Shown here: one piece after another, positions 1-64,000 of the stretch
Numbering within the stretch: the stretch's first letter is position 1
Layout of the letters: each line of letters starts with the position of its first letter
Assembly: GCF_017311165.1 (NCBI RefSeq)
Contig: NZ_CP062973.1
Span: 1,736,001-1,800,000 of the forward strand
DNA length: 64,000 bases
Direction: 5' to 3'
From: Psychroflexus sp. ALD_RP9
GTDB taxonomy: Bacteria; Bacteroidota; Bacteroidia; Flavobacteriales; Flavobacteriaceae
Translations under genes and position numbers: made by a program
The notes under the pieces: model-generated
Database searches by the model: none
What the model was told of the DNA's origin: nothing
Seen by the model: the letters and a program-made list of their open reading frames with translations, nothing else

Positions 1-36
1 TATTCTCTAAAAGCCTATTGGTTAAATTAAATTATA

Positions 37-930
37 ATGAAAAAAATTCTCCTATTCTCACCATTATGTAAACCTAAAGCGGTTTTAGAAGTTTCGCTTC
101 CTTCTTACCTAAATTTGAAATGCCAAGGTTTTACTTATGATATACTTTTGTATAATGATAATAATATTGAGGATTCAAAACAATATACAGATAACTTCAT
201 CTCACAACATGATAATGTCAGTTTGTTACCCAATATTTTTGATGAAAATTCTGCATACCAGAAACATAATTGGAATATCAGTTTAATAGATCGTATCAGT
301 GCTATTAAGAACAAAGCTTTAGAATATGCCTTAAAAAATAATTATGACTATATTTTTTTAGTAGATGCAGATTTAGTCTTAAACCCAAACACCTTAATAA
401 GCCTAGTAAACGCTCAGAAACATTTTATTTTTGAGATTTTTTGGACTATGTTTACAAATGCACATTATTATAAACCCAATGCTTGGGATTACCATTCTTG
501 GGTGTATGATACTCCCGAAAGTATTATTAAACTCAAAGAGCCAAACGTTTATGAAGTAGGTGCCGGTGGCGCGTGTACTTTAGTGAGTCGAGAGCTTTTA
601 GAGCGTGGCTTAAATTTTAATAGATTATCTAATATGCGATTCCCTGGAGAAGATCGTCACTTCTGCACTAGAGTTCAGGCTTTAAACGAAAAAGTGTATA
701 TCGATACGCATTTTCCAGCATTTCATATACACAATCCAAAGCTTGTAGACGAGGCTAAACTATGGTATAGCAATGGAGCAAAACCTGAGTTTTTTAAATC
801 TTGGCTAACTGATGAATGGAAAACTAATGTTAGGAGAAGTTTTGAAGAGCCAAAGAGTAAAATAGGTCAAATAAAAAAGGGCTTTTATTTGGCAAGAAGG
901 GCTTACATCAATTACTTTAAAAAATTATAA
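37..930 (+). CDS. Glycosyltransferase, family 2-like
   Basis: Predicted to transfer a sugar from a nucleotide-sugar donor during surface-polysaccharide assembly. The N-terminal half reads as a GT-A fold: an opening beta strand (KKILLFSPLCKP), a helical stretch, then the acidic motif VDADLVLN near residue 110, which fits the metal-binding DxD site of GT2-type enzymes. A glycine-rich segment (EVGAGGACTLVS, about residue 180) and GEDRHFC near residue 206 fit the acceptor side, with an acidic catalytic-base candidate. No signal peptide or membrane segment is visible, so it should be cytoplasmic. It opens a same-strand run and its stop codon abuts the next start. Donor and acceptor cannot be read from the sequence. 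Confidence 0.75.
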   Translation: MKKILLFSPLCKPKAVLEVSLPSYLNLKCQGFTYDILLYNDNNIEDSKQYTDNFISQHDNVSLLPNIFDENSAYQKHNWNISLIDRISAIKNKALEYALKNNYDYIFLVDADLVLNPNTLISLVNAQKHFIFEIFWTMFTNAHYYKPNAWDYHSWVYDTPESIIKLKEPNVYEVGAGGACTLVSRELLERGLNFNRLSNMRFPGEDRHFCTRVQALNEKVYIDTHFPAFHIHNPKLVDEAKLWYSNGAKPEFFKSWLTDEWKTNVRRSFEEPKSKIGQIKKGFYLARRAYINYFKKL

Positions 931-1680
931 ATGGCATTAATTAATAAAATCTTAAACCGATATTACAAATATTTTGGCTCTAGAAGGTACAGAAAGTTTG
1001 TAATTATTGCACGATCTAGAACAGGAAGTAACTTGTTAAACAGTTATTTAAACAATTCCTCTCAAATAATAGCAAGAGGAGAATTGTTCGGCAGAATAGG
1101 TGATAAGGACGAAAAAAGAATATGGACTGATATATATAGAAAATATAGTTCACTGGTTTGTTGGGTAGGTTTTAAATTGTTCTATCAGCATCCTGTAGAT
1201 TCAGATTCGAAATTTGTTTGGAATCAAATTAAAAAAGATCAAAGCATATTAATTATTCATTTAACAAGAGACAATAAAGTAAGAGCTGAACTGTCTAGGT
1301 TAATTGCTTTCAAAACAAAAAAATGGGCAGCTAATACCTCTAAGCCTAATTTTGAAAAAGCAATATTAGAAGATAAAAAAATTAAATTAGATGTTGATTC
1401 TTTTCTAGACGAAATTCAATCAGTTGTGAATTACGAAAATTATATTAGACAAGAATATTCAAATCATAAAATAATTGAAATCACTTATGAGCAACTTACT
1501 AAAAACCCTAATAAAACAATAGGTGAAATTAGAAAAGAATTTGATATCGATAGCTTTAAAATTAAAACACCTTTAGCTAAACAAAACACTGAAAGTATTG
1601 AAGATTTAGTCATCAACTTTGAAGAGCTTGAAAAGAAATTATCGGGTACTCAATTTTATTCTAACCTATCAGAACTTTAA
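931..1680 (+). CDS. Sulfotransferase family protein (polysaccharide-type)
   Basis: Predicted to move a sulfate group from PAPS to a glycan. Near residue 26 the segment FVIIARSRTGSNLLNSYLN matches the 5'-phosphosulfate-binding loop of sulfotransferases, with a basic/serine/glycine stretch after a beta strand. IIHLTRDNKVRAELSRL near residue 107 fits the 3'-phosphate-binding segment (strand, Arg, then a helix). ITYEQLTKNPNKTIGEI near residue 187 matches the conserved C-terminal element of NodH/Stf0-like proteins. The length of 249 aa is normal. It starts directly after the upstream glycosyltransferase stop and ends 3 nt before the wecB-like gene, so it is co-transcribed with glycan genes. The sulfated sugar is unknown; the family call rests on motifs only. 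Confidence 0.7.
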   Translation: MALINKILNRYYKYFGSRRYRKFVIIARSRTGSNLLNSYLNNSSQIIARGELFGRIGDKDEKRIWTDIYRKYSSLVCWVGFKLFYQHPVDSDSKFVWNQIKKDQSILIIHLTRDNKVRAELSRLIAFKTKKWAANTSKPNFEKAILEDKKIKLDVDSFLDEIQSVVNYENYIRQEYSNHKIIEITYEQLTKNPNKTIGEIRKEFDIDSFKIKTPLAKQNTESIEDLVINFEELEKKLSGTQFYSNLSEL

Positions 1681-1683
1681 ATT

Positions 1684-2784
1684 ATGAAAATCCTCATCTG
1701 TTTTGGTACAAGGCCTGAAGCCATTAAAATGGCACCTGTGGTTAAAGCTTGTTTGAGTCATCAAACTATCAAGACCAGCGTTTGTGTTACAGCACAGCAT
1801 CGCGAGATGCTTGATCAAGTTCTAGACTTTTTTCAAATCACGCCAGATTTTGACTTAGATTTAATGCAAACTAATCAATCGCTCAATCAGCTTTCTGCAA
1901 GAATTATTGAAAAAATGGATGCTGTATTAGTTAAAGAGCAACCTGATTGGGTTTTGGTTCATGGCGATACCACAACTTCTAGCATGGTCGCTTTAGCCGC
2001 CTTTCACAGAGGAATTAAAGTCGGTCACGTTGAGGCTGGTTTGCGCACCTACAATAAATATTCGCCATTTCCAGAGGAAATCAACCGTCAGCTTACTGGT
2101 AGAATAGCCAATGCACACTTTGCACCGACACAAAAAGCCTACAACTGCTTGATGAATGAAGGTGTAAAAAAAGAAGAAGTATTAATTACAGGAAATACCG
2201 TGGTTGACGCTTTACAGGTAGGTTTAAAACTTGCTAAAGATAGAGGTTCGCAGAATCTAAAAAAAATACTTGATCAACTCGATTCTCAAAAAAAATTAAT
2301 ATTGGTCACAGGGCATCGTCGAGAAAATTTTGGAGATGGATTCATTCAACTCTGCAAGGCTTTAGCCCAGCTAGCCAAACGCTCAGATGTTGAAATAGTT
2401 TATCCTGTACATCTAAATCCCAATGTAAAAGAGGTTGTGCATAAAGAACTTGAGCAACTAGACAATATTCATCTCGTACCACCAGTAGAATATCCTGTCA
2501 TGCTGGGTTTGTTGGAAGCCTGCGATTTAATCATTTCAGATTCAGGTGGCATTCAAGAAGAAGCGCCAAGTTTAGGTAAAATGGTGTTGGTTACTCGGGC
2601 CACTTCAGAACGTATGGAAGGCATAGAAGAAGGTTTTGCAGAACTAATAGGTACAAGTGCCGATAAGATTATAGAAAGGGCTTCGTTTTATTTGAAATAT
2701 CCCAAAGTATTGAATAAACAAGATAATCCTTATGGGCAAGGTGATGCATCTGAAAAAATAATCAACTATATTCTAAGCAGATGA
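1684..2784 (+). CDS. wecB: UDP-N-acetylglucosamine 2-epimerase (non-hydrolysing)
   Basis: Interconverts UDP-GlcNAc and UDP-ManNAc to supply a precursor sugar. The protein has the family's GT-B-like layout at the usual length (366 aa): GTRPEAIKMAPV at the N-terminus, VHGDTTTSSMVALAA near residue 93, HVEAGLRT near 116, FPEEINRQ near 129, TGHRRENFGDG near 210 and DSGGIQEEAPSLGK near 286, followed by TRATSERMEGIEEG. These include the His and acidic residues of the active site. The gene overlaps the next glycosyltransferase by 4 nt (ATGA). No wecC-like dehydrogenase is in the window, so UDP-ManNAc may be used directly or oxidised by an enzyme encoded elsewhere. The hydrolysing paralogue lies downstream at 5098. 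Confidence 0.93.
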   Translation: MKILICFGTRPEAIKMAPVVKACLSHQTIKTSVCVTAQHREMLDQVLDFFQITPDFDLDLMQTNQSLNQLSARIIEKMDAVLVKEQPDWVLVHGDTTTSSMVALAAFHRGIKVGHVEAGLRTYNKYSPFPEEINRQLTGRIANAHFAPTQKAYNCLMNEGVKKEEVLITGNTVVDALQVGLKLAKDRGSQNLKKILDQLDSQKKLILVTGHRRENFGDGFIQLCKALAQLAKRSDVEIVYPVHLNPNVKEVVHKELEQLDNIHLVPPVEYPVMLGLLEACDLIISDSGGIQEEAPSLGKMVLVTRATSERMEGIEEGFAELIGTSADKIIERASFYLKYPKVLNKQDNPYGQGDASEKIINYILSR

Positions 2785-3977
2785 GAATACTTATAATATC
2801 TTCTGAAATTATTAAAAACAAATATTCAGCAAGTATAAGGGTAACAAAAATTCTTAAAGAATTATCTGAAAATTCCCAAGTAGATATATTAACAGAACCC
2901 ATGTCAGTATGGGACTTTAAACACCAAGCTAATAAAGTCTTCATAACAAATTACAAAATTCCTTCAAGCCAGAAAAAAACTTTAAAAGCAAAAGTTTACA
3001 GTAAATATTTTAAAATTTCTATATCACAACTTAAACGCTACAAGGCATTTATATCTAAATTAAAACAAATTAATCTTGATCAATATGATGTTATCATCGC
3101 CTTTGGTGGTGGCGGTTTTTTTGAACCTTTAGAGGCTTTATCACAATGCAAGACCAACGCATTGACGGTTGGTTTTATACACGATCCTTATCCTGGAGAT
3201 GTTTTTCCTGAGCCATACCAAACTAAAACAAATAAAAACACCTTAAAAATTAGGGAGAAATTAAAACGCGTATTTTTAAAATTAGATAAACTTGCTTTTC
3301 CTTCTAAACTTTTAGGCGAGTGGATGGATAAATATTATGAATTTGGTGATGATAAAATATTAGAATTACCACACCTACTACCAACCATTGAAATCGATGA
3401 TGATGCAAAAAAGGAAGCTGAAAAGTTTTTAAACTTACATAACCTAAAACACGAAAATTTTTACTTTCATGCTGGCACTTTATTAAAGCACAGACCAGTA
3501 AAAGATATCATTACCCAATTTAAAAAATTAAAAAAAGACGGCTATTTTGACCATGATTTTAAACTTCTTTTTATTGGCAATGTGAATTATGACATACAAA
3601 AGAGTGATAAAGATGTAGTTATTGTTAATAAGCGAAAGCCTTTAGATTTGGTTAATGCTATTTCAAGAAAAGCAAAAGCCTTAATGATTATTGAACACAT
3701 CGCAGATATCAGTCCATTTTTACCAGGTAAAGTACCAGAATACATTGCTCATCAAAAACCAATTATGCATTTTGGTCCACAAAATTCAGAAACTTGCCGT
3801 GTAGTAAAACCTCACATTGAGATATCAAAATTCAGTGCTACTTTAGACAATCCTAAACTTATCTATGCAGTTTTACAACTAGGGGGTGTTGAGCTACACC
3901 AAAATATATCAATTATAAATCATTTTAAAATTGATACTTTTATAAAGAAAATAGAAGACATCATTAATGCAAAATAA
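2781..3977 (+). CDS. Glycosyltransferase, GT-B fold (GT4-like)
   Basis: A 398-aa protein that looks like a divergent retaining glycosyltransferase. The N-terminal half opens with MRILIISSEIIKNKYSASIR, as in GT4 proteins that begin with a strand and a loop, and FGGGGFFEPLEAL near residue 108 is an unusually glycine-rich turn. The C-terminal half has the nucleotide-sugar region: FYFHAGTLLKHRP near residue 227, LLFIGNV near 262 and SPFLPGKVPEYIAHQKPIMHF near 312, equivalent to the PxKxxEyla..kPvl segment of the family. The classical EX7E motif is not clear. It overlaps both neighbours by a few bases, so translational coupling is likely. The substrate is not predictable. Confidence 0.7.
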   Translation: MRILIISSEIIKNKYSASIRVTKILKELSENSQVDILTEPMSVWDFKHQANKVFITNYKIPSSQKKTLKAKVYSKYFKISISQLKRYKAFISKLKQINLDQYDVIIAFGGGGFFEPLEALSQCKTNALTVGFIHDPYPGDVFPEPYQTKTNKNTLKIREKLKRVFLKLDKLAFPSKLLGEWMDKYYEFGDDKILELPHLLPTIEIDDDAKKEAEKFLNLHNLKHENFYFHAGTLLKHRPVKDIITQFKKLKKDGYFDHDFKLLFIGNVNYDIQKSDKDVVIVNKRKPLDLVNAISRKAKALMIIEHIADISPFLPGKVPEYIAHQKPIMHFGPQNSETCRVVKPHIEISKFSATLDNPKLIYAVLQLGGVELHQNISIINHFKIDTFIKKIEDIINAK

Positions 3978-5061
3978 GTCCAAAGTAATTTTAATCTCTC
4001 ACTTACCGTTACCTTATCATGGTATTGGCAGTTGGACTACACTTTATCATAATTATATGATTAAAGGTAGACATCAAATAGATGCAATTATTTGCCCACC
4101 TCTGTCAAAAGAAAAATATATTGATATTGACTATCTGTTCTTTACAAATTCTAAGATTAAAAAAATAAAAAACAAATTACTATATAATCGTTTTCATCAT
4201 ATTCTTTCAAGACTTAAAGCGTATATATCTAAATATAAAAATTACCGATTTGTAATTCAGATTGTAGATAATATAGGACTTGTATTAGCTTTAAATGTTT
4301 TTTTGACTAAACATTCTCTTCGTGGACAAGTTTATATACAATATTCATTTCATGGGTTTTCAATCCAAAGTGAAAATTTAATGAAAAAAATAAATGCCAG
4401 TTGTGATGAAATAATTTTTTTGACGCAAATTGCATACCAAGATAATTTGAAACGACACACACTCTTGCCTAAATATGTTTCAATATTAAACAATGGTATC
4501 GATACAAATAAATTTAAGCAAATAGCTAAAAAAGATGAAAACGACAAAACTACCTTTATTTGGTGTAGCCAAGACAGACCCAAAAAAGGACTTCATATCA
4601 TTTTAGAAGCTTGGTCAAAATTCCATAAACTTTATCCCAATTCAGAATTACAAATAGTAGGAACATATAAGACCTACCAAGTAGAAGGTGTAAAATGTTT
4701 AGGAAGAATTTCAAATGATCAACTGCCAGAGGTTTATCAAAATGCTGATGTTTATCTATTTCCTACATTATGTCATGAAGGCTTTGGTCTTACTCTAGTA
4801 GAGGCATTGCATTGTGGTTGTTTTTGCATTGCCTCTAACATTGGCGGTGTGCCAGAGGTTTTAAACCATGGCGAATATGGCTGGCTGATAAGCGAACCAC
4901 ATAATACTGATGAGTGGCTAAATGCTATGATAACCTATGAGAGAGAAAAGCCAAAGCATCCAAAAATTTTAAAAAACAAATATAGTTTAGAGTCTTGGTC
5001 TAACGGTATGAACGAAATAATTCTTAAAGCTAAAAATAGAATAGAGTTAAATATTTGTTAG
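3967..5061 (+). CDS. Glycosyltransferase family 4
   Basis: A 364-aa retaining glycosyltransferase of GT-B fold. The N-terminal half begins VILISHLPLPYHGIGSW, a typical GT4 start with a glycine-rich acceptor-side loop. The donor domain is clear: a linker near residue 198 (FIWCSQDRPKKGLHIILEAW), LQIVGTY near 229, DVYLFPTLCHEGFGLTLVEAL near 260 containing the E-x7-E pair, and ASNIGGVPEVLNHGEYGWLI near 288. The gene overlaps its upstream partner by 11 nt. A 36-nt gap separates it from the neuC-type gene. It acts in the cytoplasm or at the inner membrane face on a lipid-linked glycan; the linkage is unknown. Confidence 0.85.
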   Translation: MQNKSKVILISHLPLPYHGIGSWTTLYHNYMIKGRHQIDAIICPPLSKEKYIDIDYLFFTNSKIKKIKNKLLYNRFHHILSRLKAYISKYKNYRFVIQIVDNIGLVLALNVFLTKHSLRGQVYIQYSFHGFSIQSENLMKKINASCDEIIFLTQIAYQDNLKRHTLLPKYVSILNNGIDTNKFKQIAKKDENDKTTFIWCSQDRPKKGLHIILEAWSKFHKLYPNSELQIVGTYKTYQVEGVKCLGRISNDQLPEVYQNADVYLFPTLCHEGFGLTLVEALHCGCFCIASNIGGVPEVLNHGEYGWLISEPHNTDEWLNAMITYEREKPKHPKILKNKYSLESWSNGMNEIILKAKNRIELNIC

Positions 5062-5097
5062 TTTTATTGATTCAAAATAACTTAATATAATGCTTTT

Positions 5098-6252
5098 ATG
5101 AGAAAAATCTGCGTAGTTGTCACCGCTCGACCATCCTATTCCAGAATTAAAACGGCGCTAAAAGCCATTCAAAAGCATCCTGATTTAGAATTGCAATTAG
5201 TGGTAGCGGCTTCTGCTTTGTTAGAGCGTTATGGTACAGCAGTCAATTACATTAAAGCGGATGGGTTTAAAATTGATGCCAAAGTTTTCAACGTCTTAGA
5301 AGGCGAAAACCTCACTGCTGCAGCCAAAACCACAGGCATTGGTATTTTAGAGTTGTCTAGTGTGTTTGAAAACTTGCAACCTGACATTGTGGTTACCGTA
5401 GCCGATCGCTTTGAAACCATGGCAACGGCTATTGCGGCTTCCTATATGAATATTCCTTTAGCCCATATCCAAGGCGGCGAAGTCACCGGCAACATCGACG
5501 AGAAAGTGCGCCATAGCATTACCAAATTAGCCGATTATCATTTGGTGGCATCAAAAGATGCCAAAGAACGTGTACTTCAATTAGGAGAAGAAGCCAATTC
5601 CGTCTTTAATACAGGCTGTCCGTCTATCGATTTAGCTAAAGAAGTTCAAAGCTTAAACAAGCTTAGTTTTAATCCCTATGAAAAATATGGTGGTGTAGGA
5701 GCGCACCCCGATTTAAGTCAATCCTATTGGGTCGTCATGCAGCATCCCGTAACTAACGAATACCAAAATTCGCGAAAACATGTAGAAACGACCTTAGAAG
5801 CTATTCGCCAACAAGTTGATGTTCCTGTGTTGTGGTTTTGGCCCAATGTAGATGCGGGTTCCGATGGTACTTCTACAGGTATACGAGCTTTTAGAGAAAA
5901 ATATGATTTGAGTCATGTGCATTTCTTTAAAAACATGCAAGGCAATGATTTCTTAAACTTACTGGATCAATCTAAGGGGCTAATCGGTAATTCTTCGGTA
6001 GGCATACGTGAGTGCGCTTACTTAGGTGTTCCTGTCATTAATATTGGAAGTCGACAAAATCGCCGCCAACGCGGTGAAAATGTAATTGATGTAGATTACA
6101 GCACAGAAGCCATAACCGAAGCCATGCAACAAATTGAAAAGCAGTCTAGACCAGCTTCAACAAATATCTATGGCAATGGAGATGCAGGTAAAAATATTGC
6201 CCAGGTTTTAGCTCAAGTAGAGTTGAAGTTTCATAAGACGATTGTTTATTAG
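5098..6252 (+). CDS. neuC: UDP-N-acetylglucosamine 2-epimerase (hydrolysing), NeuC/LegG type
   Basis: Releases UDP from a UDP-HexNAc while epimerising C2, giving free ManNAc (or a diacetamido analogue) for nonulosonic-acid synthesis. Motifs in order: KICVVVTARPSYSRIKTALKA at the N-terminus, VTVADRFETMATAIAASY near residue 100, HIQGGEVTGNIDEKVRHSITK near 123, NTGCPSIDLAK near 172, VVMQHPVTNEY near 206 and GNSSVGIRECAYLGVPVINIG near 300. The length of 384 aa is normal for the family. It pairs with neuA at 6868 and neuB at 16790. Its stop codon overlaps the first unit of a heptanucleotide repeat array, so any operon here has been interrupted. Whether the product is a sialic or legionaminic precursor cannot be decided here. 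Confidence 0.88.
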   Translation: MRKICVVVTARPSYSRIKTALKAIQKHPDLELQLVVAASALLERYGTAVNYIKADGFKIDAKVFNVLEGENLTAAAKTTGIGILELSSVFENLQPDIVVTVADRFETMATAIAASYMNIPLAHIQGGEVTGNIDEKVRHSITKLADYHLVASKDAKERVLQLGEEANSVFNTGCPSIDLAKEVQSLNKLSFNPYEKYGGVGAHPDLSQSYWVVMQHPVTNEYQNSRKHVETTLEAIRQQVDVPVLWFWPNVDAGSDGTSTGIRAFREKYDLSHVHFFKNMQGNDFLNLLDQSKGLIGNSSVGIRECAYLGVPVINIGSRQNRRQRGENVIDVDYSTEAITEAMQQIEKQSRPASTNIYGNGDAGKNIAQVLAQVELKFHKTIVY

Positions 6253-6398
6253 TGAAGGGTGATGAGTGATGAGTGAAGAGTGATGAGTGAAGAGTGATGA
6301 GTGAAGAGTGATGAGTGAAGGGTGAAGAGTGATGAGTGAAGGGTGAAGAGTGATTAGTTAACAGTGATGAGTGAAGGGTGGTCAGTGAAGAGTTGATT
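6252..6398 (+). repeat. Tandem heptanucleotide array, GTGANNN type (21 units)
   Basis: Twenty-one consecutive 7-nt units stay in perfect register with no insertion or deletion. Most are GTGATGA, GTGAAGA or GTGAAGG. Rare variants are GTGATTA, GTTAACA, GTGGTCA and GTTGATT. Positions 1-4 (GTGA) are nearly constant and positions 5-7 vary. The first unit begins on the last base of the neuC stop codon and the array ends 16 nt before the four-helix-bundle gene. Because 7 is not a multiple of 3, the repeated TGA falls in all three plus-strand frames. A related array in the opposite orientation lies at 6781-6850. Confidence 0.95.
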
Positions 6399-6414
6399 TA
6401 ATAAATAATATAAA

Positions 6415-6767
6415 ATGAATCACAAGGATTTAGAAGCATGGAAAGTTAGCATGGATTTGGTGGATTATGTTTATCAATTATCTAAATCGATGCCTAGGTC
6501 TGAAGACTTCGTCTTAAAGCAACAATTTCTTAGATCTGCCATTTCAGTACCGTCAAATATAGCAGAAGGCTGTGGGAAAGTTCAGACAAAGAATTAATTA
6601 GATTTTTAGATATTAGTCTCGGTTCTTTAGCAGAACTCGACACTCAATTTGATATTGGATTCCGACAGAATTATTTTGAAAATGTTGAAGACTTTCAAGT
6701 TTTGTTAATTAAAACAAGAAAGCTGATTATAGGACTTAAAAATTATTTGAAAAAGAAAAGCAAATGA
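6415..6767 (+). pseudogene. Four-helix-bundle protein (23S rRNA IVP-like), frameshifted
   Basis: The first 60 codons (NHKDLEAWKVSMDLVDYVYQ ... SAISVPSNIAEGCGK) are the N-terminal half of the four-helix-bundle family related to 23S rRNA intervening-sequence proteins (S23, TIGR02436). The reading then leaves frame near 6574-6581 and stops at 6597. In another frame the expected C-terminal half continues (SSDKELIRFLDISLGSLAEL ... GLKNYLKKKSK) to a TGA at 6765-6767. One missing base in the GGGAAAG run restores a full protein of about 117 aa. So this is a recently broken gene, or a sequencing error in a short A run. It is flanked by inverted heptamer arrays and separates neuC from neuA. The family's function is not established; binding to structured RNA is an inference from the rRNA-IVS and Avd relatives. 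Confidence 0.85.
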
Positions 6768-6780
6768 ATGAACTAATAAT

Positions 6781-6850
6781 AATTCACAGCTCACTGATCA
6801 CTTTACGCAGTCTGCAAGTAAATGTTCACTGCTCACCCTTCACTCATCAC
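6781..6850 (-). repeat. Tandem heptanucleotide array, GTGANNN type, inverted (10 units)
   Basis: Read on the minus strand this is ten in-register heptamers: GTGATGA, GTGAAGG, GTGAGCA, GTGAACA, TTTACTT, GCAGACT, GCGTAAA, GTGATCA, GTGAGCT, GTGAATT. It mirrors the array at 6252-6398. The 14-mer at 6837-6850 is the exact complement of two adjacent units that occur three times in the upstream array (6308, 6329, 6364), so a transcript across 6252-6850 could fold into a long imperfect stem with the four-helix-bundle gene in the loop. It lies 17 nt before neuA. Confidence 0.88.
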
Positions 6851-6867
6851 CCAAACAGATGTAACAA

Positions 6868-7608
6868 ATGAAAAACTCAAATACACCTGAATTCCCAGTC
6901 ACTGATTTTACTTCACTCAAAATCCTCGCCATCATCCCTGCTCGTGGTGGAAGCAAGGGCGTGCCTAGAAAAAATATAAAAGAACTTGGCGGTAAACCCT
7001 TGTTAGCTTACACAGCAGATGCTGCACTTGCATCAAATTTAATTAGCAAAGTTATCTTATCTACTGAAGACGAAGAAATTATGCAAGTTGGTAAAACACT
7101 CGGATTAGAGGTGCCTTTTCAACGACCAAGTGAATTAGCACAAGATCAATCAGGTAGTTTAGGAGTAGTGCAGCATGCGGTTCAATACTTTGAAAAACAA
7201 GGAGAATTTTTTGATGCAGTTATTCTGTTACAAGTAACTTCACCTTTTAGAGAAGAAGGTTTTATCGATCTAGCGCTTGAAAAATTTATTACTTCAAAAG
7301 CTGATGCTTTAATAAGTGTGTTGCCGGTACCACATGAATATAATCCGCATTGGGTGTTTGAAACTGACCAGCATCACAACTTGCAAATTGCCACAGGCGA
7401 AAAGCAAATTATCAAACGTCGACAAGACTTGCCTAAGGCTTATTTTAGAGATGGTAGCATCTACATCACAAAAACAGAAGTTATTAAACAAGGTAGTTTC
7501 TTTGGGGAGAATTTAACATATATAGAGTCTAATCCCACAAAACATGTAAATATTGACACTTTAGAAGATTGGGAAAACGCAGAAGAAATGATAAAAACTC
7601 TGAAATAG
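6868..7608 (+). CDS. neuA: Acylneuraminate (nonulosonate) cytidylyltransferase
   Basis: Activates a nonulosonic acid as its CMP-sugar using CTP. The signature IIPARGGSKGVPRKNIKELG sits near residue 24, preceded by a 17-residue extension with no internal start. Further family elements are STEDEEIMQVGKTLGL near 64, RPSELAQDQSGSLGVVQHAV near 90, VILLQVTSPFR near 115, and the C-terminal RQDLPKAYFRDGSIYI near 190 with NIDTLEDWENAE at the end, where the second Mg-binding acidic residues fall. The length of 246 aa is slightly long because of the extension. It supplies a sialyltransferase-type enzyme that cannot yet be picked from the local glycosyltransferases. Its link to neuC is broken by the repeat cassette. 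Confidence 0.92.
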   Translation: MKNSNTPEFPVTDFTSLKILAIIPARGGSKGVPRKNIKELGGKPLLAYTADAALASNLISKVILSTEDEEIMQVGKTLGLEVPFQRPSELAQDQSGSLGVVQHAVQYFEKQGEFFDAVILLQVTSPFREEGFIDLALEKFITSKADALISVLPVPHEYNPHWVFETDQHHNLQIATGEKQIIKRRQDLPKAYFRDGSIYITKTEVIKQGSFFGENLTYIESNPTKHVNIDTLEDWENAEEMIKTLK

Positions 7609-7696
7609 ACTAAAAATCTACTATTATTAAGTAAAATTCATTTTGTTACCGAATTGATTTTATTAAATTAAATTTTATAGGGATAAAAAACATAGT

Positions 7697-7704
7697 TAAA
7701 TTTG
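7697..7704 (+). promoter_or_regulatory. Candidate -7 box (TAAATTTG) upstream of asnB
   Basis: TAAATTTG matches the Bacteroidota consensus TAnnTTTG and lies 23 nt before the asnB start in a 118-nt AT-rich gap. A convincing -33 TTG at the right spacing is not visible, so this is only a half-site. Confidence 0.4.
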
Positions 7705-7726
7705 TAATTAACAAACTAATCAATTT

Positions 7727-9442
7727 ATGTGTGGAATATCTGGTATTTTAGGACCAAAAGCCACTAAACTTAACATCAGTAAAATGACTGAAATTATGCA
7801 CCATAGAGGTCATGATTCCATTCAGCATTTTCAACAAAACGGTATAACTCTAGGTCATAACCGGTTATCAATAATCGATTTAAATGAAGGCGCAGATCAA
7901 CCTTTTCAAAGAAATGATAGCCCTTGGGTGTTAGTTTACAACGGTGAAATCTACAATTATGTAGAGTTAAGGGAAGAGTTGATACATGAAGGTTATACTT
8001 TTGATACACAATCTGATACAGAGGTTTTGTACAGAGCCTTTTTAGTATGGGGAGAAAATTGCTTAGAAAAGCTAAACGGTATGTTTGCTTTTGCTTTTTT
8101 CAATACCAAAACCAATAAACTCTTTGCAGCGCGAGATCGCTTTGGTGTAAAGCCTTTTTATTATTATCATGAAGAAAAGAATTTTATTTTTGCGAGCGAA
8201 ATAAAAGCGATAAAGCAATTAGTGAATCCAACTCTCAATGAGAAAGTTTTAGCCAATTACTTAGCTTATGGTAGTTATGGTATGCCAGATGAAAGTTTTT
8301 ATAAAAATATTCAACAATTACCTGGTAGTCATTTTTTAAATTACAAGGAAAATAAGCTACAAATCAATCAATGGTACGATTTTGTTTCCCGAACAAATAA
8401 AAAAATTCTAGAGCTTCAAAACACAAGTGAAGATGAAGCAAAAGAAGAGTATAAAAAAATACTTAAAAATAGTATTGATTTACGATTTCGGGCAGATGTA
8501 CCTGTTGGTTTTACCTTAAGTGGTGGAGTAGACTCATCTTTATTATTAGCCCTAGTCAATCAACGTGAAGAAGCAAAAAATATCAAAGCCTTTACCTTTT
8601 ATACAGATGATGAGCGCTATGATGAATTACCTTGGGTTGAGCAAATGGTTGCAAAAACACAAACACAATTAGACCAGGTGCTTTTAAAGTCAGATGAAGT
8701 AAATGAGCGCCATCAAAGATTGAGTAAAATACAAGATGAACCTTATGGCGGTATTCCTACCATTGCCTACGCAAAAGTGTTTGAAACAATGGCTAATCAA
8801 GGTATCAAAGTTATCTTAGATGGACAAGGCATGGATGAAGCTTGGGCAGGATACGATTATTACCAAAATAATACGAATAATACCATTCAAGGACAATCTA
8901 CTAGCAGTCCTTATAAAATCAATGTATTATCAGATTCTATTTTAGCTAAAGCCCAAAAACCAACTTATCCACAACCCTTTAATAATGATTTACTGAATAA
9001 GCAATACAGAGATTTGTTTTACACTAAAATCCCAAGAGCTTTACGTTTTAATGATCGGGTTTCAATGACATCTACCACAGAATTGCGCGAACCTTTTTTA
9101 GACTATCGTTTAGTAGAGTTTGCATTTTCTCTTCCAAAACATTTTAAAATAAGAGATAGGCAGGGAAAGTTTTTATTACGAGAAATTTTAAGCGATTATA
9201 GTAAAAATGTAGCCTTTGCTCCAAAAAGGCCTTTACAAACGCCACAGCGTGAATGGTTAGCAGAAGAATTGAAACTTTTGGTAAATCATGCTATAGCTTC
9301 AATTGAAAAAAGTAGTTTAGCAAAACATTTTGATGTACAGCAAATGAAAGTTGAATGGGAAGATTATAAAAATGGCAATCAAACCTCTAGTTTTCATATT
9401 TGGCAATGGATAAGTGTTAGTAAATTAGTTGAAAATGAATAA
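7727..9442 (+). CDS. asnB: Asparagine synthase (glutamine-hydrolysing), glycan-cluster paralogue
   Basis: A class II glutamine amidotransferase joined to an ATP-dependent synthetase. Cys2 follows the start Met directly (MCGISGILG), as needed for the glutaminase nucleophile. The glutaminase domain spans about residues 2-190 (HHRGHDS, LGHNRLSIIDLN, YNGEIYNY, SDTEVLYRAF). The synthetase PP-loop FTLSGGVDSSLLLALV is near residue 265, followed by ILDGQGMDEAWAGYDYY near 365 and LREPFLDYRLVEF near 460. At 571 aa it is close to the usual size. Inside a polysaccharide locus such enzymes often amidate a uronic acid or another carboxylated sugar rather than make asparagine; that role is inference. It overlaps the next gene by 8 nt. 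Confidence 0.88.
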   Translation: MCGISGILGPKATKLNISKMTEIMHHRGHDSIQHFQQNGITLGHNRLSIIDLNEGADQPFQRNDSPWVLVYNGEIYNYVELREELIHEGYTFDTQSDTEVLYRAFLVWGENCLEKLNGMFAFAFFNTKTNKLFAARDRFGVKPFYYYHEEKNFIFASEIKAIKQLVNPTLNEKVLANYLAYGSYGMPDESFYKNIQQLPGSHFLNYKENKLQINQWYDFVSRTNKKILELQNTSEDEAKEEYKKILKNSIDLRFRADVPVGFTLSGGVDSSLLLALVNQREEAKNIKAFTFYTDDERYDELPWVEQMVAKTQTQLDQVLLKSDEVNERHQRLSKIQDEPYGGIPTIAYAKVFETMANQGIKVILDGQGMDEAWAGYDYYQNNTNNTIQGQSTSSPYKINVLSDSILAKAQKPTYPQPFNNDLLNKQYRDLFYTKIPRALRFNDRVSMTSTTELREPFLDYRLVEFAFSLPKHFKIRDRQGKFLLREILSDYSKNVAFAPKRPLQTPQREWLAEELKLLVNHAIASIEKSSLAKHFDVQQMKVEWEDYKNGNQTSSFHIWQWISVSKLVENE

Positions 9443-10814
9443 AAAGATTTGCATACTAATGCCTGATGGGGTAGGAATCAGGAACTATATATACACTGGC
9501 ATCTTTGATCGTTTCAATACTGAGTCAATACTTCTGCACAATTTTAAATCAAATTCTATAACTGATTTTGGGTTACAAAAATCATTTAACTTAAAACAAC
9601 TTATTAGATATAAGGAAAGTTTCAAAGAAAAGTTCTATCGTGAACTTATTCATTTAGTACGATTAAAATATAATGCAGAATTAAAATCTAATCCTACAAT
9701 TTTGAGCAATTATATGCCTAAAAAAGTATCTTTTAAACTTAAACTTTTTTATGCTATTATTGAATTCAAATCATATTTTCACAAGTCTCAAAATCGAATA
9801 TTAGCTTTAGAAACTAAATATGAAAAAGTAATTCGTAGATCAAAGGTATACCAATATTATTATGACAATTTTAAAGAGCTTCAGCCCAATGTATTATTTT
9901 GTACGCATCAACGCGCTGTTATAGCTGCGCCAATTTTTGCAGCTGCAAAAGATGCAGGTATAAAAACGGTTACAGCTATTTATTCTTGGGATAATTTACC
10001 TAAAGCTAGATTAGCCTTACGAGCAGATGAATATTTGGTCTGGAGTCCTTACATGAAAGCTGAATTTAAATCTTTTTATCCTGAAATTAAGGACCATCAA
10101 ATAAAAATACTTGGCACACCTCAGTTTCAATTTCATTATGATAGTTCATATTTATGGACTAAACAACAACTTGCCAACTATTATGGTTTAGATTTGAAAA
10201 AAAAGTGGCTATGTTTTAGTGGAGATGACAAAACAACTTCACCTTTTGATCCAGAATACTTACAAGACATAGCTGAAGAAATAAAAATTTCGGGTCTTGC
10301 TACAGAATGGCAAATCTTATTAAGACCTGTACCTGTAGAAGGCTTTGATAAATATCAAAAGGTCATAGATAAATTTCCTGAAATCATAAAAAAAACAGGG
10401 GCAGACTGGGTGTTGTCTTCAAATTGGTCTGATGCTTATCCTAAGGTAACAGACTTAAATATACTATCGAGCTTATGTAAACATGCTAACGCTGTTATTA
10501 ATGTGGGCTCAACAATGGCTTTAGATTTTGGTATGCATCATAAACCTGCTATCTATCTAAATTATGAAGTTAAACCAAATTTACATTGGTCGGTTAAAAG
10601 AGTATATAAATTTCAACATTTTAGAAGTATGAAAGAACTTAAACCAGTAGTTTGGCTTAATTCTAAAAAGGACTTACCCGGCATCTTAAATAATCTAGAT
10701 AAACACCATGGACGAACAAAGGAAGATATGATGAAGTGGTGTGAACGGATCATTCCAGATAAACTTAGGATAACATCAAGCTGCTTAATTAATCAACATT
10801 TGGTAAATAGTTAA
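9435..10814 (+). CDS. GT-B-fold transferase (glycosyl- or glycerophosphotransferase-like)
   Basis: The start is the ATG at 9435 (MNKKICILMPDGVGIRNY), overlapping asnB by 8 nt; a TTG two codons earlier is less likely. The 459-aa protein has two Rossmann-like halves. PNVLFCTHQRAVIAAPIF near residue 156 and KTVTAIYSWDNLPKARLALRA near 185 resemble the N-lobe of surface-carbohydrate transferases. The C-lobe has KILGTPQFQFH near 228, LLRPVPVEGF near 295 and NAVINVGSTMALDFGMHHKPA near 355, the last resembling the nucleotide-binding turn of CDP-glycerol-type and UDP-glycosyl transferases. No membrane segment is seen. It sits in an unbroken run of glycan genes. The exact chemistry is unassigned. Confidence 0.6.
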   Translation: MNKKICILMPDGVGIRNYIYTGIFDRFNTESILLHNFKSNSITDFGLQKSFNLKQLIRYKESFKEKFYRELIHLVRLKYNAELKSNPTILSNYMPKKVSFKLKLFYAIIEFKSYFHKSQNRILALETKYEKVIRRSKVYQYYYDNFKELQPNVLFCTHQRAVIAAPIFAAAKDAGIKTVTAIYSWDNLPKARLALRADEYLVWSPYMKAEFKSFYPEIKDHQIKILGTPQFQFHYDSSYLWTKQQLANYYGLDLKKKWLCFSGDDKTTSPFDPEYLQDIAEEIKISGLATEWQILLRPVPVEGFDKYQKVIDKFPEIIKKTGADWVLSSNWSDAYPKVTDLNILSSLCKHANAVINVGSTMALDFGMHHKPAIYLNYEVKPNLHWSVKRVYKFQHFRSMKELKPVVWLNSKKDLPGILNNLDKHHGRTKEDMMKWCERIIPDKLRITSSCLINQHLVNS

Positions 10815-10816
10815 GC

Positions 10817-11962
10817 ATGCATATAGTTTTTTTGACATCAGAATATCCGAAAGATGGCTTTCCTCATGGTGGTGTTGGGACAGTTGTTCAAACTTTAGCT
10901 CAAGAATTGGTTAAACAAAATCACTTGGTAAGTGTAATAGGTTTAAATTATTTGCAAAAAGATGAAGAAGAAGTTGATAATGGTGTGATTATCTACCGTT
11001 ATAAAAAGAGTAAAATCAACAAAATGGGATGGTTTTATAACAATAAAATATTAAATAAAGCCATATTAAGATTAAACCAAGTAAAGCAAATTGATGTTAT
11101 TGAATCAGCTGAGCTTGGCTTTGCTTTTATCAAAAAAATACCAAGCATAAAATATTTAATTCGAATGCACGGTGGTCATCATTTCTTTGCGGAGTCTGAA
11201 AATCGTGGCGTTGAGCCTTGGAAATCTTTTCAAGAACGCCTAAGTTTTAGAAAAGCTGATTATATTATTGGCGTCAGTAAATATGTGATGAACCATACAG
11301 CCAAGTATATGGATTTTGAAGATAAACGAGGTGAAGCCATATATAACCCCGCAAATCTAAATCGTTTTTATCCTGCTGATTACAATAAAGAAATCAAAGG
11401 ACGTATTTTTTTTGCGGGGTCTATTTGTGAAAAAAAAGGAATCAGGCAACTTATAAAAGCCATGCCAATAATTAAAAAAGCCGTTTCAGACGCTCATTTA
11501 ATTATTGCAGGAAGAGATACAAAAATCAGAGGAACACAAAAATCCTATTTAGCCTACCTTAAGACAGAGATTCCATCAGAAGTTAAGGAAGATGTATTTT
11601 TTTTAGGGTCTATTGAAAATGCGCAAATCCCCAAAGAAATCGAAAAAGCAGAAGTATGTGCGTATCCCTCGCATATGGAAGCCATGCCCTTATCTTGGAT
11701 TGAAGTGTTGAGTATGGGTAAAGCTTTTGTAGCTAGTAACTTAGGGCCAGGGCCTGAAGCGGTTAAACACGGCGAAACGGGATTGCTATGTAATCCATTA
11801 GATCTAGATGACTTGGCTAAGCAAGTGATTTATATGCTTCAAAACCGTGACAAAGCCCATCAAATGGGGCAAAATGCGATAAAAGATATTCAAGAGCGAT
11901 TTAGTTTGGATGTGTTGTTGAAAAAGAATATTTTGATGTATGAAAAATTAATCAAGCTTTAA
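10817..11962 (+). CDS. Glycosyltransferase family 4
   Basis: A 381-aa retaining GT4 enzyme with textbook features: N-terminal HIVFLTSEYPKDGFPHGGVGT with the glycine-rich loop, IRMHGGHHFF near residue 115, the donor-domain start RIFFAGSICEKKGIRQLIKA near 195, LIIAGRD near 231, and CAYPSHMEAMPLSWIEVLSMG near 279 containing the E-x7-E pair, then SNLGPGPEAVKHGETGLLC. The end has the usual C-terminal helix returning to the N-lobe. It lies 2 nt after the upstream transferase and 10 nt before the next gene. The donor sugar is not predictable. Confidence 0.88.
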   Translation: MHIVFLTSEYPKDGFPHGGVGTVVQTLAQELVKQNHLVSVIGLNYLQKDEEEVDNGVIIYRYKKSKINKMGWFYNNKILNKAILRLNQVKQIDVIESAELGFAFIKKIPSIKYLIRMHGGHHFFAESENRGVEPWKSFQERLSFRKADYIIGVSKYVMNHTAKYMDFEDKRGEAIYNPANLNRFYPADYNKEIKGRIFFAGSICEKKGIRQLIKAMPIIKKAVSDAHLIIAGRDTKIRGTQKSYLAYLKTEIPSEVKEDVFFLGSIENAQIPKEIEKAEVCAYPSHMEAMPLSWIEVLSMGKAFVASNLGPGPEAVKHGETGLLCNPLDLDDLAKQVIYMLQNRDKAHQMGQNAIKDIQERFSLDVLLKKNILMYEKLIKL

Positions 11963-11972
11963 ATGATAATTA

Positions 11973-13604
11973 ATGTTTATTTTAAGTAAAAAAACACAAG
12001 CTGCACAAGGTGCTATTAAAAAATATAGAGAAAAGTTAATAGAGTTACATAGTCATTTCTCAGAAATATTTGAGTTTAACTTAAATTCAATGAATACATT
12101 ATACTGGTTCAGTGCTAAACCACAAGACCAACTTCACGTTTTTGATAATGCTATTGTAATTGGTAAGCTTGATTTTGATGAAAAACAGACTTATAAACCT
12201 ATTTTCCATAAAGGTGAAACACTAAAGTCATTTGAAAATTTAGATTTTGATACACTTTTAAACAACATTATAATTTATTTTGATGATAACTTTTTAGATA
12301 TAATTCCTAGTGAAACTACAAGTGTCTATTATTCTGAAGATAGTATTTCTGATTTTCAACTTCTAATCGCTAAAACAGACAAAACTCTACCATCTCAAGT
12401 AAACGTTCAAATTTTGTCGAGTGTGGGATATTTTCCTGGAAACATGACATTATTTGATAATGTTAAAAAAATACCTTATTTATTTAAATTAAAAAATAAT
12501 CAGCTTGAAAAAATCGATGATTTTAAACCTAAAAAGAATGACGACAAAAAGCTTATAAATACATTAGTTAAAACTGTGCCTGTTACATCAAATCAATCCT
12601 TGGCCATGTCAGGAGGTTTAGATAGCCGATTTGTCCTGGGTATTCTTATGAAATCTGGAGTTAAGCCAAAACTTTATAGCCTGGAAGGAAACGAAAAACA
12701 AATTATAAAAGAAGTAGCTAAAACTTATAAATTAGACTTAAAAATCAATAATCGTGAGCATATTGAACATTCGCTATATACATTAATGACTGATTCAAGA
12801 ATATATTTTAGGGGAGGGAATTATTCAAAAATGATTTCAGATTATCAGTCCGATGGTATAATTCATTATGGATTTAGTTTATTACCCTTTAATGAAAATT
12901 CCTTTGCTTCTGCTTGGAAAAAACCGTCTTTAAAATCTAAACTTTATGATGATTTAATAAATTACGCTCTTCTACCAAGGGTTCCAACTTCAGGTTTTGA
13001 ACAGTTTAAAAAGACTAAAACTAGAAAACAATTATTTAAAGTCATAAAAGAAGAAATGAAGTTTGGGATAGAATCTTATAATTTTAAATTTAAAACAAAA
13101 AAAGAAATTGCAACTTGGTTTTATCACTTATCAAGAGGACTTACATGGACTTATGCACATTTGTCTGATTTAAGTTTCTTTAAATACCCTGTTTTTATTT
13201 TAGGGGATAAGAAATCTTCTGAATATGGCTTTAGATCTTCAGCTTATAGTAATTTTAATAAAGAAAGATTAAGAAAGCTAAACCAAAATTTATTTAAGGA
13301 TTCTGCAATAAATTACTCAGATAACCGAAAATTTAAGTCTTTGCCTCCAATATTAAATGATATTTATAAAATTTATGTTGAGTATTTTAAAAAACTTTTT
13401 AGTCGTTTTAAAGGCCTAAGACAAGTCAACTCAATAGGTGATGAAAATTGGTTTAACAATATTCATTACAAAGAAGCTAAAAATTTTAAAAACTACTTTA
13501 AAAATAGTTACAAACAAGTCATAGAATCAACAGAAACTAATTTTAGAGTTAAACGAACTGCTGTTACAATAAATGATACGTTATTATTCTTAGAAGAAAA
13601 CTAA
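11973..13604 (+). CDS. Asparagine-synthase-like protein lacking a glutaminase active site
   Basis: The protein carries the adenylating PP-loop of asparagine synthases, LAMSGGLDSRFVLGILM, near residue 210, with YSLEGNEKQIIKEVAK following as the next ATP-site element. The preceding 190 residues align in layout with a class II glutaminase domain (SSVGYFPGNMTLFDNVKKIP just before the synthetase half), but there is no MC start and no candidate Cys2, so ammonia release from glutamine is not expected. The C-terminal half is long, Lys/Phe-rich and diverged. Such degenerate enzymes (beta-lactam synthetase, lasso cyclases) join an activated carboxylate to an amine supplied by the substrate. By analogy this one may form an amide on the local glycan. 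It overlaps the next gene by 1 nt. Confidence 0.6.
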   Translation: MFILSKKTQAAQGAIKKYREKLIELHSHFSEIFEFNLNSMNTLYWFSAKPQDQLHVFDNAIVIGKLDFDEKQTYKPIFHKGETLKSFENLDFDTLLNNIIIYFDDNFLDIIPSETTSVYYSEDSISDFQLLIAKTDKTLPSQVNVQILSSVGYFPGNMTLFDNVKKIPYLFKLKNNQLEKIDDFKPKKNDDKKLINTLVKTVPVTSNQSLAMSGGLDSRFVLGILMKSGVKPKLYSLEGNEKQIIKEVAKTYKLDLKINNREHIEHSLYTLMTDSRIYFRGGNYSKMISDYQSDGIIHYGFSLLPFNENSFASAWKKPSLKSKLYDDLINYALLPRVPTSGFEQFKKTKTRKQLFKVIKEEMKFGIESYNFKFKTKKEIATWFYHLSRGLTWTYAHLSDLSFFKYPVFILGDKKSSEYGFRSSAYSNFNKERLRKLNQNLFKDSAINYSDNRKFKSLPPILNDIYKIYVEYFKKLFSRFKGLRQVNSIGDENWFNNIHYKEAKNFKNYFKNSYKQVIESTETNFRVKRTAVTINDTLLFLEEN

Positions 13605-14719
13605 TGAATTTCCTAATTATTTCACACACCCGTCATTATAAGGTGAATAATCAATTTTACGCCTACGCACCTTATGTTCGTGAAATGAATTTATGGCTAA
13701 ATCATGTAGACCAGGTTTATATTGTAGCACCATTATCAAGTGCTTTTGATCAAAATATTAATTTGGCTTACCGTCATCAAAAGATTGCTTTTGCAGAAGT
13801 CCCAGCATTTTCTTTAAACGGGTTGAAAGCCCTTTTAAAAACCCTCATAAAGTTACCCAAAATCCTAGGCGTAATTTTCAAATCCATGCAGCAAGCTGAT
13901 CATATCCATTTACGCTGTCCAGGTAATATGGGTTTGTTAGGTTGTTTAGTTCAAATCTTCTTTCCAAGTATCCCAAAAACAGCTAAATATGCAGGCAACT
14001 GGGATCCAAAGTCAAAACAACCATGGAGTTACAAATTGCAAAAGTGGATTTTAAGTAATACCATTCTAACTAAAAACATGCAGGTCTTAGTTTATGGGCA
14101 ATGGTTAAATCAAACAAAAAACATCAAACCATTTTTTACCGCAACTTATAACGATAGTGAAAAAGAAGCTTTATATGTTAGAAATTATACCAAACCTTGG
14201 CATTTTTGTTTTGTCGGGAGTTTGTCAAAAGGCAAACGACCACAATTGGCATTGCAATTAGTCAATAAGCTAAGACAAAAAGGGATGGATGCCGTTATAC
14301 ATTTTTACGGTGATGGCGAATTAAAAACTTCTCTCAATGAAGACATTCAACAACTCAATGCTCAAGACTGGGCATTTGTATATGGTAATCAACCTAAAGA
14401 CGTCGTTAAAAAGGCTTTGAAATATTCTCATTTTTTGATTTTACCCAGTCAATCTGAAGGCTGGCCTAAAGTAGTAGCTGAAGCCATGTTTTGGGGTTGT
14501 ATACCTATAGTTACTCCAATTTCATGTGTGCCTTGGATGCTTAGTAATGGTCAGCGCGGCATTTTAATGGATAGTCAAAATATCGATCAAACCTTAAAGC
14601 AGCTAATTGATTTTAAGGAAACTCCAGAAAGCTTAGAACAATTATCAACCAATGCAGCCGAATGGTCACGAAATTATACTTTAGATAAGTTTGAAGATGA
14701 AATTCGTAAATTGTTATAA
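13604..14719 (+). CDS. Glycosyltransferase family 4
   Basis: A 371-aa GT4-type protein. The N-lobe starts NFLIISHTRHYKVNNQFYAY and has HIHLRCPGNMGLLGCL near residue 100. The donor lobe begins FCFVGSLSKGKRPQLALQL near residue 200, with IHFYGDGELK near 229 and HFLILPSQSEGWPKVVAEAM near 274, which contains the E-x7-E pair, then the C-terminal TPISCVPWMLSNGQRGILM. Start and upstream stop share one base (TAATG), so translation is probably coupled. Immediately after its stop the second heptamer-array cassette begins. Specificity is unknown. Confidence 0.85.
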   Translation: MNFLIISHTRHYKVNNQFYAYAPYVREMNLWLNHVDQVYIVAPLSSAFDQNINLAYRHQKIAFAEVPAFSLNGLKALLKTLIKLPKILGVIFKSMQQADHIHLRCPGNMGLLGCLVQIFFPSIPKTAKYAGNWDPKSKQPWSYKLQKWILSNTILTKNMQVLVYGQWLNQTKNIKPFFTATYNDSEKEALYVRNYTKPWHFCFVGSLSKGKRPQLALQLVNKLRQKGMDAVIHFYGDGELKTSLNEDIQQLNAQDWAFVYGNQPKDVVKKALKYSHFLILPSQSEGWPKVVAEAMFWGCIPIVTPISCVPWMLSNGQRGILMDSQNIDQTLKQLIDFKETPESLEQLSTNAAEWSRNYTLDKFEDEIRKLL

Positions 14720-14723
14720 ATAG

Positions 14724-14800
14724 GACAGTCCGCAGTCCATAGTTGACAGTCGACAGAAGACTGTAGACGGAAGACAAACGACAGATGACAAAAGAGAGAA
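14724..14800 (+). repeat. Tandem heptanucleotide array, GACANNN type (11 units)
   Basis: Eleven in-register 7-nt units run from 4 nt after the glycosyltransferase stop to 1 nt before the ATG of the four-helix-bundle gene: GACAGTC, CGCAGTC, CATAGTT, GACAGTC, GACAGAA, GACTGTA, GACGGAA, GACAAAC, GACAGAT, GACAAAA, GAGAGAA. There are no indels. The design is the same as at 6252 (a near-constant tetramer plus a variable triplet), but with a different tetramer. A 21-nt stretch (14741-14761) recurs exactly at 15480-15500. Confidence 0.92.
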
Positions 14801-14947
14801 AATGGATTACAAGAAATTAAATGTTTGGAAAGAATCAATTGAATTAGTCAAGCTGATTTATCAAGTCACTGCTATTTTTCCTAATGATGAAAGAATCAAT
14901 TGAATTAGTCAACTAAGACGTGCATCAGTTTCAATTCCATCTAACAC

Positions 14948-15239
14948 TTGACCTGTGAAATAAATTTAAAGCCCTATGAAAGATTTCTTTTACGTTTATA
15001 TATTGCAAAGTGAAACCGATGGCAAAAATTATGCAGGTTACACTCAGGATTTGAATTTACGATTTGAGCAACATAATAAAGGTTACGTAGAATCTACAAA
15101 ACAGAGAAGACCACTTAAGATGATTTATTTTGAAGCTTGTTTGTCTCAAAATGATGCCTTGAGAAGAGAAAAATATTTTAAAACTCATTATGGTAAAATG
15201 TTCTTGAAAAATAGACTCAAATCGTATTTCACGGGTTAG
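14948..15239 (+). mobile_element. Minimal GIY-YIG element with imperfect terminal inverted repeats
   Basis: The left end TTGACCTGTGAAATA (14948-14962) and the complement of the right end, CTAACCCGTGAAATA (15225-15239), match at 12 of 15 positions. The only gene inside is the GIY-YIG nuclease, and its stop codon lies inside the right repeat. The element interrupts a four-helix-bundle gene, and a 2-nt AC occurs on both sides (14946-14947, 15240-15241), compatible with a very short target duplication. No transposase is present. Mobility by the encoded nuclease or by a helper is inference; the split host gene is direct evidence of insertion. Confidence 0.65.
14976..15239 (+). CDS. GIY-YIG nuclease-domain protein
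   Basis: An 87-aa single-domain protein of the small UPF0213-like GIY-YIG group. YVYILQS at residue 6 is the GIY strand and YAGYTQDLNLRFEQHNKG near residue 19 contains the YIG-equivalent strand and the catalytic Arg. The MIYFEACLSQNDALRREKYF segment near residue 50 carries the conserved acidic and Arg residues, and the C-terminus ends KNRLKSYFTG. The family cleaves DNA or structured nucleic acid; no specific substrate is known for this subgroup. The gene fills the 292-bp element inserted in the four-helix-bundle gene. It looks intact, in contrast to the host gene around it. Confidence 0.85.
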   Translation: MKDFFYVYILQSETDGKNYAGYTQDLNLRFEQHNKGYVESTKQRRPLKMIYFEACLSQNDALRREKYFKTHYGKMFLKNRLKSYFTG

Positions 15240-15448
15240 ACTGAAGGCAACAGTCGGAGTTCAGATAAAGATTATAAGCGGTTTGTAGAGATAGCTTATG
15301 GTTCAGCGCTAGAGTTAGAGACCCAACTATTAATATCTGTTGAATTAAAGTTTATAGATGAAGATAATGAAGTATTTAGTAAATTAGAACAAGTTAAAAA
15401 ACTTTTGTCAGGATTTATTAAATATCTTAAGAAATAAGTTTAAAATTT

Positions 15449-15581
15449 GATAGTCCACAGTCCACAGTTTACAGTCCACAGTTGACAGTCGACAGAAGAC
15501 AATCGACAGATGACAGATGACAGAAGACAATCGACAGATGACAATCGACAGATGACAGAAGACAGACAACAGAAAACAGAA
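15449..15581 (+). repeat. Tandem heptanucleotide array, GACANNN type (19 units)
   Basis: Nineteen in-register heptamers without an indel: first GATAGTC/CACAGTC/CACAGTT-type units, then GACAGAT, GACAGAA and GACAATC in mixed order, ending AACAGAA twice, 2 nt before the ATG of the next glycosyltransferase. It has the same orientation as the array at 14724-14800, so the broken four-helix-bundle gene sits between direct copies. On the complementary strand the array creates a spurious Cys/Ser-rich frame with a 7-residue period. Confidence 0.93.
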
Positions 15582-15583
15582 CA

Positions 15584-16684
15584 ATGAAACAAAATCAACA
15601 CCAACCCATACGTGTTTTGCAAATCATCGACTCCTTAGAAGCTGGTGGTGGAGAACGTATGGCTGTTAATTTAGCCAATGCGCTTCATCAAAAAGTTGAT
15701 TTTTCTGGCTTAATTGCCACCCGTAAAGAAGGCTTGTTAAAGGCTGAGATTAACCATCTAGACCATTATTTATATGTAAATAAACGGCGTTCTGTAGATT
15801 TTAAAGCCCTTAGCTTAGCGATTCAGTTTATCAAGCAGCACCAAATCACCCATTTACACGCTCATAGCACTTCATTTTTTTTTGCAACGCTGATTAAAAT
15901 TAGAATGCCAAAATTAAAATTAATTTGGCATGATCACTACGGTGAAAGTGAGCAGTTAATTCATCGTCCCAGAAATATTTTGAAATACGCATCATTTTTT
16001 TTTAAAGCAATTATTTCAGTAAATGAAAAGTTAAAAAAATGGGCAGAAGATGAATTAAACTGCTCTCAAGTATCTTACATTAAAAATTTTTCAAGATTAA
16101 GTTTTAATAATATTCCTAAACAACAGCAGTTTTTAAAAAAGGGTAATGAAATTTTTCATTTGATTCAAGTTGCAAATATTCGTCCTCAAAAGAATCATGA
16201 AGTAGCTATTGAAGCTTTAAAGTTATTAAGCAAAACATTTTCAGTAAAACTACATTTATTAGGGCAATATCATATCAATGATAGGTACTACCAATCAATA
16301 AAAGATTTAATTCATCAACATCAATTAGATTTAAATGTTGAATTTTATGGAAGTGTTGAAAACGTTCAAGCCTATCTTGAGGAAGCCGATATTGCTTTGT
16401 TAAGTTCGCGATCAGAAGGCCTTCCTGTTAGTCTACTCGAATATGCCATAGCTCAAAAACCTGTAGTCATTACTGATGTTGGCCAATGCGCTTCGGTAGT
16501 GGGTGATTTTGCAAAAGTAGTTCAACCGGGTGACCCCAATGCGCTAGCGGCAGCGTTAAAATCTTATTTAGCTCATCCCCAAGAAGCAAAAAAAGATGCA
16601 GAGTTGCTTCATAAAAAAGTAATTTCAGAATATGGTGAAGCAGCAATTATCAATCAAATTGTTGAGATTTATAAAGCGGTTTAA
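15584..16684 (+). CDS. Glycosyltransferase family 4
   Basis: A 366-aa GT4 enzyme. The N-lobe has the classic opening RVLQIIDSLEAGGGERMAVNL with the glycine-rich acceptor loop, HLHAHSTSFFFATL near residue 92 and LIWHDHYGES near 113. The donor lobe begins HLIQVANIRPQKNHEVAIEAL near residue 192, then LHLLGQY near 224 and ALLSSRSEGLPVSLLEYAIA near 273 with the E-x7-E pair, followed by VITDVGQCASVVGDFAKVV. Its start codon lies 2 nt after the heptamer array, so its leader consists of repeat DNA. It is separated from neuB by 105 nt with no clear terminator. Confidence 0.88.
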   Translation: MKQNQHQPIRVLQIIDSLEAGGGERMAVNLANALHQKVDFSGLIATRKEGLLKAEINHLDHYLYVNKRRSVDFKALSLAIQFIKQHQITHLHAHSTSFFFATLIKIRMPKLKLIWHDHYGESEQLIHRPRNILKYASFFFKAIISVNEKLKKWAEDELNCSQVSYIKNFSRLSFNNIPKQQQFLKKGNEIFHLIQVANIRPQKNHEVAIEALKLLSKTFSVKLHLLGQYHINDRYYQSIKDLIHQHQLDLNVEFYGSVENVQAYLEEADIALLSSRSEGLPVSLLEYAIAQKPVVITDVGQCASVVGDFAKVVQPGDPNALAAALKSYLAHPQEAKKDAELLHKKVISEYGEAAIINQIVEIYKAV

Positions 16685-16789
16685 GTAACTTTAAAACAGT
16701 TGATAATGCTTCTAAAAATGAGTAATATTGTAACAAATTAATTAGATCATCTTAATTAATTTAGTGTTTAAAAATTTAACATTTAGTAA

Positions 16790-17824
16790 ATGGATTTTAA
16801 AATAAAGACTCATTGTACATCGATATACACTATTGCAGAAATAGGGCAAGCCCATGAAGGTAGTTTAGGCATGTTATATGCTTATATTGATGCCGTAGCT
16901 AAAACTGGGGTAGATGCCATAAAATTTCAAACGCATATGGCGCATGCAGAAAGTAGCGAATTTGAACCCTTTCGGGTTAAATTTTCAAAACAAGATCAAA
17001 CGCGTTATGAATATTGGGAGCGTATGTCGTTTACCCAAGAGCAATGGAATGAAATAGGAGAATACACAAAAGCTAAGGGTTTAGACTTTATCAGTAGTCC
17101 ATTTTCCAATGCGGCTGTAGACTTGTTAGAAGAAGCTAAAGTAGATGTTTACAAAATTGGAAGTGGAGAAGTAACCAACCTTTTACTGCTTGAAAAAATA
17201 GCTCAAACTCAAAAGCCTGTCATTATTTCTAGTGGAATGAGTTCTTACCAAGAACTCGATGATGCTGTTCAATTTCTTTTGGAGAGGAAAGCAGATGTAA
17301 GTATTTTACAATGTACAACCGCTTATCCGACACAACCTGAGCAATATGGATTAAATGTAATTACAGAGCTTCAAAAGCGCTATCCGAATTTAAAAATCGG
17401 TTTTTCAGATCATTCAGGTACAATAGCTACTGGAATTGCAGCTAGTACATTAGGTGCTGAAATTTTAGAGTTTCATGTGGTATTTCATAAAGATATGTTT
17501 GGCCCTGATGTTGAAGCATCTCTAACTTTAGAAGAGACATCAACTTTAGTTGAAGCCACAAAAAAAATATACACAGCTTTAAAAAATCCAATGGATAAAG
17601 CTAATCATCAGGAATTTTCAAGCTTAAAAGCTATCTTTGAAAAGTCGTTAGCCGTCAACAAAGACCTACCAAAAGGACACGTTGTTTGTTTTGAAGATCT
17701 AGAAGCCAAAAAACCAAAAGGCTACGGCATTGATGCCTCTAGCTATCAAGCTCTTATAGGTAAAAAATTAGTTAAAGACATGAAAGCCTGGGCATTTTTA
17801 ACAGACGATGATATTAAGAATTAA
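16790..17824 (+). CDS. neuB: Nonulosonic acid synthase (NeuB family)
   Basis: Condenses phosphoenolpyruvate with ManNAc or a diacetamido hexose to make a nine-carbon sugar acid. The TIM-barrel part has YTIAEIGQAHEGSLGMLYAY at residue 13, VDAIKFQTHMAHAESSEF near 40, FISSPFSNAAVDLL near 92, YKIGSGEVTNLLLLEKIA near 113, VIISSGMSSYQELDDA near 136, IGFSDHSGTIATGIAAS near 199 and EFHVVFHKDMFGPDVEASL near 223. The conserved His of the last motif is the metal ligand in the family. The C-terminal 60 residues match the SAF/antifreeze-like lid (KSLAVNKDLPKGHVVCFEDL). It overlaps the next gene's start by 1 nt. Product identity (sialic, legionaminic or other) is not decided. Confidence 0.9.
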   Translation: MDFKIKTHCTSIYTIAEIGQAHEGSLGMLYAYIDAVAKTGVDAIKFQTHMAHAESSEFEPFRVKFSKQDQTRYEYWERMSFTQEQWNEIGEYTKAKGLDFISSPFSNAAVDLLEEAKVDVYKIGSGEVTNLLLLEKIAQTQKPVIISSGMSSYQELDDAVQFLLERKADVSILQCTTAYPTQPEQYGLNVITELQKRYPNLKIGFSDHSGTIATGIAASTLGAEILEFHVVFHKDMFGPDVEASLTLEETSTLVEATKKIYTALKNPMDKANHQEFSSLKAIFEKSLAVNKDLPKGHVVCFEDLEAKKPKGYGIDASSYQALIGKKLVKDMKAWAFLTDDDIKN

Positions 17825-19245
17825 TGCGAAGAAGAATTACAAAACGTCTCAAGCGCCCGACTGAAATCCCTTACTTAAACGCTTTAATTTTTCATGCGGT
17901 ATTAGGATTTGTCATTTACCTATTTAAGCCTTTAGCAACACTTTATTTTTTAGGCTTATTTGTCTATTTTATTATAAAAATCCTACAGAATCCTAAAGAT
18001 AAATATGTGATTCTGGAGGCAGCTGCCTATGTTACAGCAGCTGAGGTCTTTTTAAGAATGACTGGTGGTGCCTTATTATGGGAAATTGGTAAATATTCAG
18101 TCATCGTTTTTATGCTTTTGGGCATGTTTTTCCATGGCTTTAAACGAAAGGCACTTATATATGTGGTTTACCTGTTATTGCTTTTACCTGCTGTATACAT
18201 TACTTATATTGATTTACCCTTTGGTATGGACTTTAGAACAAATATTTTGTTCAATTTGTCTGGGCCATTGTCACTCGCAGCTAGCGCTTTATTCTGTTAT
18301 GATTCTACAATTAAATTAAGTAGATTTTTAAAGATTTTAGATTTAATGTTATTACCCATTATACTCATGACGGTCTATATTGTGTTTTATGCTCCAGACT
18401 TATCTAAAGTGGTAACTAATGCGGATGCTAGCTATGGAGCTTCTGGAGGCTACGGGCCAAATCAAGTCTCCACCGCCTTAGGAATAGGTTTATTTATCGG
18501 TTTAGTACGTTTTATTATGCCACACAAAAATAACTTAGTACAGTTAATTGTACTAGGAAGTATTCCTTTAATGGCTATGCGTGCTTTAGCCACTTTATCT
18601 AGAGGTGGTGTTTTAACTGCTTTGCTCATGTTTATTGCTTTTCTAGGGGTTTACTTTTGGTATGCGCCTATTAAATTAAAATCTAAGTCGTTTGCTAAAT
18701 TAGGATTGATCGTGGGTGCTGGAATAGTCGTTTGGACAATTACAGTTTTATCTACAGGCGGTATGGTTGCAAGGAAATACGCTAACGAGCAGGCTTCAGG
18801 TGTTGAACGAGAAGACATCACCACAGGTCGTGTTGAAATTGCTAATGCTGAGTTTGAAATTTTTTCAGATCAACCTTTCTTAGGTTCTGGTGTTGGAATG
18901 AGTAAAGTAGCTAGATTAGAGTTGGTCGGTGATAAAGCAGCATCACATAATGAAATCACACGGATGATTTCAGAGCATGGCCTACTAGGGATCATAGCAC
19001 TTTTATTATTACTGCTTGTACCAGCTTTTGAATTCTTAAAACAGCCTAAAAACTTATTTATTATACCACTTATTGTTTTTTGGGGAGCAACTATTAATCA
19101 TTCTGCTATGCGAATTGCAGCGCCTGGCTTTTTTTATGGTTTTGCATTATTAAGTGTACAATTTAAAGCGAAGCGCTCTAACATTAAAAAAGGCGTAAAA
19201 AAGAGATCCTTAAGCAACCAAAATAGTATTGTAAGCCATGACTAA
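17824..19245 (+). CDS. O-antigen ligase/polymerase family membrane protein (Wzy_C)
   Basis: A 473-aa polytopic inner-membrane protein with about ten to twelve hydrophobic segments and a large outside loop between about residues 330 and 385. That loop contains the Wzy/WaaL-type features: TTGRVEIANAEFEIFSDQPF, then GSGVGMSK and ASHNEITRMISEHGLLG, with the conserved His followed by a Leu-rich membrane helix. Such proteins polymerise lipid-linked repeat units or ligate the finished chain on the periplasmic side. Polymerase is the likelier role in a repeat-unit locus, but sequence alone does not separate the two. It ends with a basic tail and overlaps the next gene by 8 nt. Confidence 0.75.
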   Translation: MRRRITKRLKRPTEIPYLNALIFHAVLGFVIYLFKPLATLYFLGLFVYFIIKILQNPKDKYVILEAAAYVTAAEVFLRMTGGALLWEIGKYSVIVFMLLGMFFHGFKRKALIYVVYLLLLLPAVYITYIDLPFGMDFRTNILFNLSGPLSLAASALFCYDSTIKLSRFLKILDLMLLPIILMTVYIVFYAPDLSKVVTNADASYGASGGYGPNQVSTALGIGLFIGLVRFIMPHKNNLVQLIVLGSIPLMAMRALATLSRGGVLTALLMFIAFLGVYFWYAPIKLKSKSFAKLGLIVGAGIVVWTITVLSTGGMVARKYANEQASGVEREDITTGRVEIANAEFEIFSDQPFLGSGVGMSKVARLELVGDKAASHNEITRMISEHGLLGIIALLLLLLVPAFEFLKQPKNLFIIPLIVFWGATINHSAMRIAAPGFFYGFALLSVQFKAKRSNIKKGVKKRSLSNQNSIVSHD

Positions 19246-20260
19246 GTCCATTCTTTATTTAGGAAACCAACTATCTAAAAAAGGGAAAACCCCAACATCG
19301 GTAGAAACACTTGGGCGTTTTTTAGAAAATGAAGGACTTACAGTTTTTAAGGCATCCTCAAAACAAAATCAACTACTCCGGTTGTTAGACATGTGGAAAT
19401 CAATTATAAGACTTCAAACAAAAATTGATATTGTTTTTATTGATACATATAGTACACTTGGTTTCTGGTTTTCTTACTCTTGCGGGTTGCTATGTCAATT
19501 TTTAAATCTAGATTATATCCCCATTTTAAGAGGCGGCGATTTGCCCAAACGCTTAGCGAAAAATCCCAAACTTTGTCATCAGCTGTTTAACAATGCTAAA
19601 ATTAATGTGGCGCCTTCAAGCTATTTAATGCATCACTTTGAACAAGCGGGCTACACAAATTTAGTTTTTATCCCCAATACCATTGCTTTAAACCATTATG
19701 ATTTTAAACAACGTGAACACATTAAACCAAATCTGATTTGGGTACGTTCATTCGCAGAAATCTATCATCCGCTTTTAGCCTTAAAAGTTCTCAAACAACT
19801 TTTAAAGCGTTTTCCAGATGCAAAACTAAGTATGGTCGGACCCTTTAAAGACGATAGTATTCAAACTTGTCGTACCTATGCCAAGAAACATGATTTACCA
19901 GTGACCTTTACTGGTGGCATGCCTAAAGCAGATTGGCTGGCTTATGCCAAAGATTTTGATATTTTTATCAATACCACAAATGTTGATAACACACCAGTGA
20001 GTGTTATTGAAGCCATGGCTTTAGGTTTGCCTGTTGTGAGCACCAATGTTGGTGGACTCCCTTTTTTATTAGACCATCAAAAAGATGCTTTATTGGTCTC
20101 ACCAGATGATCCTCAAGCCATGTGTGAAGCCATAAAACAACTGCTTAATCAGCCTGAACTAACGCACTTACTTAGCCGTCAAGGCCGACAAAAGGTTGAA
20201 GCTTTTGATTGGCAAGTGGTTAAACAACAGTGGTTTAAGGTTGTCAATAATTGTAAATAG
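19238..20260 (+). CDS. Glycosyltransferase family 4
   Basis: A 340-aa GT4 enzyme that closes the plus-strand glycan run. The N-lobe is short (KSILYLGNQLSKKGKTPTSV; DYIPILRGGDLPKRL near residue 96). The donor lobe begins LIWVRSFAEIYHPLLALKVL near residue 166, then AKLSMVGPFKDDS near 194 and DIFINTTNVDNTPVSVIEAM near 243. Here the first position of the usual E-x7-E pair is Asn or Asp rather than Glu, and the second is the Glu of VIEAM. STNVGGLPFLLDHQKDALLV follows. The start lies inside the upstream Wzy-like gene. No terminator is visible; inverted repeat DNA follows. Confidence 0.82.
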   Translation: MTKSILYLGNQLSKKGKTPTSVETLGRFLENEGLTVFKASSKQNQLLRLLDMWKSIIRLQTKIDIVFIDTYSTLGFWFSYSCGLLCQFLNLDYIPILRGGDLPKRLAKNPKLCHQLFNNAKINVAPSSYLMHHFEQAGYTNLVFIPNTIALNHYDFKQREHIKPNLIWVRSFAEIYHPLLALKVLKQLLKRFPDAKLSMVGPFKDDSIQTCRTYAKKHDLPVTFTGGMPKADWLAYAKDFDIFINTTNVDNTPVSVIEAMALGLPVVSTNVGGLPFLLDHQKDALLVSPDDPQAMCEAIKQLLNQPELTHLLSRQGRQKVEAFDWQVVKQQWFKVVNNCK

Positions 20261-20288
20261 CAGTTGCTTTTTAGTTAATCGATTATAG

Positions 20289-20680
20289 AGGCTTCGTTAC
20301 ATTTCTGCGAAAAAGCCGACATTACACAACTATACTACTATACTGCTTCACAAAACAGCTATAAGCTATAAGCCGTAAGCTTTAAGCCAAAAATGCCTAT
20401 TGCTTAAAACTTAGAGCTAACAAAACGATTCACTGGCAACCGCTAACTGAAAACAGGTTCTCGATACACTTTTTCTTTCCACATGGTTTCAAGAAAAACC
20501 ACTCGAACTGACAACAGAGGCTTCGATACATTCCGACGAAAATGTCGGAACACTCAGCCGCCGTGAATTTGGAACCGACAACGGACAACAGAGAACCGAT
20601 TTTACCATTACACCATTACACGAGCAACGATTCACTATTCACGGTTAACAGAAAACTGACAACCGAAAACCGACGAGCTC
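20289..20680. repeat. Left arm of a nested inverted repeat, built of 7-8 nt units
   Basis: This gene-free stretch lies between the last glycosyltransferase and the 3' end of mnmD. It contains two blocks that recur inverted downstream: 20349-20380 is a perfect 32-nt match to the complement of 23357-23388, and 20594-20613 is a perfect 20-nt match to the complement of 23238-23257. Much of it resolves into short units, for example CTATAAG, CTATAAG, CCGTAAG, CTTTAAG, and GATTCAC, TATTCAC, GGTTAAC, AGAAAAC, TGACAAC, CGAAAAC (20629-20670). Two related copies of a GAGGCTTCG-plus-ACATT motif start at 20289 and 20517, and a hairpin-like TCGATACAC...CACTCGAAC segment spans about 20460-20510. Confidence 0.8.
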
Positions 20681-20683
20681 AAT

Positions 20684-21355
20684 CTAAGATTTTATTCCCC
20701 GAAGCATTTCTCGTTTTCCGGGTGGCCCTGCTAAGCGTTCAACCTGAAAACCTAATTGTTCAAGGTTTCGGCGAACTTGACCTTTAGCGCAATAGGTCAC
20801 AAAAATGCCCTTGGTTGTAAGTGCGTCGTAGAATTTTTTTAAGATATTAATTTCCCAAAGTTTTGGCTGTACACGTGGCCCGAAAGCATCATAAAATATA
20901 ATATCTGCCCAGTTAGATTCGCTCAATTCACTAAATTTTTGATGCATCTTCTCAAGTGTAAATAATGAATGAATTTCAAAAGGCGAGTCCCACTCAGCTT
21001 GATGAAGCTTCTTAAATTCAGGTTCAATATCACCAAAGGTAGAAGAGAAATTAAGCTGTTCCATTTCGTCTTCGGTAATCGGGTAAGCTTCCAGTGATTT
21101 GTAGTGGACTTTTATAGTGTTTAGTTTTGCCCAGTTAAAGGTCATTAAGGCATTTAAACCTGTTCCAAAACCGGCTTCTAAAACCTTAATTTGAGAGAAA
21201 GTGCCTTGATTAAGGTAGTAATTTAAACCCATTTGCTCGAACACATGTCGGGCTTCTTGAATGGCGCCGTGCTTAGAGTGGTAATGTTCATTCCATTCTG
21301 GAATATGAAGACTCGTAGAGCCATCGGCTGTGGTGATGATTTTGCGTTTCAGCAT
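20684..21355 (-). CDS. mnmD: tRNA 5-methylaminomethyl-2-thiouridine(34) methyltransferase
   Basis: Methylates the aminomethyl group at the wobble uridine of tRNAs that read two-codon boxes, using S-adenosylmethionine. The 223-aa protein is the stand-alone methyltransferase half of bacterial MnmC. Seen in sequence: the N-terminal TTADGSTSLHIPEWNEHYHS, HGAIQEARHVFEQMGL near residue 30, the SAM-binding motif VLEAGFGTGLNALMTF near 58, WADIIFYDAFGPRVQPKLW near 147, and the C-terminal VTYCAKGQVRRNLEQLGF and GPPGKREMLRGI. The family usually lacks the oxidase half in Bacteroidota. It lies downstream of the DUF4920 gene on the same strand with a terminator between, and its 3' end touches the left inverted-repeat arm. 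Confidence 0.9.
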   Translation of the reverse strand: MLKRKIITTADGSTSLHIPEWNEHYHSKHGAIQEARHVFEQMGLNYYLNQGTFSQIKVLEAGFGTGLNALMTFNWAKLNTIKVHYKSLEAYPITEDEMEQLNFSSTFGDIEPEFKKLHQAEWDSPFEIHSLFTLEKMHQKFSELSESNWADIIFYDAFGPRVQPKLWEINILKKFYDALTTKGIFVTYCAKGQVRRNLEQLGFQVERLAGPPGKREMLRGIKS

Positions 21356-21365
21356 ATTGTAGAGC

Positions 21366-21398
21366 TAAAAAAACCGCTAAGCGAGAAGCAAAGCGGCT
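21366..21398 (-). terminator. Intrinsic terminator after the DUF4920 gene
   Basis: On the minus strand a CCGCT/AGCGG stem around a 13-nt loop is followed by seven T residues. It lies 20 nt beyond the DUF4920 stop and just before mnmD, so mnmD is probably transcribed by read-through or from a start within this gap. Confidence 0.7.
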
Positions 21399-21418
21399 GT
21401 GTTTAAAATTAAGTTGTA

Positions 21419-22006
21419 TTATTTCATCTGGTATTTTACACCAGAAGCCATAAAGGCCAAAGTTGATTTAGGTTCAGTAATCGCAGCAATTTCTTCTTCA
21501 GATTTACCAGCATCCTCAGCCATATGTCGTTGTTCTTCTACACTCACATTTTCAACATAAGCTTTACCGTTAACAACGGCCGTTTCACCAGCGCTATTTT
21601 TAGGAACAAAAAAAGCATAATCCTTAAATTTAACAAAAGCTTCTTCTTGCTCACCGATGGCTAAGCGCATCCAGCATCCTTTTTTCTTACAAACTGAATT
21701 CACTTTAGCTTCAAATTTGACTTGCAATGTATCTCCAGTATTTAAGTTGTTGTAGAGTTCAAAGATTTCAGTAGAACTTTTAACATCAGTGAGTTCAAAA
21801 TCTTCACCGAAAATAGTTTGGTCTTGTAAGCTGAGCTCTTTGGTAGACTCCTCTTCTTGTGAAGACTCCTCAACACTGTCTTTGCCTTCTTTTTCAGTTG
21901 AAGCCTCTATCTCAGTTGCCTTTTTTTCATTTTCTGCTGAAGATGAAGAATTTTGTTGGCAAGCGGCTAATCCTAATAAAATTGATAATAAAACTGCTTT
22001 TTTCAT
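21419..22006 (-). CDS. DUF4920 lipoprotein
   Basis: A probable lipoprotein of 195 aa. The start is the ATG at 22006, which gives a proper type II signal (KKAVLLSILLGLAACQQ) with Cys as the lipidation site; an upstream ATG in the same frame would add eight unrelated residues. After an acidic, Ser/Glu-rich linker (about residues 20-65) comes the DUF4920 domain: IFGEDFELTDVKSSTEIFEL, KVNSVCKKKGCWMRLAIGEQ near residue 105, EAFVKFKDYAFFVPKNSAG and VVNGKAYVENVSVEEQRHMA. The CKKKGCWM motif is the family hallmark. Location at the membrane is inferred from the lipobox. Function is unknown. It is divergent from ilvE. Confidence 0.85.
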   Translation of the reverse strand: MKKAVLLSILLGLAACQQNSSSSAENEKKATEIEASTEKEGKDSVEESSQEEESTKELSLQDQTIFGEDFELTDVKSSTEIFELYNNLNTGDTLQVKFEAKVNSVCKKKGCWMRLAIGEQEEAFVKFKDYAFFVPKNSAGETAVVNGKAYVENVSVEEQRHMAEDAGKSEEEIAAITEPKSTLAFMASGVKYQMK

Positions 22007-22040
22007 GATAATAATTAAATTTATTTGCACTAATTTAGGA

Positions 22041-22048
22041 CAAAGTTA
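22041..22048 (-). promoter_or_regulatory. Candidate -7 box (TAACTTTG) for the DUF4920 gene
   Basis: On the minus strand TAACTTTG fits TAnnTTTG, 35 nt before the DUF4920 start. No good -33 partner is seen. It is one half of a divergent promoter pair with 22083-22090. Confidence 0.4.
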
Positions 22049-22082
22049 ATAATATGTAGATTTAATTCATTGGTAAATTTAG

Positions 22083-22090
22083 TACATTTG
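22083..22090 (+). promoter_or_regulatory. Candidate -7 box (TACATTTG) for ilvE
   Basis: TACATTTG matches the Bacteroidota TAnnTTTG element 17 nt before the ilvE ATG, giving a very short leader. A -33 element at normal spacing is not obvious. Confidence 0.45.
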
Positions 22091-22106
22091 CAAAAAATTA
22101 TATCAC

Positions 22107-23171
22107 ATGGACGCAAAAACTTCTATATTAGATATTCAACCTGTTGCAAAGACTCGAATTAATGAAGTCGATTTTAATAATTTACAATTTGGAAAACAGT
22201 ACGCCGACCACATGATGTACTGCGATTTTATTGATGGTGAATGGCAGCAGCCTAAAATAGTACCTTATGGTCCGATGACTTTTCAACCTTCCGCAAAAGT
22301 TTTTCACTACGGTCAAGCAGTCTTTGAAGGTATGAAAGCTTTTAAAGACGATAACGACGAAGTTTGGTTATTTAGACCAGAAGAAAATTTTAATCGAATT
22401 AATCGTTCAAGTCAACGAATGGCGATTCCAGAATTTCCAAAAGAATACTTTTTTGAAAGTTTAAAAACCTTACTAGAGCTTGATAAAGATTGGGTAAAAA
22501 AAGGCAAAGGTAATTCTTTATATATTCGTCCTTTTGCGATAGCGACTGAGGCTGGTGTTTCGGCTTCTGAATCTAGTGAGTATCGATTTATGATTATTAC
22601 ATGTCCTGCGCAAGCTTATTACAATAAAGCAGTAAAAGTAGTTTTTGCTCAGGAATATAGCCGTGCTGCAGATGGCGGTGTTGGTTTTGCTAAAGCAGCT
22701 GGTAATTATGGTGCACAGTTTTATCCGACACAGCTGGCGAAAGCTAAAGGTTTTGATCAAATTATTTGGACAGACGCTAGTACACATGAATATTTAGAAG
22801 AAGCGGGTACCATGAATATCTTTTTTAGAATAGGAGATCAATTGTTGACCGCTCCAACCAATGACCGTATTTTAGATGGTGTAACACGAAAAAGCATTAT
22901 TCAATTGGCTAAAGATGAAGGTGTTGAAGTTATCGTTGATCGGGTTTCTGTAAAGCAAATTGTAGAGGCTGCAAAATCTGGTGAATTGAAAGAGATTTTT
23001 GGTGCTGGTACAGCTGCTACTGTAGTTCGTGTTGAAGGTTTTGAGCATGATGGTGTTTATCATGATTTACCTGAAATTGAACAGCCATATGCCACTCATT
23101 TTAAAAATAAACTACAAGATATTCAATATAACCGTGCCGATGATGCCCATCAATGGCGTTATAAGGTCTAG
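22107..23171 (+). CDS. ilvE: Branched-chain amino acid aminotransferase
   Basis: A PLP-dependent fold-IV aminotransferase that interconverts Leu/Ile/Val and their 2-oxo acids with glutamate. At 354 aa it belongs to the longer BCAT2-like group. Motifs: FHYGQAVFEGMKAF near residue 70, RPEENFNRINRSSQRM near 91, LYIRPFAIATEAGVS near 139, GGVGFAKAAGNYGAQF near 191 carrying the Lys that binds PLP, DASTHEYLEEAGTMNIFF near 223 and LDGVTRKSIIQLAKDEGVEV near 254. It stands alone, divergent from the DUF4920 gene. The right inverted-repeat arm starts about 30 nt after its stop. Confidence 0.95.
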   Translation: MDAKTSILDIQPVAKTRINEVDFNNLQFGKQYADHMMYCDFIDGEWQQPKIVPYGPMTFQPSAKVFHYGQAVFEGMKAFKDDNDEVWLFRPEENFNRINRSSQRMAIPEFPKEYFFESLKTLLELDKDWVKKGKGNSLYIRPFAIATEAGVSASESSEYRFMIITCPAQAYYNKAVKVVFAQEYSRAADGGVGFAKAAGNYGAQFYPTQLAKAKGFDQIIWTDASTHEYLEEAGTMNIFFRIGDQLLTAPTNDRILDGVTRKSIIQLAKDEGVEVIVDRVSVKQIVEAAKSGELKEIFGAGTAATVVRVEGFEHDGVYHDLPEIEQPYATHFKNKLQDIQYNRADDAHQWRYKV

Positions 23172-23202
23172 GTTTTTAGTTTTTGTTTATTATAGGTTAT
23201 CG

Positions 23203-23460
23203 GTGACTCGTGATTTGTGATGCGTGATTCGCGAATTGTGTAATGGTAAAATCGGTTTTCTGTTTTCAGTTTTCTGTTATCAGTAACCAGTGATTCGTGA
23301 TTCGTGAATCGTGAATGGTGAAGTTGGCTTTAAGCGATTTTTGCTTACGGCATACTGCTTACGGCTTATAGCTTATAGCTGTTTTGTGTAGTGGTATAGT
23401 GGTGTAATGGTATAGTAGTAGATCAGTTTTCTGTTGTCTGTTTAGCGTTGTTCGTTTAGT
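23203..23460 (+). repeat. Right arm: continuous mosaic of 7-8 nt units in changing families
   Basis: Almost all of this 258-nt stretch parses into short units that begin with G. They run GTGACTC/GTGATTT/GTGATGC/GTGATTC, two octamers, GTTTTCT/GTTTTCA/GTTTTCT/GTTATCA/GTAACCA (23255-23289), five GTGANNN units (23290-23324), GCTTACG/GCATACT/GCTTACG/GCTTATA/GCTTATA (23343-23377), octamers GTGTAGTG/GTATAGTG/GTGTAATG/GTATAGTA (23386-23417), then GTTTTCT/GTTGTCT/GTTTAGC/GTTGTTC/GTTTAGT (23426-23460). The unit type therefore switches in blocks. Two of the blocks are exact inverted copies of the left arm near 20.3-20.6 kb. Confidence 0.85.
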
Positions 23461-24312
23461 ATATCTCAAAAACTTAACATAACACAAATCATAAAACGGC
23501 CTATCGAGACGAAAGCGTAAAATTGACAGTGAAATTAGCGTTTAATTTCAGACTGTTTGAATTCCATTTGTAAAATGGAATGAGTTTCTGAAATTTAGCC
23601 AATAAGTCTACAATTTAGCTTTTGTATCGTCAGTCTAGTCCCGATTCCCGATGCTTCGGGACGGGATTTGTTTCTCCCGAAACTTCGGGATTGGGCGATG
23701 CAAAAAAGAAAAGACATTCGTAAACTCTTAAAGTAAATTAATGAGCTACAAAACATCTCGACTCCGCTCGATGTTAAACATAGATTTTTAGTCTGTTGCT
23801 AGTGATTCGTGATTTGTTAAATTCACTAATACCAACCTCGCTGATTTTAAAAATTAAATAGGAAGGCATTCAGAAGATACTTAAGGTGTACTTAAAATCA
23901 TTAATACTGTTTTTCTTCAAGCCTTCAAATATGGCTTTTTAGTTTAAAATTTCCTGAAATTAGTCCTAAGGTATAGAGCTTGTTTCGTTTTCAAGGAAGA
24001 TGAAAGATTGAATTTATGTAGTCTGTAGTCTTTAATCTGAAGTTTACACTCTATCGAATAAGTTCTATTTAACAGCTACAAAGTACTATTTACGATTATC
24101 ATGTAATCTTAATTTTATAATTCAAAACTTTAAATCACCCACCACACACTACTCAAACCTATTGGAGTTAAAGCTGCTTGTATTGAGTGAAGACAACGAA
24201 GAGTCGGGAACGCATAGCATAATTCAAACTTCGAGTAGGATTACTTGTTAAATCGTTTTTAAAAGCGATTCAATCGCTTGGTTTAATCACTACTTTTATA
24301 AAAACTAAGTGT
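23461..24312. other. Gene-free intergenic stretch with REP-like palindromes
   Basis: No credible gene or RNA is seen here. A nested palindrome lies at 23544-23595: an outer stem AATTTCAGA/TCTGAAATT and an inner stem ATTCCATTT/AAATGGAAT. Small GC-richer palindromes follow at about 23645-23695 (TCCCGATGCTTCGGGA; CCCGAAACTTCGGG), and a CTCGACTCCGCTCGA repeat near 23758, all resembling dispersed intergenic repeats. A short GTGATTCGTGATTTG remnant of the heptamer family is at about 23802. From 23830 to 24312 I see AT-rich DNA with no recognisable signal. Confidence 0.6.
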
Positions 24313-25215
24313 ATGAATGTTTTAATTACAGGCGCTACAGGATTAGTCGGACAAGAATTGGTAAAACAGTTTCATGCAGATGGTGTCAAGGTGCATTACT
24401 TATCAACTTCACGAGATAAGCTAGAAAATCTTGAATTATATAAAGGTTTTTATTGGAATCCATCAACTGCTGAAATTGATGAAAAAGCATTCGAAGGTGT
24501 AACCCATCTTATTAATTTAGCAGGCGCTAGTGTAGCTAAACCGTGGACAAAAAGTCATAAACGCGCTATCATTAACAGTCGTATTGAAAGTCTTGACTTA
24601 CTTTATAATACCTTATCTAAACTTGATCATCAAGTAGAACACTTTATTTCAGCAAGTGCCATAGGTATTTACAAAAGCGATTTTAAAATTTTACACGATG
24701 AGTTCTCAGAGCAATTAGGTGATGACTTTTTGGCTGAAGTTGTAAAGAAATGGGAAGACAAAGCCGAGACTATTGAGCGATTAGGTATTGACGTTGCTTT
24801 GGTAAGAATAGGCATTGTATTATCTAAGTCAGGCGGTGCTTTAGAAAAAATAAAATTTCCTGTTGAAAACTTTTTCGGAGCACCCTTAGCTTCAGGTTTG
24901 CAATGGCAATCATGGATACACCTTAAAGATGTAGCTGCCATTTTTAAATACGTTGCTGAGCAAGGTTTGGTTGGTATTTATAATGCTGTTGCACCTAACC
25001 CAACGACAAATAAAAAAATGACCAAGCAAATTGCTAAATGTCTTAGTAAACCTTTGTTTTTGCCACATGTTCCTGCATTTATTTTAAAGTTAGCTTTAGG
25101 TGAACGTGCTACTTTAGTTTTATCAAGTCAGCGAGTTAGCGCTGAACGTATAATTTCAACTGGTTTTGAATTCAATTTCTCTAAACTTGAACCCGCCTTA
25201 AAAGATGTACTTTAG
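24313..25215 (+). CDS. NAD(P)-binding epimerase-like protein, TIGR01777 family
   Basis: An extended short-chain dehydrogenase-type protein of 300 aa, the usual length for the YfcH/TIGR01777 group. The N-terminal MNVLITGATGLVGQELVKQF contains the GxxGxxG dinucleotide loop. HLINLAGASVAKPWTKSHKR near residue 66, SRIESLDLLY near 92, HFISASAIGIYKS near 111 (the Tyr of the active site is replaced within the SAIGIY motif typical of this family) and RIGIVLSKSGGALEKI near 168 all fit. The C-terminal DUF1731-type segment includes PAFILKLALGERATLVLSSQ. The family's substrate is unknown. It stands alone after 1.1 kb of repeat-rich DNA. Confidence 0.88.
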   Translation: MNVLITGATGLVGQELVKQFHADGVKVHYLSTSRDKLENLELYKGFYWNPSTAEIDEKAFEGVTHLINLAGASVAKPWTKSHKRAIINSRIESLDLLYNTLSKLDHQVEHFISASAIGIYKSDFKILHDEFSEQLGDDFLAEVVKKWEDKAETIERLGIDVALVRIGIVLSKSGGALEKIKFPVENFFGAPLASGLQWQSWIHLKDVAAIFKYVAEQGLVGIYNAVAPNPTTNKKMTKQIAKCLSKPLFLPHVPAFILKLALGERATLVLSSQRVSAERIISTGFEFNFSKLEPALKDVL

Positions 25216-25390
25216 TAGTTTGAACTGCCAAAATTTAAGTATTCGTCGATTTCTGTTGTTAGCGATGTCTCGTTAAATTTGATAAGTTTTAAAATTAAAC
25301 CTATATTTATATTGTAAAATATGCTTTGGATATTAATTTTTTCAAATTAAATTCTTTCTACATGCTTTAAATATTGACTTTTTATTTTTA

Positions 25391-26065
25391 ATGAAAAAAA
25401 CTTTAATCATTTTAAGCCTCATATTCAGCGGATTTATGCAAGCACAATATTCTTATTTAGCCTTAGGCGATTCGTATACCATTGGCGAGTTAGTTGAATT
25501 AAAAAACTCTTGGCCACATCAATTGGTAAAAAAGCTTCAATCTGATCACTTAAAAGTTGAAACTCCAAAAATCATTGCAGTGACTGGTTGGCGAACCGAC
25601 GAACTCTTAAGTGCTATACAAAAGGAAAATCTTCAACCAAATTCATTTGATGTGGTTTCATTGTTGATTGGAGTTAATAATCAATATCAGGCCAAACCAT
25701 TTCAGCAATATGAAATGGAATTTAAGCAATTGCTTCAAAAGGCGATCGCTATTTCTAAGCATGATTCTCAAGGCGTGTTTGTGGTTGGTATCCCTGATTA
25801 CAGCTCTACTAAATTTGCCATAGATGCTGGTAAACCTCATATTAAATCAGACATAAAAGCCTATAATGCCTACGCAAAACAAGTTTGTGAGGTTTATAAT
25901 ATTCCCTTTTATGACATTTTAGAATTGGCACATGAGCTTAATAAATCGCCTAACATGTTAGCCAAAGATCAGTTGCATCCTAGCCAACTTCAATATACAA
26001 AATGGGTTAACTTTTTCTATCAAGATGTTTATAATTATTTGAAGAAATTACCTCAAGATGAATGA
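25391..26065 (+). CDS. SGNH/GDSL hydrolase, exported
   Basis: A 224-aa predicted periplasmic or secreted esterase-type hydrolase. A signal peptide (KKTLIILSLIFSGFMQAQ) precedes the block I motif YLALGDSYTIG with the nucleophilic Ser near residue 28. VVSLLIGVNNQY near residue 93 is the block III Gly/Asn region, and DQLHPSQLQYTKW near 196 carries the Asp-x-x-His of the catalytic pair. GDSYTIGE resembles lysophospholipase-like members. The gene overlaps the DUF2851 gene by 8 nt, so the two are translationally coupled. The substrate could be a lipid or a glycan ester. Confidence 0.85.
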   Translation: MKKTLIILSLIFSGFMQAQYSYLALGDSYTIGELVELKNSWPHQLVKKLQSDHLKVETPKIIAVTGWRTDELLSAIQKENLQPNSFDVVSLLIGVNNQYQAKPFQQYEMEFKQLLQKAIAISKHDSQGVFVVGIPDYSSTKFAIDAGKPHIKSDIKAYNAYAKQVCEVYNIPFYDILELAHELNKSPNMLAKDQLHPSQLQYTKWVNFFYQDVYNYLKKLPQDE

Positions 26066-27338
26066 AGACTTTATTCATTACCTCTGGCGATTTAAGAAAG
26101 TTCCAGTTTTAAATCTTCAGACTGTTAATGGCGAACCGGTTGAAGTTATTAGATTTGGTAATTACAACCAATCGCACTCAGGCCCAGATTTTAAAGAAGC
26201 TATAATTAAATTAGGCCGCCAAACTTGGGCTGGTCAAATAGAAATGCACATAAAATCATCAGATTGGTATGCGCATCAACACGAAACTGACCCAGCTTAT
26301 GATAATGTAATTTTACATGTGGTCTGGGAGCATGATGTTGATGTGTTTCAAAAAGACCAATCGGTTTTGCCGACGCTTCAATTAAAAGATGTAGTTTCTA
26401 AGGACCTAGTTAAAGCTTATAAAGACTTTATGCAGCGTCCTCAACAATTTATTCTTTGTGAGGCATCAGTTGGGCAACTCAATTCGCTTGGTATTCAATT
26501 TTGGTTAGAACGTTTATATATTGAGCGATTGTCAAGAAAATCACAACCCATTTTCACTTACATTCAACAAACAAAGCAGCACTGGGATCAAATTTGCTTT
26601 ATGCAACTAGCCAAAAGTTTTGGTTTAAAAGCCAATGCCGAAGTTTTTGAGGCTGTTGCACAATCAATAAACTTCAAACTTATTTTACAATATCAAACTC
26701 AGTTAGATTATTTAGAAGCAATTTTGTTAGGCCAAGCCAATTTATTAAATATTGAATGTGAAGACAACTATTATAAACACTTGCAACAACTTTATAAATT
26801 TTTAAAATCTAAACACGAACTTAAACCTGTAGGCTTTTCAGCAGAATTTTTTAGACTAAGACCAGCTAATTTTCCTAGTATACGTTTAGCTCAGTTAGCA
26901 AGTTTTTTACATCAAAACACAAGTTTAGCTCGCCTACTTTTAAAAGCTGAAAAACTAACAGATTTAAAACCAATTTTTGATATTAAGGTGTCAACTTACT
27001 GGAAAACGCATTATAATTTTGGAAAAGAAAACAAGCCAAGCGCAAAAAAACTCAGTGCTAATTTTGTTCAACTTTGTGTTATAAATGCTATCATTCCATT
27101 ACAGTTTGCTTATCATCAATTTAAAAGTACATTAGACTTTGAGACGCAGATTTTAGCTTTAGTACGTAGTTTAAAGCCTGAAAATAATAGTATTATTAAA
27201 AGGTTTAAAGCTATTGGTTTTGAAGATTACATTAGTAGCGCTTTAGAAACACAGGCATTATTGACGTTAAAAAATGACTATTGTAACCAGAAACGCTGTC
27301 TAAATTGTAATTTTGGAATTAAATTAATGCAACAATGA
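26058..27338 (+). CDS. DUF2851 family protein
   Basis: A 426-aa protein recognisable as DUF2851, a family largely confined to Bacteroidota. Seen in it: the N-terminal MNEDFIHYLWRFKKVPVLNL, RFGNYNQSHSGPDFKEAIIK near residue 32, GQIEMHIKSSDWYAHQH near 58 and VILHVVWEHDVDV near 82. The His, Asp and Glu residues of these motifs look like a nuclease-style metal site, an impression rather than an established function. The C-terminal tail NDYCNQKRCLNCNFG has a small Cys cluster near residue 410 that could bind metal. It overlaps the SGNH gene and the next gene (4 nt), forming a three-gene unit. Confidence 0.85.
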   Translation: MNEDFIHYLWRFKKVPVLNLQTVNGEPVEVIRFGNYNQSHSGPDFKEAIIKLGRQTWAGQIEMHIKSSDWYAHQHETDPAYDNVILHVVWEHDVDVFQKDQSVLPTLQLKDVVSKDLVKAYKDFMQRPQQFILCEASVGQLNSLGIQFWLERLYIERLSRKSQPIFTYIQQTKQHWDQICFMQLAKSFGLKANAEVFEAVAQSINFKLILQYQTQLDYLEAILLGQANLLNIECEDNYYKHLQQLYKFLKSKHELKPVGFSAEFFRLRPANFPSIRLAQLASFLHQNTSLARLLLKAEKLTDLKPIFDIKVSTYWKTHYNFGKENKPSAKKLSANFVQLCVINAIIPLQFAYHQFKSTLDFETQILALVRSLKPENNSIIKRFKAIGFEDYISSALETQALLTLKNDYCNQKRCLNCNFGIKLMQQ

Positions 27339-27562
27339 CTTTAGTTAAACAACTTCGATTTTTCTTTGAGCGTCATGGTTTTTACGTTAGTACACGTTTG
27401 GCCGACCGACTTGGTATGAAAGTAAAGTCGGTGCGTTTATTTTTTATTTATGCTTCATTTGCCACTTTTGGTGCTGGTTTTGTGATGTATTTAACCTTAG
27501 CTTTTTGGTTGAAATTGAAAGATTTAGTTTACACCAAGCGCACGTCAGTATTTGATTTGTAG
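27335..27562 (+). CDS. Small PspC-domain membrane protein
   Basis: A 75-aa protein with the PspC-like layout: a soluble lead (FFERHGFYVSTRLADRLGMK), VKSVRLFFIYASFATFGAGF near residue 29, and a hydrophobic segment continuing through VMYLTLAFWLKLKDL. PspC-type proteins sit in the inner membrane and take part in envelope-stress responses in some bacteria; a role here is only inferred. The start overlaps the DUF2851 stop by 4 nt (ATGA). About 180 nt of AT-rich DNA follow before the symporter gene. Confidence 0.7.
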   Translation: MTLVKQLRFFFERHGFYVSTRLADRLGMKVKSVRLFFIYASFATFGAGFVMYLTLAFWLKLKDLVYTKRTSVFDL

Positions 27563-27673
27563 ATTGCACTTAGATCGCTTATTTATGTTGATGATATAAA
27601 TAGCTTTGTTAAAAGCTAAATTAAAATTGAAGTTGTATCAACAAATTCTTAACACTAAGTTTATAAACTCCTA

Positions 27674-27709
27674 TTTTTTGTAGACTAATTCAAACATTTT
27701 TATATATTG
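27674..27709 (+). promoter_or_regulatory. Candidate promoter of the symporter gene
   Basis: TTTTTTG at 27674-27680 is followed after 20 nt by TATATATTG (27701-27709), close to the Bacteroidota -33/-7 arrangement. Because the -7 box covers the upstream TTG that could otherwise start the gene, it supports the ATG at 27740 as the start. Confidence 0.5.
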
Positions 27710-27739
27710 CGGTGTCTTTTTAATCAAAATGCAAACTCC

Positions 27740-29809
27740 ATGATTTATAGAAATTTATTGGTATTATTTAGCTTTTTGTTAGGTTTTGCCAATTATGCCC
27801 AAGAACTTAAGGTCACCCCTAAAGCTATTAACCCATCTGATGAAATAAATGATGGCCAAATTGAATTAAAAGTTACAGGTGGCGAAACGCCTTACAGTTA
27901 CAAATGGTCTAATCAAGAAACACCATTATCATCTAGTGTTTCGTCGGGTTTAGTTGAGGGAAATCCGTATACTATTATTGTTTCTGATGCATCAGGATTA
28001 TCTAAAACTGTAAGCGTTGAAATACCAGCAGAATCAATTACAGAACATTTCAACTCCACTTTTAAACCTATTGTAGATCAAATGGGCTCTGTTTTATTTT
28101 GGGATCCATTTGCAGCGATTGGTATTTATGACCCTGTTGTTTACGCCAACAAAAAAATCATGTTTGCTCCAGGTTGGAGTGCTGAGACCACTAATAAGTT
28201 TGTTTTAAAAAAATGGTTGGTCGAGAAAAATACACATGTTGATCAAGGCCAAGCCATTGCAGTAATTTCTCGTGGCGATTTAGGAGATGTCACTGTAAAA
28301 GCAGAAGCTTCAGGTAAAATAAAACATTTAGTTGATGAAGGCAGTTCAATTTTCAATCCAGAAAACCCTGAAGATGTGATTCAGCAAAATGCCCATAAAT
28401 TTGCTAGTATTGTATATGATGAACCTGTTGCTTTGCTACATCCTAATGGTGATCAACAAACTAAAGGAATACCTTTTATTGTGGTCTGGTTAATTTTAGG
28501 AGCAGCCTTTTTTACATTCAGAATGGGTTTTATTAATGTGAGAGGTTTTAAACATGCCTTACAATTAGCTAAAGGTAAATTTGATGACCCTAAAGCGCCA
28601 GGAAGAATTACCCATTTTCAAGCCTTGTCTACAGCTGTTTCGGCGACTGTAGGTTTAGGAAATATCGCAGGTGTAGCTGTGGCTATTTCATTAGGCGGAG
28701 CTGGAGCAACCTTTTGGATGATTTTAGCAGGTTTACTTGGGATGTCATCTAAATTTGTTGAATGTACTTTAGGTGTTAAGTACAGGTTTATCAATAAGGA
28801 AGGCCGAATTTTTGGTGGACCTATGAATTATCTGCGTTATGGTTTAGAGAAGAAAAACTTAAGTAAGCTAGGTAAATTTTTAGCAGGTTTATTTGCAATC
28901 CTAGCTATTGGAGCCTCTTTTGGTGGTGGTAATATGTTCCAAGCCAATCAGTCTTTTGCTATACTTTCAGAGCAAATTCCTTTTTTACAAGGTAATGGTT
29001 TTGCTTTTGGTGTCTTTTTAGCGGTATTGGTAGGTGTCGTTATTATTGGAGGTATTAATTCAATTGCTAATGTTACTGGAAAAGTTGTTCCAGTTATGGC
29101 AGCCGTATATGTTCTAGGTGCATTGGTTGTTATTGGTATAAATATTGGAAATATAGGGCCAGCATTTAGTGCTATTATCGATGGTGCATTTTCTCCAAGT
29201 GCCTTAAAAGGAGGATTTATAGGTGTTTTAATTGTTGGTTTTCAAAGAGCAGCATTCTCTAACGAAGCCGGTGTAGGTTCAGCAGCTATTGCTCACTCAG
29301 CTGCTAAAACTAATCATCCACCTTCTGAAGGTTTTGTGGCTTTGCTTGAACCTTTCATAGATACCGTTGTGGTTTGTACGCTCACCGCTTTAGTTTTAAT
29401 TTTTACGGGAATGCATGAGGTTGAAGGTGTTTCAGGTGTTGAATTAACAACCAATGCATTTGGTAGTGTTATTTCATGGTTTCCTTATGTGTTAGCCTTA
29501 GCCGTATTCTTATTTGCATTTTCAACGATGATTTCTTGGTCGTATTATGGTATGAGAGCTTGGTCTTATGTATTTGGTCGTGGTAAAAAGACAGAGTTAG
29601 CCTATAAAATTCTTTTCTTATTATTTGTAATTTTAGGTGCTTCTGTAAGTTTAGGCGCTGTGCTTGATTTTTCAGATATGATGATTTTAGCGATGTCTTT
29701 CCCTAATATTATTGGCCTATACATTTTATCTGGTGAGGTAAGAAAAGATTTAAGAAATTATGTAGCCGATTTAAAAGCAGGAAAACTGTTTAGCAGAGAG
29801 GCGAGATAA
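27740..29809 (+). CDS. Alanine/sodium symporter family (AGCS) protein with N-terminal extra domains
   Basis: Predicted sodium-coupled amino-acid importer of 689 aa, about 200 longer than a plain AGCS carrier. From the ATG at 27740 it has a signal peptide (YRNLLVLFSFLLGFANYAQ) and an Ig-like repeat resembling SprB repeats (about residues 22-95, GGETPYSYKWSNQET). A biotinyl/lipoyl-like beta domain follows (about 130-190, WLVEKNTHVDQGQAIAVISR) without the usual modified Lys motif. The AGCS body starts near residue 225 with MGFINVRGFKHALQLAKG, ALSTAVSATVGLGNIAGVAV near 290 and FQRAAFSNEAGVGSAAIAHS near 510, the family signatures. About ten membrane helices follow. The substrate is likely Ala or Gly. 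The extra domains should lie in the periplasm. Confidence 0.85.
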   Translation: MIYRNLLVLFSFLLGFANYAQELKVTPKAINPSDEINDGQIELKVTGGETPYSYKWSNQETPLSSSVSSGLVEGNPYTIIVSDASGLSKTVSVEIPAESITEHFNSTFKPIVDQMGSVLFWDPFAAIGIYDPVVYANKKIMFAPGWSAETTNKFVLKKWLVEKNTHVDQGQAIAVISRGDLGDVTVKAEASGKIKHLVDEGSSIFNPENPEDVIQQNAHKFASIVYDEPVALLHPNGDQQTKGIPFIVVWLILGAAFFTFRMGFINVRGFKHALQLAKGKFDDPKAPGRITHFQALSTAVSATVGLGNIAGVAVAISLGGAGATFWMILAGLLGMSSKFVECTLGVKYRFINKEGRIFGGPMNYLRYGLEKKNLSKLGKFLAGLFAILAIGASFGGGNMFQANQSFAILSEQIPFLQGNGFAFGVFLAVLVGVVIIGGINSIANVTGKVVPVMAAVYVLGALVVIGINIGNIGPAFSAIIDGAFSPSALKGGFIGVLIVGFQRAAFSNEAGVGSAAIAHSAAKTNHPPSEGFVALLEPFIDTVVVCTLTALVLIFTGMHEVEGVSGVELTTNAFGSVISWFPYVLALAVFLFAFSTMISWSYYGMRAWSYVFGRGKKTELAYKILFLLFVILGASVSLGAVLDFSDMMILAMSFPNIIGLYILSGEVRKDLRNYVADLKAGKLFSREAR

Positions 29810-29820
29810 AATATTTAATT

Positions 29821-30699
29821 ATGAAACCTCAAAAATCCCAATTGGTCTGGACAACATCTGATCGGATTGGGATTTTTGCGTTATTGATTATTATCGGCGG
29901 GTTAATTATAAGCGTATATTTTATAAAACAAAGCGAAACCACAGCTGATTTTAGAGTTGATGAAACCTCTCATCAAAATGTACTTCAAATTGTAGATTCG
30001 TTAAAAAATAAACAAAATCAGCAAAAATCTTTCAAAATATATCCGTTTAACCCTAATTTTATAACTGATTATAAGGCTTACACCCTAAACATGCCAACCA
30101 TAGCTTTTGATAAATTACAAGCTTATAGAAAAAAAGGGATGTGGATTAATTCAAAAGCTGAGTTTCAAAAAGTAACAGGTGTAAGTGAAGCTTGGATGAA
30201 AGCTTATGCAGGATATTTTAAATTTCCAGATTGGGTTGTTAAACAACAAAAACGAAAATTAAAGCAAAAGCTTGCGAAAAAGGAATTGAGTTATGATGAT
30301 AAAAAAGATTTAAACTTAGCAACTATCGATGATTTAACAAATATTAAAGGCGTTGGAGATTATTATGCTAAAAAAATTATTGAAAGACGTGAACGTTTAG
30401 ATGGCTTTAGAGGCGATGTTCAATTAAAAGACGTTTACGGATTAAGTTATGAAGTCGAAAACGAAATTATGAAATATTTTACCGTTAAAACTTCAACTGA
30501 TGCCGAATTAATAGATGTTAATAAAGCATCGATTATTCAACTCGAACAAATTCCATATTTTGATTATGAAATGGCTAGGAAGATTTTCAATTTTATAAGA
30601 TTAAGAGAAGGGATTTCAAATTTTGAAGAGCTAAATAAAATCAAAGGTTTTCCAACATATAAAATACCACAAATAAAATTATATTTAAATATACAGTAA
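29821..30699 (+). CDS. Helix-hairpin-helix protein, membrane-anchored (ComEA-like)
   Basis: A 292-aa protein with one membrane segment near residues 15-35 (IGIFALLIIIGGLIISVYFI) followed by three helix-hairpin-helix units: about residues 80-125, 160-215 (NLATIDDLTNIKGVGDYYAK) and 230-292 (DVNKASIIQLEQIPYFDYEM). Such HhH repeats bind the DNA backbone without sequence preference, so a role in DNA uptake or envelope-associated DNA binding is possible, as for ComEA. The domain is longer than classical ComEA. It lies 11 nt after the symporter gene and 3 nt before the acyl-CoA dehydrogenase gene. Confidence 0.75.
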   Translation: MKPQKSQLVWTTSDRIGIFALLIIIGGLIISVYFIKQSETTADFRVDETSHQNVLQIVDSLKNKQNQQKSFKIYPFNPNFITDYKAYTLNMPTIAFDKLQAYRKKGMWINSKAEFQKVTGVSEAWMKAYAGYFKFPDWVVKQQKRKLKQKLAKKELSYDDKKDLNLATIDDLTNIKGVGDYYAKKIIERRERLDGFRGDVQLKDVYGLSYEVENEIMKYFTVKTSTDAELIDVNKASIIQLEQIPYFDYEMARKIFNFIRLREGISNFEELNKIKGFPTYKIPQIKLYLNIQ

Positions 30700-30702
30700 T
30701 AT

Positions 30703-31869
30703 ATGAACACATTATACTTTACAGAAGAACACGAGTTATTTAGAGAAAGTTTGAGAGACTTTTTGCAAAAAGAAGTTGTACCACATCTTGGTAAATGGGA
30801 AGAAGAAGGGACAATCGAGCGTTTTATTTGGGAGAAATTTGGTGAAATGGGTTATTTTGGTGTTGCCTATCCAGAAAAATATGGCGGTATGGATTTAGAT
30901 TTGTTTTATACTGTTATACTTTTAGAAGAATTACAGCGTATTAATTCTGGTGGATTTGCAGCTGCTATTTGGGCACATGCTTATTTAGCTATGACACACT
31001 TAAATAAAGAAGGCAGCGAAGCGATTAAAGAAAAATACCTAGCTAAATCAATTTCAGGTGAAATGATAGGCTGTCTGTGTATTACAGAACCTTTTGGAGG
31101 GTCTGATGTTGCCGCAATGCGAACTACTGCTAAAGAAACCGAAGATGGTTTTGTGCTTAACGGTTCTAAAACATTTATTACTAATGGTGTTTATTCAGAT
31201 TACTTGGTTGTAGCTGCCAAAACAGCTCCAGAATTAGGTGGGAAAGGAATTAGTATTTTTGTTGTTGATCGTGATACTCCGGGAATAAATGCCACAAAAC
31301 TTAATAAATTAGGCTGGAGAGCTTCTGATACAGCAGAAATTTCGTTTGATAATGTAAAGATTCCCAAGTCTCATTTAATGGGTGAAAAAAATATGGGATT
31401 CCCATATATTATGCAGCATTTTGCCTTAGAGCGTCTTATCATGGGTGTAAACGCACATGCTAGGGCAGAGTATGCTATTGAATACACCTTACAATACATG
31501 AGTGAACGTGAAGCCTTTGGAAAATCAATCAATCAGTTTCAAGCTTTACGCCATCGTTTAGTGGAGCATGCAACTGAAGTAGAAGTTTGTAAAACATTTA
31601 ATTATACAACAATCAAGCGCTTAGATGCTGGCGAGTATGTTGTAAAAGAAGCTACAATGTCTAAATTAAAATCGACCAAAGTTGCTGATGAAGCTATTTA
31701 TGATTGTCTACAATTTTTAGGTGGTTATGGTTACATAGAAGAGTATCCACTTGCAAGAATGTTTAGAGACAGTAGGTTAGGACCAATCGGAGGCGGAACC
31801 TCAGAAATTTTAAAAGAAATTTTATCTAAGATGATCATTGATCAAAAAAATTACAAGCCAGCAACCTAA
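30703..31869 (+). CDS. Acyl-CoA dehydrogenase
   Basis: A flavoenzyme that makes the alpha-beta double bond in acyl-CoA. At 388 aa it has the usual three-domain layout: N-terminal helices, a central beta domain with CLCITEPFGGSDVAAMRTTA near residue 125 and KTFITNGVYSDYLVVAAK near 158 (FAD and substrate loops), and C-terminal helices with QYMSEREAFGKSINQFQALR near 265 and LGGYGYIEEYPLARMFRDSR near 340. The terminal GGGTSEILKEIL lacks a Glu at the medium-chain catalytic position. A Glu in FALERLIMGV near residue 246 fits the position used by isovaleryl- and long-chain types. The acyl chain is unknown. A terminator follows. Confidence 0.92.
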   Translation: MNTLYFTEEHELFRESLRDFLQKEVVPHLGKWEEEGTIERFIWEKFGEMGYFGVAYPEKYGGMDLDLFYTVILLEELQRINSGGFAAAIWAHAYLAMTHLNKEGSEAIKEKYLAKSISGEMIGCLCITEPFGGSDVAAMRTTAKETEDGFVLNGSKTFITNGVYSDYLVVAAKTAPELGGKGISIFVVDRDTPGINATKLNKLGWRASDTAEISFDNVKIPKSHLMGEKNMGFPYIMQHFALERLIMGVNAHARAEYAIEYTLQYMSEREAFGKSINQFQALRHRLVEHATEVEVCKTFNYTTIKRLDAGEYVVKEATMSKLKSTKVADEAIYDCLQFLGGYGYIEEYPLARMFRDSRLGPIGGGTSEILKEILSKMIIDQKNYKPAT

Positions 31870-31895
31870 ATAGGCTTTAAAAGACAGTATAAGAT

Positions 31896-31928
31896 AACAT
31901 CCAATAGTTTTCTGTTGGATGTTTTTTA
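31896..31928 (+). terminator. Intrinsic terminator after acyl-CoA dehydrogenase
   Basis: AACATCCAA and TTGGATGTT form a 9-bp stem around a 10-nt loop, followed by a T-rich tract. It lies 27 nt after the stop and separates the operon from the recombinase gene. Confidence 0.88.
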
Positions 31929-31947
31929 TTACCTTTATATTTTAAGT

Positions 31948-32832
31948 ATGCTGAATAAATTTTTTGAATATCTTGAGTTTGAAAAGAAATATGCAAAGCA
32001 CACATTGGTTGCCTATCAATCAGATTTAAGGGCTTTCACAGAATTTTTAAAAACTGAGTTTGATACAGATCAATTAACCTCTGTTAGTTATCCACTTATT
32101 CGTTCATGGATTATTCATTTATCTGAACTTAACTACTCAACCTCATCTATTAATCGAAAACTTACAGCAGTAAAAGCCTATTATAATTTCCTGTTGAAAT
32201 TAGGAGAGATAACAGTGAACCCTATGCAGAAGCATAAGGCCTTAAAACAGGCTAAAAAACAACAGTTAGCTTTCAGTAAAACTGAAGTTTCTGAAGTAAT
32301 GAAAGTTTTTGATACTTCAACTTTTTCAGGAACACGCGACCAATTAGTTGTTGACATTTTATACCAAACGGGAATACGGCGTCAAGAACTTTTAAATTTA
32401 GACAGATCATCAATAGACTTCAATTCAGGTCAATTAAAAATATTAGGAAAACGTAATAAAGAGCGCTATATACCAATTAAGCCAAGTCTTACTAATTTGA
32501 TTAATGATTATATGCAGCTTTTAAAAGATGAATCAGTAAAAAGTAATAAATTAATATTGACTAATACCTATCAAGCCGCTTATCCTAATCTTATTTACCG
32601 TATCGTTCAAACTTATTTTAAACGCGTATCAGCAAAGCAAAAATGTAGTCCACATATAATTCGTCATTCTTTTGCTACACATTTATTAGAAAACGGTGCC
32701 GATTTAATAGCGATTAAAGAGTTGATGGGGCATAGTAGTTTGGCCTCAACACAGCATTATACAAAGACAAATATGTCGCGTTTAAAAACAATAATTAATA
32801 CCAAGCATCCAAGGTCAAAAAAGGATAAATAA
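31948..32832 (+). CDS. Site-specific tyrosine recombinase (XerC/XerD-like)
   Basis: A 294-aa integrase-family recombinase. The ATG at 31948 (MLNKFFEYLEFEKKYAKHT) is preferred over an earlier TTG that would place translated sequence inside the upstream terminator. The N-terminal SAM-like core-binding domain covers about residues 1-85. The catalytic residues are all visible: Arg in TGIRRQELLNL near 145, Lys in LGKRNKERYIP, His and Arg in HIIRHSFATHLL near 240, His in LMGHSSLASTQHYTK near 262 and Tyr near 272. Its length and position next to the tRNA-tuf block fit the chromosomal Xer protein of this group, which resolves chromosome dimers at dif, rather than a phage integrase. Confidence 0.9.
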   Translation: MLNKFFEYLEFEKKYAKHTLVAYQSDLRAFTEFLKTEFDTDQLTSVSYPLIRSWIIHLSELNYSTSSINRKLTAVKAYYNFLLKLGEITVNPMQKHKALKQAKKQQLAFSKTEVSEVMKVFDTSTFSGTRDQLVVDILYQTGIRRQELLNLDRSSIDFNSGQLKILGKRNKERYIPIKPSLTNLINDYMQLLKDESVKSNKLILTNTYQAAYPNLIYRIVQTYFKRVSAKQKCSPHIIRHSFATHLLENGADLIAIKELMGHSSLASTQHYTKTNMSRLKTIINTKHPRSKKDK

Positions 32833-32862
32833 AATTATTTAAAAAAACTCAGAAAAATATTT

Positions 32863-32891
32863 TTTTGATATTAATAAAGATTATATATTTG
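32863..32891 (+). promoter_or_regulatory. Promoter of the tRNA-tuf block
   Basis: TTTTG (32863-32867, end of a T run) and TATATTTG (32884-32891) are spaced 16 nt apart and fit the Bacteroidota -33/-7 pattern. They lie 38 nt before tRNA-Thr in the only AT-rich gap upstream of the block. Confidence 0.7.
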
Positions 32892-32929
32892 CCACCCGTT
32901 AAACAAATGTTGTTTGATATATTGAAATT

Positions 32930-33003
32930 GCCGATGTAGCTCAGCTGGCTAGAGCAGCTGATTTGTAATCAGCAGGTCGTGGGTTCGAGTCCCTCCATCG
33001 GCT
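32930..33003 (+). tRNA. tRNA-Thr (anticodon TGT)
   Basis: A 74-nt cloverleaf: acceptor GCCGATG/CATCGGC, D-arm GCTC/GAGC, anticodon stem GCTGA/TCAGC around loop TTTGTAA, and T-loop TTCGAGT. CCA is not encoded. It is the first of four tRNAs leading into tuf. Confidence 0.97.
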
Positions 33004-33017
33004 CTCAATTTAAAATT

Positions 33018-33099
33018 GGGGAGATACTCAAGCGGTCAACGAGGACAGACTGTAAATCTGTTGCCCTAGGCTTCGTAGGTTCGAATCCTACTCTCCCCA
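33018..33099 (+). tRNA. tRNA-Tyr (anticodon GTA)
   Basis: An 82-nt class II tRNA with a long variable arm (GCCCTAGGCTTCGT region): acceptor GGGGAGA/TCTCCCC, anticodon stem ACAGA/TCTGT around loop CTGTAAA, and T-loop TTCGAAT. It lies 14 nt after tRNA-Thr, in the same transcript. Confidence 0.97.
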
Positions 33100-33129
33100 C
33101 TACCAAGTCGGTATGACTAATTTATTTAA

Positions 33130-33202
33130 GCGGGAGTAGCTCAGTTGGTAGAGCGTCAGCCTTCCAAGCTGAATGTCGCCAGTTCGAACCTGGTCTCCCG
33201 CT
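33130..33202 (+). tRNA. tRNA-Gly (anticodon TCC)
   Basis: A 73-nt cloverleaf: acceptor GCGGGAG/CTCCCGC, D-arm GCTC/GAGC, anticodon stem TCAGC/GCTGA around loop CTTCCAA, and T-loop TTCGAAC. It is the third tRNA of the cluster. Confidence 0.97.
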
Positions 33203-33213
33203 CTAAATAATTA

Positions 33214-33285
33214 GCCGACGTAGCTCAGGGGTAGAGCGTTTCCTTGGTAAGGAAGAGGCCACGGGTTCAAATCCCGTCGTTGGCT
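33214..33285 (+). tRNA. tRNA-Thr (anticodon GGT)
   Basis: A 72-nt cloverleaf: acceptor GCCGACG/CGTTGGC (one G-T pair), anticodon loop TTGGTAA, and T-loop TTCAAAT. It complements the TGT isoacceptor at the head of the cluster and is followed by tuf after 94 nt. Confidence 0.97.
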
Positions 33286-33379
33286 CTTTTAAGTCTCAAA
33301 ACATAAGTTTTGAAGGCTTTTTGTGGTTAATTAAATTGAACACTATATATAAACTAAGATTATTAAATAATTTACTACT

Positions 33380-34567
33380 ATGGCAAAGGAAAATTTTGAT
33401 CGTTCCAAACCGCACTTAAATATAGGTACGCTTGGTCATGTCGATCACGGAAAAACAACTTTAACTGCAGCTATTACTAAGGTACTTGCTGATAAGGGTT
33501 ATTCGGAAGCTAGTGCTTTTGATCAGATTGATAATGCTCCGGAAGAAAAAGAGAGAGGTATTACTATTAATTCATCTCACGTAGAGTATGCTACTAAAGA
33601 TCGTCATTACGCACACGTAGATTGTCCTGGTCACGCCGATTACGTAAAGAACATGGTAACTGGTGCTGCTCAGATGGATGGTGCTATTTTGGTTGTTGCT
33701 GCTACTGATGGACCAATGCCACAGACTCGTGAGCATATATTATTAGGGCGTCAAGTTGGTATTCCAAAAATTGTGGTTTTCTTGAATAAAGTTGACTTAG
33801 TTGATGATGAGGAATTATTAGAGCTTGTAGAAATGGAAGTTAGAGATTTACTTTCTTTTTATGAGTATGATGGTGATAATGCTCCGGTAATTTCAGGTTC
33901 AGCTTTAGGTGCTTTAGAAGGTGATGAAAAATGGGCTGATAAAGTAATGGAGTTGATGGATGCTGTTGATTCTTGGATTGAGCAGCCAGAAAGAGATGTT
34001 GATAAAGCATTTTTAATGCCAATTGAAGACGTATTCTCAATTACTGGTCGTGGTACAGTTGCAACTGGTCGTATCGAGACAGGTGTAGCTAATACTGGCG
34101 ACGCTGTTGAAATTATTGGTATGGGAGCTGATAAGCTTAAGTCTACAATTACTGGAGTTGAAATGTTCCGTAAAATCTTAGATAGAGGTGAAGCTGGTGA
34201 TAATGTTGGTATTTTATTAAGGGGTATAGAAAAGACTCAGATATCTAGAGGTATGGTTATCACTACTCCTGGTTCTGTAACTCCACATGCTAAGTTTAAG
34301 GCTGAGGTTTATATCCTTAAAAAAGAAGAAGGTGGTCGTCATACGCCATTCCATAACAACTATAGACCTCAATTCTACGTTCGAACAACTGATGTTACAG
34401 GTACGATTTCATTACCTGATGGTGTAGAAATGGTTATGCCAGGCGACAACTTAACAATTACAGTTGAATTGTTACAACCTATTGCCTTAAATGATGGTTT
34501 GCGTTTTGCAATCAGAGAAGGTGGTAGAACTGTTGGTGCTGGTCAAGTTACTCAAATTTTAGACTAG
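33380..34567 (+). CDS. tuf: Elongation factor Tu
   Basis: The GTPase that carries aminoacyl-tRNA to the ribosome. At 395 aa it has all G motifs: [10 protein letters not shown] at residue 19 (P loop), [12 protein letters not shown] near 59 (switch I), [12 protein letters not shown] near 81 (switch II), [10 protein letters not shown] near 133 and [10 protein letters not shown] near 172. Domain 2 begins near residue 205 ([15 protein letters not shown]) and domain 3 near 300, ending [13 protein letters not shown]. It stands between the four-tRNA cluster and tRNA-Trp, the usual flavobacterial order. A strong terminator follows, so tRNA-Trp and secE have their own promoter. Confidence 0.98.
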
Positions 34568-34587
34568 ATTACAATAACATATATATT

Positions 34588-34622
34588 AATTAAGGTGTCT
34601 TTAGGGCACCTTAATTTTTTTG
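34588..34622 (+). terminator. Intrinsic terminator after tuf
   Basis: A perfect 10-bp stem (AATTAAGGTG/CACCTTAATT) with a 9-nt loop is followed by a T run, 21 nt after the tuf stop. Confidence 0.92.
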
Positions 34623-34629
34623 TCTAATA

Positions 34630-34663
34630 TTGTTTTGTATTCAGAAAAAAATTAGTTTCTTTG
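34630..34663 (+). promoter_or_regulatory. Promoter of tRNA-Trp-secE-nusG-ribosomal protein operon
   Basis: TTGTTTTG (34630-34637) and TTTCTTTG (34656-34663) are 18 nt apart, close to the Bacteroidota -33/-7 pattern with a one-base departure from TAnnTTTG. They sit between the tuf terminator and tRNA-Trp. Confidence 0.6.
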
Positions 34664-34677
34664 CAAACCAATAATTT

Positions 34678-34750
34678 ACGGGTTTAGCTCAGTTGGTAGA
34701 GCACTGGTCTCCAAAACCAGGTGTCGGGAGTTCGAGCCTCTCAACCCGTG
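34678..34750 (+). tRNA. tRNA-Trp (anticodon CCA)
   Basis: A 73-nt cloverleaf: acceptor ACGGGTT/AACCCGT, D-arm GCTC/GAGC, anticodon stem CTGGT/ACCAG around loop CTCCAAA, and T-loop TTCGAGC. It lies 15 nt upstream of secE and is probably processed from the secE transcript. Confidence 0.97.
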
Positions 34751-34765
34751 CAAATCTTAATAGAG

Positions 34766-34963
34766 ATGGCAAACATTAAATCTTACGTATCAAGTTCATA
34801 TGATGAGCTTAAAAATCATGTTACATGGCCTGCAAACGCTGACGCACAGCGTTTGATGGTTGTAGTGGCAGTTTTTTCTGTTTTGTTCTCCCTGGCGATT
34901 TGGGGTGTTGATGAGCTTTTTAGTGCTGTAATAGCGCAATATTTCAATTGGGTAAAATTTTAA
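34766..34963 (+). CDS. secE: Preprotein translocase subunit SecE
   Basis: A small essential subunit that clamps SecY in the inner membrane. The start is the ATG at 34766 (MANIKSYVSSSYDELKNHVT); a longer frame would run into tRNA-Trp. The 65-aa protein has the amphipathic helix with the conserved ELKNHVTWPANADAQRL segment, then one membrane helix (LMVVVAVFSVLFSLAIWGVD), which is the short single-helix form found in most bacteria. It lies 3 nt before nusG, as in most bacterial genomes. Confidence 0.95.
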   Translation: MANIKSYVSSSYDELKNHVTWPANADAQRLMVVVAVFSVLFSLAIWGVDELFSAVIAQYFNWVKF

Positions 34964-34966
34964 TCA

Positions 34967-35518
34967 ATGGCTGAAACTAGCTTAAAAAAATGGTATGTTG
35001 TCAGGTCAATAAGTGGGTCTGAAAACAAAGTCAAAGATTATATTGAAAAAGAGATTTCTCAACAAGGTCTGAGTGATTATGTTGATGATATTTTAGTGCC
35101 TACAGAAAAAGTTGTACAAATTAGGAACGGTAAAAAAATTAACAAGGAGAAAGTTTATTTTCCTGGTTATATCATGGTTCAAGCCAATTTAGAAGGTGAA
35201 GTGCCTCATGTAATTAAGAATGTTAATGGGGTTATTGGTTTTTTAGGTGAAACTAAAGGTGGTGATCCAGTTCCTTTGCGTAAGTCTGAGGTAAATCGCC
35301 TCCTTGGTAAGGTTGATGAATTATCTGTTCAAAAAGAAACAGTGGCTATCCCTTATTCTGTAGGAGAAACAATTAAAGTTATTGATGGTCCGTTTAATAG
35401 TTTTACAGGAACTATTGAGAAAGTTAATGAGGAAAAGAGAAAATTGCAAGTTATGGTTAAGATCTTTGGTCGTAAAACACCTGTAGAGCTTAGTTATATG
35501 CAAGTTGAAAAAATATAA
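34967..35518 (+). CDS. nusG: Transcription termination/antitermination factor NusG
   Basis: Binds RNA polymerase, suppresses pausing and links it to Rho or the ribosome. At 183 aa it has the N-terminal NGN domain (KWYVVRSISGSENKVKDYIE ... VYFPGYIMVQANLEGEV ... VNGVIGFLGETKGGDPVPLR) and a C-terminal KOW domain starting near residue 128 (YSVGETIKVIDGPFNSFTGT). It directly follows secE. The 70 nt before rplK contain a weak TTACAG/CTGTAA hairpin; whether that is a control site is not clear. Confidence 0.96.
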   Translation: MAETSLKKWYVVRSISGSENKVKDYIEKEISQQGLSDYVDDILVPTEKVVQIRNGKKINKEKVYFPGYIMVQANLEGEVPHVIKNVNGVIGFLGETKGGDPVPLRKSEVNRLLGKVDELSVQKETVAIPYSVGETIKVIDGPFNSFTGTIEKVNEEKRKLQVMVKIFGRKTPVELSYMQVEKI

Positions 35519-35588
35519 GTGTTACACAAAATAAATTTACAGGCAATATTGCTTCCCTCTGTCTGTAATAATTTTTAAATTTATTAAA

Positions 35589-36032
35589 ATGGCAAAAGAA
35601 GTAAGTAAAGTGGTTAAGCTCCAAGTTAGAGGAGGTGCTGCTAACCCATCACCACCAGTTGGTCCTGCTTTAGGTGCTGCCGGTGTTAATATCATGGAAT
35701 TTTGTAAGCAATTCAATGGTAGAACACAGGATAAGGCTGGTAAAGTTTTACCAGTTGTCATAACGGTTTATAAAGATAAGTCTTTTGATTTCGTTATAAA
35801 AACACCTCCGGCAGCTGTTCAATTACTTGAAGCAGCTAAGCAGAAGAAAGGATCGGGAGAGCCAAATAGGCTTAAAGTTTCAGCAGTTACTTGGGATCAG
35901 ATTAAAACTATCGCCGAAGATAAGATGCAAGACCTCAATGCTTTTACTGTAGAATCAGCAATGAAAATGGTTGCTGGTACAGCGCGATCAATGGGTATAA
36001 CAGTTAAAGGTGATGCACCATTCAAAAACTAA
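35589..36032 (+). CDS. rplK: 50S ribosomal protein L11
   Basis: Forms the GTPase-associated centre with 23S rRNA. At 147 aa it is intact: [20 protein letters not shown] near residue 11, the helix-rich [20 protein letters not shown] segment, and the RNA-binding C-terminal domain ([34 protein letters not shown]). The rplA start lies 6 nt after its stop. In many bacteria the L11-L1 leader is the L1 feedback site; that site is not identified here. Confidence 0.98.
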
Positions 36033-36038
36033 TTGAAG

Positions 36039-36737
36039 ATGGCAAAAGTTACAAAAAAGAGAAAAGAGGCATTAAGTAAGATTGATCAATCAACTACTTA
36101 TACGGTTGCTCAGGCGACTGAACTATTAAAAGATGTCGTGTCTGCTAACTTTGATGAGTCAGTTGAGTTAGCTGTGAAACTTAATGTTGATCCTAGAAAG
36201 GCTAACCAAATGGTTAGAGGTGTTGTTACCTTGCCTCATGGTACAGGTAAAGAAACAAAAGTTTTAGCTTTGGTGACGCCTGACAAAGAACAAGAAGCAA
36301 AAGATGCTGGAGCTGATTATGTTGGTTTAGATGAGTATCTTGACAAGATAAAAAACGGTTGGACAGATGTTGACGTTATTGTTACTATGCCTAGCGTTAT
36401 GGGTAAGTTAGGTCCTTTAGGTAGAGTTTTAGGTCCGCGAGGGCTTATGCCAAATCCTAAGACAGGCACTGTTACAATGGATGTATCCAAAGCCGTGTCA
36501 GATGTTAAGGCTGGTAAAATCGACTTTAAGGTAGATAAGTCTGGTATTGTTCATGCAGCAATAGGTAAGGCGTCTTTTAGTGCAGATAAACTAGCTGGTA
36601 ACGCAAGAGAATTATTAACTACACTAGTAAAACTTAAGCCTCAGGTGGTTAAAGGTGTGTATATGCAAAGCATTCACATTACCGCAACTATGAGTCCGAG
36701 TATTCAAATTGATACAAAAAGATTTACTGAGCAATAA
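36039..36737 (+). CDS. rplA: 50S ribosomal protein L1
   Basis: Forms the mobile L1 stalk and represses its own operon in many bacteria. The start is taken at the ATG at 36039 ([16 protein letters not shown]), two codons after an in-frame TTG. The 232-aa protein has [20 protein letters not shown] near residue 37, the signature [20 protein letters not shown] near 120 and [20 protein letters not shown] near 160. It is followed by rplJ after 8 nt. Confidence 0.98.
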
Positions 36738-36745
36738 TTTAAGTT

Positions 36746-37267
36746 ATGACAAGAGAAGAAAAAGCAAAAGTAATAGAAGATATTACTGGACATTTAGCTG
36801 AATCGCCAAGTATTTATTTGGCTGATATTTCAGGTTTAAATGCTGGAACTACTTCAGATCTTAGACGTGCTTGTTTTAAAGCAGACGTAAAGTTGATGGT
36901 AGTTAAAAATACGCTTTTAGCCAAAGCGATGGAAAGCTCAGATAAAGAATTTGGTGAATTGCCTACAACTTTAAAAGGTAATACATCAATTTTGTTATCT
37001 CAAACTGGAAATGCTCCAGCTAAAGTTATAAAAAACTTTAGAAAAAAAATCGATAAGCCTATTTTGAAAGGGGCTTTTGTTGATGAAGCAATTTATGTTG
37101 GTGATGAGTATTTAGATACACTTGTTAATATCAAATCTAAAGAAGAAGTTATTGGCGATATTGTTACATTATTACAGTCACCTGCTAAAAATGTTATTTC
37201 TGCGCTTAAATCAGGCGGAAGTAAGTTATCAGGTATACTTGAAACACTTTCAGAAAAATCAGAATAA
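36746..37267 (+). CDS. rplJ: 50S ribosomal protein L10
   Basis: The base of the L7/L12 stalk. At 173 aa it has the N-terminal rRNA-binding domain (SIYLADISGLNAGTTSDLRR near residue 24, DVKLMVVKNTLLAKAM near 48) and a C-terminal helix for L7/L12 dimers (LLQSPAKNVISALKSGGSKL near 144). The gap before rplL is 46 nt. Only 8 nt separate it from rplA, so a classical long L10 leader is not present. Confidence 0.97.
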   Translation: MTREEKAKVIEDITGHLAESPSIYLADISGLNAGTTSDLRRACFKADVKLMVVKNTLLAKAMESSDKEFGELPTTLKGNTSILLSQTGNAPAKVIKNFRKKIDKPILKGAFVDEAIYVGDEYLDTLVNIKSKEEVIGDIVTLLQSPAKNVISALKSGGSKLSGILETLSEKSE

Positions 37268-37313
37268 ATTAAAATACACTAATTACTAATTATATTTTTT
37301 AAAACGATAGAAA

Positions 37314-37691
37314 ATGGCAGATTTAAAAGAATTCGCAGAACAGTTAGTTAACTTAACGGTAAAAGAAGTAAACGAGTTAGCTGATATTTTAAAAGAAGAG
37401 TATGGCATTGAGCCTGCTGCAGCAGCAGTTGCAGTAGCTGGAGGTGCTGCAGGTGGTGGAGAAGATGCCGCTGAAGAGCAAACTGAATTTGACGTTATCC
37501 TTAAAGCGCCAGGTGGTTCTAAGTTAGCAGTTGTAAAACTTGTTAAAGAACTAACAGGTCAAGGATTAAAAGATGCTAAAGCATTAGTTGATGGTGCACC
37601 AGCTCCAATTAAGGAAGGTGTTTCTAAAGATGAGGCTGAAGCATTAAAAGCTCAATTAGAAGAAGCAGGAGCTGAAGTAGAACTTAAGTAA
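37314..37691 (+). CDS. rplL: 50S ribosomal protein L7/L12
   Basis: The acidic stalk protein that recruits translational GTPases. At 125 aa it has the N-terminal dimerisation helices ([20 protein letters not shown]), a flexible Ala/Gly-rich hinge (about residues 38-52), and the C-terminal factor-binding domain ([40 protein letters not shown]). It ends the ribosomal protein part of the operon; a hairpin and 146 nt separate it from rpoB. Confidence 0.98.
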
Positions 37692-37713
37692 TTAAGTTAG
37701 ACTTAAATTATAC

Positions 37714-37751
37714 GGTTTAGGCCTCAGATTAAACGTCTGTAGGTCTAAACC
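37714..37751 (+). terminator. Hairpin between rplL and rpoB (attenuator or processing site)
   Basis: GGTTTAGGCC and GGTCTAAACC can pair around an 18-nt loop, followed by a short CATTTTG instead of a strong T run. In other bacteria this gap carries an attenuator or RNase III site that reduces rpoBC expression; the same role here is inference. Confidence 0.5.
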
Positions 37752-37800
37752 ATTTTGCGTATCTATACGTTTAGTGTTTTTTAACACAGTTTATATTAGT

Positions 37801-37808
37801 TAATTTTG
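37801..37808 (+). promoter_or_regulatory. Candidate -7 box (TAATTTTG) upstream of rpoB
   Basis: TAATTTTG fits TAnnTTTG, 29 nt before the rpoB start and after the rplL-rpoB hairpin. No clear -33 element is seen, so an internal promoter is only possible. Confidence 0.35.
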
Positions 37809-37837
37809 CTTATTTAAGCATTAAATTCTTTCTTTAG

Positions 37838-40800
37838 ATGTTAGCATTGCAAAACAATCGTATCAGTTTTTCATCGGTTAATCAACCTGATTATCCTGAT
37901 TTTCTTGATATACAAGTCAAATCTTTCCAAGATTTTTTTCAACTTGAAACAAAACCAGAAGAAAGATCTAATGAAGGTTTGTACAATACCTTCATGGAAA
38001 ACTTTCCTATTACCGACACAAGAAATCAATTTGTGTTAGAATTTCTAGATTATTTCGTAGATCCACCACGTTATTCTATACAAGAGTGTATCGAACGAGG
38101 TCTTACTTACAGTGTGCCGCTAAAGGCAAGATTAAAATTATATTGTACAGATCCTGAACATGAAGATTTCGAAACGATTGTTCAAGACGTTTACTTAGGA
38201 ACTATTCCTTACATGACACCTAGTGGTACATTTGTTATTAATGGTGCAGAACGTGTAGTGGTTTCACAGTTACACCGTTCTCCAGGTGTATTTTTTGGTC
38301 AATCATTCCATGCAAATGGAACCAAGCTGTATTCTGCACGAGTTATTCCTTTCAAAGGTTCATGGATTGAGTTTGCAACTGACATTAATAGTGTTATGTA
38401 TGCTTACATTGATAGAAAGAAAAAGCTTCCTGTAACAACGCTTTTTAGAGCGATTGGTTACGAAAGAGACAAAGACATTCTTGAAATATTTGATCTTGCT
38501 GAAGAAGTCAAAGTTTCAAAAACAGGTTTAAAAAAATATTTAGGTCGAAAGCTAGCTGCTAGAGTATTAAATACTTGGTACGAAGATTTTGTCGATGAAG
38601 ATACTGGTGAAGTAGTTTCAATAGAGCGTAATGAAATTGTACTTGATCGTGATACCATTTTAGAAAAGGATCATATTGAAGAAATCGTAGAAACTGGTTC
38701 AAAAACAATACTGTTACATAAAGAAGATAATACTACTGGTGATTACGCTATAATCTATAATACGCTTCAGAAAGACCCTACAAACTCAGAAAAAGAGGCT
38801 GTAGAACACATATATCGTCAATTAAGAAACGCTGAACCGCCTGATGAGGAAACGGCTAGAGGTATTATTGACAAATTATTTTTTAGCGATCAACGTTATA
38901 ACTTAGGTGAAGTTGGTCGTTACAGAATGAATAAAAAATTAGGTCTTGACATTAGTATGGATAGTAAAGTTCTTACTAATGAAGACATTATTACTATTAT
39001 AAAATATTTAATTGAGTTAGTTAACTCAAAGGCTGAAGTCGACGATATAGATCACCTATCTAATCGTCGTGTTAGAACTGTTGGGGAACAGTTATCTCAA
39101 CAATTTGGTGTTGGTTTGGCGCGTATGGCAAGAACAATTCGTGAACGTATGAATGTACGTGATAACGAAGTGTTTACACCTATCGATTTAATTAATGCCA
39201 AGACATTATCATCTGTTATTAATTCTTTTTTTGGGACCAACCAGTTATCTCAATTTATGGATCAAACTAATCCAATAGCTGAGTTAACCAACAAAAGAAG
39301 GCTTTCAGCCTTAGGGCCTGGAGGATTATCCAGAGAACGCGCTGGCTTCGAAGTACGTGATGTTCATTATACACATTATGGTCGTTTGTGTCCTATTGAA
39401 ACACCAGAAGGTCCTAACATTGGTTTAATTTCATCTCTATCGGTTTACGGTAAAATAAATAATATGGGTTTCATAGAAACACCATACCGTAAAGTTGAAG
39501 ATGGAAAAATAGATTTTGATTCAGATCCACTTTACCTATCTGCTGAAGAAGAAGAAGGTAAACTAATAGCACAAGCAAACATTCCATTAAAAGAAGATGG
39601 TACAATAAATTCAGATAAGGTAATTGCTCGAATGGAAGGGGATTTCCCTGTCATAGACCCAAAAGAAGTACACTATGTTGATGTTGCTCCAAACCAAATT
39701 TCATCAATTTCGGCTTCATTAATTCCATTTTTAGAGCATGATGATGCTAACCGTGCCTTGATGGGATCTAACATGATGCGTCAAGCAGTTCCGCTACTGA
39801 GAGTAGATTCTCCTATAGTTGGTACAGGCCTGGAACGAAGAGTGGCGCAAGATTCTCGTGTATTAATTAACGCTGAAGGCGATGGTGTAGTAGAGTATGT
39901 TGACGCAAGAGAAATCACCATAAAATATGACCGATCTGAAAATGACAGACTGGTAAGTTTCGATTCAGATTCAAAAACATATGAATTAATTAAATTCAGA
40001 AAAACCAATCAGGGGACTTCAATTAATCTTAAGCCAATTGTTGAAGTTGGGGACCGAGTTTCTAAAGGTCAGGTGCTTTGTCAAGGTTATGCTACCGAAA
40101 AAGGTGAGCTTGCGCTTGGGCGTAACATGAAAGTTGCTTTCATGCCTTGGAAAGGTTATAACTTTGAAGATGCTATTGTAATTTCTGAAAAAGTTGTAAG
40201 AGACGATATTTTAACCTCAATTCATATTGATGAATATTCTCTTGAAGTAAGAGATACTAAACTTGGTAATGAAGAGTTAACCAGTGATATTCCAAATGTT
40301 TCTGAAGAGGCTACAAAAGACCTTGATGAAAACGGAATGATTCGCATTGGTGCTGAAATAAAACCTGGTGATATTCTGATTGGTAAAATAACACCTAAAG
40401 GTGAAAGTGACCCAACACCAGAAGAAAAGTTATTACGCGCTATTTTTGGTGATAAAGCTGGTGATGTTAAAGACGCCTCACTAAAAGCTTCACCTTCATT
40501 AAACGGTGTTGTAATTGATAAGAAACTATTTTCAAGAGCTGTCAAAGACAAACGTAAACGTGCTCAAGACAAACAAGAAATTGAAAAGCTTGAAGCTAAA
40601 TATGAAGTTAAATTTGAAGAACTTCGTAACATTTTAATCGATAAGCTCTTTTCAATAGTAGGCGGTAAAACATCTCAAGGTGTACAAAATGACCTTGGTG
40701 AAGATGTTCTCCCAAAGGGTAAAAAGTACACACAAAAAATGCTTAACTCTGTCGAAGATTTTACGCATTTAACTAAAGGAACCTGGACAACTGATGAGGA

Positions 40801-41647
40801 TTTAAATGCTTTAGTTGCCGATCTTCTACATAATTATAAAATTAAGCAAAATGACCTTCAAGGTAATTTGCGTCGTGAGAAGTTTACCATTACGGTTGGT
40901 GATGAATTACCTTCTGGAATTCTAAAATTAGCTAAAATTTATGTTGCTAAAAAGCGTAAGTTAAAAGTTGGTGATAAAATGGCAGGTCGTCACGGTAATA
41001 AAGGTATCGTTGCTAAAATTGTACGTCAAGAAGATATGCCTTTCTTAGACGACGGTACACCAGTTGACATTGTACTTAATCCATTAGGTGTACCTTCACG
41101 TATGAATATTGGTCAAATTTACGAAACTGTTCTAGGTTGGGCTGGGCAAAAGTTAGACAAAAAATTTGCCACACCAATCTTTGATGGTGCTACAATAGAT
41201 CAAATAAACGAATTAACTGATGAAGCTGGAATCCCAAGATATGGACATACTTATCTATATGATGGCGGTACTGGTGAGCGTTTTGATCAGCCAGCAACTG
41301 TTGGTGTGATTTACATGCTTAAACTTGGCCACATGATTGAAGATAAAATGCATGCCCGTTCAATTGGTCCTTACTCTTTAATTACACAGCAACCACTTGG
41401 TGGTAAAGCTCAATTTGGTGGTCAGCGTTTTGGTGAAATGGAAGTTTGGGCGCTTGAAGCTTATGGTGCCTCAAGTACACTTCGAGAAATTTTAACCGTT
41501 AAATCTGATGATGTTATTGGTAGAGCTAAAACTTATGAAGCTATTGTTAAAGGTGAACCAATGCCAGAGCCAGGATTACCAGAGTCATTTAATGTATTAA
41601 TGCATGAATTAAAAGGTCTAGGTTTAGATATCAAACTAGAAGAATAA
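37838..41647 (+). CDS. rpoB: DNA-directed RNA polymerase subunit beta
   Basis: The 1269-aa beta subunit, intact at the family's length in Bacteroidota. Recognisable regions: the N-terminal lobe ([20 protein letters not shown]), [18 protein letters not shown] near residue 137, and the rifampicin-site region [20 protein letters not shown] near 467 with [20 protein letters not shown] just after and [17 protein letters not shown] near 515. Later come [20 protein letters not shown] near 761 and the C-terminal clamp ([20 protein letters not shown]). The visible rifampicin-cluster residues look wild type. It is followed by rpoC after 61 nt. Confidence 0.99.
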
Positions 41648-41708
41648 TGACAATTTTTAATTGTTAGGTATATAAATATTTTTGAATAATTCTTTAGCAA
41701 CTTGTATT

Positions 41709-44700
41709 ATGACAAGAAATAATGAAAAGAATACACAACCGAGATTTAATAAAATCTCTATAGGTTTAGCATCGCCAGAAAGCATTTTATCAGCTTCTAG
41801 AGGTGAAGTTTTAAAACCTGAAACTATTAACTATAGAACACATAAGCCAGAACGTGACGGTTTATTCTGTGAACGTATTTTTGGTCCTGTAAAAGACTAT
41901 GAATGTGCTTGTGGGAAATATAAACGAATTCGCTACAAAGGCATAGTTTGTGACCGTTGTGGCGTTGAAGTTACTGAGAAAAAAGTTCGTCGAGATCGCG
42001 TTGGCCATATCAATTTGGTAGTTCCAGTAGCACATATTTGGTATTTTAGATCTTTACCAAATAAAATTGGTTACCTTTTAGGGATTCCTTCTAAAAAGCT
42101 TGACATGATTATTTATTACGAGCGTTACGTCGTAATACAATCAGGTATAGCTAAAAGAGAAGATGGTGAGGAGCTTAAAAAAATGGATTTCTTAACTGAG
42201 GAAGAATATCTAGATATTCTTGAAACACTTCCACAAGAAAATCAATATTTAGATGATGATGATCCTAACAAGTTCATAGCAAAAATGGGAGCCGAATGTC
42301 TTCTTGAAATCTTAAAAAGAATCGATTTAGATGAATTATCTTACGATTTAAGGCATAAAGCAAACAACGAGACCTCTAAGCAACGTAAAACTGAAGCACT
42401 TAAGCGTTTACAAGTCGTAGAAGCTTTAAGAGATTCAAAAAATAATCGTGACAATAACCCAGAATGGATGATTATGAAAGCCATTCCGGTTATTCCACCA
42501 GAATTAAGACCTTTAGTTCCATTAGATGGTGGCCGTTTTGCTACTTCCGATTTAAATGATTTATATAGACGTGTCATTATTCGTAATAACCGTTTAAAAC
42601 GTTTAATGGAAATTAAAGCACCAGAAGTTATTTTGCGTAATGAAAAGCGTATGTTACAGGAATCTGTTGATTCTTTGTTTGATAATACACGTAAATCTTC
42701 TGCTGTAAAAACTGATTCTAATAGACCACTGAAGTCTTTATCTGACTCTTTAAAAGGTAAGCAAGGTCGCTTTAGACAAAACCTACTAGGTAAGCGAGTT
42801 GATTATTCTGCACGTTCAGTTATTGTCGTTGGTCCTGAAATGAAGATGTATGAATGTGGTCTTCCTAAAGACATGGCGGCTGAACTTTATAAGCCGTTTA
42901 TTATTAGAAAGTTAATAGAGCGTGGAATTGTAAAGACAGTAAAATCAGCTAAAAAAATCATTGATAAAAAAGAGCCAGTTGTTTGGGATATCCTTGAAAA
43001 TGTTCTTAAAGGTCATCCTGTACTACTTAACCGTGCGCCAACACTTCACCGTTTAGGTATCCAAGCTTTTCAACCAAAATTAATTGAAGGTAAAGCAATA
43101 CAGCTTCATCCATTAGTTTGTACAGCTTTTAATGCCGATTTCGATGGTGACCAAATGGCAGTTCACCTACCATTAGGCCCTGAGGCTATTTTAGAAGCGC
43201 AGTTATTAATGTTAGCTTCTCATAACATTCTTAATCCAGCAAACGGATCTCCAATTACCGTACCATCTCAAGATATGGTTCTGGGCTTATATTATATGAC
43301 AAAGCCAAGAACATCAACTAAAGACCATACGGTTAAAGGCGAAGGCTTGACTTTTTATTCAGATGAAGAAGTTGAGATTGCTTACAATGAAAAAAGAGTT
43401 GACTTAAATGCAGTTATTAAAATTCGAGCTAAAGACTTTAACGAGTCTGGAGAATTAGTCAATCAAATTATTGAAACGACAGTTGGTAGAGTATTGTTTA
43501 ACCAAGCAGTACCGGAGCAAATAGGTTTCATTAATGATGTAATGACTAAAAAGGCCTTAAGAGATGTGATTGGTAAGGTACTAAAACACACTTCAGTTCC
43601 TGAAACCGCAGATTTCTTAGATAGCATTAAAGATTTAGGCTATAATTTCGCCTTTAGAGGTGGTTTATCATTCTCATTAGGTGATATTATTATTCCTAAA
43701 GAAAAACTTGAAATGATAGCTGAGGCTGAAGGTCAAGTTGAAGGTGTTACGGGCAATTACAACATGGGTCTAATCACTAATAACGAACGATATAATCAAG
43801 TCATTGATATTTGGACAGCAACTAATGCTAATTTAACCGAATTAGCTATGAAACGAATTCGTGAAGACCAACAAGGTTTCAATTCAGTTTTCATGATGCT
43901 TGACTCAGGTGCAAGGGGTTCTAAAGAACAAATTCGCCAGTTAACAGGTATGCGAGGCTTAATGGCTAAACCAAAGAAATCAACTTCAGCTGGCGGTGAA
44001 ATTATTGAAAATCCTATTCTATCTAACTTTAAAGAAGGTCTTTCAATTTTAGAATACTTTATTTCAACACACGGTGCACGTAAAGGTCTTGCCGATACCG
44101 CTTTAAAAACTGCTGATGCAGGATACTTAACACGTCGATTAGTAGATGTTTCTCAAGATGTGATTGTAAGAGAAGAAGATTGCGGAACTTTAAGAGGAAT
44201 TGAAGTTCAAGCCTTGAAGAAGAATGAAGAAGTTGTTGAAACTTTAGGCGAACGTATTAAAGGTCGAACCGCCCTAAACGATATTATAGATCCAATTTCA
44301 CAGGAACTTTTAGCTGAAGCTGGAGAAGAAATTAGTGACGATGTTGCTAATAAAATTGAGGCCTCTGCTTTAAATTCTGTCGAAGTAAGATCGCCATTAA
44401 CTTGTGAAGCAAAGCAAGGTATTTGTGTTAAATGTTATGGTCGAAATCTTTCAACTAACAAAACAGTTCAAAGGGGTGAAGCCGTAGGTGTTGTTGCTGC
44501 ACAATCTATCGGAGAGCCAGGAACACAGTTAACGCTTAGAACATTCCACGTTGGTGGTATTGCAGGTAACATTTCTGAAGAAAACAAACTTGAAGCTAAA
44601 TTTGATGGTGTTGCTGAAATTGAAGACCTTAAAACAGTTAAAGGCGAAGACAGTGAAGGTAAACCAGCTGATATTGTAATTTCAAGAACTTCAGAAGTTA

Positions 44701-46016
44701 AGATTGTTGATAAAAAATCAGGAATTGCACTAAGTTCTAATGTTATTCCTTACGGTTCACAAATCTTTATCAAACCAGGTAAAAAAGTAACTAAAGGTGA
44801 CGTTATTTGTAAATGGGATCCTTATAATGGTGTTATTATTTCTGAATTTGCTGGTCAAATTGAGTTTGAAAACATTACACAAGGACTCACTTATGAAGTA
44901 GAAAGTGATGAACAAACAGGTTTCCAGGAAAAAGTAATCATCGAATCTAAGAATAAACGTAAGATACCAACACTTCATATTAAAGATAATACTGGAGAGA
45001 CCATAAGATCTTACAACTTACCTGTTGGTGCCCATTTAATGGTTGATGATGAAGAGAAAATTAAAATTGGTAAGATTTTAGTTAAAATCCCAAGAAAATC
45101 ATCAAAAGCTGGTGATATTACAGGTGGTTTACCAAGATTAACTGAACTTTTTGAAGCTCGAAATCCTTCTAATCCAGCTGTTGTAAGCGAAATAGATGGT
45201 GTAGTTTCATTTGGTAAAATTAAGCGTGGTAACCGCGAAATAATCGTTGAATCTAAACTAGGTGAAATTAAAAAGTACCTTGTAAAACTTTCTAATCAAA
45301 TTCTTGTTCAAGAAAACGATTATGTTCGTGCAGGTATGCCACTTTCAGATGGTTCTGTTACACCAGAAGATATATTGAATATCAAAGGCCCAAGTGCTGT
45401 TCAACAATATTTAGTTAATGAAGTTCAAGAAGTCTACCGTTTACAAGGTGTACAAATTAATGATAAACACTTTGAAGTTGTAGTAAGACAAATGATGCAA
45501 AAAGTGAAAATACAAGATCCAGGTGATACTATTTTCCTTGAGAATCAACTTGTACATAAGCAAGACTTCATTAATGAAAATGATAATATGTTTGGTAAGC
45601 GCGTTGTTGAAGAATCAGGTGATAGTGTTAATTTGAAACCTGGACAAATTGTAACGCTTCGTGAACTTAGAGATGAAAATTCTCAATTGAAGCGTGAAGA
45701 TAAGCAATTGGTTTCAGCACGCGAAGTTGAACCTGCAACTGCTAAACCAATTTTACAAGGTATAACTAGAGCCTCATTACAAACTAAGTCATTTATTTCT
45801 GCAGCATCATTCCAAGAGACAACCAAAGTTTTAAATGAAGCTGCTGTGAGTGGTAAAGTAGATAAGCTAGAAGGCTTGAAAGAGAATGTTATTGTAGGTC
45901 ATAAAATACCTGCAGGTACTGGTCTTCGCGAATTTGATGATATAATTGTGGGTTCTAAAGAAGAATTGACAGAAATGATGCATCAAAATCAAGAAGTAAA
46001 TGTTAACTATAATTAA
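41709..46016 (+). CDS. rpoC: DNA-directed RNA polymerase subunit beta'
   Basis: The 1435-aa catalytic subunit. The start is the ATG at 41709 ([16 protein letters not shown]); an in-frame TTG 27 nt upstream is less likely. The N-terminal zinc site [20 protein letters not shown] lies near residue 67, the catalytic Mg loop [14 protein letters not shown] near residue 477, and the bridge and trigger regions follow ([31 protein letters not shown] near 935). The second zinc site is intact (CGTLRG and [14 protein letters not shown] near 900). The C-terminal tail after the SBHM repeats is of usual length. It is followed 10 nt later by the DUF3467 gene, as is common in Bacteroidota. Confidence 0.99.
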
Positions 46017-46026
46017 AAATTAAGAT

Positions 46027-46335
46027 ATGAGTGAAACTAATGACAAGCAAAAGCTAAATATTCAAATTGATGAAGAAACTGCTCAAGGCATTTATAGCAA
46101 TCTAGTAATTGTTAATCACTCACCTTCTGAATTTGTATTAGATTATGTTAATGTAATGCCAGGTACACCAAAAAGCAAAGTGCGTTCAAGAGTTATTTTA
46201 ACACCACAACACGCAAAAAGATTACTTAAAGCATTAAATGATAATATTTTAAAGTATGAAAAGCGTCATGGTAAAATTCAAGAACAAGAAAAACCTAACA
46301 TTCCTTTAAACTTTGGTCCAACTGGCGAAGCTTAA
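46027..46335 (+). CDS. DUF3467 family protein
   Basis: A 102-aa conserved protein usually found next to rpoC in this phylum. The sequence has an alternating beta pattern: IQIDEETAQGIYSNLVIVNH near residue 11, SEFVLDYVNVMPGTPKSKVR near 34 and VILTPQHAKRLLKALNDNIL near 57. No catalytic motif is visible. It lies 10 nt after rpoC and just before a strong terminator, so it belongs to the rpoBC transcript. A role with RNA polymerase is inferred only from position. Confidence 0.85.
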   Translation: MSETNDKQKLNIQIDEETAQGIYSNLVIVNHSPSEFVLDYVNVMPGTPKSKVRSRVILTPQHAKRLLKALNDNILKYEKRHGKIQEQEKPNIPLNFGPTGEA

Positions 46336-46356
46336 TTAACTCTAATCTATAAACAC

Positions 46357-46388
46357 AAGCCTGTGAGTTTTACTCATAGGCTTTTTTA
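46357..46388 (+). terminator. Intrinsic terminator ending the rpoBC-DUF3467 transcript
   Basis: AAGCCTGTGAGT and ACTCATAGGCTT form a 12-bp stem with a 3-nt loop (one G-T pair), followed by a T tract, 21 nt after the DUF3467 stop. Confidence 0.92.
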
Positions 46389-46404
46389 TTGTTAAGCGTG
46401 ACAA

Positions 46405-46437
46405 TTTGACATAAGCGCTAATATGGCAATGCATTTG
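46405..46437 (+). promoter_or_regulatory. Candidate promoter of grpE-dnaJ
   Basis: TTTG (46405-46408) and TGCATTTG (46430-46437) are 21 nt apart and lie between the upstream terminator and grpE. The -7 box departs from TAnnTTTG at its second base, so the match is moderate. Confidence 0.35.
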
Positions 46438-46465
46438 ACATCTATTTATTACTAAATTTTAGGTC

Positions 46466-47113
46466 ATGAAAAAAGAACAAGATATTACTAAAGATACAGA
46501 TAAAAACGAGGAAGTACAAGAGTCATCAAAAGCAGGCAATACCTCAAATGATGAAACTTCTAAAGACCAATCAGAAGAAAATCATGAAGGCACTACTTTA
46601 GACGAACAAGAAACTTCTGAAGAGACGTCTACTAATAATGATAAAGAAGAAAAAGAAGAATTATCTGAAACTGAAAAGCTTCAACTAGCACTTGATGCTG
46701 AAAAAGATAAACACCTTCGCCTTTTTGCTGAGTTTGAAAACTACAAGCGTAGAACAAGTAAGGAGCGTTTAGAGTTATTTAAAACAGCTGGACAAGAAGT
46801 TATACAGTCTCTATTACCTGTTTTAGATGATTTTGATCGAGCCATTAAAGAACTTGAAAAATCGACTGATAAAGATGCATTCTCAGGCGTAGAGTTAATC
46901 AACAATAAATTAAGAGAAACACTTAAATCTAAAGGTCTTGAACCGATGAATGTAAAAAGCGGTGATACCTTTGATGCTGATTTGCATGAAGCTATCACTC
47001 AAATATCAGCGCCATCTGATGAAATGAAAGGCAAAATTATTGATGTGGTTGAACGTGGCTATACCTTAGGTGATAAAATTATTCGCTATCCGAAAGTAGT
47101 GACAGGGAAATAA
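46466..47113 (+). CDS. grpE: Nucleotide exchange factor GrpE
   Basis: Releases ADP from DnaK. The 215-aa protein starts with an unusually acidic, Glu/Asp/Ser/Thr-rich tail (about residues 1-65), then the long coiled-coil helix (LALDAEKDKHLRLFAEFENY with KRRTSKERLELFK) and the four-helix and beta-domain parts (LPVLDDFDRAIKELEKS near residue 117; VVERGYTLGDKIIRYPKVVT at the end). dnaJ follows after 73 nt on the same strand. No dnaK is in the window. Confidence 0.96.
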   Translation: MKKEQDITKDTDKNEEVQESSKAGNTSNDETSKDQSEENHEGTTLDEQETSEETSTNNDKEEKEELSETEKLQLALDAEKDKHLRLFAEFENYKRRTSKERLELFKTAGQEVIQSLLPVLDDFDRAIKELEKSTDKDAFSGVELINNKLRETLKSKGLEPMNVKSGDTFDADLHEAITQISAPSDEMKGKIIDVVERGYTLGDKIIRYPKVVTGK

Positions 47114-47186
47114 GCGTTGTTATCTAATCTTTTTCAGATAGAAAAATTATAGATAAAACCTTTCAAATCAAAAAAAATTAACTAAA

Positions 47187-48299
47187 ATGAAAGAAGATTA
47201 TTATGATATTTTAGGCATTTCAAAAAATGCGTCTCAAGCCGAAATTAAAAAGGCTTATCGCAAACTTGCTATTAAATATCATCCAGATAAAAACCCAGAT
47301 GATTCAGAAGCTGAAGAAATGTTTAAAAAGGCAGCTGAAGCCTATGAAGTTCTTGGGAATGAAGAAAAGCGCCAAAAATACGACCAATTTGGGCATAGTG
47401 CATTTGATGGCTCAGGTGGCTTTGGCGGTGGCGGAGGCATGAATATGGACGACATATTCAGCCAGTTTGGTGATATATTTGGTGGTGGCGGTTTTTCTGG
47501 CTTTGGTGGCTTTGGCGGCGGTGGTCGTCGGCAATCTAAAGGAAGTAATTTGCGAATTCGTGTAAAACTTACTATCGAAGAAGTAGCAAATGGTGTAGAA
47601 AAGAAAATAAAAGTTTCCCGTAAAAAGAAACCATCAGATACAACCTATAAAACTTGTTCAACTTGTAATGGTACAGGACAAGTTACCAAAGTTCAAAACA
47701 CAATTTTAGGTCGTATGCAAACATCTGCGCCTTGTACTACTTGTGGTGGTTCTGGGAAAATGATCGATCAAAAAGGTAAAGGAACAGATGCCCATGGTTT
47801 AAAATTAGAACAAGAACTAGTGTCCATAAAAATTCCAGCTGGTGTAGAAGATGGAATGCAACTTAAGGTTTCAGGCAAAGGGAATGAGCCTGTAGGAGAC
47901 GGAGTTAGCGGTGACTTACTTGTTTTAATTGAAGTTTTAGAACATGAAAATCTAAAACGTGATGGTAACAATCTTCATTATGACTTATATTTAAGCTTTT
48001 CTGATGTTGCATTGGGAACATCAAAAGACATTGATACAGTAAGTGGTAAAGTACGTATTAAAATTGAGCCTGGTACACAAAGTGGAAAAATTTTACGATT
48101 AAGAAATAAAGGTTTACCAAGTATCAATTCATACGGAAATGGAGATTTATTAGTTCACGTTAATGTTTGGACACCAAAAGAACTTACTAAAGAGCAAAAG
48201 AATTTCTTTCAATCAATGAAAGATGATTCAAATTTTGTACCTAATCCAGAAAAATCTGATAAATCCTTTTTTGAAAAAGTAAAAGATATGTTCTCGTAA
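47187..48299 (+). CDS. dnaJ: Co-chaperone DnaJ
   Basis: Stimulates DnaK ATPase and delivers clients. At 370 aa it has the J domain with HPDKNPDD near residue 32, a Gly/Phe-rich linker (about 70-112), the zinc region and the two C-terminal substrate domains ([37 protein letters not shown]). Only two of the four classical CxxCxGxG motifs are present (CSTCNGTG and CTTCGGSG), so a single zinc centre is expected. This reduced form is, to my knowledge, normal in Flavobacteriia. It is followed by two terminator hairpins. Confidence 0.96.
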
Positions 48300-48328
48300 T
48301 TGCTTTAACAAAAAATTATATATATTTG

Positions 48329-48361
48329 AACACTACTTAATCTTATAAGTAGTGTTTTCTT
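48329..48361 (+). terminator. Intrinsic terminator after dnaJ
   Basis: AACACTACTTA and TAAGTAGTGTT form an 11-bp stem with a 5-nt loop, followed by TTCTTTTT, 29 nt after the dnaJ stop. Confidence 0.88.
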
Positions 48362-48377
48362 TTTCATAGCATTTTTT

Positions 48378-48405
48378 CCCATTCGTTTTTAACGAATGGG
48401 TTTTT
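48378..48405 (+). terminator. Second terminator hairpin after dnaJ
   Basis: CCCATTCGTT and AACGAATGGG form a perfect 10-bp stem with a 3-nt loop, followed by five T; an A/T-rich flank precedes it, so it could also work in the opposite direction. The remaining 240 nt to the next gene hold no signal I can support. Confidence 0.82.
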
Positions 48406-48648
48406 AATTTAAATCCTTTTGGTTTCTCTAAGTAGACTCAAATGCAGCTTAAGTTATTCTGAAAAAAGTGTTGTGTGTTAAACTCTTAACTGATTTATTC
48501 TTACAGATTTAGCAATGTCTAATTATTTTACAAAACATTTATTGTTTTTTTCTTCTGTTGGTTATACCTTGCTTCGGTTACTTTATGAAAGCAGCTTAAC
48601 TGATGTTACTCTCATATATTTTAATAATGAATAACTAAAACCAAGCTT

Positions 48649-49806
48649 ATGTCGAGATTATTAATAGCGGAAGATGAGGCAAGTATTAGACGTGTATTGA
48701 CTAAAATATTGACAGAAGAAGATCAATCTTTTGAAATCATTGAAGCCGAAGATGGTGAACAAGCCTGTAAAATTCTAGAGAGCGAAAGCATTGATTTATT
48801 ACTTTGTGATATTAAAATGCCTAAAAAAGATGGTGTTGAAGTGCTACAATTCATCAAAAGTAATTCACTTGATTTACCTGTGATTATGATTTCAGGACAC
48901 GGAGATATCGATACAGCTGTAGAAACAATGCGTCAAGGAGCTTTTGATTATATTTCAAAGCCGCCAGATTTAAACCGCTTGTTAAATGCTGTTCGTATTG
49001 CATTGAAACACGATCAGCTACATAAAGAAAATAAAACACTGAAGAAAAAAGTAAGTAAAACTTATGAAATGATTGGTGAGGCGCCAGCGATTGCTGAAAT
49101 TAAATCTATGGTAGATAAAGTTGCTCCAACAGCTGCTCGCGTTTTAATTACAGGTGAAAACGGAACTGGGAAAGAGTTAGTGGCACATTGGTTACATGAA
49201 AAAAGTGAACGAAATAAAAAGCCATTTATTGAAGTTAATTGTGCGGCAATTCCTTCTGAATTGATAGAAAGCGAGTTATTTGGCCATGTTAAAGGTGCTT
49301 TTACATCAGCTAATAAAGATCGGGCAGGAAAATTTGAAGCATCTAACGGTGGAACTTTATTTTTAGATGAAATAGGAGACATGAGCCTACAAGCACAAGC
49401 TAAGGTATTACGTGCACTTCAAGAACAGAAGGTACAAAGAATCGGGAGTGATAATGACGTTAAAGTAGATGTTCGTGTCATTGCAGCAACCAATAAAAAT
49501 TTAAAAGAAGAAATTAAAGCTTCAAAATTTAGAGAAGATTTATATCATAGGTTAGCAGTTATTCTTATAAAAGTACCATCTCTAAAAGACCGCATAGCTG
49601 ATGTTGATTTGTTAGCGAAGCATTTTTTAAGTTTAATTGCAAACGAACAAGGCATTAAACCGAAGTCAATTACTCAAGAAGCACTTGAAGAACTAAAAAA
49701 ACACGATTGGCCAGGAAATATTAGGGAGTTTAGAAATGTGATTGAACGGCTTACTATCTTAGGAAAATCTACAATTGATGCTGAAGATATTAAAACTTAT
49801 CTTTAA
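48649..49806 (+). CDS. Sigma-54-type response regulator lacking a DNA-binding domain
   Basis: A two-domain NtrC-type activator of 385 aa. The receiver domain (about residues 1-120) has acidic residues near the N-terminus and the phosphoacceptor Asp in LLLCDIKMPKKDG near residue 57. The AAA+ domain (about 140-375) has the Walker A motif ITGENGTGKE, the sigma-54 contact loop HVKGAFTSANKDRAGKFEAS (GAFTSA instead of the common GAFTGA), the Walker B motif GGTLFLDEIGDM and the arginine-finger region FREDLYHRL. The protein ends IDAEDIKTYL with no Fis-type helix-turn-helix, so it should act on sigma-54 polymerase without binding an enhancer, or through a partner. It stands alone; no sensor kinase is adjacent. 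Confidence 0.88.
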   Translation: MSRLLIAEDEASIRRVLTKILTEEDQSFEIIEAEDGEQACKILESESIDLLLCDIKMPKKDGVEVLQFIKSNSLDLPVIMISGHGDIDTAVETMRQGAFDYISKPPDLNRLLNAVRIALKHDQLHKENKTLKKKVSKTYEMIGEAPAIAEIKSMVDKVAPTAARVLITGENGTGKELVAHWLHEKSERNKKPFIEVNCAAIPSELIESELFGHVKGAFTSANKDRAGKFEASNGGTLFLDEIGDMSLQAQAKVLRALQEQKVQRIGSDNDVKVDVRVIAATNKNLKEEIKASKFREDLYHRLAVILIKVPSLKDRIADVDLLAKHFLSLIANEQGIKPKSITQEALEELKKHDWPGNIREFRNVIERLTILGKSTIDAEDIKTYL

Positions 49807-50387
49807 TTTTTTTGAGGAGTATATTTCATAAAATACATTGTATCACCACTAGGATGTGGCCATTCTTTTAAAAGCTCAAAGCCATATCTTCTATAAGCAA
49901 CACTTACTCGCCTAATGCGTGTTTCTGCATAAATGGGTAATTGTTTTTCTTTAGCAATGTTAAACATGATGTCTTTCATTTTGTAAGCTGTTTTCTTATC
50001 TGTAACACCACGTGCATCTTCTAAAATCCCCCAAAACCAGCAATATAGATAGCTTCCTGAATTAGGGCGCTGCTGTTTGACAAATTTTTGGGTTTTAAGA
50101 GCTTTAAGTCCTTTTTTAAGTCCTGTGACATTTAAGGCCAGCTTTAAGTCACCTAAGAGTTCGCTCCAAAATCCTTCAGTGTGACCATTTTCTTCAAAAA
50201 AAATAGCGATTCCGCTATCATCATCGCAAGTGATTAAAGCGTCGCGCTTGATCGCTTTTTCGACCATATGTTTGGCGAGGTAATTAAAACGTTCTTCTTT
50301 TTTATGGTCGTCTTTAACAACTTCCATAGAAGTTGGTATTTCTTTTAAAAGTGTAGCGACGTTTTTTATAATGCGATCTTTGTTCAA
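49803..50387 (-). CDS. GNAT-like acetyltransferase domain protein
   Basis: A 194-aa protein that I place tentatively with GNAT-type acyltransferases. The C-terminal half alternates strand and helix as in that fold: SYLYCWFWGILEDARGVTDK near residue 112, AYKMKDIMFNIAKEKQLPIY near 133 and RRVSVAYRRYGFELLKEWPH near 158, close to the late GNAT motif where a Tyr and a strand end the acetyl-CoA site. No clear Q/RxxGxG/A loop is seen, so acetyl-CoA binding is not proved. Its stop codon overlaps that of the regulator gene on the opposite strand. Confidence 0.5.
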   Translation of the reverse strand: MNKDRIIKNVATLLKEIPTSMEVVKDDHKKEERFNYLAKHMVEKAIKRDALITCDDDSGIAIFFEENGHTEGFWSELLGDLKLALNVTGLKKGLKALKTQKFVKQQRPNSGSYLYCWFWGILEDARGVTDKKTAYKMKDIMFNIAKEKQLPIYAETRIRRVSVAYRRYGFELLKEWPHPSGDTMYFMKYTPQKN

Positions 50388-50486
50388 AATAAACTTGTTT
50401 AGAATTACAAAATTAACATAAGTTATTTAAACAAGCTAGGGAACATTAAAAACCTCAAATTCTTTTTTTAAGCATCAACTAATGTC

Positions 50487-50494
50487 TAATTTTG
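50487..50494 (+). promoter_or_regulatory. Candidate -7 box (TAATTTTG) for the MATE gene
   Basis: TAATTTTG fits TAnnTTTG and lies 18 nt before the TTG at 50513. An alternative TTG at 50492 would overlap this box, which argues for 50513 as the start. The -33 side is weak. Confidence 0.5.
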
Positions 50495-50512
50495 CAGGCT
50501 AAAATTTTTCAT

Positions 50513-51877
50513 TTGCAGCTACAGCTTTACACAAAAGAATTTAAACAAAACCTGATCATTGCTTTGCCTGTTATGTTAGGTCAACTTGGGCATGTATTAG
50601 TTGGCTTTGTAGATAATGTTATGATTGGTAAGTTAGGCCCAGCACCTTTAGCTGCTGTGTCTTTAGGAAATACTGTGTTATATTTTGCATTATTTTTGGG
50701 TATAGGTTTTAGTTTTGCAATTACACCTTTAATTGCTGAGGCAGATGGTGAAAATGACCAACTCAAAGGTCGATTTTATTTTCAGCATGGTTTAGTTATG
50801 TGTACGTGTATCGGTATTGTTTTGTTTGGATTGTTATTATTAGCTAAACCTATTTTATATCACCTTAACCAACCAAATGAAGTTGTAGAGTTAGCTATTC
50901 CTTATCTTAACATTGTTGCCTTTTCAATGATTCCTTTAATGATTTTTCAAGGTTTTAAACAATTCGCTGATGGTTTGTCGCTTACAAAATATGCGATGTA
51001 TGCAACAATTGCCGCCAATTTAGTAAATGTATTATTTAATTACTTATTAATTTATGGTGTTTGGTTTTTTCCAAAACTAGAGCTTGAAGGTGCGGCTATT
51101 GGTACTTTAATATCTCGTGTTTTCATGTTAGTTTTATTGTTTATGATATTAAAGAATCGTCCGAAATTGAAATCTTATTTTGTGCTTATTAAGCGATCAT
51201 TAAGCAGAAAAGTGTTTAAACGCCTCGTAAATTTAGGGTTTCCAACAGCTTTACAAATGTTGTTTGAAGGTGGTATATTTACAGCATCGGTAATTTTGGC
51301 AGGCACTTTGGGTACAGAAGCTCAAGCTGCTAATCAGATAGCTTTAAATTTAGTCTCTATGACTTTCATGATAGCAGTTGGTTTAGGTGTAACAGCTACC
51401 ATTCGAGTGGCGAACCAAAAGGGTAAGCGTGATTACTTCAACCTGAGACGTATTGCCAACTCTATTTTTATGCAAACCTTTTTAATTTCTAGCTTATTTA
51501 CGATTGGTTTTATTCTTTTAAAGTCATTTCTACCAACATTATATATCGATGAGAAAGAAGTAATTAGGTTAGCAGCGCAGTTGCTTGTAATCGCTGCTAT
51601 TTTTCAGTTAAGTGATGGCTTGCAGGTGGCTTTTTTAGGTGCTTTGCGCGGATTACAAGATGTAAAAATTCCAACTTTAATTTGCTTTATAGCCTATTGG
51701 ATGATTGGTTTTCCTATTTCTTTTGTATTAGGCAAATCAGAGCAGTTTGGCAGTGTAGGAATTTGGTTTGGCTTGCTTGCAGGTCTTACAACTTCAGCAA
51801 TAATGTTATATATTCGTTTTAATTATTTAACTAATTCTAGTAAAGGAAAATACACACAAATTTATGAAACTACCTAG
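50513..51877 (+). CDS. MATE family efflux transporter
   Basis: A NorM-type multidrug or toxin exporter driven by a cation gradient. The start is a TTG at 50513, giving MQLQLYTKEFKQNLIIALPV; no ATG occurs before VMLGQLGHVLVGFVDNVMIG, which is conserved in the first helix. The 454-aa protein has twelve hydrophobic segments in two pseudo-repeats, with AAVSLGNTVLYFALFLGIGF near residue 50 and the matching second-half segment AANQIALNLVSMTFMIAVGL near 270. It overlaps the next small gene by 14 nt. The substrate is unknown. Confidence 0.92.
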   Translation: MQLQLYTKEFKQNLIIALPVMLGQLGHVLVGFVDNVMIGKLGPAPLAAVSLGNTVLYFALFLGIGFSFAITPLIAEADGENDQLKGRFYFQHGLVMCTCIGIVLFGLLLLAKPILYHLNQPNEVVELAIPYLNIVAFSMIPLMIFQGFKQFADGLSLTKYAMYATIAANLVNVLFNYLLIYGVWFFPKLELEGAAIGTLISRVFMLVLLFMILKNRPKLKSYFVLIKRSLSRKVFKRLVNLGFPTALQMLFEGGIFTASVILAGTLGTEAQAANQIALNLVSMTFMIAVGLGVTATIRVANQKGKRDYFNLRRIANSIFMQTFLISSLFTIGFILLKSFLPTLYIDEKEVIRLAAQLLVIAAIFQLSDGLQVAFLGALRGLQDVKIPTLICFIAYWMIGFPISFVLGKSEQFGSVGIWFGLLAGLTTSAIMLYIRFNYLTNSSKGKYTQIYETT

Positions 51878-52094
51878 ATTTATATTGGGCGATAATACCG
51901 ATTTTAAGGATTCTATTTTTATAATTCATACAGAATTTCCTAGGTTTATTATTGATTTAAAAGACGACCAGATTGAATGGTTAGAAGATGTGGATGTAGA
52001 AAATGAAGAAGAGTTTACTGAAGAAACAAATACTTTAATTAAAGAAGCTTCTGAATTTTATGATCGTGAGGTGCAACGCTATCAAACCAATTAA
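51864..52094 (+). CDS. Small conserved acidic protein, function unknown
   Basis: A 76-aa soluble protein rich in Glu and Asp. It starts inside the MATE gene (14-nt overlap) with MKLPRFILGDNTDFKDSIFI, then FPRFIIDLKDDQIEWLEDVD and a Glu/Thr-rich helix ending EFYDREVQRYQTN. I recognise the general type from Bacteroidota genomes, where short proteins like this follow MATE genes, but no domain or motif can be named. It is probably co-translated with the exporter and the PAP2 gene 2 nt later. Confidence 0.7.
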   Translation: MKLPRFILGDNTDFKDSIFIIHTEFPRFIIDLKDDQIEWLEDVDVENEEEFTEETNTLIKEASEFYDREVQRYQTN

Positions 52095-52096
52095 TT

Positions 52097-52663
52097 ATGG
52101 AAACAATCATAGCGTTTGATGAACATTTATTTATTTATCTTAATAACTTAGGTTCTAGAACTTGGGATTGGTTATGGCTACTCATCACAGAAAAAGAAAT
52201 GTCTTACCCGCTTTATGCAGTTTTGTTGTTTTTATGCTATAAAACATTTGGTATAAAAGGCTTGTTCTCAGTTATGATTACGGTGGCTTTAATGATAGCA
52301 ACAACCGACCAATTGGCTAATTTATTTAAAGATACTTTTATGAGGCCAAGACCTTGTAATGAAGATTTTATGATGCAAGCACGGTTTATTTCAAAGCGTT
52401 GTGGAAATTATGGTTTTTTTTCAGGTCATGCCATTAGTACATTTGCGGTAACTTTCTTTATTGGTAAATTGCTAAAACCATACTATAAATATGCGTTCTC
52501 AGGTTTATTGGTTTGGTGTATTTTAGTGGCTTACTCTAGAATTTATGTTGGTGTACATTATCCTGCCGATGTTATAGTTGGCGCATTATTTGGTATTATT
52601 GTTGGAACTATTTATTACAAACTAAACTTATGGTTTCAAAAAAAGTATCTTAATCTAGCTTAG
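52097..52663 (+). CDS. PAP2-family phosphatase (membrane)
   Basis: A type 2 phosphatidic-acid-phosphatase-like enzyme of 188 aa that acts on lipid phosphates, possibly undecaprenyl pyrophosphate. The three active-site motifs are clear: KDTFMRPRPC near residue 78 (Lys and Arg-Pro), FFSGHAISTF near 111 (Ser-Gly-His) and YSRIYVGVHYPADVIVG near 150 (Arg and His). About five hydrophobic helices are seen, with the active site expected on the periplasmic side. Its end overlaps the meaB end on the other strand by 14 nt. A role in recycling glycan carrier lipid is inference. Confidence 0.85.
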   Translation: METIIAFDEHLFIYLNNLGSRTWDWLWLLITEKEMSYPLYAVLLFLCYKTFGIKGLFSVMITVALMIATTDQLANLFKDTFMRPRPCNEDFMMQARFISKRCGNYGFFSGHAISTFAVTFFIGKLLKPYYKYAFSGLLVWCILVAYSRIYVGVHYPADVIVGALFGIIVGTIYYKLNLWFQKKYLNLA

Positions 52664-53741
52664 TTTTATAATATTTAAGTAAATCATTAGCAGCTTCAAA
52701 CGCGGTGGTTTGCTTGTTTTCAATTTTTTTTAGTTCAATTTCTAGCGCTTTTGCTATCGACGGATTAGAATAAAATTCGCGTTTTAATTGATCTTCAATG
52801 CTCTGGTGAAGCCAATATTTATTTTGTGCTAAGCGATTGTCTTCAAAATAATGATTAGCTTTAACATGCGCTATAAATTTTGATATGAGTTGCCAAGTTT
52901 TATCAATTCCTTTTTTCTTTAGTGCGCTAGCTAATAATACTCTTGGCGTCCAGTTGTTGTCTTTTGGAGGATACATATGTAATGCTCTATTAAACTCAAC
53001 TTTTGCTCTTTTAGCTGCATCAACGTTTTGTCCATCAGCTTTATTAATTACAATAGCGTCGGCCATTTCAATAATGCCTCGTTTGATTCCTTGAAGCTCG
53101 TCGCCAGCACCGGCTAGTTTTAATAGTAAAAAGAAGTCTGTCATGCTGTGAACAGCAGTTTCACTTTGCCCAACACCAACGGTTTCAATTAAAATAACAT
53201 CATATCCAGCAGCTTCACATAAAATAATGCTTTCACGTGTTTTACGAGCAACGCCACCAAGTGAAGTGCCTGATGCGGTAGGTCTAATAAAAGCATTTGG
53301 TGATTGAACAAGCTTTTCCATACGTGTTTTATCACCTAGAATGCTGCCATTTGAAACTGAGCTTGATGGGTCTACGGCTAACACAGCTACTTTATGCCCT
53401 TTTTTGATTAAGTGCAACCCGAAACTTTCTATAAATGTACTTTTTCCAACACCTGGAACACCTGTAATTCCTATTCTAATTGCGTCTCCAGCATGTGGCA
53501 AGCATGCTTCGATAAGTTGCTTAACTTGAGTTTGGTGTTTATTATTCTGGCTCTCAATTAAAGTGATCGCTCGGCTTAACGCTGTTGAATTTCCACAACG
53601 TAAATCTTCGCTCAGTTTTTTAAGATCTAATTTTTTTCGACGCAAAGCTTTTATGCGTTCGGCAGAAGATTGGCTGAGGTGTTTCTGAGATGAATTATCA
53701 ACTTCATCTAAAGCCGAATGTGATGTGCTTGGTTTTTTCAA
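52650..53741 (-). CDS. meaB: Methylmalonyl-CoA mutase-associated GTPase (MeaB/ArgK family)
   Basis: A G3E-family GTPase that loads or protects the B12 cofactor of methylmalonyl-CoA mutase. At 363 aa it has a long N-terminal tail, then RIGITGVPGVGKSTFIESFG near residue 98 (P loop), AVLAVDPSSSVSNGSILGDK near 123 (switch I), VILIETVGVGQSETAVHSMT near 181 (switch II with ETVGVG), GDELQGIKRGIIEMADAIVI and NKADGQN near 235. The C-terminal helices form the dimer arm. The mutase subunits are not in the window. It is convergent with the PAP2 gene. Confidence 0.93.
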   Translation of the reverse strand: MKKPSTSHSALDEVDNSSQKHLSQSSAERIKALRRKKLDLKKLSEDLRCGNSTALSRAITLIESQNNKHQTQVKQLIEACLPHAGDAIRIGITGVPGVGKSTFIESFGLHLIKKGHKVAVLAVDPSSSVSNGSILGDKTRMEKLVQSPNAFIRPTASGTSLGGVARKTRESIILCEAAGYDVILIETVGVGQSETAVHSMTDFFLLLKLAGAGDELQGIKRGIIEMADAIVINKADGQNVDAAKRAKVEFNRALHMYPPKDNNWTPRVLLASALKKKGIDKTWQLISKFIAHVKANHYFEDNRLAQNKYWLHQSIEDQLKREFYSNPSIAKALEIELKKIENKQTTAFEAANDLLKYYKTKLD

Positions 53742-53758
53742 GTAATTGAAGTTTAATA

Positions 53759-53766
53759 CAAATTTA
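53759..53766 (-). promoter_or_regulatory. Candidate -7 box (TAAATTTG) for meaB
   Basis: On the minus strand TAAATTTG fits the TAnnTTTG element 18 nt before the meaB start. No good -33 partner is visible. Confidence 0.42.
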
Positions 53767-53823
53767 TGAATTCATTTTTTTAAAGTTGAAGCTTCAGCCT
53801 TACATTTAATCAAAAATATATTT

Positions 53824-54252
53824 ATGGATACTTTATATACAGCAAAAGCAATTGCGAGCGGTGGCCGAAATGGTCACGTTAAAACTGACGATGGAACTAT
53901 TGACATGAATCTTGAAATGCCAAAATCTATGGGCGGTAGCGGTAAAGATGGTGTTAATCCTGAACAGCTTTTTGGTTCAGCCTACGCCTCATGTTTTGGT
54001 AGCGCTTTAGAAGCCGTTGCTAAAGAAAATAAAAAAGATTTAGGTGATTTTAGCGTTACGGCACATATAAGTATTGGTAAAACCGATGAAGGCGATTTTC
54101 AACTTGCAGCCGTTATTGATGGTTATTTACCAGGTGTCGACTCAGTTGAAACAGGCGAAATGCTCATGAATCAGGCACATGTTGTTTGTCCTTTTTCGAG
54201 GGCCACACGTGATAACATCGATGTTACTTTAAACTTACTTTTAGACGAATAA
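53824..54252 (+). CDS. ohr: Organic hydroperoxide resistance protein, Ohr (OsmC family)
   Basis: A thiol peroxidase that reduces organic hydroperoxides using lipoyl-type donors. At 142 aa it has the two catalytic cysteines in YASCFGSALEAVAKE near residue 58 and HVVCPFSRATRDN near 122, the Arg in GGRNGHV near 16 and the Glu of NPEQLF near 47, which complete the Ohr active site. VIDGYLPGVDS near 98 is typical of Ohr rather than OsmC. No OhrR repressor is next to it. It is followed by a strong terminator. Confidence 0.92.
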   Translation: MDTLYTAKAIASGGRNGHVKTDDGTIDMNLEMPKSMGGSGKDGVNPEQLFGSAYASCFGSALEAVAKENKKDLGDFSVTAHISIGKTDEGDFQLAAVIDGYLPGVDSVETGEMLMNQAHVVCPFSRATRDNIDVTLNLLLDE

Positions 54253-54279
54253 ATTAAATATTTTGTAACAAAATAATCA

Positions 54280-54301
54280 CCCCGAAATTCGGGGTTTTTT
54301 T
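54280..54301 (+). terminator. Intrinsic terminator after ohr
   Basis: CCCCGAA and TTCGGGG form a 7-bp GC-rich stem with a one-base loop and a T run. The M23 gene's ATG follows at once at 54303. Confidence 0.88.
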
Positions 54302-54302
54302 A

Positions 54303-54971
54303 ATGAAATTATTTCAACAATTTTTAAGTCAATTAACCACAGGATTTACACCAGTAATAGATTCAAAATTTGAGAGACAAGATTATGGTTTAGTAGATTT
54401 GTCAGTTAATCGATCTATAAATTTAGAGCATAATCCTATACAAAAAACACAGACTTTTATTAATCAATTTTTAAAGCAAACTAATAAAACCATTGCATTT
54501 GGAGGTTACTTAGAACAACGTAATTTATATGATAGAAGTCCACATTTCACTAATCAACTTCGAGATATACATATTGGCTTAGATATTTGGTGTCCGGCAA
54601 ATACAGCAGTTATTTCTCCACTAAATGCTGTTGTGCACAGTTTTAAAGATAATTGTGAGTTGGGAGACTATGGACCAACCACTATTCTTCAGCACGATTT
54701 TGAAGAGATAACTTTTTATACACTTTATGGGCATTTGAGTCGTAAGAGTCTAGACAATATAAAGGTAGGTCAAACTATTACAAAGGCTTCTCCCTTCGCT
54801 GAAATAGGTTCTGCTGAAGTTAATGGAAGTTACGCACCACATTTGCATTTTCAAATAATTCGAGATTTAGGTGATTATTTTGGCGATTTTCCAGGTGTTT
54901 GCTCTAAAGCTAAGCTTAATCATTTTTCAAATAATTGTCCAGACCCTAACTTGTTGCTGAAGATTTATTAA
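54303..54971 (+). CDS. M23-family peptidase domain protein
   Basis: A 222-aa protein with a LytM/M23 zinc peptidase fold. The domain runs from about residue 85: HIGLDIWCPANTAVISPLNA with the first His and the Asp ligand, then DFEEITFYTLYGHLSRKSLD near 137 and the HxH pair in YAPHLHFQIIRDLG near 180. All metal ligands of an active enzyme are present. No signal peptide is seen, and the start lies only 1-2 nt after a terminator, so its promoter must lie within or upstream of ohr or the start is further on. Peptidoglycan is the likely target if it is exported by another route. Exact role unknown. Confidence 0.75.
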   Translation: MKLFQQFLSQLTTGFTPVIDSKFERQDYGLVDLSVNRSINLEHNPIQKTQTFINQFLKQTNKTIAFGGYLEQRNLYDRSPHFTNQLRDIHIGLDIWCPANTAVISPLNAVVHSFKDNCELGDYGPTTILQHDFEEITFYTLYGHLSRKSLDNIKVGQTITKASPFAEIGSAEVNGSYAPHLHFQIIRDLGDYFGDFPGVCSKAKLNHFSNNCPDPNLLLKIY

Positions 54972-54989
54972 AATACAGTCTTTAATGTT

Positions 54990-54997
54990 TACTTTTG
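54990..54997 (+). promoter_or_regulatory. Candidate -7 box (TACTTTTG) for the guanidino-hydrolase pair
   Basis: TACTTTTG fits TAnnTTTG and lies 17 nt before the start at 55015. No -33 element at standard spacing is apparent. Confidence 0.42.
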
Positions 54998-55014
54998 TAT
55001 AACAAATTTAACTT

Positions 55015-55929
55015 ATGTTATCACTCAACATTCAAAATGAAACCTCTCGGCTAACAACCGTGATATTAGGTATTGCCAATTCTAACGGACCAACGCCAAA
55101 GATTGAAGATGCTTATGATCCTAAGTCTAAAATGCATATTGAAAACGGAACTTATCCGACTGAAGCAGACATGATTTCTGAAATGGATGAGGTTGCTCAA
55201 GTTTTAAAAAAATATGATGTCCATGTTTTTAGGCCTCAATTAATACAAAATTACAATCAAATATTTTCAAGAGATATTGGCTTTGTGATTGACGATAAAT
55301 TTATTAGAGCTAATATTTTACCCGATCGAGAACAAGAAATCGAAGCAATTCATCATATAATTGACCAAATAGATCCTGAAAAGGTGGTTGTTCTTCCAGA
55401 GCATTGTCATATAGAAGGTGGTGATGTGATGCCTCATGGAGACTTCATTTTTGTAGGTACTTATTTGGGTGAAGATTACTCTTCATTTATAACAGCTCGA
55501 ACCAATACTGAAGCGGTTGCTGCTCTGCAAGAGTTATTTCCGCATAAAACTGTTAAAGCGTTCAATTTGCGTAAAGATAATAATGACCCAAAAGAAAACG
55601 CTTTGCATTTAGATTGTTGCTTTCAGCCTGTAGGTTCTAAATATGCTATTATTCATGAAAATGGATTTTTAAATCCAGATGATTTTAACTGGTTAGTGCA
55701 ATTTTTTGGAGAAGAAAATGTTTTTAAAATTGATAAAGATGAGATGTTTAATATGACAAGTAATATTTTTTCAATAGCTGAAGACGTCGTCATTTCAGAC
55801 AAAAGATTTAGCCGTTTAAATCAATGGTTAACTGAAAGAAACATTACTGTTGAAACTGTAAATTACAAAGAAATAGCAAAACAAGAAGGCTTGTTGCGAT
55901 GCTCTACATTACCTTTAATACGAGAATAA
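55015..55929 (+). CDS. Dimethylarginine dimethylaminohydrolase / amidinotransferase-like protein
   Basis: A 304-aa member of the guanidino-group-modifying (arginine deiminase/DDAH/amidinotransferase) superfamily. Seen in order: the Asp in SRDIGFVIDDKFIRANI near residue 84, HIEGGDVMPHGDFIFVGTYL near 126 with the conserved GGD, a His in LHLDCCFQPVGSKYAII near 190, and the nucleophile Cys in GLLRCSTLPLIRE at the C-terminus. This set fits a hydrolase that uses Cys, His and acidic residues to attack a guanidinium carbon. Arg derivatives are the likely substrates. It lies 1 nt before ctlX-like gene and likely forms an operon with it. Confidence 0.8.
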   Translation: MLSLNIQNETSRLTTVILGIANSNGPTPKIEDAYDPKSKMHIENGTYPTEADMISEMDEVAQVLKKYDVHVFRPQLIQNYNQIFSRDIGFVIDDKFIRANILPDREQEIEAIHHIIDQIDPEKVVVLPEHCHIEGGDVMPHGDFIFVGTYLGEDYSSFITARTNTEAVAALQELFPHKTVKAFNLRKDNNDPKENALHLDCCFQPVGSKYAIIHENGFLNPDDFNWLVQFFGEENVFKIDKDEMFNMTSNIFSIAEDVVISDKRFSRLNQWLTERNITVETVNYKEIAKQEGLLRCSTLPLIRE

Positions 55930-55930
55930 T

Positions 55931-56863
55931 ATGTCACAAATTACCAATACTGTTTTAATGATTAGGCCTGTTAGATTCAGAATGAATGAAGAAACAGCTG
56001 TAAATAATTATTTTCAAAAAAGCACACAAGAACTACAAGCAACAGTTAATCAAAAAGCCCAATCTGAGTTTGATCATTTTGTTGAACTGCTTAAAGGCAA
56101 AGGAATTAATGTGATTGTTTTAGATGATATTGAAGCTCAGGATACACCAGATTCTATTTTTCCAAACAATTGGATTTCATTTCATGCTAATGGCGATATA
56201 GCGCTTTATCCTATGTTTGCTGAAAATAGAAGAAGAGAAAGACGACCTGATATTTTAGATCAAATTGAGGCTCACGGTTTTAAAATTAACAATGTAGTTG
56301 ATTATACATCTGCTGAAGATGACGCAGTTTTTTTAGAAGGGACTGGAAGTTTAATTTTAGACCGAGAAAACCGAAAAGCTTATTGTGCCATTTCTCCAAG
56401 AGCTTCAGAAGACTTATTCATTGAGTTTTGTGAGGATTTTGAGTTTACACCTATTATGTTTGAAGCCAATCAAACAGTTAATGATAAAAGATTACCGATT
56501 TATCATACCAATGTAATGATGTGTATTGCTCAAGAGTTTGCAGTAGTTTGTCTTGACAGTATCGATGATGCTAAAGAAAAAAAGATGCTAACAAAGAGCT
56601 TAAAGAAAGACCAAAAAGAAATTATCAATATTAGCGAAGCTCAAATGCACCAATTTGCTGGCAATATGCTACAAGTAAAGGGAAAAGATGACAAGCATTT
56701 TTTGGTTATGAGTCAGACTGCTTATAATAGTTTACGTCAAGATCAGATTGAAGCTATTGAAAAGTACACAAGCATATTATATGCTAATCTTGAAACTATT
56801 GAAAAACATGGTGGTGGAAGTGCTCGCTGTATGTTGGCTGAAGTATTTAATCCTAAGGCTTAA
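55931..56863 (+). CDS. ctlX: Citrulline utilization hydrolase-type protein (CtlX)
   Basis: A 310-aa paralogue of the preceding protein in the CtlX subgroup. It starts ITNTVLMIRPVRFRMNEETA, then SIFPNNWISFHANGDIALYP near residue 75, a Pro/Asn-rich active-site loop typical of the subgroup, AVFLEGTGSLILDRENRKAY near 130, and the C-terminal GGGSARCMLAEVFNPKA carrying the nucleophilic Cys. The family has been linked to citrulline breakdown; the exact product is uncertain. It sits 1 nt after its neighbour, and a bidirectional terminator follows before recQ. Confidence 0.85.
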   Translation: MSQITNTVLMIRPVRFRMNEETAVNNYFQKSTQELQATVNQKAQSEFDHFVELLKGKGINVIVLDDIEAQDTPDSIFPNNWISFHANGDIALYPMFAENRRRERRPDILDQIEAHGFKINNVVDYTSAEDDAVFLEGTGSLILDRENRKAYCAISPRASEDLFIEFCEDFEFTPIMFEANQTVNDKRLPIYHTNVMMCIAQEFAVVCLDSIDDAKEKKMLTKSLKKDQKEIINISEAQMHQFAGNMLQVKGKDDKHFLVMSQTAYNSLRQDQIEAIEKYTSILYANLETIEKHGGGSARCMLAEVFNPKA

Positions 56864-56888
56864 AATGATTTTTTAAATTAAGTCCAAT

Positions 56889-56928
56889 ACACAAAAAACC
56901 CTGAAGTTTATTCAGGGTTTTTTTGTGT
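56889..56928. terminator. Bidirectional terminator between ctlX and recQ
   Basis: ACCCTGAA and TTCAGGGT pair around a 5-nt loop, with an A tract on the left and a T tract on the right, so the hairpin can end transcription from both convergent genes. Confidence 0.9.
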
Positions 56929-56942
56929 TAGAAAGTTGAGGT

Positions 56943-59123
56943 TTAATTGGCAACTTCACTGGTAAACTTTATACGGTATAGCCTAAGTTCTTCTTCATCG
57001 TAATCACCTTCAAATTCTTCTAGGGCATCATCAATGCTGTCAGATTCTGCATCAAGAAAGTATTCATGAATTTCTTCTTGTTGTTCTTCATCAAGAATAT
57101 CATCTATCCAATAAGAAATATTAAGTTTTGTCCCACTGAAAACAATGGCTTCCATTTCTTTAATGAAGTCTTCCATTTCCATACCTTTTGATTGTGCTAT
57201 GTCAGGTAATGGTAATTTTCTGTCAACATTTTGAATAATATAAAGTTTATTACCACTATTTGCTCCAGTTGATTTTACAACTAAATCGTCTGGTCTAATG
57301 ATGTCGTTATCTTCAACGTAATTACTAATAAAATTAATAAACTCTTTTCCGTATTTTTTTGCTTTTCCTTCACCGACGCCATGAATATTGGTTAATTCTT
57401 CTAAAGTAATAGGGTATTTAAGTGCCATATCTTCAATAGAAGGATCTTGAAAAACAACAAATGGAGGGACATCTTTTTTTCTAGCTACTTTTTTGCGTAA
57501 ATCTTTAAGCTGTTTTAAAAGTTTATCGTCACTTCCAGTAGCTTTTTTTGGTGCTGCTGGTTGATCATTATAAAACGTGTGATCTTCAGTCATCATAAAT
57601 GAAGATGGTTTTTTTAAAAAATCTTCGCCTTTTTCAGTAAGTTTAACCACACCATAACTTTCAATATCTTTGCGTAGCATACCATCAACAATAACTTGTC
57701 TTAGTAGTGCCATCCAATAATTTTTATCTTTATCCTTACCCTTGCCAAAATTGGCTTGTTGGTCAGTTTTATGAGATTTAATTAAAGCATTGGTTTTTCC
57801 GATAAGAGTTTGTACAATATCTTTAGGCTTATAAATGCTTCCAGTTGCTTTTATTGTTTCAAGTAATAAAACGACTTCATCTTTTGCTTCTGACTTAGAT
57901 TTAGGATAACGTACATTATCATCCATATCGCCACCTTCACCTGTTTCATTATCAAATTCTTCACCAAAATAGTGCAGGATAAATTTCCGTCGAGAGACCG
58001 AGCTTTCAGCAAAAGCAACAACTTCTTGCAATAATGAGTGGCCTATTTCTTGTTCAGCCACCGGTTTACCGCTCATAAATTTTTCAAGTTTTTCAATATC
58101 TTTATAACTGTAAAAAGCCAAGCAGTGACCTTCGCCGCCGTCACGTCCAGCACGACCAGTTTCCTGATAATAGCTTTCAATACTTTTAGGAATATCATTA
58201 TGTATTACAAATCTTACATCAGGTTTGTCTATACCCATACCAAATGCAATAGTTGCCACGACAACATCGATATCTTCCATTAAAAACATATCTTGATGTT
58301 TGCTACGTGTTTTGGCATCTAAGCCTGCATGATAAGGAATGGCCTTAATGCCATTAACTTGTAGAGTTTGTGAAAGTTGTTCAACACGCTTTCTACTCAA
58401 GCAATAAATAATTCCACTTTTACCTTCATTTTGCTTGACAAACTTGATAATTTCAGAATCAACCTGTGCTGTTTTTGGTCTAATTTCATAATACAAGTTT
58501 GGTCTATTAAATGAAGCTTTAAATGTTTTGGCTTTTGGAATACCTAGGTTTTTTAGGATGTCTTCTTGAACTTTAGGTGTTGCTGTTGCCGTAAGTCCTA
58601 TAATAGGTATGTTTTCGCCTATTCTGCCAATGATTTTTTTTAAATTTCGGTATTCTGGTCGAAAATCATGACCCCATTCAGAAATACAATGCGCTTCATC
58701 TATGGCTAAAAAAGAGATATTTTCAGACTTTAAAAAATCGACATATTCATCTTTTGTAAGAGACTCGGGAGCAACATAAAGTAATTTCGTGATTCCGTTA
58801 GAGATATCTGATTTTACTTGCTTTACTTGAGTTTTGTTTAAAGAAGAATTTAACACGTGTGCTATGCCATGATTTTCTGAAATCCCTCGTAATGCATCAA
58901 CTTGATTTTTCATTAATGCTATTAGTGGAGATACTACAATAGCGGTTCCTTCTTTAATTAAAGCCGGTAACTGGTAACAAAGTGATTTTCCGCCACCAGT
59001 TGGCATGATTACAAATGTGTGATTATTTGCTAAAATACTTTTAATAACTTCCTCCTGTAAGCCTTTAAACTCATTAAAGCCAAAGTATTTTTTTAATTCT
59101 TTGTGTAAATTGTATTGTGCCAA
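56943..59123 (-). CDS. recQ: ATP-dependent DNA helicase RecQ
   Basis: A 3'-5' DNA helicase of 726 aa for recombination and fork repair. Motifs: FKGLQEEVIKSIL near residue 18, Walker A FVIMPTGGGKSLCYQLPALI near 38, LAIDEAHCISEWGHDFRPEY near 138, GLTATATPKVQEDILK near 175 and YYQETGRAGRDGGEG near 318 (motif VI). The RQC region then lacks the four zinc cysteines seen in E. coli RecQ: the matching segment is SSVSRRKFILHYFGEEFDNE with GGDMDDN. An HRDC domain is near 535-610 and an acidic tail follows. The start is a TTG at 59123, since an in-frame TAA lies 24 nt upstream with no ATG between. Confidence 0.95.
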   Translation of the reverse strand: MAQYNLHKELKKYFGFNEFKGLQEEVIKSILANNHTFVIMPTGGGKSLCYQLPALIKEGTAIVVSPLIALMKNQVDALRGISENHGIAHVLNSSLNKTQVKQVKSDISNGITKLLYVAPESLTKDEYVDFLKSENISFLAIDEAHCISEWGHDFRPEYRNLKKIIGRIGENIPIIGLTATATPKVQEDILKNLGIPKAKTFKASFNRPNLYYEIRPKTAQVDSEIIKFVKQNEGKSGIIYCLSRKRVEQLSQTLQVNGIKAIPYHAGLDAKTRSKHQDMFLMEDIDVVVATIAFGMGIDKPDVRFVIHNDIPKSIESYYQETGRAGRDGGEGHCLAFYSYKDIEKLEKFMSGKPVAEQEIGHSLLQEVVAFAESSVSRRKFILHYFGEEFDNETGEGGDMDDNVRYPKSKSEAKDEVVLLLETIKATGSIYKPKDIVQTLIGKTNALIKSHKTDQQANFGKGKDKDKNYWMALLRQVIVDGMLRKDIESYGVVKLTEKGEDFLKKPSSFMMTEDHTFYNDQPAAPKKATGSDDKLLKQLKDLRKKVARKKDVPPFVVFQDPSIEDMALKYPITLEELTNIHGVGEGKAKKYGKEFINFISNYVEDNDIIRPDDLVVKSTGANSGNKLYIIQNVDRKLPLPDIAQSKGMEMEDFIKEMEAIVFSGTKLNISYWIDDILDEEQQEEIHEYFLDAESDSIDDALEEFEGDYDEEELRLYRIKFTSEVAN

Positions 59124-59149
59124 TTTAATATATAATATGATGTTTTATT

Positions 59150-59157
59150 TACCTTTG
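59150..59157 (+). promoter_or_regulatory. Candidate -7 box (TACCTTTG) for kdsD
   Basis: TACCTTTG fits TAnnTTTG in the gap between divergent recQ and kdsD, 56 nt before the kdsD start. The -33 side is not recognisable. Confidence 0.35.
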
Positions 59158-59213
59158 CATCTTTAAATATACGCAATTAATTCAATTTTACAAGTGCGTT
59201 TTAAATTTTGAAG

Positions 59214-60176
59214 ATGTCTACATCAAATATACAAACTTTGGCAAAAGAAACAATTGAACTGCAAGCAAAAGCAATTGCAAATTTAGTAGAATCTGTAAAT
59301 GATGATTTTGAACAAGCTGTGAAGCTCATATACAATTGTAAAGGTCGTGTTGTTATTACAGGGATTGGTAAAAGTGCCATCATAGCAAATAAAATTGTTG
59401 CAACGATGAACTCTACTGGGACGCCTGCAATTTTTATGCATGCTGCAGATGCTATTCATGGTGATTTGGGAAACATTCAACAAGATGATGTTGTAATTTG
59501 TATTTCAAAAAGCGGTAATACTCCAGAAATAAAAGTACTCATACCTTTGTTGAAAAATTTCAAAAATCCATTAATCGCGATTACTGGGAATAAAACTTCT
59601 TTTTTGGGTACACAAGCTCATCATGTTTTAAATAGTTACGTCTCAAAAGAAGCTTGTCCAAATAATTTAGCGCCAACCACAAGTACCACTGCACAATTGG
59701 TTATGGGTGATGCTTTGGCTGTAGCTTTATTGAATCTGCGAGGCTTTACCAGTCAGGATTTTGCACGATATCATCCTGGCGGTGCTTTAGGTAAAGCTTT
59801 GTATTTAAGAGTGAGCGATTTAATTGCTCAAAATGAAAAGCCTCAAGTTTCGCCAGAAGCCTCTATAAAAGAAGTTATTGTAGAGATTTCTGAAAAAATG
59901 TTAGGCGTAACAGCTGTTATTGATAATGCTGAAGTTGTAGGTGTTATTACAGATGGTGACTTAAGACGAATGCTGAAAAATAATGATGATTTTAGTCGTT
60001 TAAAAGCAAAAGATATAATGAGTGTTTCACCAAAAACTATTTCACATGATGCCATGGCTGTAGATGCTTTAGAAGTTCTTGAAGCAAATGATATTTCTCA
60101 AATTATTGCTCTAGAAAATACAACTTATGCAGGTGTTGTTCATATTCATAATTTAGTTAAAGAAGGCATTATATAG
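59214..60176 (+). CDS. kdsD: Arabinose-5-phosphate isomerase (KpsF/GutQ family)
   Basis: Converts ribulose 5-phosphate to arabinose 5-phosphate, the first step to Kdo for lipopolysaccharide or capsule. The start is the ATG at 59214, two codons after an in-frame TTG. The 320-aa protein has an N-terminal SIS domain (VVITGIGKSAIIANKIVATM near residue 46, CISKSGNTPEIKVLIPLLKN near 97, NLAPTTSTTAQLVMGDALAV near 150, FARYHPGGALGKALYLRV near 185) and two C-terminal CBS domains (LGVTAVIDNAEVVGVITDGD near 236; DISQIIALENTTYAGVVHIH near the end). It is followed directly by tatC. Confidence 0.94.
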   Translation: MSTSNIQTLAKETIELQAKAIANLVESVNDDFEQAVKLIYNCKGRVVITGIGKSAIIANKIVATMNSTGTPAIFMHAADAIHGDLGNIQQDDVVICISKSGNTPEIKVLIPLLKNFKNPLIAITGNKTSFLGTQAHHVLNSYVSKEACPNNLAPTTSTTAQLVMGDALAVALLNLRGFTSQDFARYHPGGALGKALYLRVSDLIAQNEKPQVSPEASIKEVIVEISEKMLGVTAVIDNAEVVGVITDGDLRRMLKNNDDFSRLKAKDIMSVSPKTISHDAMAVDALEVLEANDISQIIALENTTYAGVVHIHNLVKEGII

Positions 60177-61010
60177 ATGGCAAAAAAGAAACAAAAGGAT
60201 CCTGCAAACATGTCATTTTTAGATCATTTAGAAGATTTAAGATGGCATTTGGTGCGTTCGGTATTGGGTATATTGATTGCTGCGACCTTAGCTTTTATTT
60301 TTAAACAATTTATTTTTGACGTTATCATCTTTGGTCCAAAGCGTATCGACTTTTATACCTATCGTGTGCTTTGTGATATTGCCAGTTTTTTAGATTTTGA
60401 GCAAAGCTTTTGTTACGAAGAATTACCGTTTAGGATCCAAAGCCGAACCATGGCTGGACAATTTAGCGCCCATGTTTGGACGTCTATTACAGCTGGTTTT
60501 ATAGTGGCTTTTCCTTACGTGATTTATCAGTTTTGGTCTTTTATTAAGCCTGCTTTGCATACAAGTGAGCGAAAAAATGCACGACTTTTTATTTTTTCAT
60601 CCTCACTTTTATTTTTTATGGGTGTTATTTTTGGTTACTATGTTATTACCCCATTATCAATTAATTTTTTAGGCTCATATACAGTAAGTGAGCAGGTTTT
60701 TAATGATTTTGATTTAAGCAGTTATATTGGTTTACTTAGAGCTTCAGTTTTAGCTAGTGGTTTAATTTTTGAACTCCCAATTATTATCTACTTCTTAACT
60801 AAAGTTGGCTTAGTAACACCTCAATTCTTAAAAAAGAATCGAAAATACGCCTTGGTATTTATCTTGATTATTTCAGCAGTTATCACACCACCAGATATTG
60901 CTAGTCAGGTAATCGTATCTATTCCTGTGTTAATTTTGTATGAAATTAGTATTTATATTTCAAAATTTGTCCTCAGAAAACAAAAGAAACAAAACCGTAA
61001 AACATCTTAA
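60177..61010 (+). CDS. tatC: Twin-arginine translocase subunit TatC
   Basis: The core receptor of the Tat export system for folded proteins. The 277-aa protein begins with a basic tail and MSFLDHLEDLRWHLVRSVLG (the conserved Glu and Arg of the N-terminus), and shows six hydrophobic helices. SAHVWTSITAGFIVAFPYVI near residue 90 and YQFWSFIKPALHTSERKNAR near 118, with the FIKPAL..E/R loop, match the signal-peptide-binding site. LASGLIFELPIIIYFLTKVG near 200 and AVITPPDIASQ near 240 are also typical. The start codon lies right after the kdsD stop. No tatA is next to it. Confidence 0.95.
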   Translation: MAKKKQKDPANMSFLDHLEDLRWHLVRSVLGILIAATLAFIFKQFIFDVIIFGPKRIDFYTYRVLCDIASFLDFEQSFCYEELPFRIQSRTMAGQFSAHVWTSITAGFIVAFPYVIYQFWSFIKPALHTSERKNARLFIFSSSLLFFMGVIFGYYVITPLSINFLGSYTVSEQVFNDFDLSSYIGLLRASVLASGLIFELPIIIYFLTKVGLVTPQFLKKNRKYALVFILIISAVITPPDIASQVIVSIPVLILYEISIYISKFVLRKQKKQNRKTS

Positions 61011-61022
61011 AAGAAATTAAAA

Positions 61023-61382
61023 ATGAATGATTTAGTTGATGAATTTGACGCTTACAGAGCGAAAATGAACGATAAAATTCTTAAGGACAACAATAAAGTC
61101 TTAAAACGAATTTTTAATTTAGATACCAATTCTTTTGCTGAAGGTGCTTTAGATAAAAAAACTAAAGAACTGCTTGGCCTTGTAGCATCTCTAGTGTTGA
61201 GGTGTGATGATTGTGTAAAATACCATCTAGAGTCATCTTACAAATCTGGTTTTTCAAAAGAGCAAGTAGTTGAAGCTTTAAGTATTGGAACTTTAGTTGG
61301 AGGTACAATTGTCATTCCACATCTTAGACGTGCTTATGAATATTGGGATGCCATAGAAGATAAATTTGGTCAAAACGAATAA
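61023..61382 (+). CDS. Carboxymuconolactone decarboxylase (CMD) family protein
   Basis: A 119-aa all-helical protein with the AhpD-like redox signature: LVASLVLRCDDCVKYHLESS near residue 53, where CDDC and the following His form the thiol centre, then SKEQVVEALSIGTLVGGTIV near 79. Family members act as alkylhydroperoxidase-type or protein-disulfide partners and rarely as decarboxylases. It lies 12 nt after tatC and 1 nt before the next start, so it belongs to the same run. The role in an operon with Tat and Lpt genes is unclear. Confidence 0.85.
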   Translation: MNDLVDEFDAYRAKMNDKILKDNNKVLKRIFNLDTNSFAEGALDKKTKELLGLVASLVLRCDDCVKYHLESSYKSGFSKEQVVEALSIGTLVGGTIVIPHLRRAYEYWDAIEDKFGQNE

Positions 61383-61383
61383 G

Positions 61384-62049
61384 ATGAAAAATTTAATTCC
61401 ATTAATAGTTAGATTTATAATTTATGCCATAAGTATGCTTTGCGTAGCCTTAATCATACGTCACGATTTTAAAGATGCATTAATCTTAGAAGATTCAGCC
61501 ATCGAAATTGCTCAAGAAACATCTTTAGCAATTTCAATATTACTTTTAGCTTACTTTGGCAAAACATTTAAAGCTTTTAAAATTTTTAACCTATCGCTAG
61601 CAGGTGTTTTAGCTGTTCATTTTGTTCGAGAATTCGATTTCTGGCTTAATTATAATCTTTTTGATAATTCTTGGCAGGTTTTTGCTGCTGTATTTGTTTT
61701 GTTAACCTTATACTTAATGTTTAAGAACTTTAAGCGATTTGTGGCTGAATTAGCTGAGTTATCTAAAACTTATTCATTTGCCATTTTTTTAATCGGTTTT
61801 GTCATGTTGCACGTTTTTTCAAGATTATTTGGTAGTAAAAAGATATGGAATTGGTTGTTAGAGCCAATGCATAACAGCTATATTAGTATAGAAAATGGTG
61901 AAAAATCAATTAGTTTAATCGATTTTGTGTATCCTGTTAAAACAGGCGGACAAGAAGGTATTGAACTTTTAGCCTATGCAATTATGTTTATCGGTGTGGT
62001 TGAAATATGTTTATACACTGTAAAAATTAGTAAACGCCATCAAAATTAA
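61384..62049 (+). CDS. Inner-membrane protein, function unknown
   Basis: A 221-aa hydrophobic protein that I cannot assign. The start at the ATG 61384 (MKNLIPLIVRFIIYAISMLC) is chosen over an upstream TTG that lies inside the preceding gene. About five membrane helices are visible: near residues 5-25, 40-60 (LAISILLLAYFGKTFKAFKI), 65-85, 95-112 (QVFAAVFVLLTLYLMFKN) and 130-150 (FAIFLIGFVMLHVFSRLF), plus one near the C-terminus. Charged residues lie in the loops and no catalytic motif stands out. It is followed 5 nt later by lptB. Confidence 0.65.
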   Translation: MKNLIPLIVRFIIYAISMLCVALIIRHDFKDALILEDSAIEIAQETSLAISILLLAYFGKTFKAFKIFNLSLAGVLAVHFVREFDFWLNYNLFDNSWQVFAAVFVLLTLYLMFKNFKRFVAELAELSKTYSFAIFLIGFVMLHVFSRLFGSKKIWNWLLEPMHNSYISIENGEKSISLIDFVYPVKTGGQEGIELLAYAIMFIGVVEICLYTVKISKRHQN

Positions 62050-62054
62050 TAGTT

Positions 62055-62813
62055 ATGTCTCAAGAAGTTTCCACTTTAAAAGCCCAAAACCTTATTAAAT
62101 CTTATAAAGGCGTAAATGTTGTAAAAGGTGTTTCGTTAGAAGTAAGTCAAGGTGAAATTGTTGGTTTATTAGGCCCTAATGGTGCAGGGAAAACAACATC
62201 ATTTTATATGATTGTTGGCTTAATTAAGCCTAATGGAGGAAATATTTTCTTGAATGACACCAATATTACAAAATTTCCGATGTACAAACGTGCACAAAAT
62301 GGAATTGGATACCTAGCGCAAGAAGCTTCAATTTTTAGGAAATTAAGTATTGAAGACAACATCATGAGCGTTCTTGAGCTGACCAGTTTAAATAAGCAAG
62401 AACGCGAAGAAAAAATGGAAAGTTTAATAGATGAATTTGGACTTAACCATATCAGAACAAACCGAGGTGATTTGCTCTCTGGAGGCGAACGTCGCCGAAC
62501 TGAAATTGCTCGTGCTTTAGCAACTGATCCAAAATTTATTTTATTAGATGAACCCTTTGCTGGTGTAGATCCTGTTGCAGTTGAAGATATTCAGAAAATT
62601 GTTGCTCAGCTTAAAAATAAAAATATTGGTATTTTAATTACCGATCATAATGTGCAAGAAACACTTGCTATTACAGATCATACCTATTTAATGTTTGAAG
62701 GCAAAATTTTAAAACACGGTATTCCTGAAGAGCTTGCTGAAGACGAAATGGTTCGTAAAGTTTATTTAGGGCAAAACTTCGAACTTAGAAAGAAAAAACT
62801 TTTTAAAGACTAA
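62055..62813 (+). CDS. lptB: LPS export ABC transporter ATP-binding protein LptB
   Basis: The ATPase that pulls lipopolysaccharide from the inner membrane with LptFG. The 252-aa protein has Walker A GLLGPNGAGKTTSFYMIVGL near residue 37, the Q loop in IGYLAQEASIFRKLSIEDNI near 89, the signature LLSGGERRRTEIARALATDP near 140, Walker B FILLDEPFAGVDPVAVEDIQ near 162 and the switch His in ILITDHNVQETLAITDHTYL near 197. The LSGGERRR signature and FAGVDP are specific for LptB within the ABC family. Its last bases overlap the convergent gene's stop. Confidence 0.95.
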   Translation: MSQEVSTLKAQNLIKSYKGVNVVKGVSLEVSQGEIVGLLGPNGAGKTTSFYMIVGLIKPNGGNIFLNDTNITKFPMYKRAQNGIGYLAQEASIFRKLSIEDNIMSVLELTSLNKQEREEKMESLIDEFGLNHIRTNRGDLLSGGERRRTEIARALATDPKFILLDEPFAGVDPVAVEDIQKIVAQLKNKNIGILITDHNVQETLAITDHTYLMFEGKILKHGIPEELAEDEMVRKVYLGQNFELRKKKLFKD

Positions 62814-64000
62814 GTTTTTTTCTTTTGTTTTTTAGCCGCTGGAAACAAGATATTATTTAAAATCAAACGGTAACCAGGTGAGTTAGGATGTAGCTTAAGT
62901 TCAGTTTTTGGGTCACCGACCATATGTCTGTAATCTTCAGGATCATGACCGCCATAAAATGTAAAAAATCCTTTTCCTTTAATTCCATGAATGTAACGGG
63001 CTTCACCATTCACCCTATTTTTTCCTAGAACTAAAACATTCGATTTAATTTGATTTGGATTAAAAGCAGTGGTTTGTCCCATAAAACCTTTAACTAAAGC
63101 AGTATGGTTTTGATTTAGCATTGTTGGAATTGGATCCCACTTGGCAGAATATTCATTTAAAGTGAAGTAATCTTTTTGCATAGGCACTTTCCGTCTAGAA
63201 GTCATATCAATAGAAGAATACTCATAAACCATAGGGCTTTTTTCTAAAATGAAATCAGTAAAGGCAAATGTTTTTGAGTAGTCAATTTTAGACTGATAAC
63301 CTGGATCACTAGGGTCGCCATCAAACATGGGCTCACAAATGTCTACGCCTTCAGCTGAGAGCGCAATATCAAATGAATCTGTTGCACTGCACATCGCGAA
63401 CATGAATCCGCCACCAATTACATAATCTTTAATTTTTTTAGCGACAGCTAGTTTCTCTTTAGAGACTTTGTTGTACCCTAAAGATTTCGCCAAAGCTTCA
63501 GCTTCCTGCTTGGCTTCAATATACCAGGATTGTGCACGATAAGCGCGATAAAATTTTCCATATTGACCTGTAAAATCTTCATGATGCAAATGCAACCAAT
63601 CGTACAATAAAAGTTCATTTTCAAGAACATTTTTATCATAAATCGTTTCATAAGGAATTTCAGCATAGGTTAAAACCATGGTTACAGCATCATCCCAAGG
63701 CGCTTTGTCTGTTGGAGTATAAACAGCAATTTTAGGAGCTTTTTCTAGAATTACAGCTGATTTGTTTTCAGAAGGACTATCAATACTTTTAAGTAAATTT
63801 TTTGCTTCAGTATTCGAAATCACTTCAAAATCTACATTTCTTATGATGCACTCACGTTTTAAGTCGTCAGTATAGCTTGTTAAAAATGAGCCGCCTCTGT
63901 GGTTTAAAAGCCATTGAACTTTTTGTTGTTGTTCTAATAACCAATAGGTAATTCCGTAAGCCTTTAAATGATTACTCTGACTTTCGTAATCCATCGGAAT
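62810..64000 (-). CDS. Conserved Bacteroidota protein, 5' end beyond the window
   Basis: The visible 396 codons read without a stop to the right edge of the window, so the gene is cut off. The first codons in the window encode IPMDYESQSNHLKAYGITYW. The Met at 63994 is internal, because the family begins further upstream, normally with a signal peptide. Other features are GGGFMFAMCSATDSFDIALS near residue 195, FTFYGGHDPEDYRHMVGDPK near 350 and a Lys-rich tail. Homologues are often labelled asparagine synthetase B, but no ATP-pyrophosphatase or glutaminase motif is visible here, so that name is not supported. Function unknown. Confidence 0.75.
   Translation of the reverse strand: MPMDYESQSNHLKAYGITYWLLEQQQKVQWLLNHRGGSFLTSYTDDLKRECIIRNVDFEVISNTEAKNLLKSIDSPSENKSAVILEKAPKIAVYTPTDKAPWDDAVTMVLTYAEIPYETIYDKNVLENELLLYDWLHLHHEDFTGQYGKFYRAYRAQSWYIEAKQEAEALAKSLGYNKVSKEKLAVAKKIKDYVIGGGFMFAMCSATDSFDIALSAEGVDICEPMFDGDPSDPGYQSKIDYSKTFAFTDFILEKSPMVYEYSSIDMTSRRKVPMQKDYFTLNEYSAKWDPIPTMLNQNHTALVKGFMGQTTAFNPNQIKSNVLVLGKNRVNGEARYIHGIKGKGFFTFYGGHDPEDYRHMVGDPKTELKLHPNSPGYRLILNNILFPAAKKQKKKT

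Follow-up and report, generated by a model that had tools for sequence, protein, structure and literature searches.

The window, that is the 64,000 nucleotides of Psychroflexus sp. ALD_RP9 analysed here, carries between a neuC-like gene (PF02350) and a neuA-like gene (PF02348) a broken four-helix-bundle gene of the 23S rRNA IVP family, with tandem heptamer arrays on both sides. This locus raises the question of what the arrays are and why they accompany this gene. The initial annotation had described 21 plus-strand and 10 minus-strand units of the form GTGANNN, a left array free of insertions and deletions, a 14-mer at 6837-6850 able to pair with three sites of that array, a broken 23S-rRNA-IVP-like gene between the arrays and a location between neuC and neuA, and this description was borne out (Table 1).

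Cassettes of the window and arrays of the source genome

In the left array of the first cassette, 18 of the 21 units are exactly GTGA (GTTAACA, GTGGTCA and GTTGATT deviate), and a single frame runs throughout with zero indels. Its period-7 score was 72; among 2000 first-order Markov sequences of matched composition the highest value was 20. In the right array 7 of the 10 units are exact and three inner units have decayed; its score was 10, a signal that is modest taken alone, since 13 of the 2000 Markov sequences reached that value. The complement of 6837-6850 was found exactly at 6308, 6329 and 6364 in the left array, and the best ungapped segment between the arms scored 26 in inverted and 6 in direct orientation. 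Array edges come from this scoring and are uncertain by several bases. In a profile search, the front part of the IVP gene, whose coding sequence is spread over two frames, matched PF05635 (E 6.8e-19) and TIGR02436 (E 1.6e-16). An Rfam search of 5900-7000 gave no match, and the cassette lies outside rRNA genes. The feature is probably a decayed copy of a tiny mobile element, and because its IVP gene is broken the copy is probably inactive now.

Table 1. Positions of the cassette features in the window, and sites compared with empty counterparts
Feature	Position	Strand	Remark
Cassette 1, left arm, 21 GTGANNN heptamers	6252..6398	+	opens on the third base of the neuC stop codon (6250-6252)
Cassette 1, IVP/four-helix-bundle gene, frameshifted (PF05635, TIGR02436)	6415..6767	+	frames 6415-6597, then 6594-6767
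Cassette 1, right arm, 10 heptamer frames, 7 exact GTGA	6781..6850	-	
Cassette 2, left arm, ACAGTCG/ACAGAAG-type heptamers	14726..14799	+	
Cassette 2, front of broken IVP gene	14803..14949	+	
Cassette 2, GIY-YIG nuclease ORF (PF01541, 87 aa)	14976..15239	+	within the IVP gene
Cassette 2, rear of IVP gene	15240..15437	+	
Cassette 2, right arm, with GACAGAT and GACAGAA units	15452..15587	+	mainly direct to left arm
Site A			Trichormus and Scytonema plasmids, compared with L221-L223
Site B			cas10-cmr3 in Picosynechococcus
Sites C, D			Nostoc plasmids
Site E			five genomes of one Bacteroidota genus, compared with G065 and G175; G069 has other DNA there
Sites F, G, H			further Nostocales plasmids

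Another such cassette (cassette 2) occupies 14726-15587 of the window, with arrays on either side of an IVP gene split by a GIY-YIG ORF. Its arms scored 50 in direct and 14 in inverted orientation, and GACAGAT and GACAGAA units occur within 15491-15581. By eye, the GIY-YIG ORF interrupts the most conserved IVP motif of this cassette.

The source genome contains four IVP loci, all four with period-7 flanks on both sides; at the fourth (L004) these are weak, with scores of 11 and 12 where another period reached 11. A link between such arrays and IVP genes, suggested in the initial annotation, held far beyond chance and in many phyla when the genes were taken as the starting point (see below), but not when the arrays were: the GTGA-array pattern had 53 matches in the source genome, in about 11 clusters, of which only about 2 adjoin an IVP gene. 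The proposal that every array is tied to an IVP gene was rejected on this count. Large mixed-unit array clusters at 987-996 kb and 1728-1734 kb of this genome are also without IVP. The arrays that lack the gene may be remnants or a separate family of repeats. The link is one-way: most IVP genes have arrays, and many arrays have no IVP gene. Inspected by eye, the clusters at 1728-1734 kb (L378) are dense heptamer runs amid small toxin-antitoxin-like genes. In the window itself, mixed heptamer arrays without IVP at 20357-20672 and 23172-23426 bracket a three-gene block and, by eye, are roughly inverted relative to each other.

Flanks of IVP genes in Bacteroidota and other groups

PF05635 was present in 157 of 198 genomes of the window's phylum in a profile search. 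We scored the 220-nt flanks of the first 110 IVP loci listed for Bacteroidota, calling a period at a score of at least 9; best E-values were taken first, so this sample leans to canonical members. Period 7 was called in 128 of 220 IVP flanks and in 83 of 538 control gap ends at the same loci, and period 8 in 42 of 220 and 28 of 538, respectively. Because control ends are shorter (mean 150 nt), the better baseline is given by the other periods, alike in both sets: periods 2-6 and 9-13 stayed at background, in 0.5-4.5% of IVP flanks. Arrays of period 7 or 8 stood on both sides at 64 of the 110 loci, on one side at 37 and on neither at 9; demanding no more than a single arm sets a low bar, because controls carry period 7 too (83/538 here, 64/296 in the named genomes described below). 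The 64 two-armed loci comprised 51 of type 7/7, 12 of type 8/8 and one mixed.

The two flanks were complementary in inverted orientation at 89 of the 110 loci and in direct orientation at 15; inverted complementarity was found in 35 of 440 control comparisons across loci and in 15 of 181 around other small ORFs. Median arm length was 4.7 units for period 7 and 5.0 units for period 8. Left arms had more G than C in 51 of 64 loci and right arms more C than G in 53 of 64. A single fixed unit for all elements was rejected, AG/GG being present in the conserved core of only 45 of 86 strong left arms. The two arms of an element mostly consist of one unit, inverted, and the units vary from element to element.

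Named genomes were scanned for the best 80 of 567 relatives, from about 17 phyla, with group labels assigned from record titles. At least one arm was present at 72 of these best 80 loci (52 on both sides, 20 on one, with 8 unarmed), and inverted complementarity at 63. Among the same best 80, 39 of the 41 non-Bacteroidota loci were armed, in groups that include Chloroflexota, Bacillota, Planctomycetota, CPR and Methanophagales archaea. Period 7 was called in 112 of 159 flanks and 64 of 296 control ends of this set; period 8 was hardly enriched (18/159 versus 21/296). Four Bacteroidota loci (L141, L144, L161 and L168) showed period 9 or 10, not 7 or 8, on at least one side. Base composition was skewed as in Bacteroidota, with left arms G>C in 45 of 55 and right arms C>G in 47 of 55. 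A scan for rRNA at 39 of the 41 non-Bacteroidota loci (L150, L194 and the 39 Bacteroidota loci left out) found none, and an rRNA location was rejected for these 39 of the best 80. The design is general; many bacteria and some archaea carry relatives at the ends of genes, with a repeat spacing that goes with the kind of protein.

GIY-YIG genes served as a control family, with 24 usable loci of 30 (6 were at contig ends). Period 7 was called in 0 of 48 flanks and period 8 in 1 of 48; the arrays are therefore not a feature of this gene family, and GIY-YIG was rejected as their true partner. In 13 of the 24 loci the GIY-YIG genes (L262-L290) had inverted flanks (score at least 14) with no heptad period, and these genes are possibly another small mobile family with inverted ends of its own.

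Empty sites, occupied junctions and the match of arms to protein

Filled and empty versions of eight junctions (sites A to H, Table 1) differed by a discrete insertion, at or near stop codons. Clean 5-bp duplications, of a length usual for DNA transposition, were seen at sites A and D (GTAAT and TTCTA); the remaining six sites are too diverged, or the overlap is shorter or unclear. The insertion point was a stop codon or a stop/start overlap, and at sites F and H it lay ahead of the old stop codon. At sites D, E, F and H the first bases of the element provide a new stop codon, and at site G the element is antisense to the operon. Where the ends are known, annotation and inspection showed IVP as the sole gene between the arms, and no transposase was seen there.

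For the neuC-neuA junction, 8 relatives were fetched of the 14 other genomes with any match. All eight were occupied, and seven carry IVP genes, which fall into four types with arms particular to each; none of the eight provided an empty site for the window copy. The nearest to the broken gene of the window are L255, L256 and L258 (61-84% identity by piece), all with GTGANNN arms. Over 65 residues the L253 protein matches the rear of cassette 2 at 91% identity, and the arms of the two are alike. The eighth relative, L259, has a GIY-YIG gene and, by eye, an IVP remnant, the GIY-YIG gene with TCGAG-type repeats standing in place of most of the IVP gene.

At the wzm-wzt junction a match was present in 24 other genomes; of the 10 relatives fetched, 9 had IVP genes, of three types when the source genome's own copy is counted; proteins were 70-99% identical within a type and 30-49% between types, and each type had its own arms. 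At this junction G213 has arrays only, and G203 has a coding segment inserted within the arrays, an IS by eye; at a separate site, G175 has an arm-arm palindrome without a gene. The comparison of sites and junctions shows discrete insertion, arms as the ends, a gene-end position, and arms and period matching the protein. At six loci (L232, L233, L236, L237, L238 and L240) a short hairpin lies just 3' of the wzm stop, at the 5' edge of the element, with changes that by eye appear to compensate each other (GCAGCGAAGCTGC, GCGCCAGAGGCGC, GCGCTGAAAGCGC).

Between same-period loci of different genomes, the sharing of arm 5-mers was 0.08 where the proteins were 30-39% identical and climbed to 0.94 where identity exceeded 90%. 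For proteins less than 50% identical, residence in the same genome made no difference: 31 such pairs gave 0.10, and 7794 pairs from different genomes gave 0.09. Arms follow the protein, not the genome. A clear period was assigned to 101 of the 110 Bacteroidota loci (75 seven, 26 eight; 59 genomes), and 14 genomes contained both periods, G065 and G191 among them. On the IVP tree the period changed 6 times, compared with a mean of 18.05 after shuffling within genomes (0 of 1000 shuffles as low). Partners of period-8 loci at 60-69% identity in other genomes had period 8 in 97% of 155 pairs, which are not independent of one another; same-period pairs at this identity had only 24% of arm 5-mers in common. 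The period outlasts the letters of the arms, which leads us to infer that the step is set by the protein or by its binding partner. Co-inheritance of gene and arms accounts for part of the protein-arm match without any binding.

In a tree of 190 IVPs, many forks of which are unresolved, a clade of 18 had period 8 wherever it could be called, apart from L040, called 9, and the IVPs of two genomes of the same family (G084 and G170) grouped with Flavobacterium L164. Ten residues are at least 98% conserved in the 190 proteins (Y17, E27, Q34, R37, S41, N45, E48, G49, S68 and E71), and solved structures of relatives exist (2gsc, 2rld). The polar core of IVP would be compatible with an active site; no catalytic domain was recognised in the protein.

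Element ends, RNA stems and known repeats

The reading that we favour, with a probability of roughly 0.6, is a small mobile IVP element that has the arms as its ends and inserts at gene ends, the window holding a decayed and probably inactive copy. Such an element would measure about 0.43-0.6 kb and would contain one IVP gene and, at both ends, arrays of 7-nt units (8-nt in some clades), the right array usually inverted. Its target sites would be the 3' ends of genes or their close vicinity, for the most part inside operons, where the element would usually be oriented along the transcript. A short stretch of target would be duplicated on insertion (5 bp at the two clean sites). Because of the gene-end position and the new stop codon at the 5' edge (4 of 8 sites), the neighbouring genes would survive. 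An IVP oligomer may bind the periodic arms as DNA and thereby keep their period, and IVP may take part in mobility, with or without a partner enzyme.

The arms could instead act at the RNA level, pairing in the transcript so that RNase III cuts between cistrons, with pairing as the force that keeps them. The gene family, inverted arms and heptamers are those of the RNase III-excised Coxiella 23S intervening sequence (as reported in PMC4990558), and insertion between cistrons is where cutting would do no harm. Both neighbours were co-directional for 129 of 166 IVP genes, compared with 172 of 328 other small ORFs, and for 87 of 109 arrays the start fell between -20 and +19 nt relative to the stop codon upstream, a count with no control set. 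Co-directional bias and stop-codon position speak against a purely DNA view; instead of targeting, they may come from selection that favours harmless sites and expression. A conserved RNA stem would be expected to have more G.U than A.C among its mismatches. In 152 inverted stems there were 160 G.U and 204 A.C mismatches; since G.U is not favoured, an RNA stem is an unlikely reason for the arms, and the stem-gene-stem fold offered by the initial annotation was not supported as their explanation. In-register copying of one arm onto the other was rejected as weak, the score being 18.4 versus 16.6 with shuffled units, and at only 14 of 92 loci did at most 5 of 100 unit shuffles score as high. Arms that share a unit but are rarely in-register copies, together with the lack of a G.U excess, point to arms that serve as DNA ends or as binding sites. 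Some elements stand antisense (16) or divergent (13) to their neighbours, which counts against an excised RNA cassette, a reading that we regard as quite improbable.

We likewise hold it improbable that the element moves as RNA copied back by a reverse transcriptase acting in trans, with IVP as a nucleic-acid-binding helper like the Avd protein of DGRs. Co-directional bias would fit such a route. Avd is a homologous four-helix bundle (as stated in PMC10053308), and the window protein gave weak matches to bAvd PF22296 (E 4e-4) and to DGR Avd NF033474 (E 0.003), both below cut-off. However, IVP is the sole gene between the arms at sites with known ends, the 5-bp duplication fits DNA transposition, and neither the template and variable repeats nor the reverse transcriptase of a DGR was seen between the arms by annotation and inspection. 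Simple slippage, in which any spacer can expand a heptamer microsatellite and IVP genes are there by coincidence, is very improbable and already contradicted. Arrays without IVP are common, and among repeat units of 5-11 nt the heptamers reportedly rank first in abundance in most repeat-rich genomes (work cited in PMC4679880), but slippage would predict neither inverted orientation with a shared unit, nor specificity for IVP over GIY-YIG genes, nor empty sites, nor the within-genome agreement of period with the protein tree.

The resemblance to intervening sequences of rRNA that the initial annotation noted is real. In PMC4990558, the intervening sequence of Coxiella burnetii 23S rRNA has tandem GACAGAT and GACAGAA heptamers before the S23 ORF and a 28-bp inverted-repeat stem, and is reported to be excised by RNase III and to have been acquired horizontally. 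It shares with the cassettes the protein family, complementary ends around an ORF and the two heptamers found in cassette 2. Unlike it, the present elements lie outside rRNA, at gene 3' ends in operons, and occur in several copies or types per genome, with 7- or 8-nt arrays at both ends and a period set by protein clade. IVP has also been placed within rRNA insertions of CPR (PMC11270868). The cassettes are best read as free-standing kin of 23S rRNA intervening sequences; no earlier link of heptamer arrays to IVP genes outside rRNA was found in the open-licence literature.

Other described heptamers include the TAACTGA repeats of Beggiatoaceae (PMC4679880) and the GGGNATC repeats of Xanthomonas and Nostoc, with inverted pairs and stop-codon overlap (PMC4692102). 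The parts of these two papers that were searched discuss regulatory or structural roles, not ends of IVP elements, and gave 0 hits for four-helix-bundle or S23 terms. MITEs and insertion sequences resemble the cassettes in being short units with inverted ends, a short target duplication and gene-less remnants (as in G213 and G175), and relatives of the window copy have eight empty sites, two with the clean duplication; unlike them, the cassettes end in degenerate tandem arrays, not fixed terminal repeats, and have IVP as their single gene, without a known transposase domain.

A wider proposal, speculative and rather unlikely, is that IVP itself mobilises a so far unrecognised, self-sufficient kind of transposable element in bacteria and archaea, its oligomer reading the arms like a ladder with rungs 7 or 8 bp apart. 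The rRNA intervening sequences would then be copies that landed in rRNA, and the heptamers of cyanobacteria, Beggiatoaceae and Xanthomonas would be ends or remnants. With a single gene of some 115 codons between two short arrays, such an element would perhaps be the smallest known. The IVP element that we favour would in any case connect separate puzzles: what the abundant IVP/four-helix-bundle family does, where rRNA intervening sequences come from, and what gives rise to degenerate heptamers in cyanobacteria and others. It is predicted that IVP clades of period 7 and period 8 prefer DNA of matching spacing. Annotation would also benefit, since many genes labelled 'four helix bundle protein' within operons may be mobile elements that do not belong to the operon.

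Short tandemly repeated repetitive (STRR) sequences are degenerate heptamers in spacers of heterocystous cyanobacteria, and the arrays of the window are likewise tandem degenerate heptamers in spacers. The window host belongs to the Bacteroidota, yet arms of the same design are present on Nostocales plasmids. The resemblance to STRR proposed initially thus has support from IVP genes with such arms on plasmids, in a sample of 10 of 29 hit records, all cyanobacterial. A period-7 array preceded the IVP gene in 9 of these 10 and followed it in 5; the tenth locus (L202) had mixed 7/8 arms. On three of the cyanobacterial plasmids (L199, L202 and L203), IVP elements lie in CRISPR operons (cas6-cas4; cas10-cmr3).
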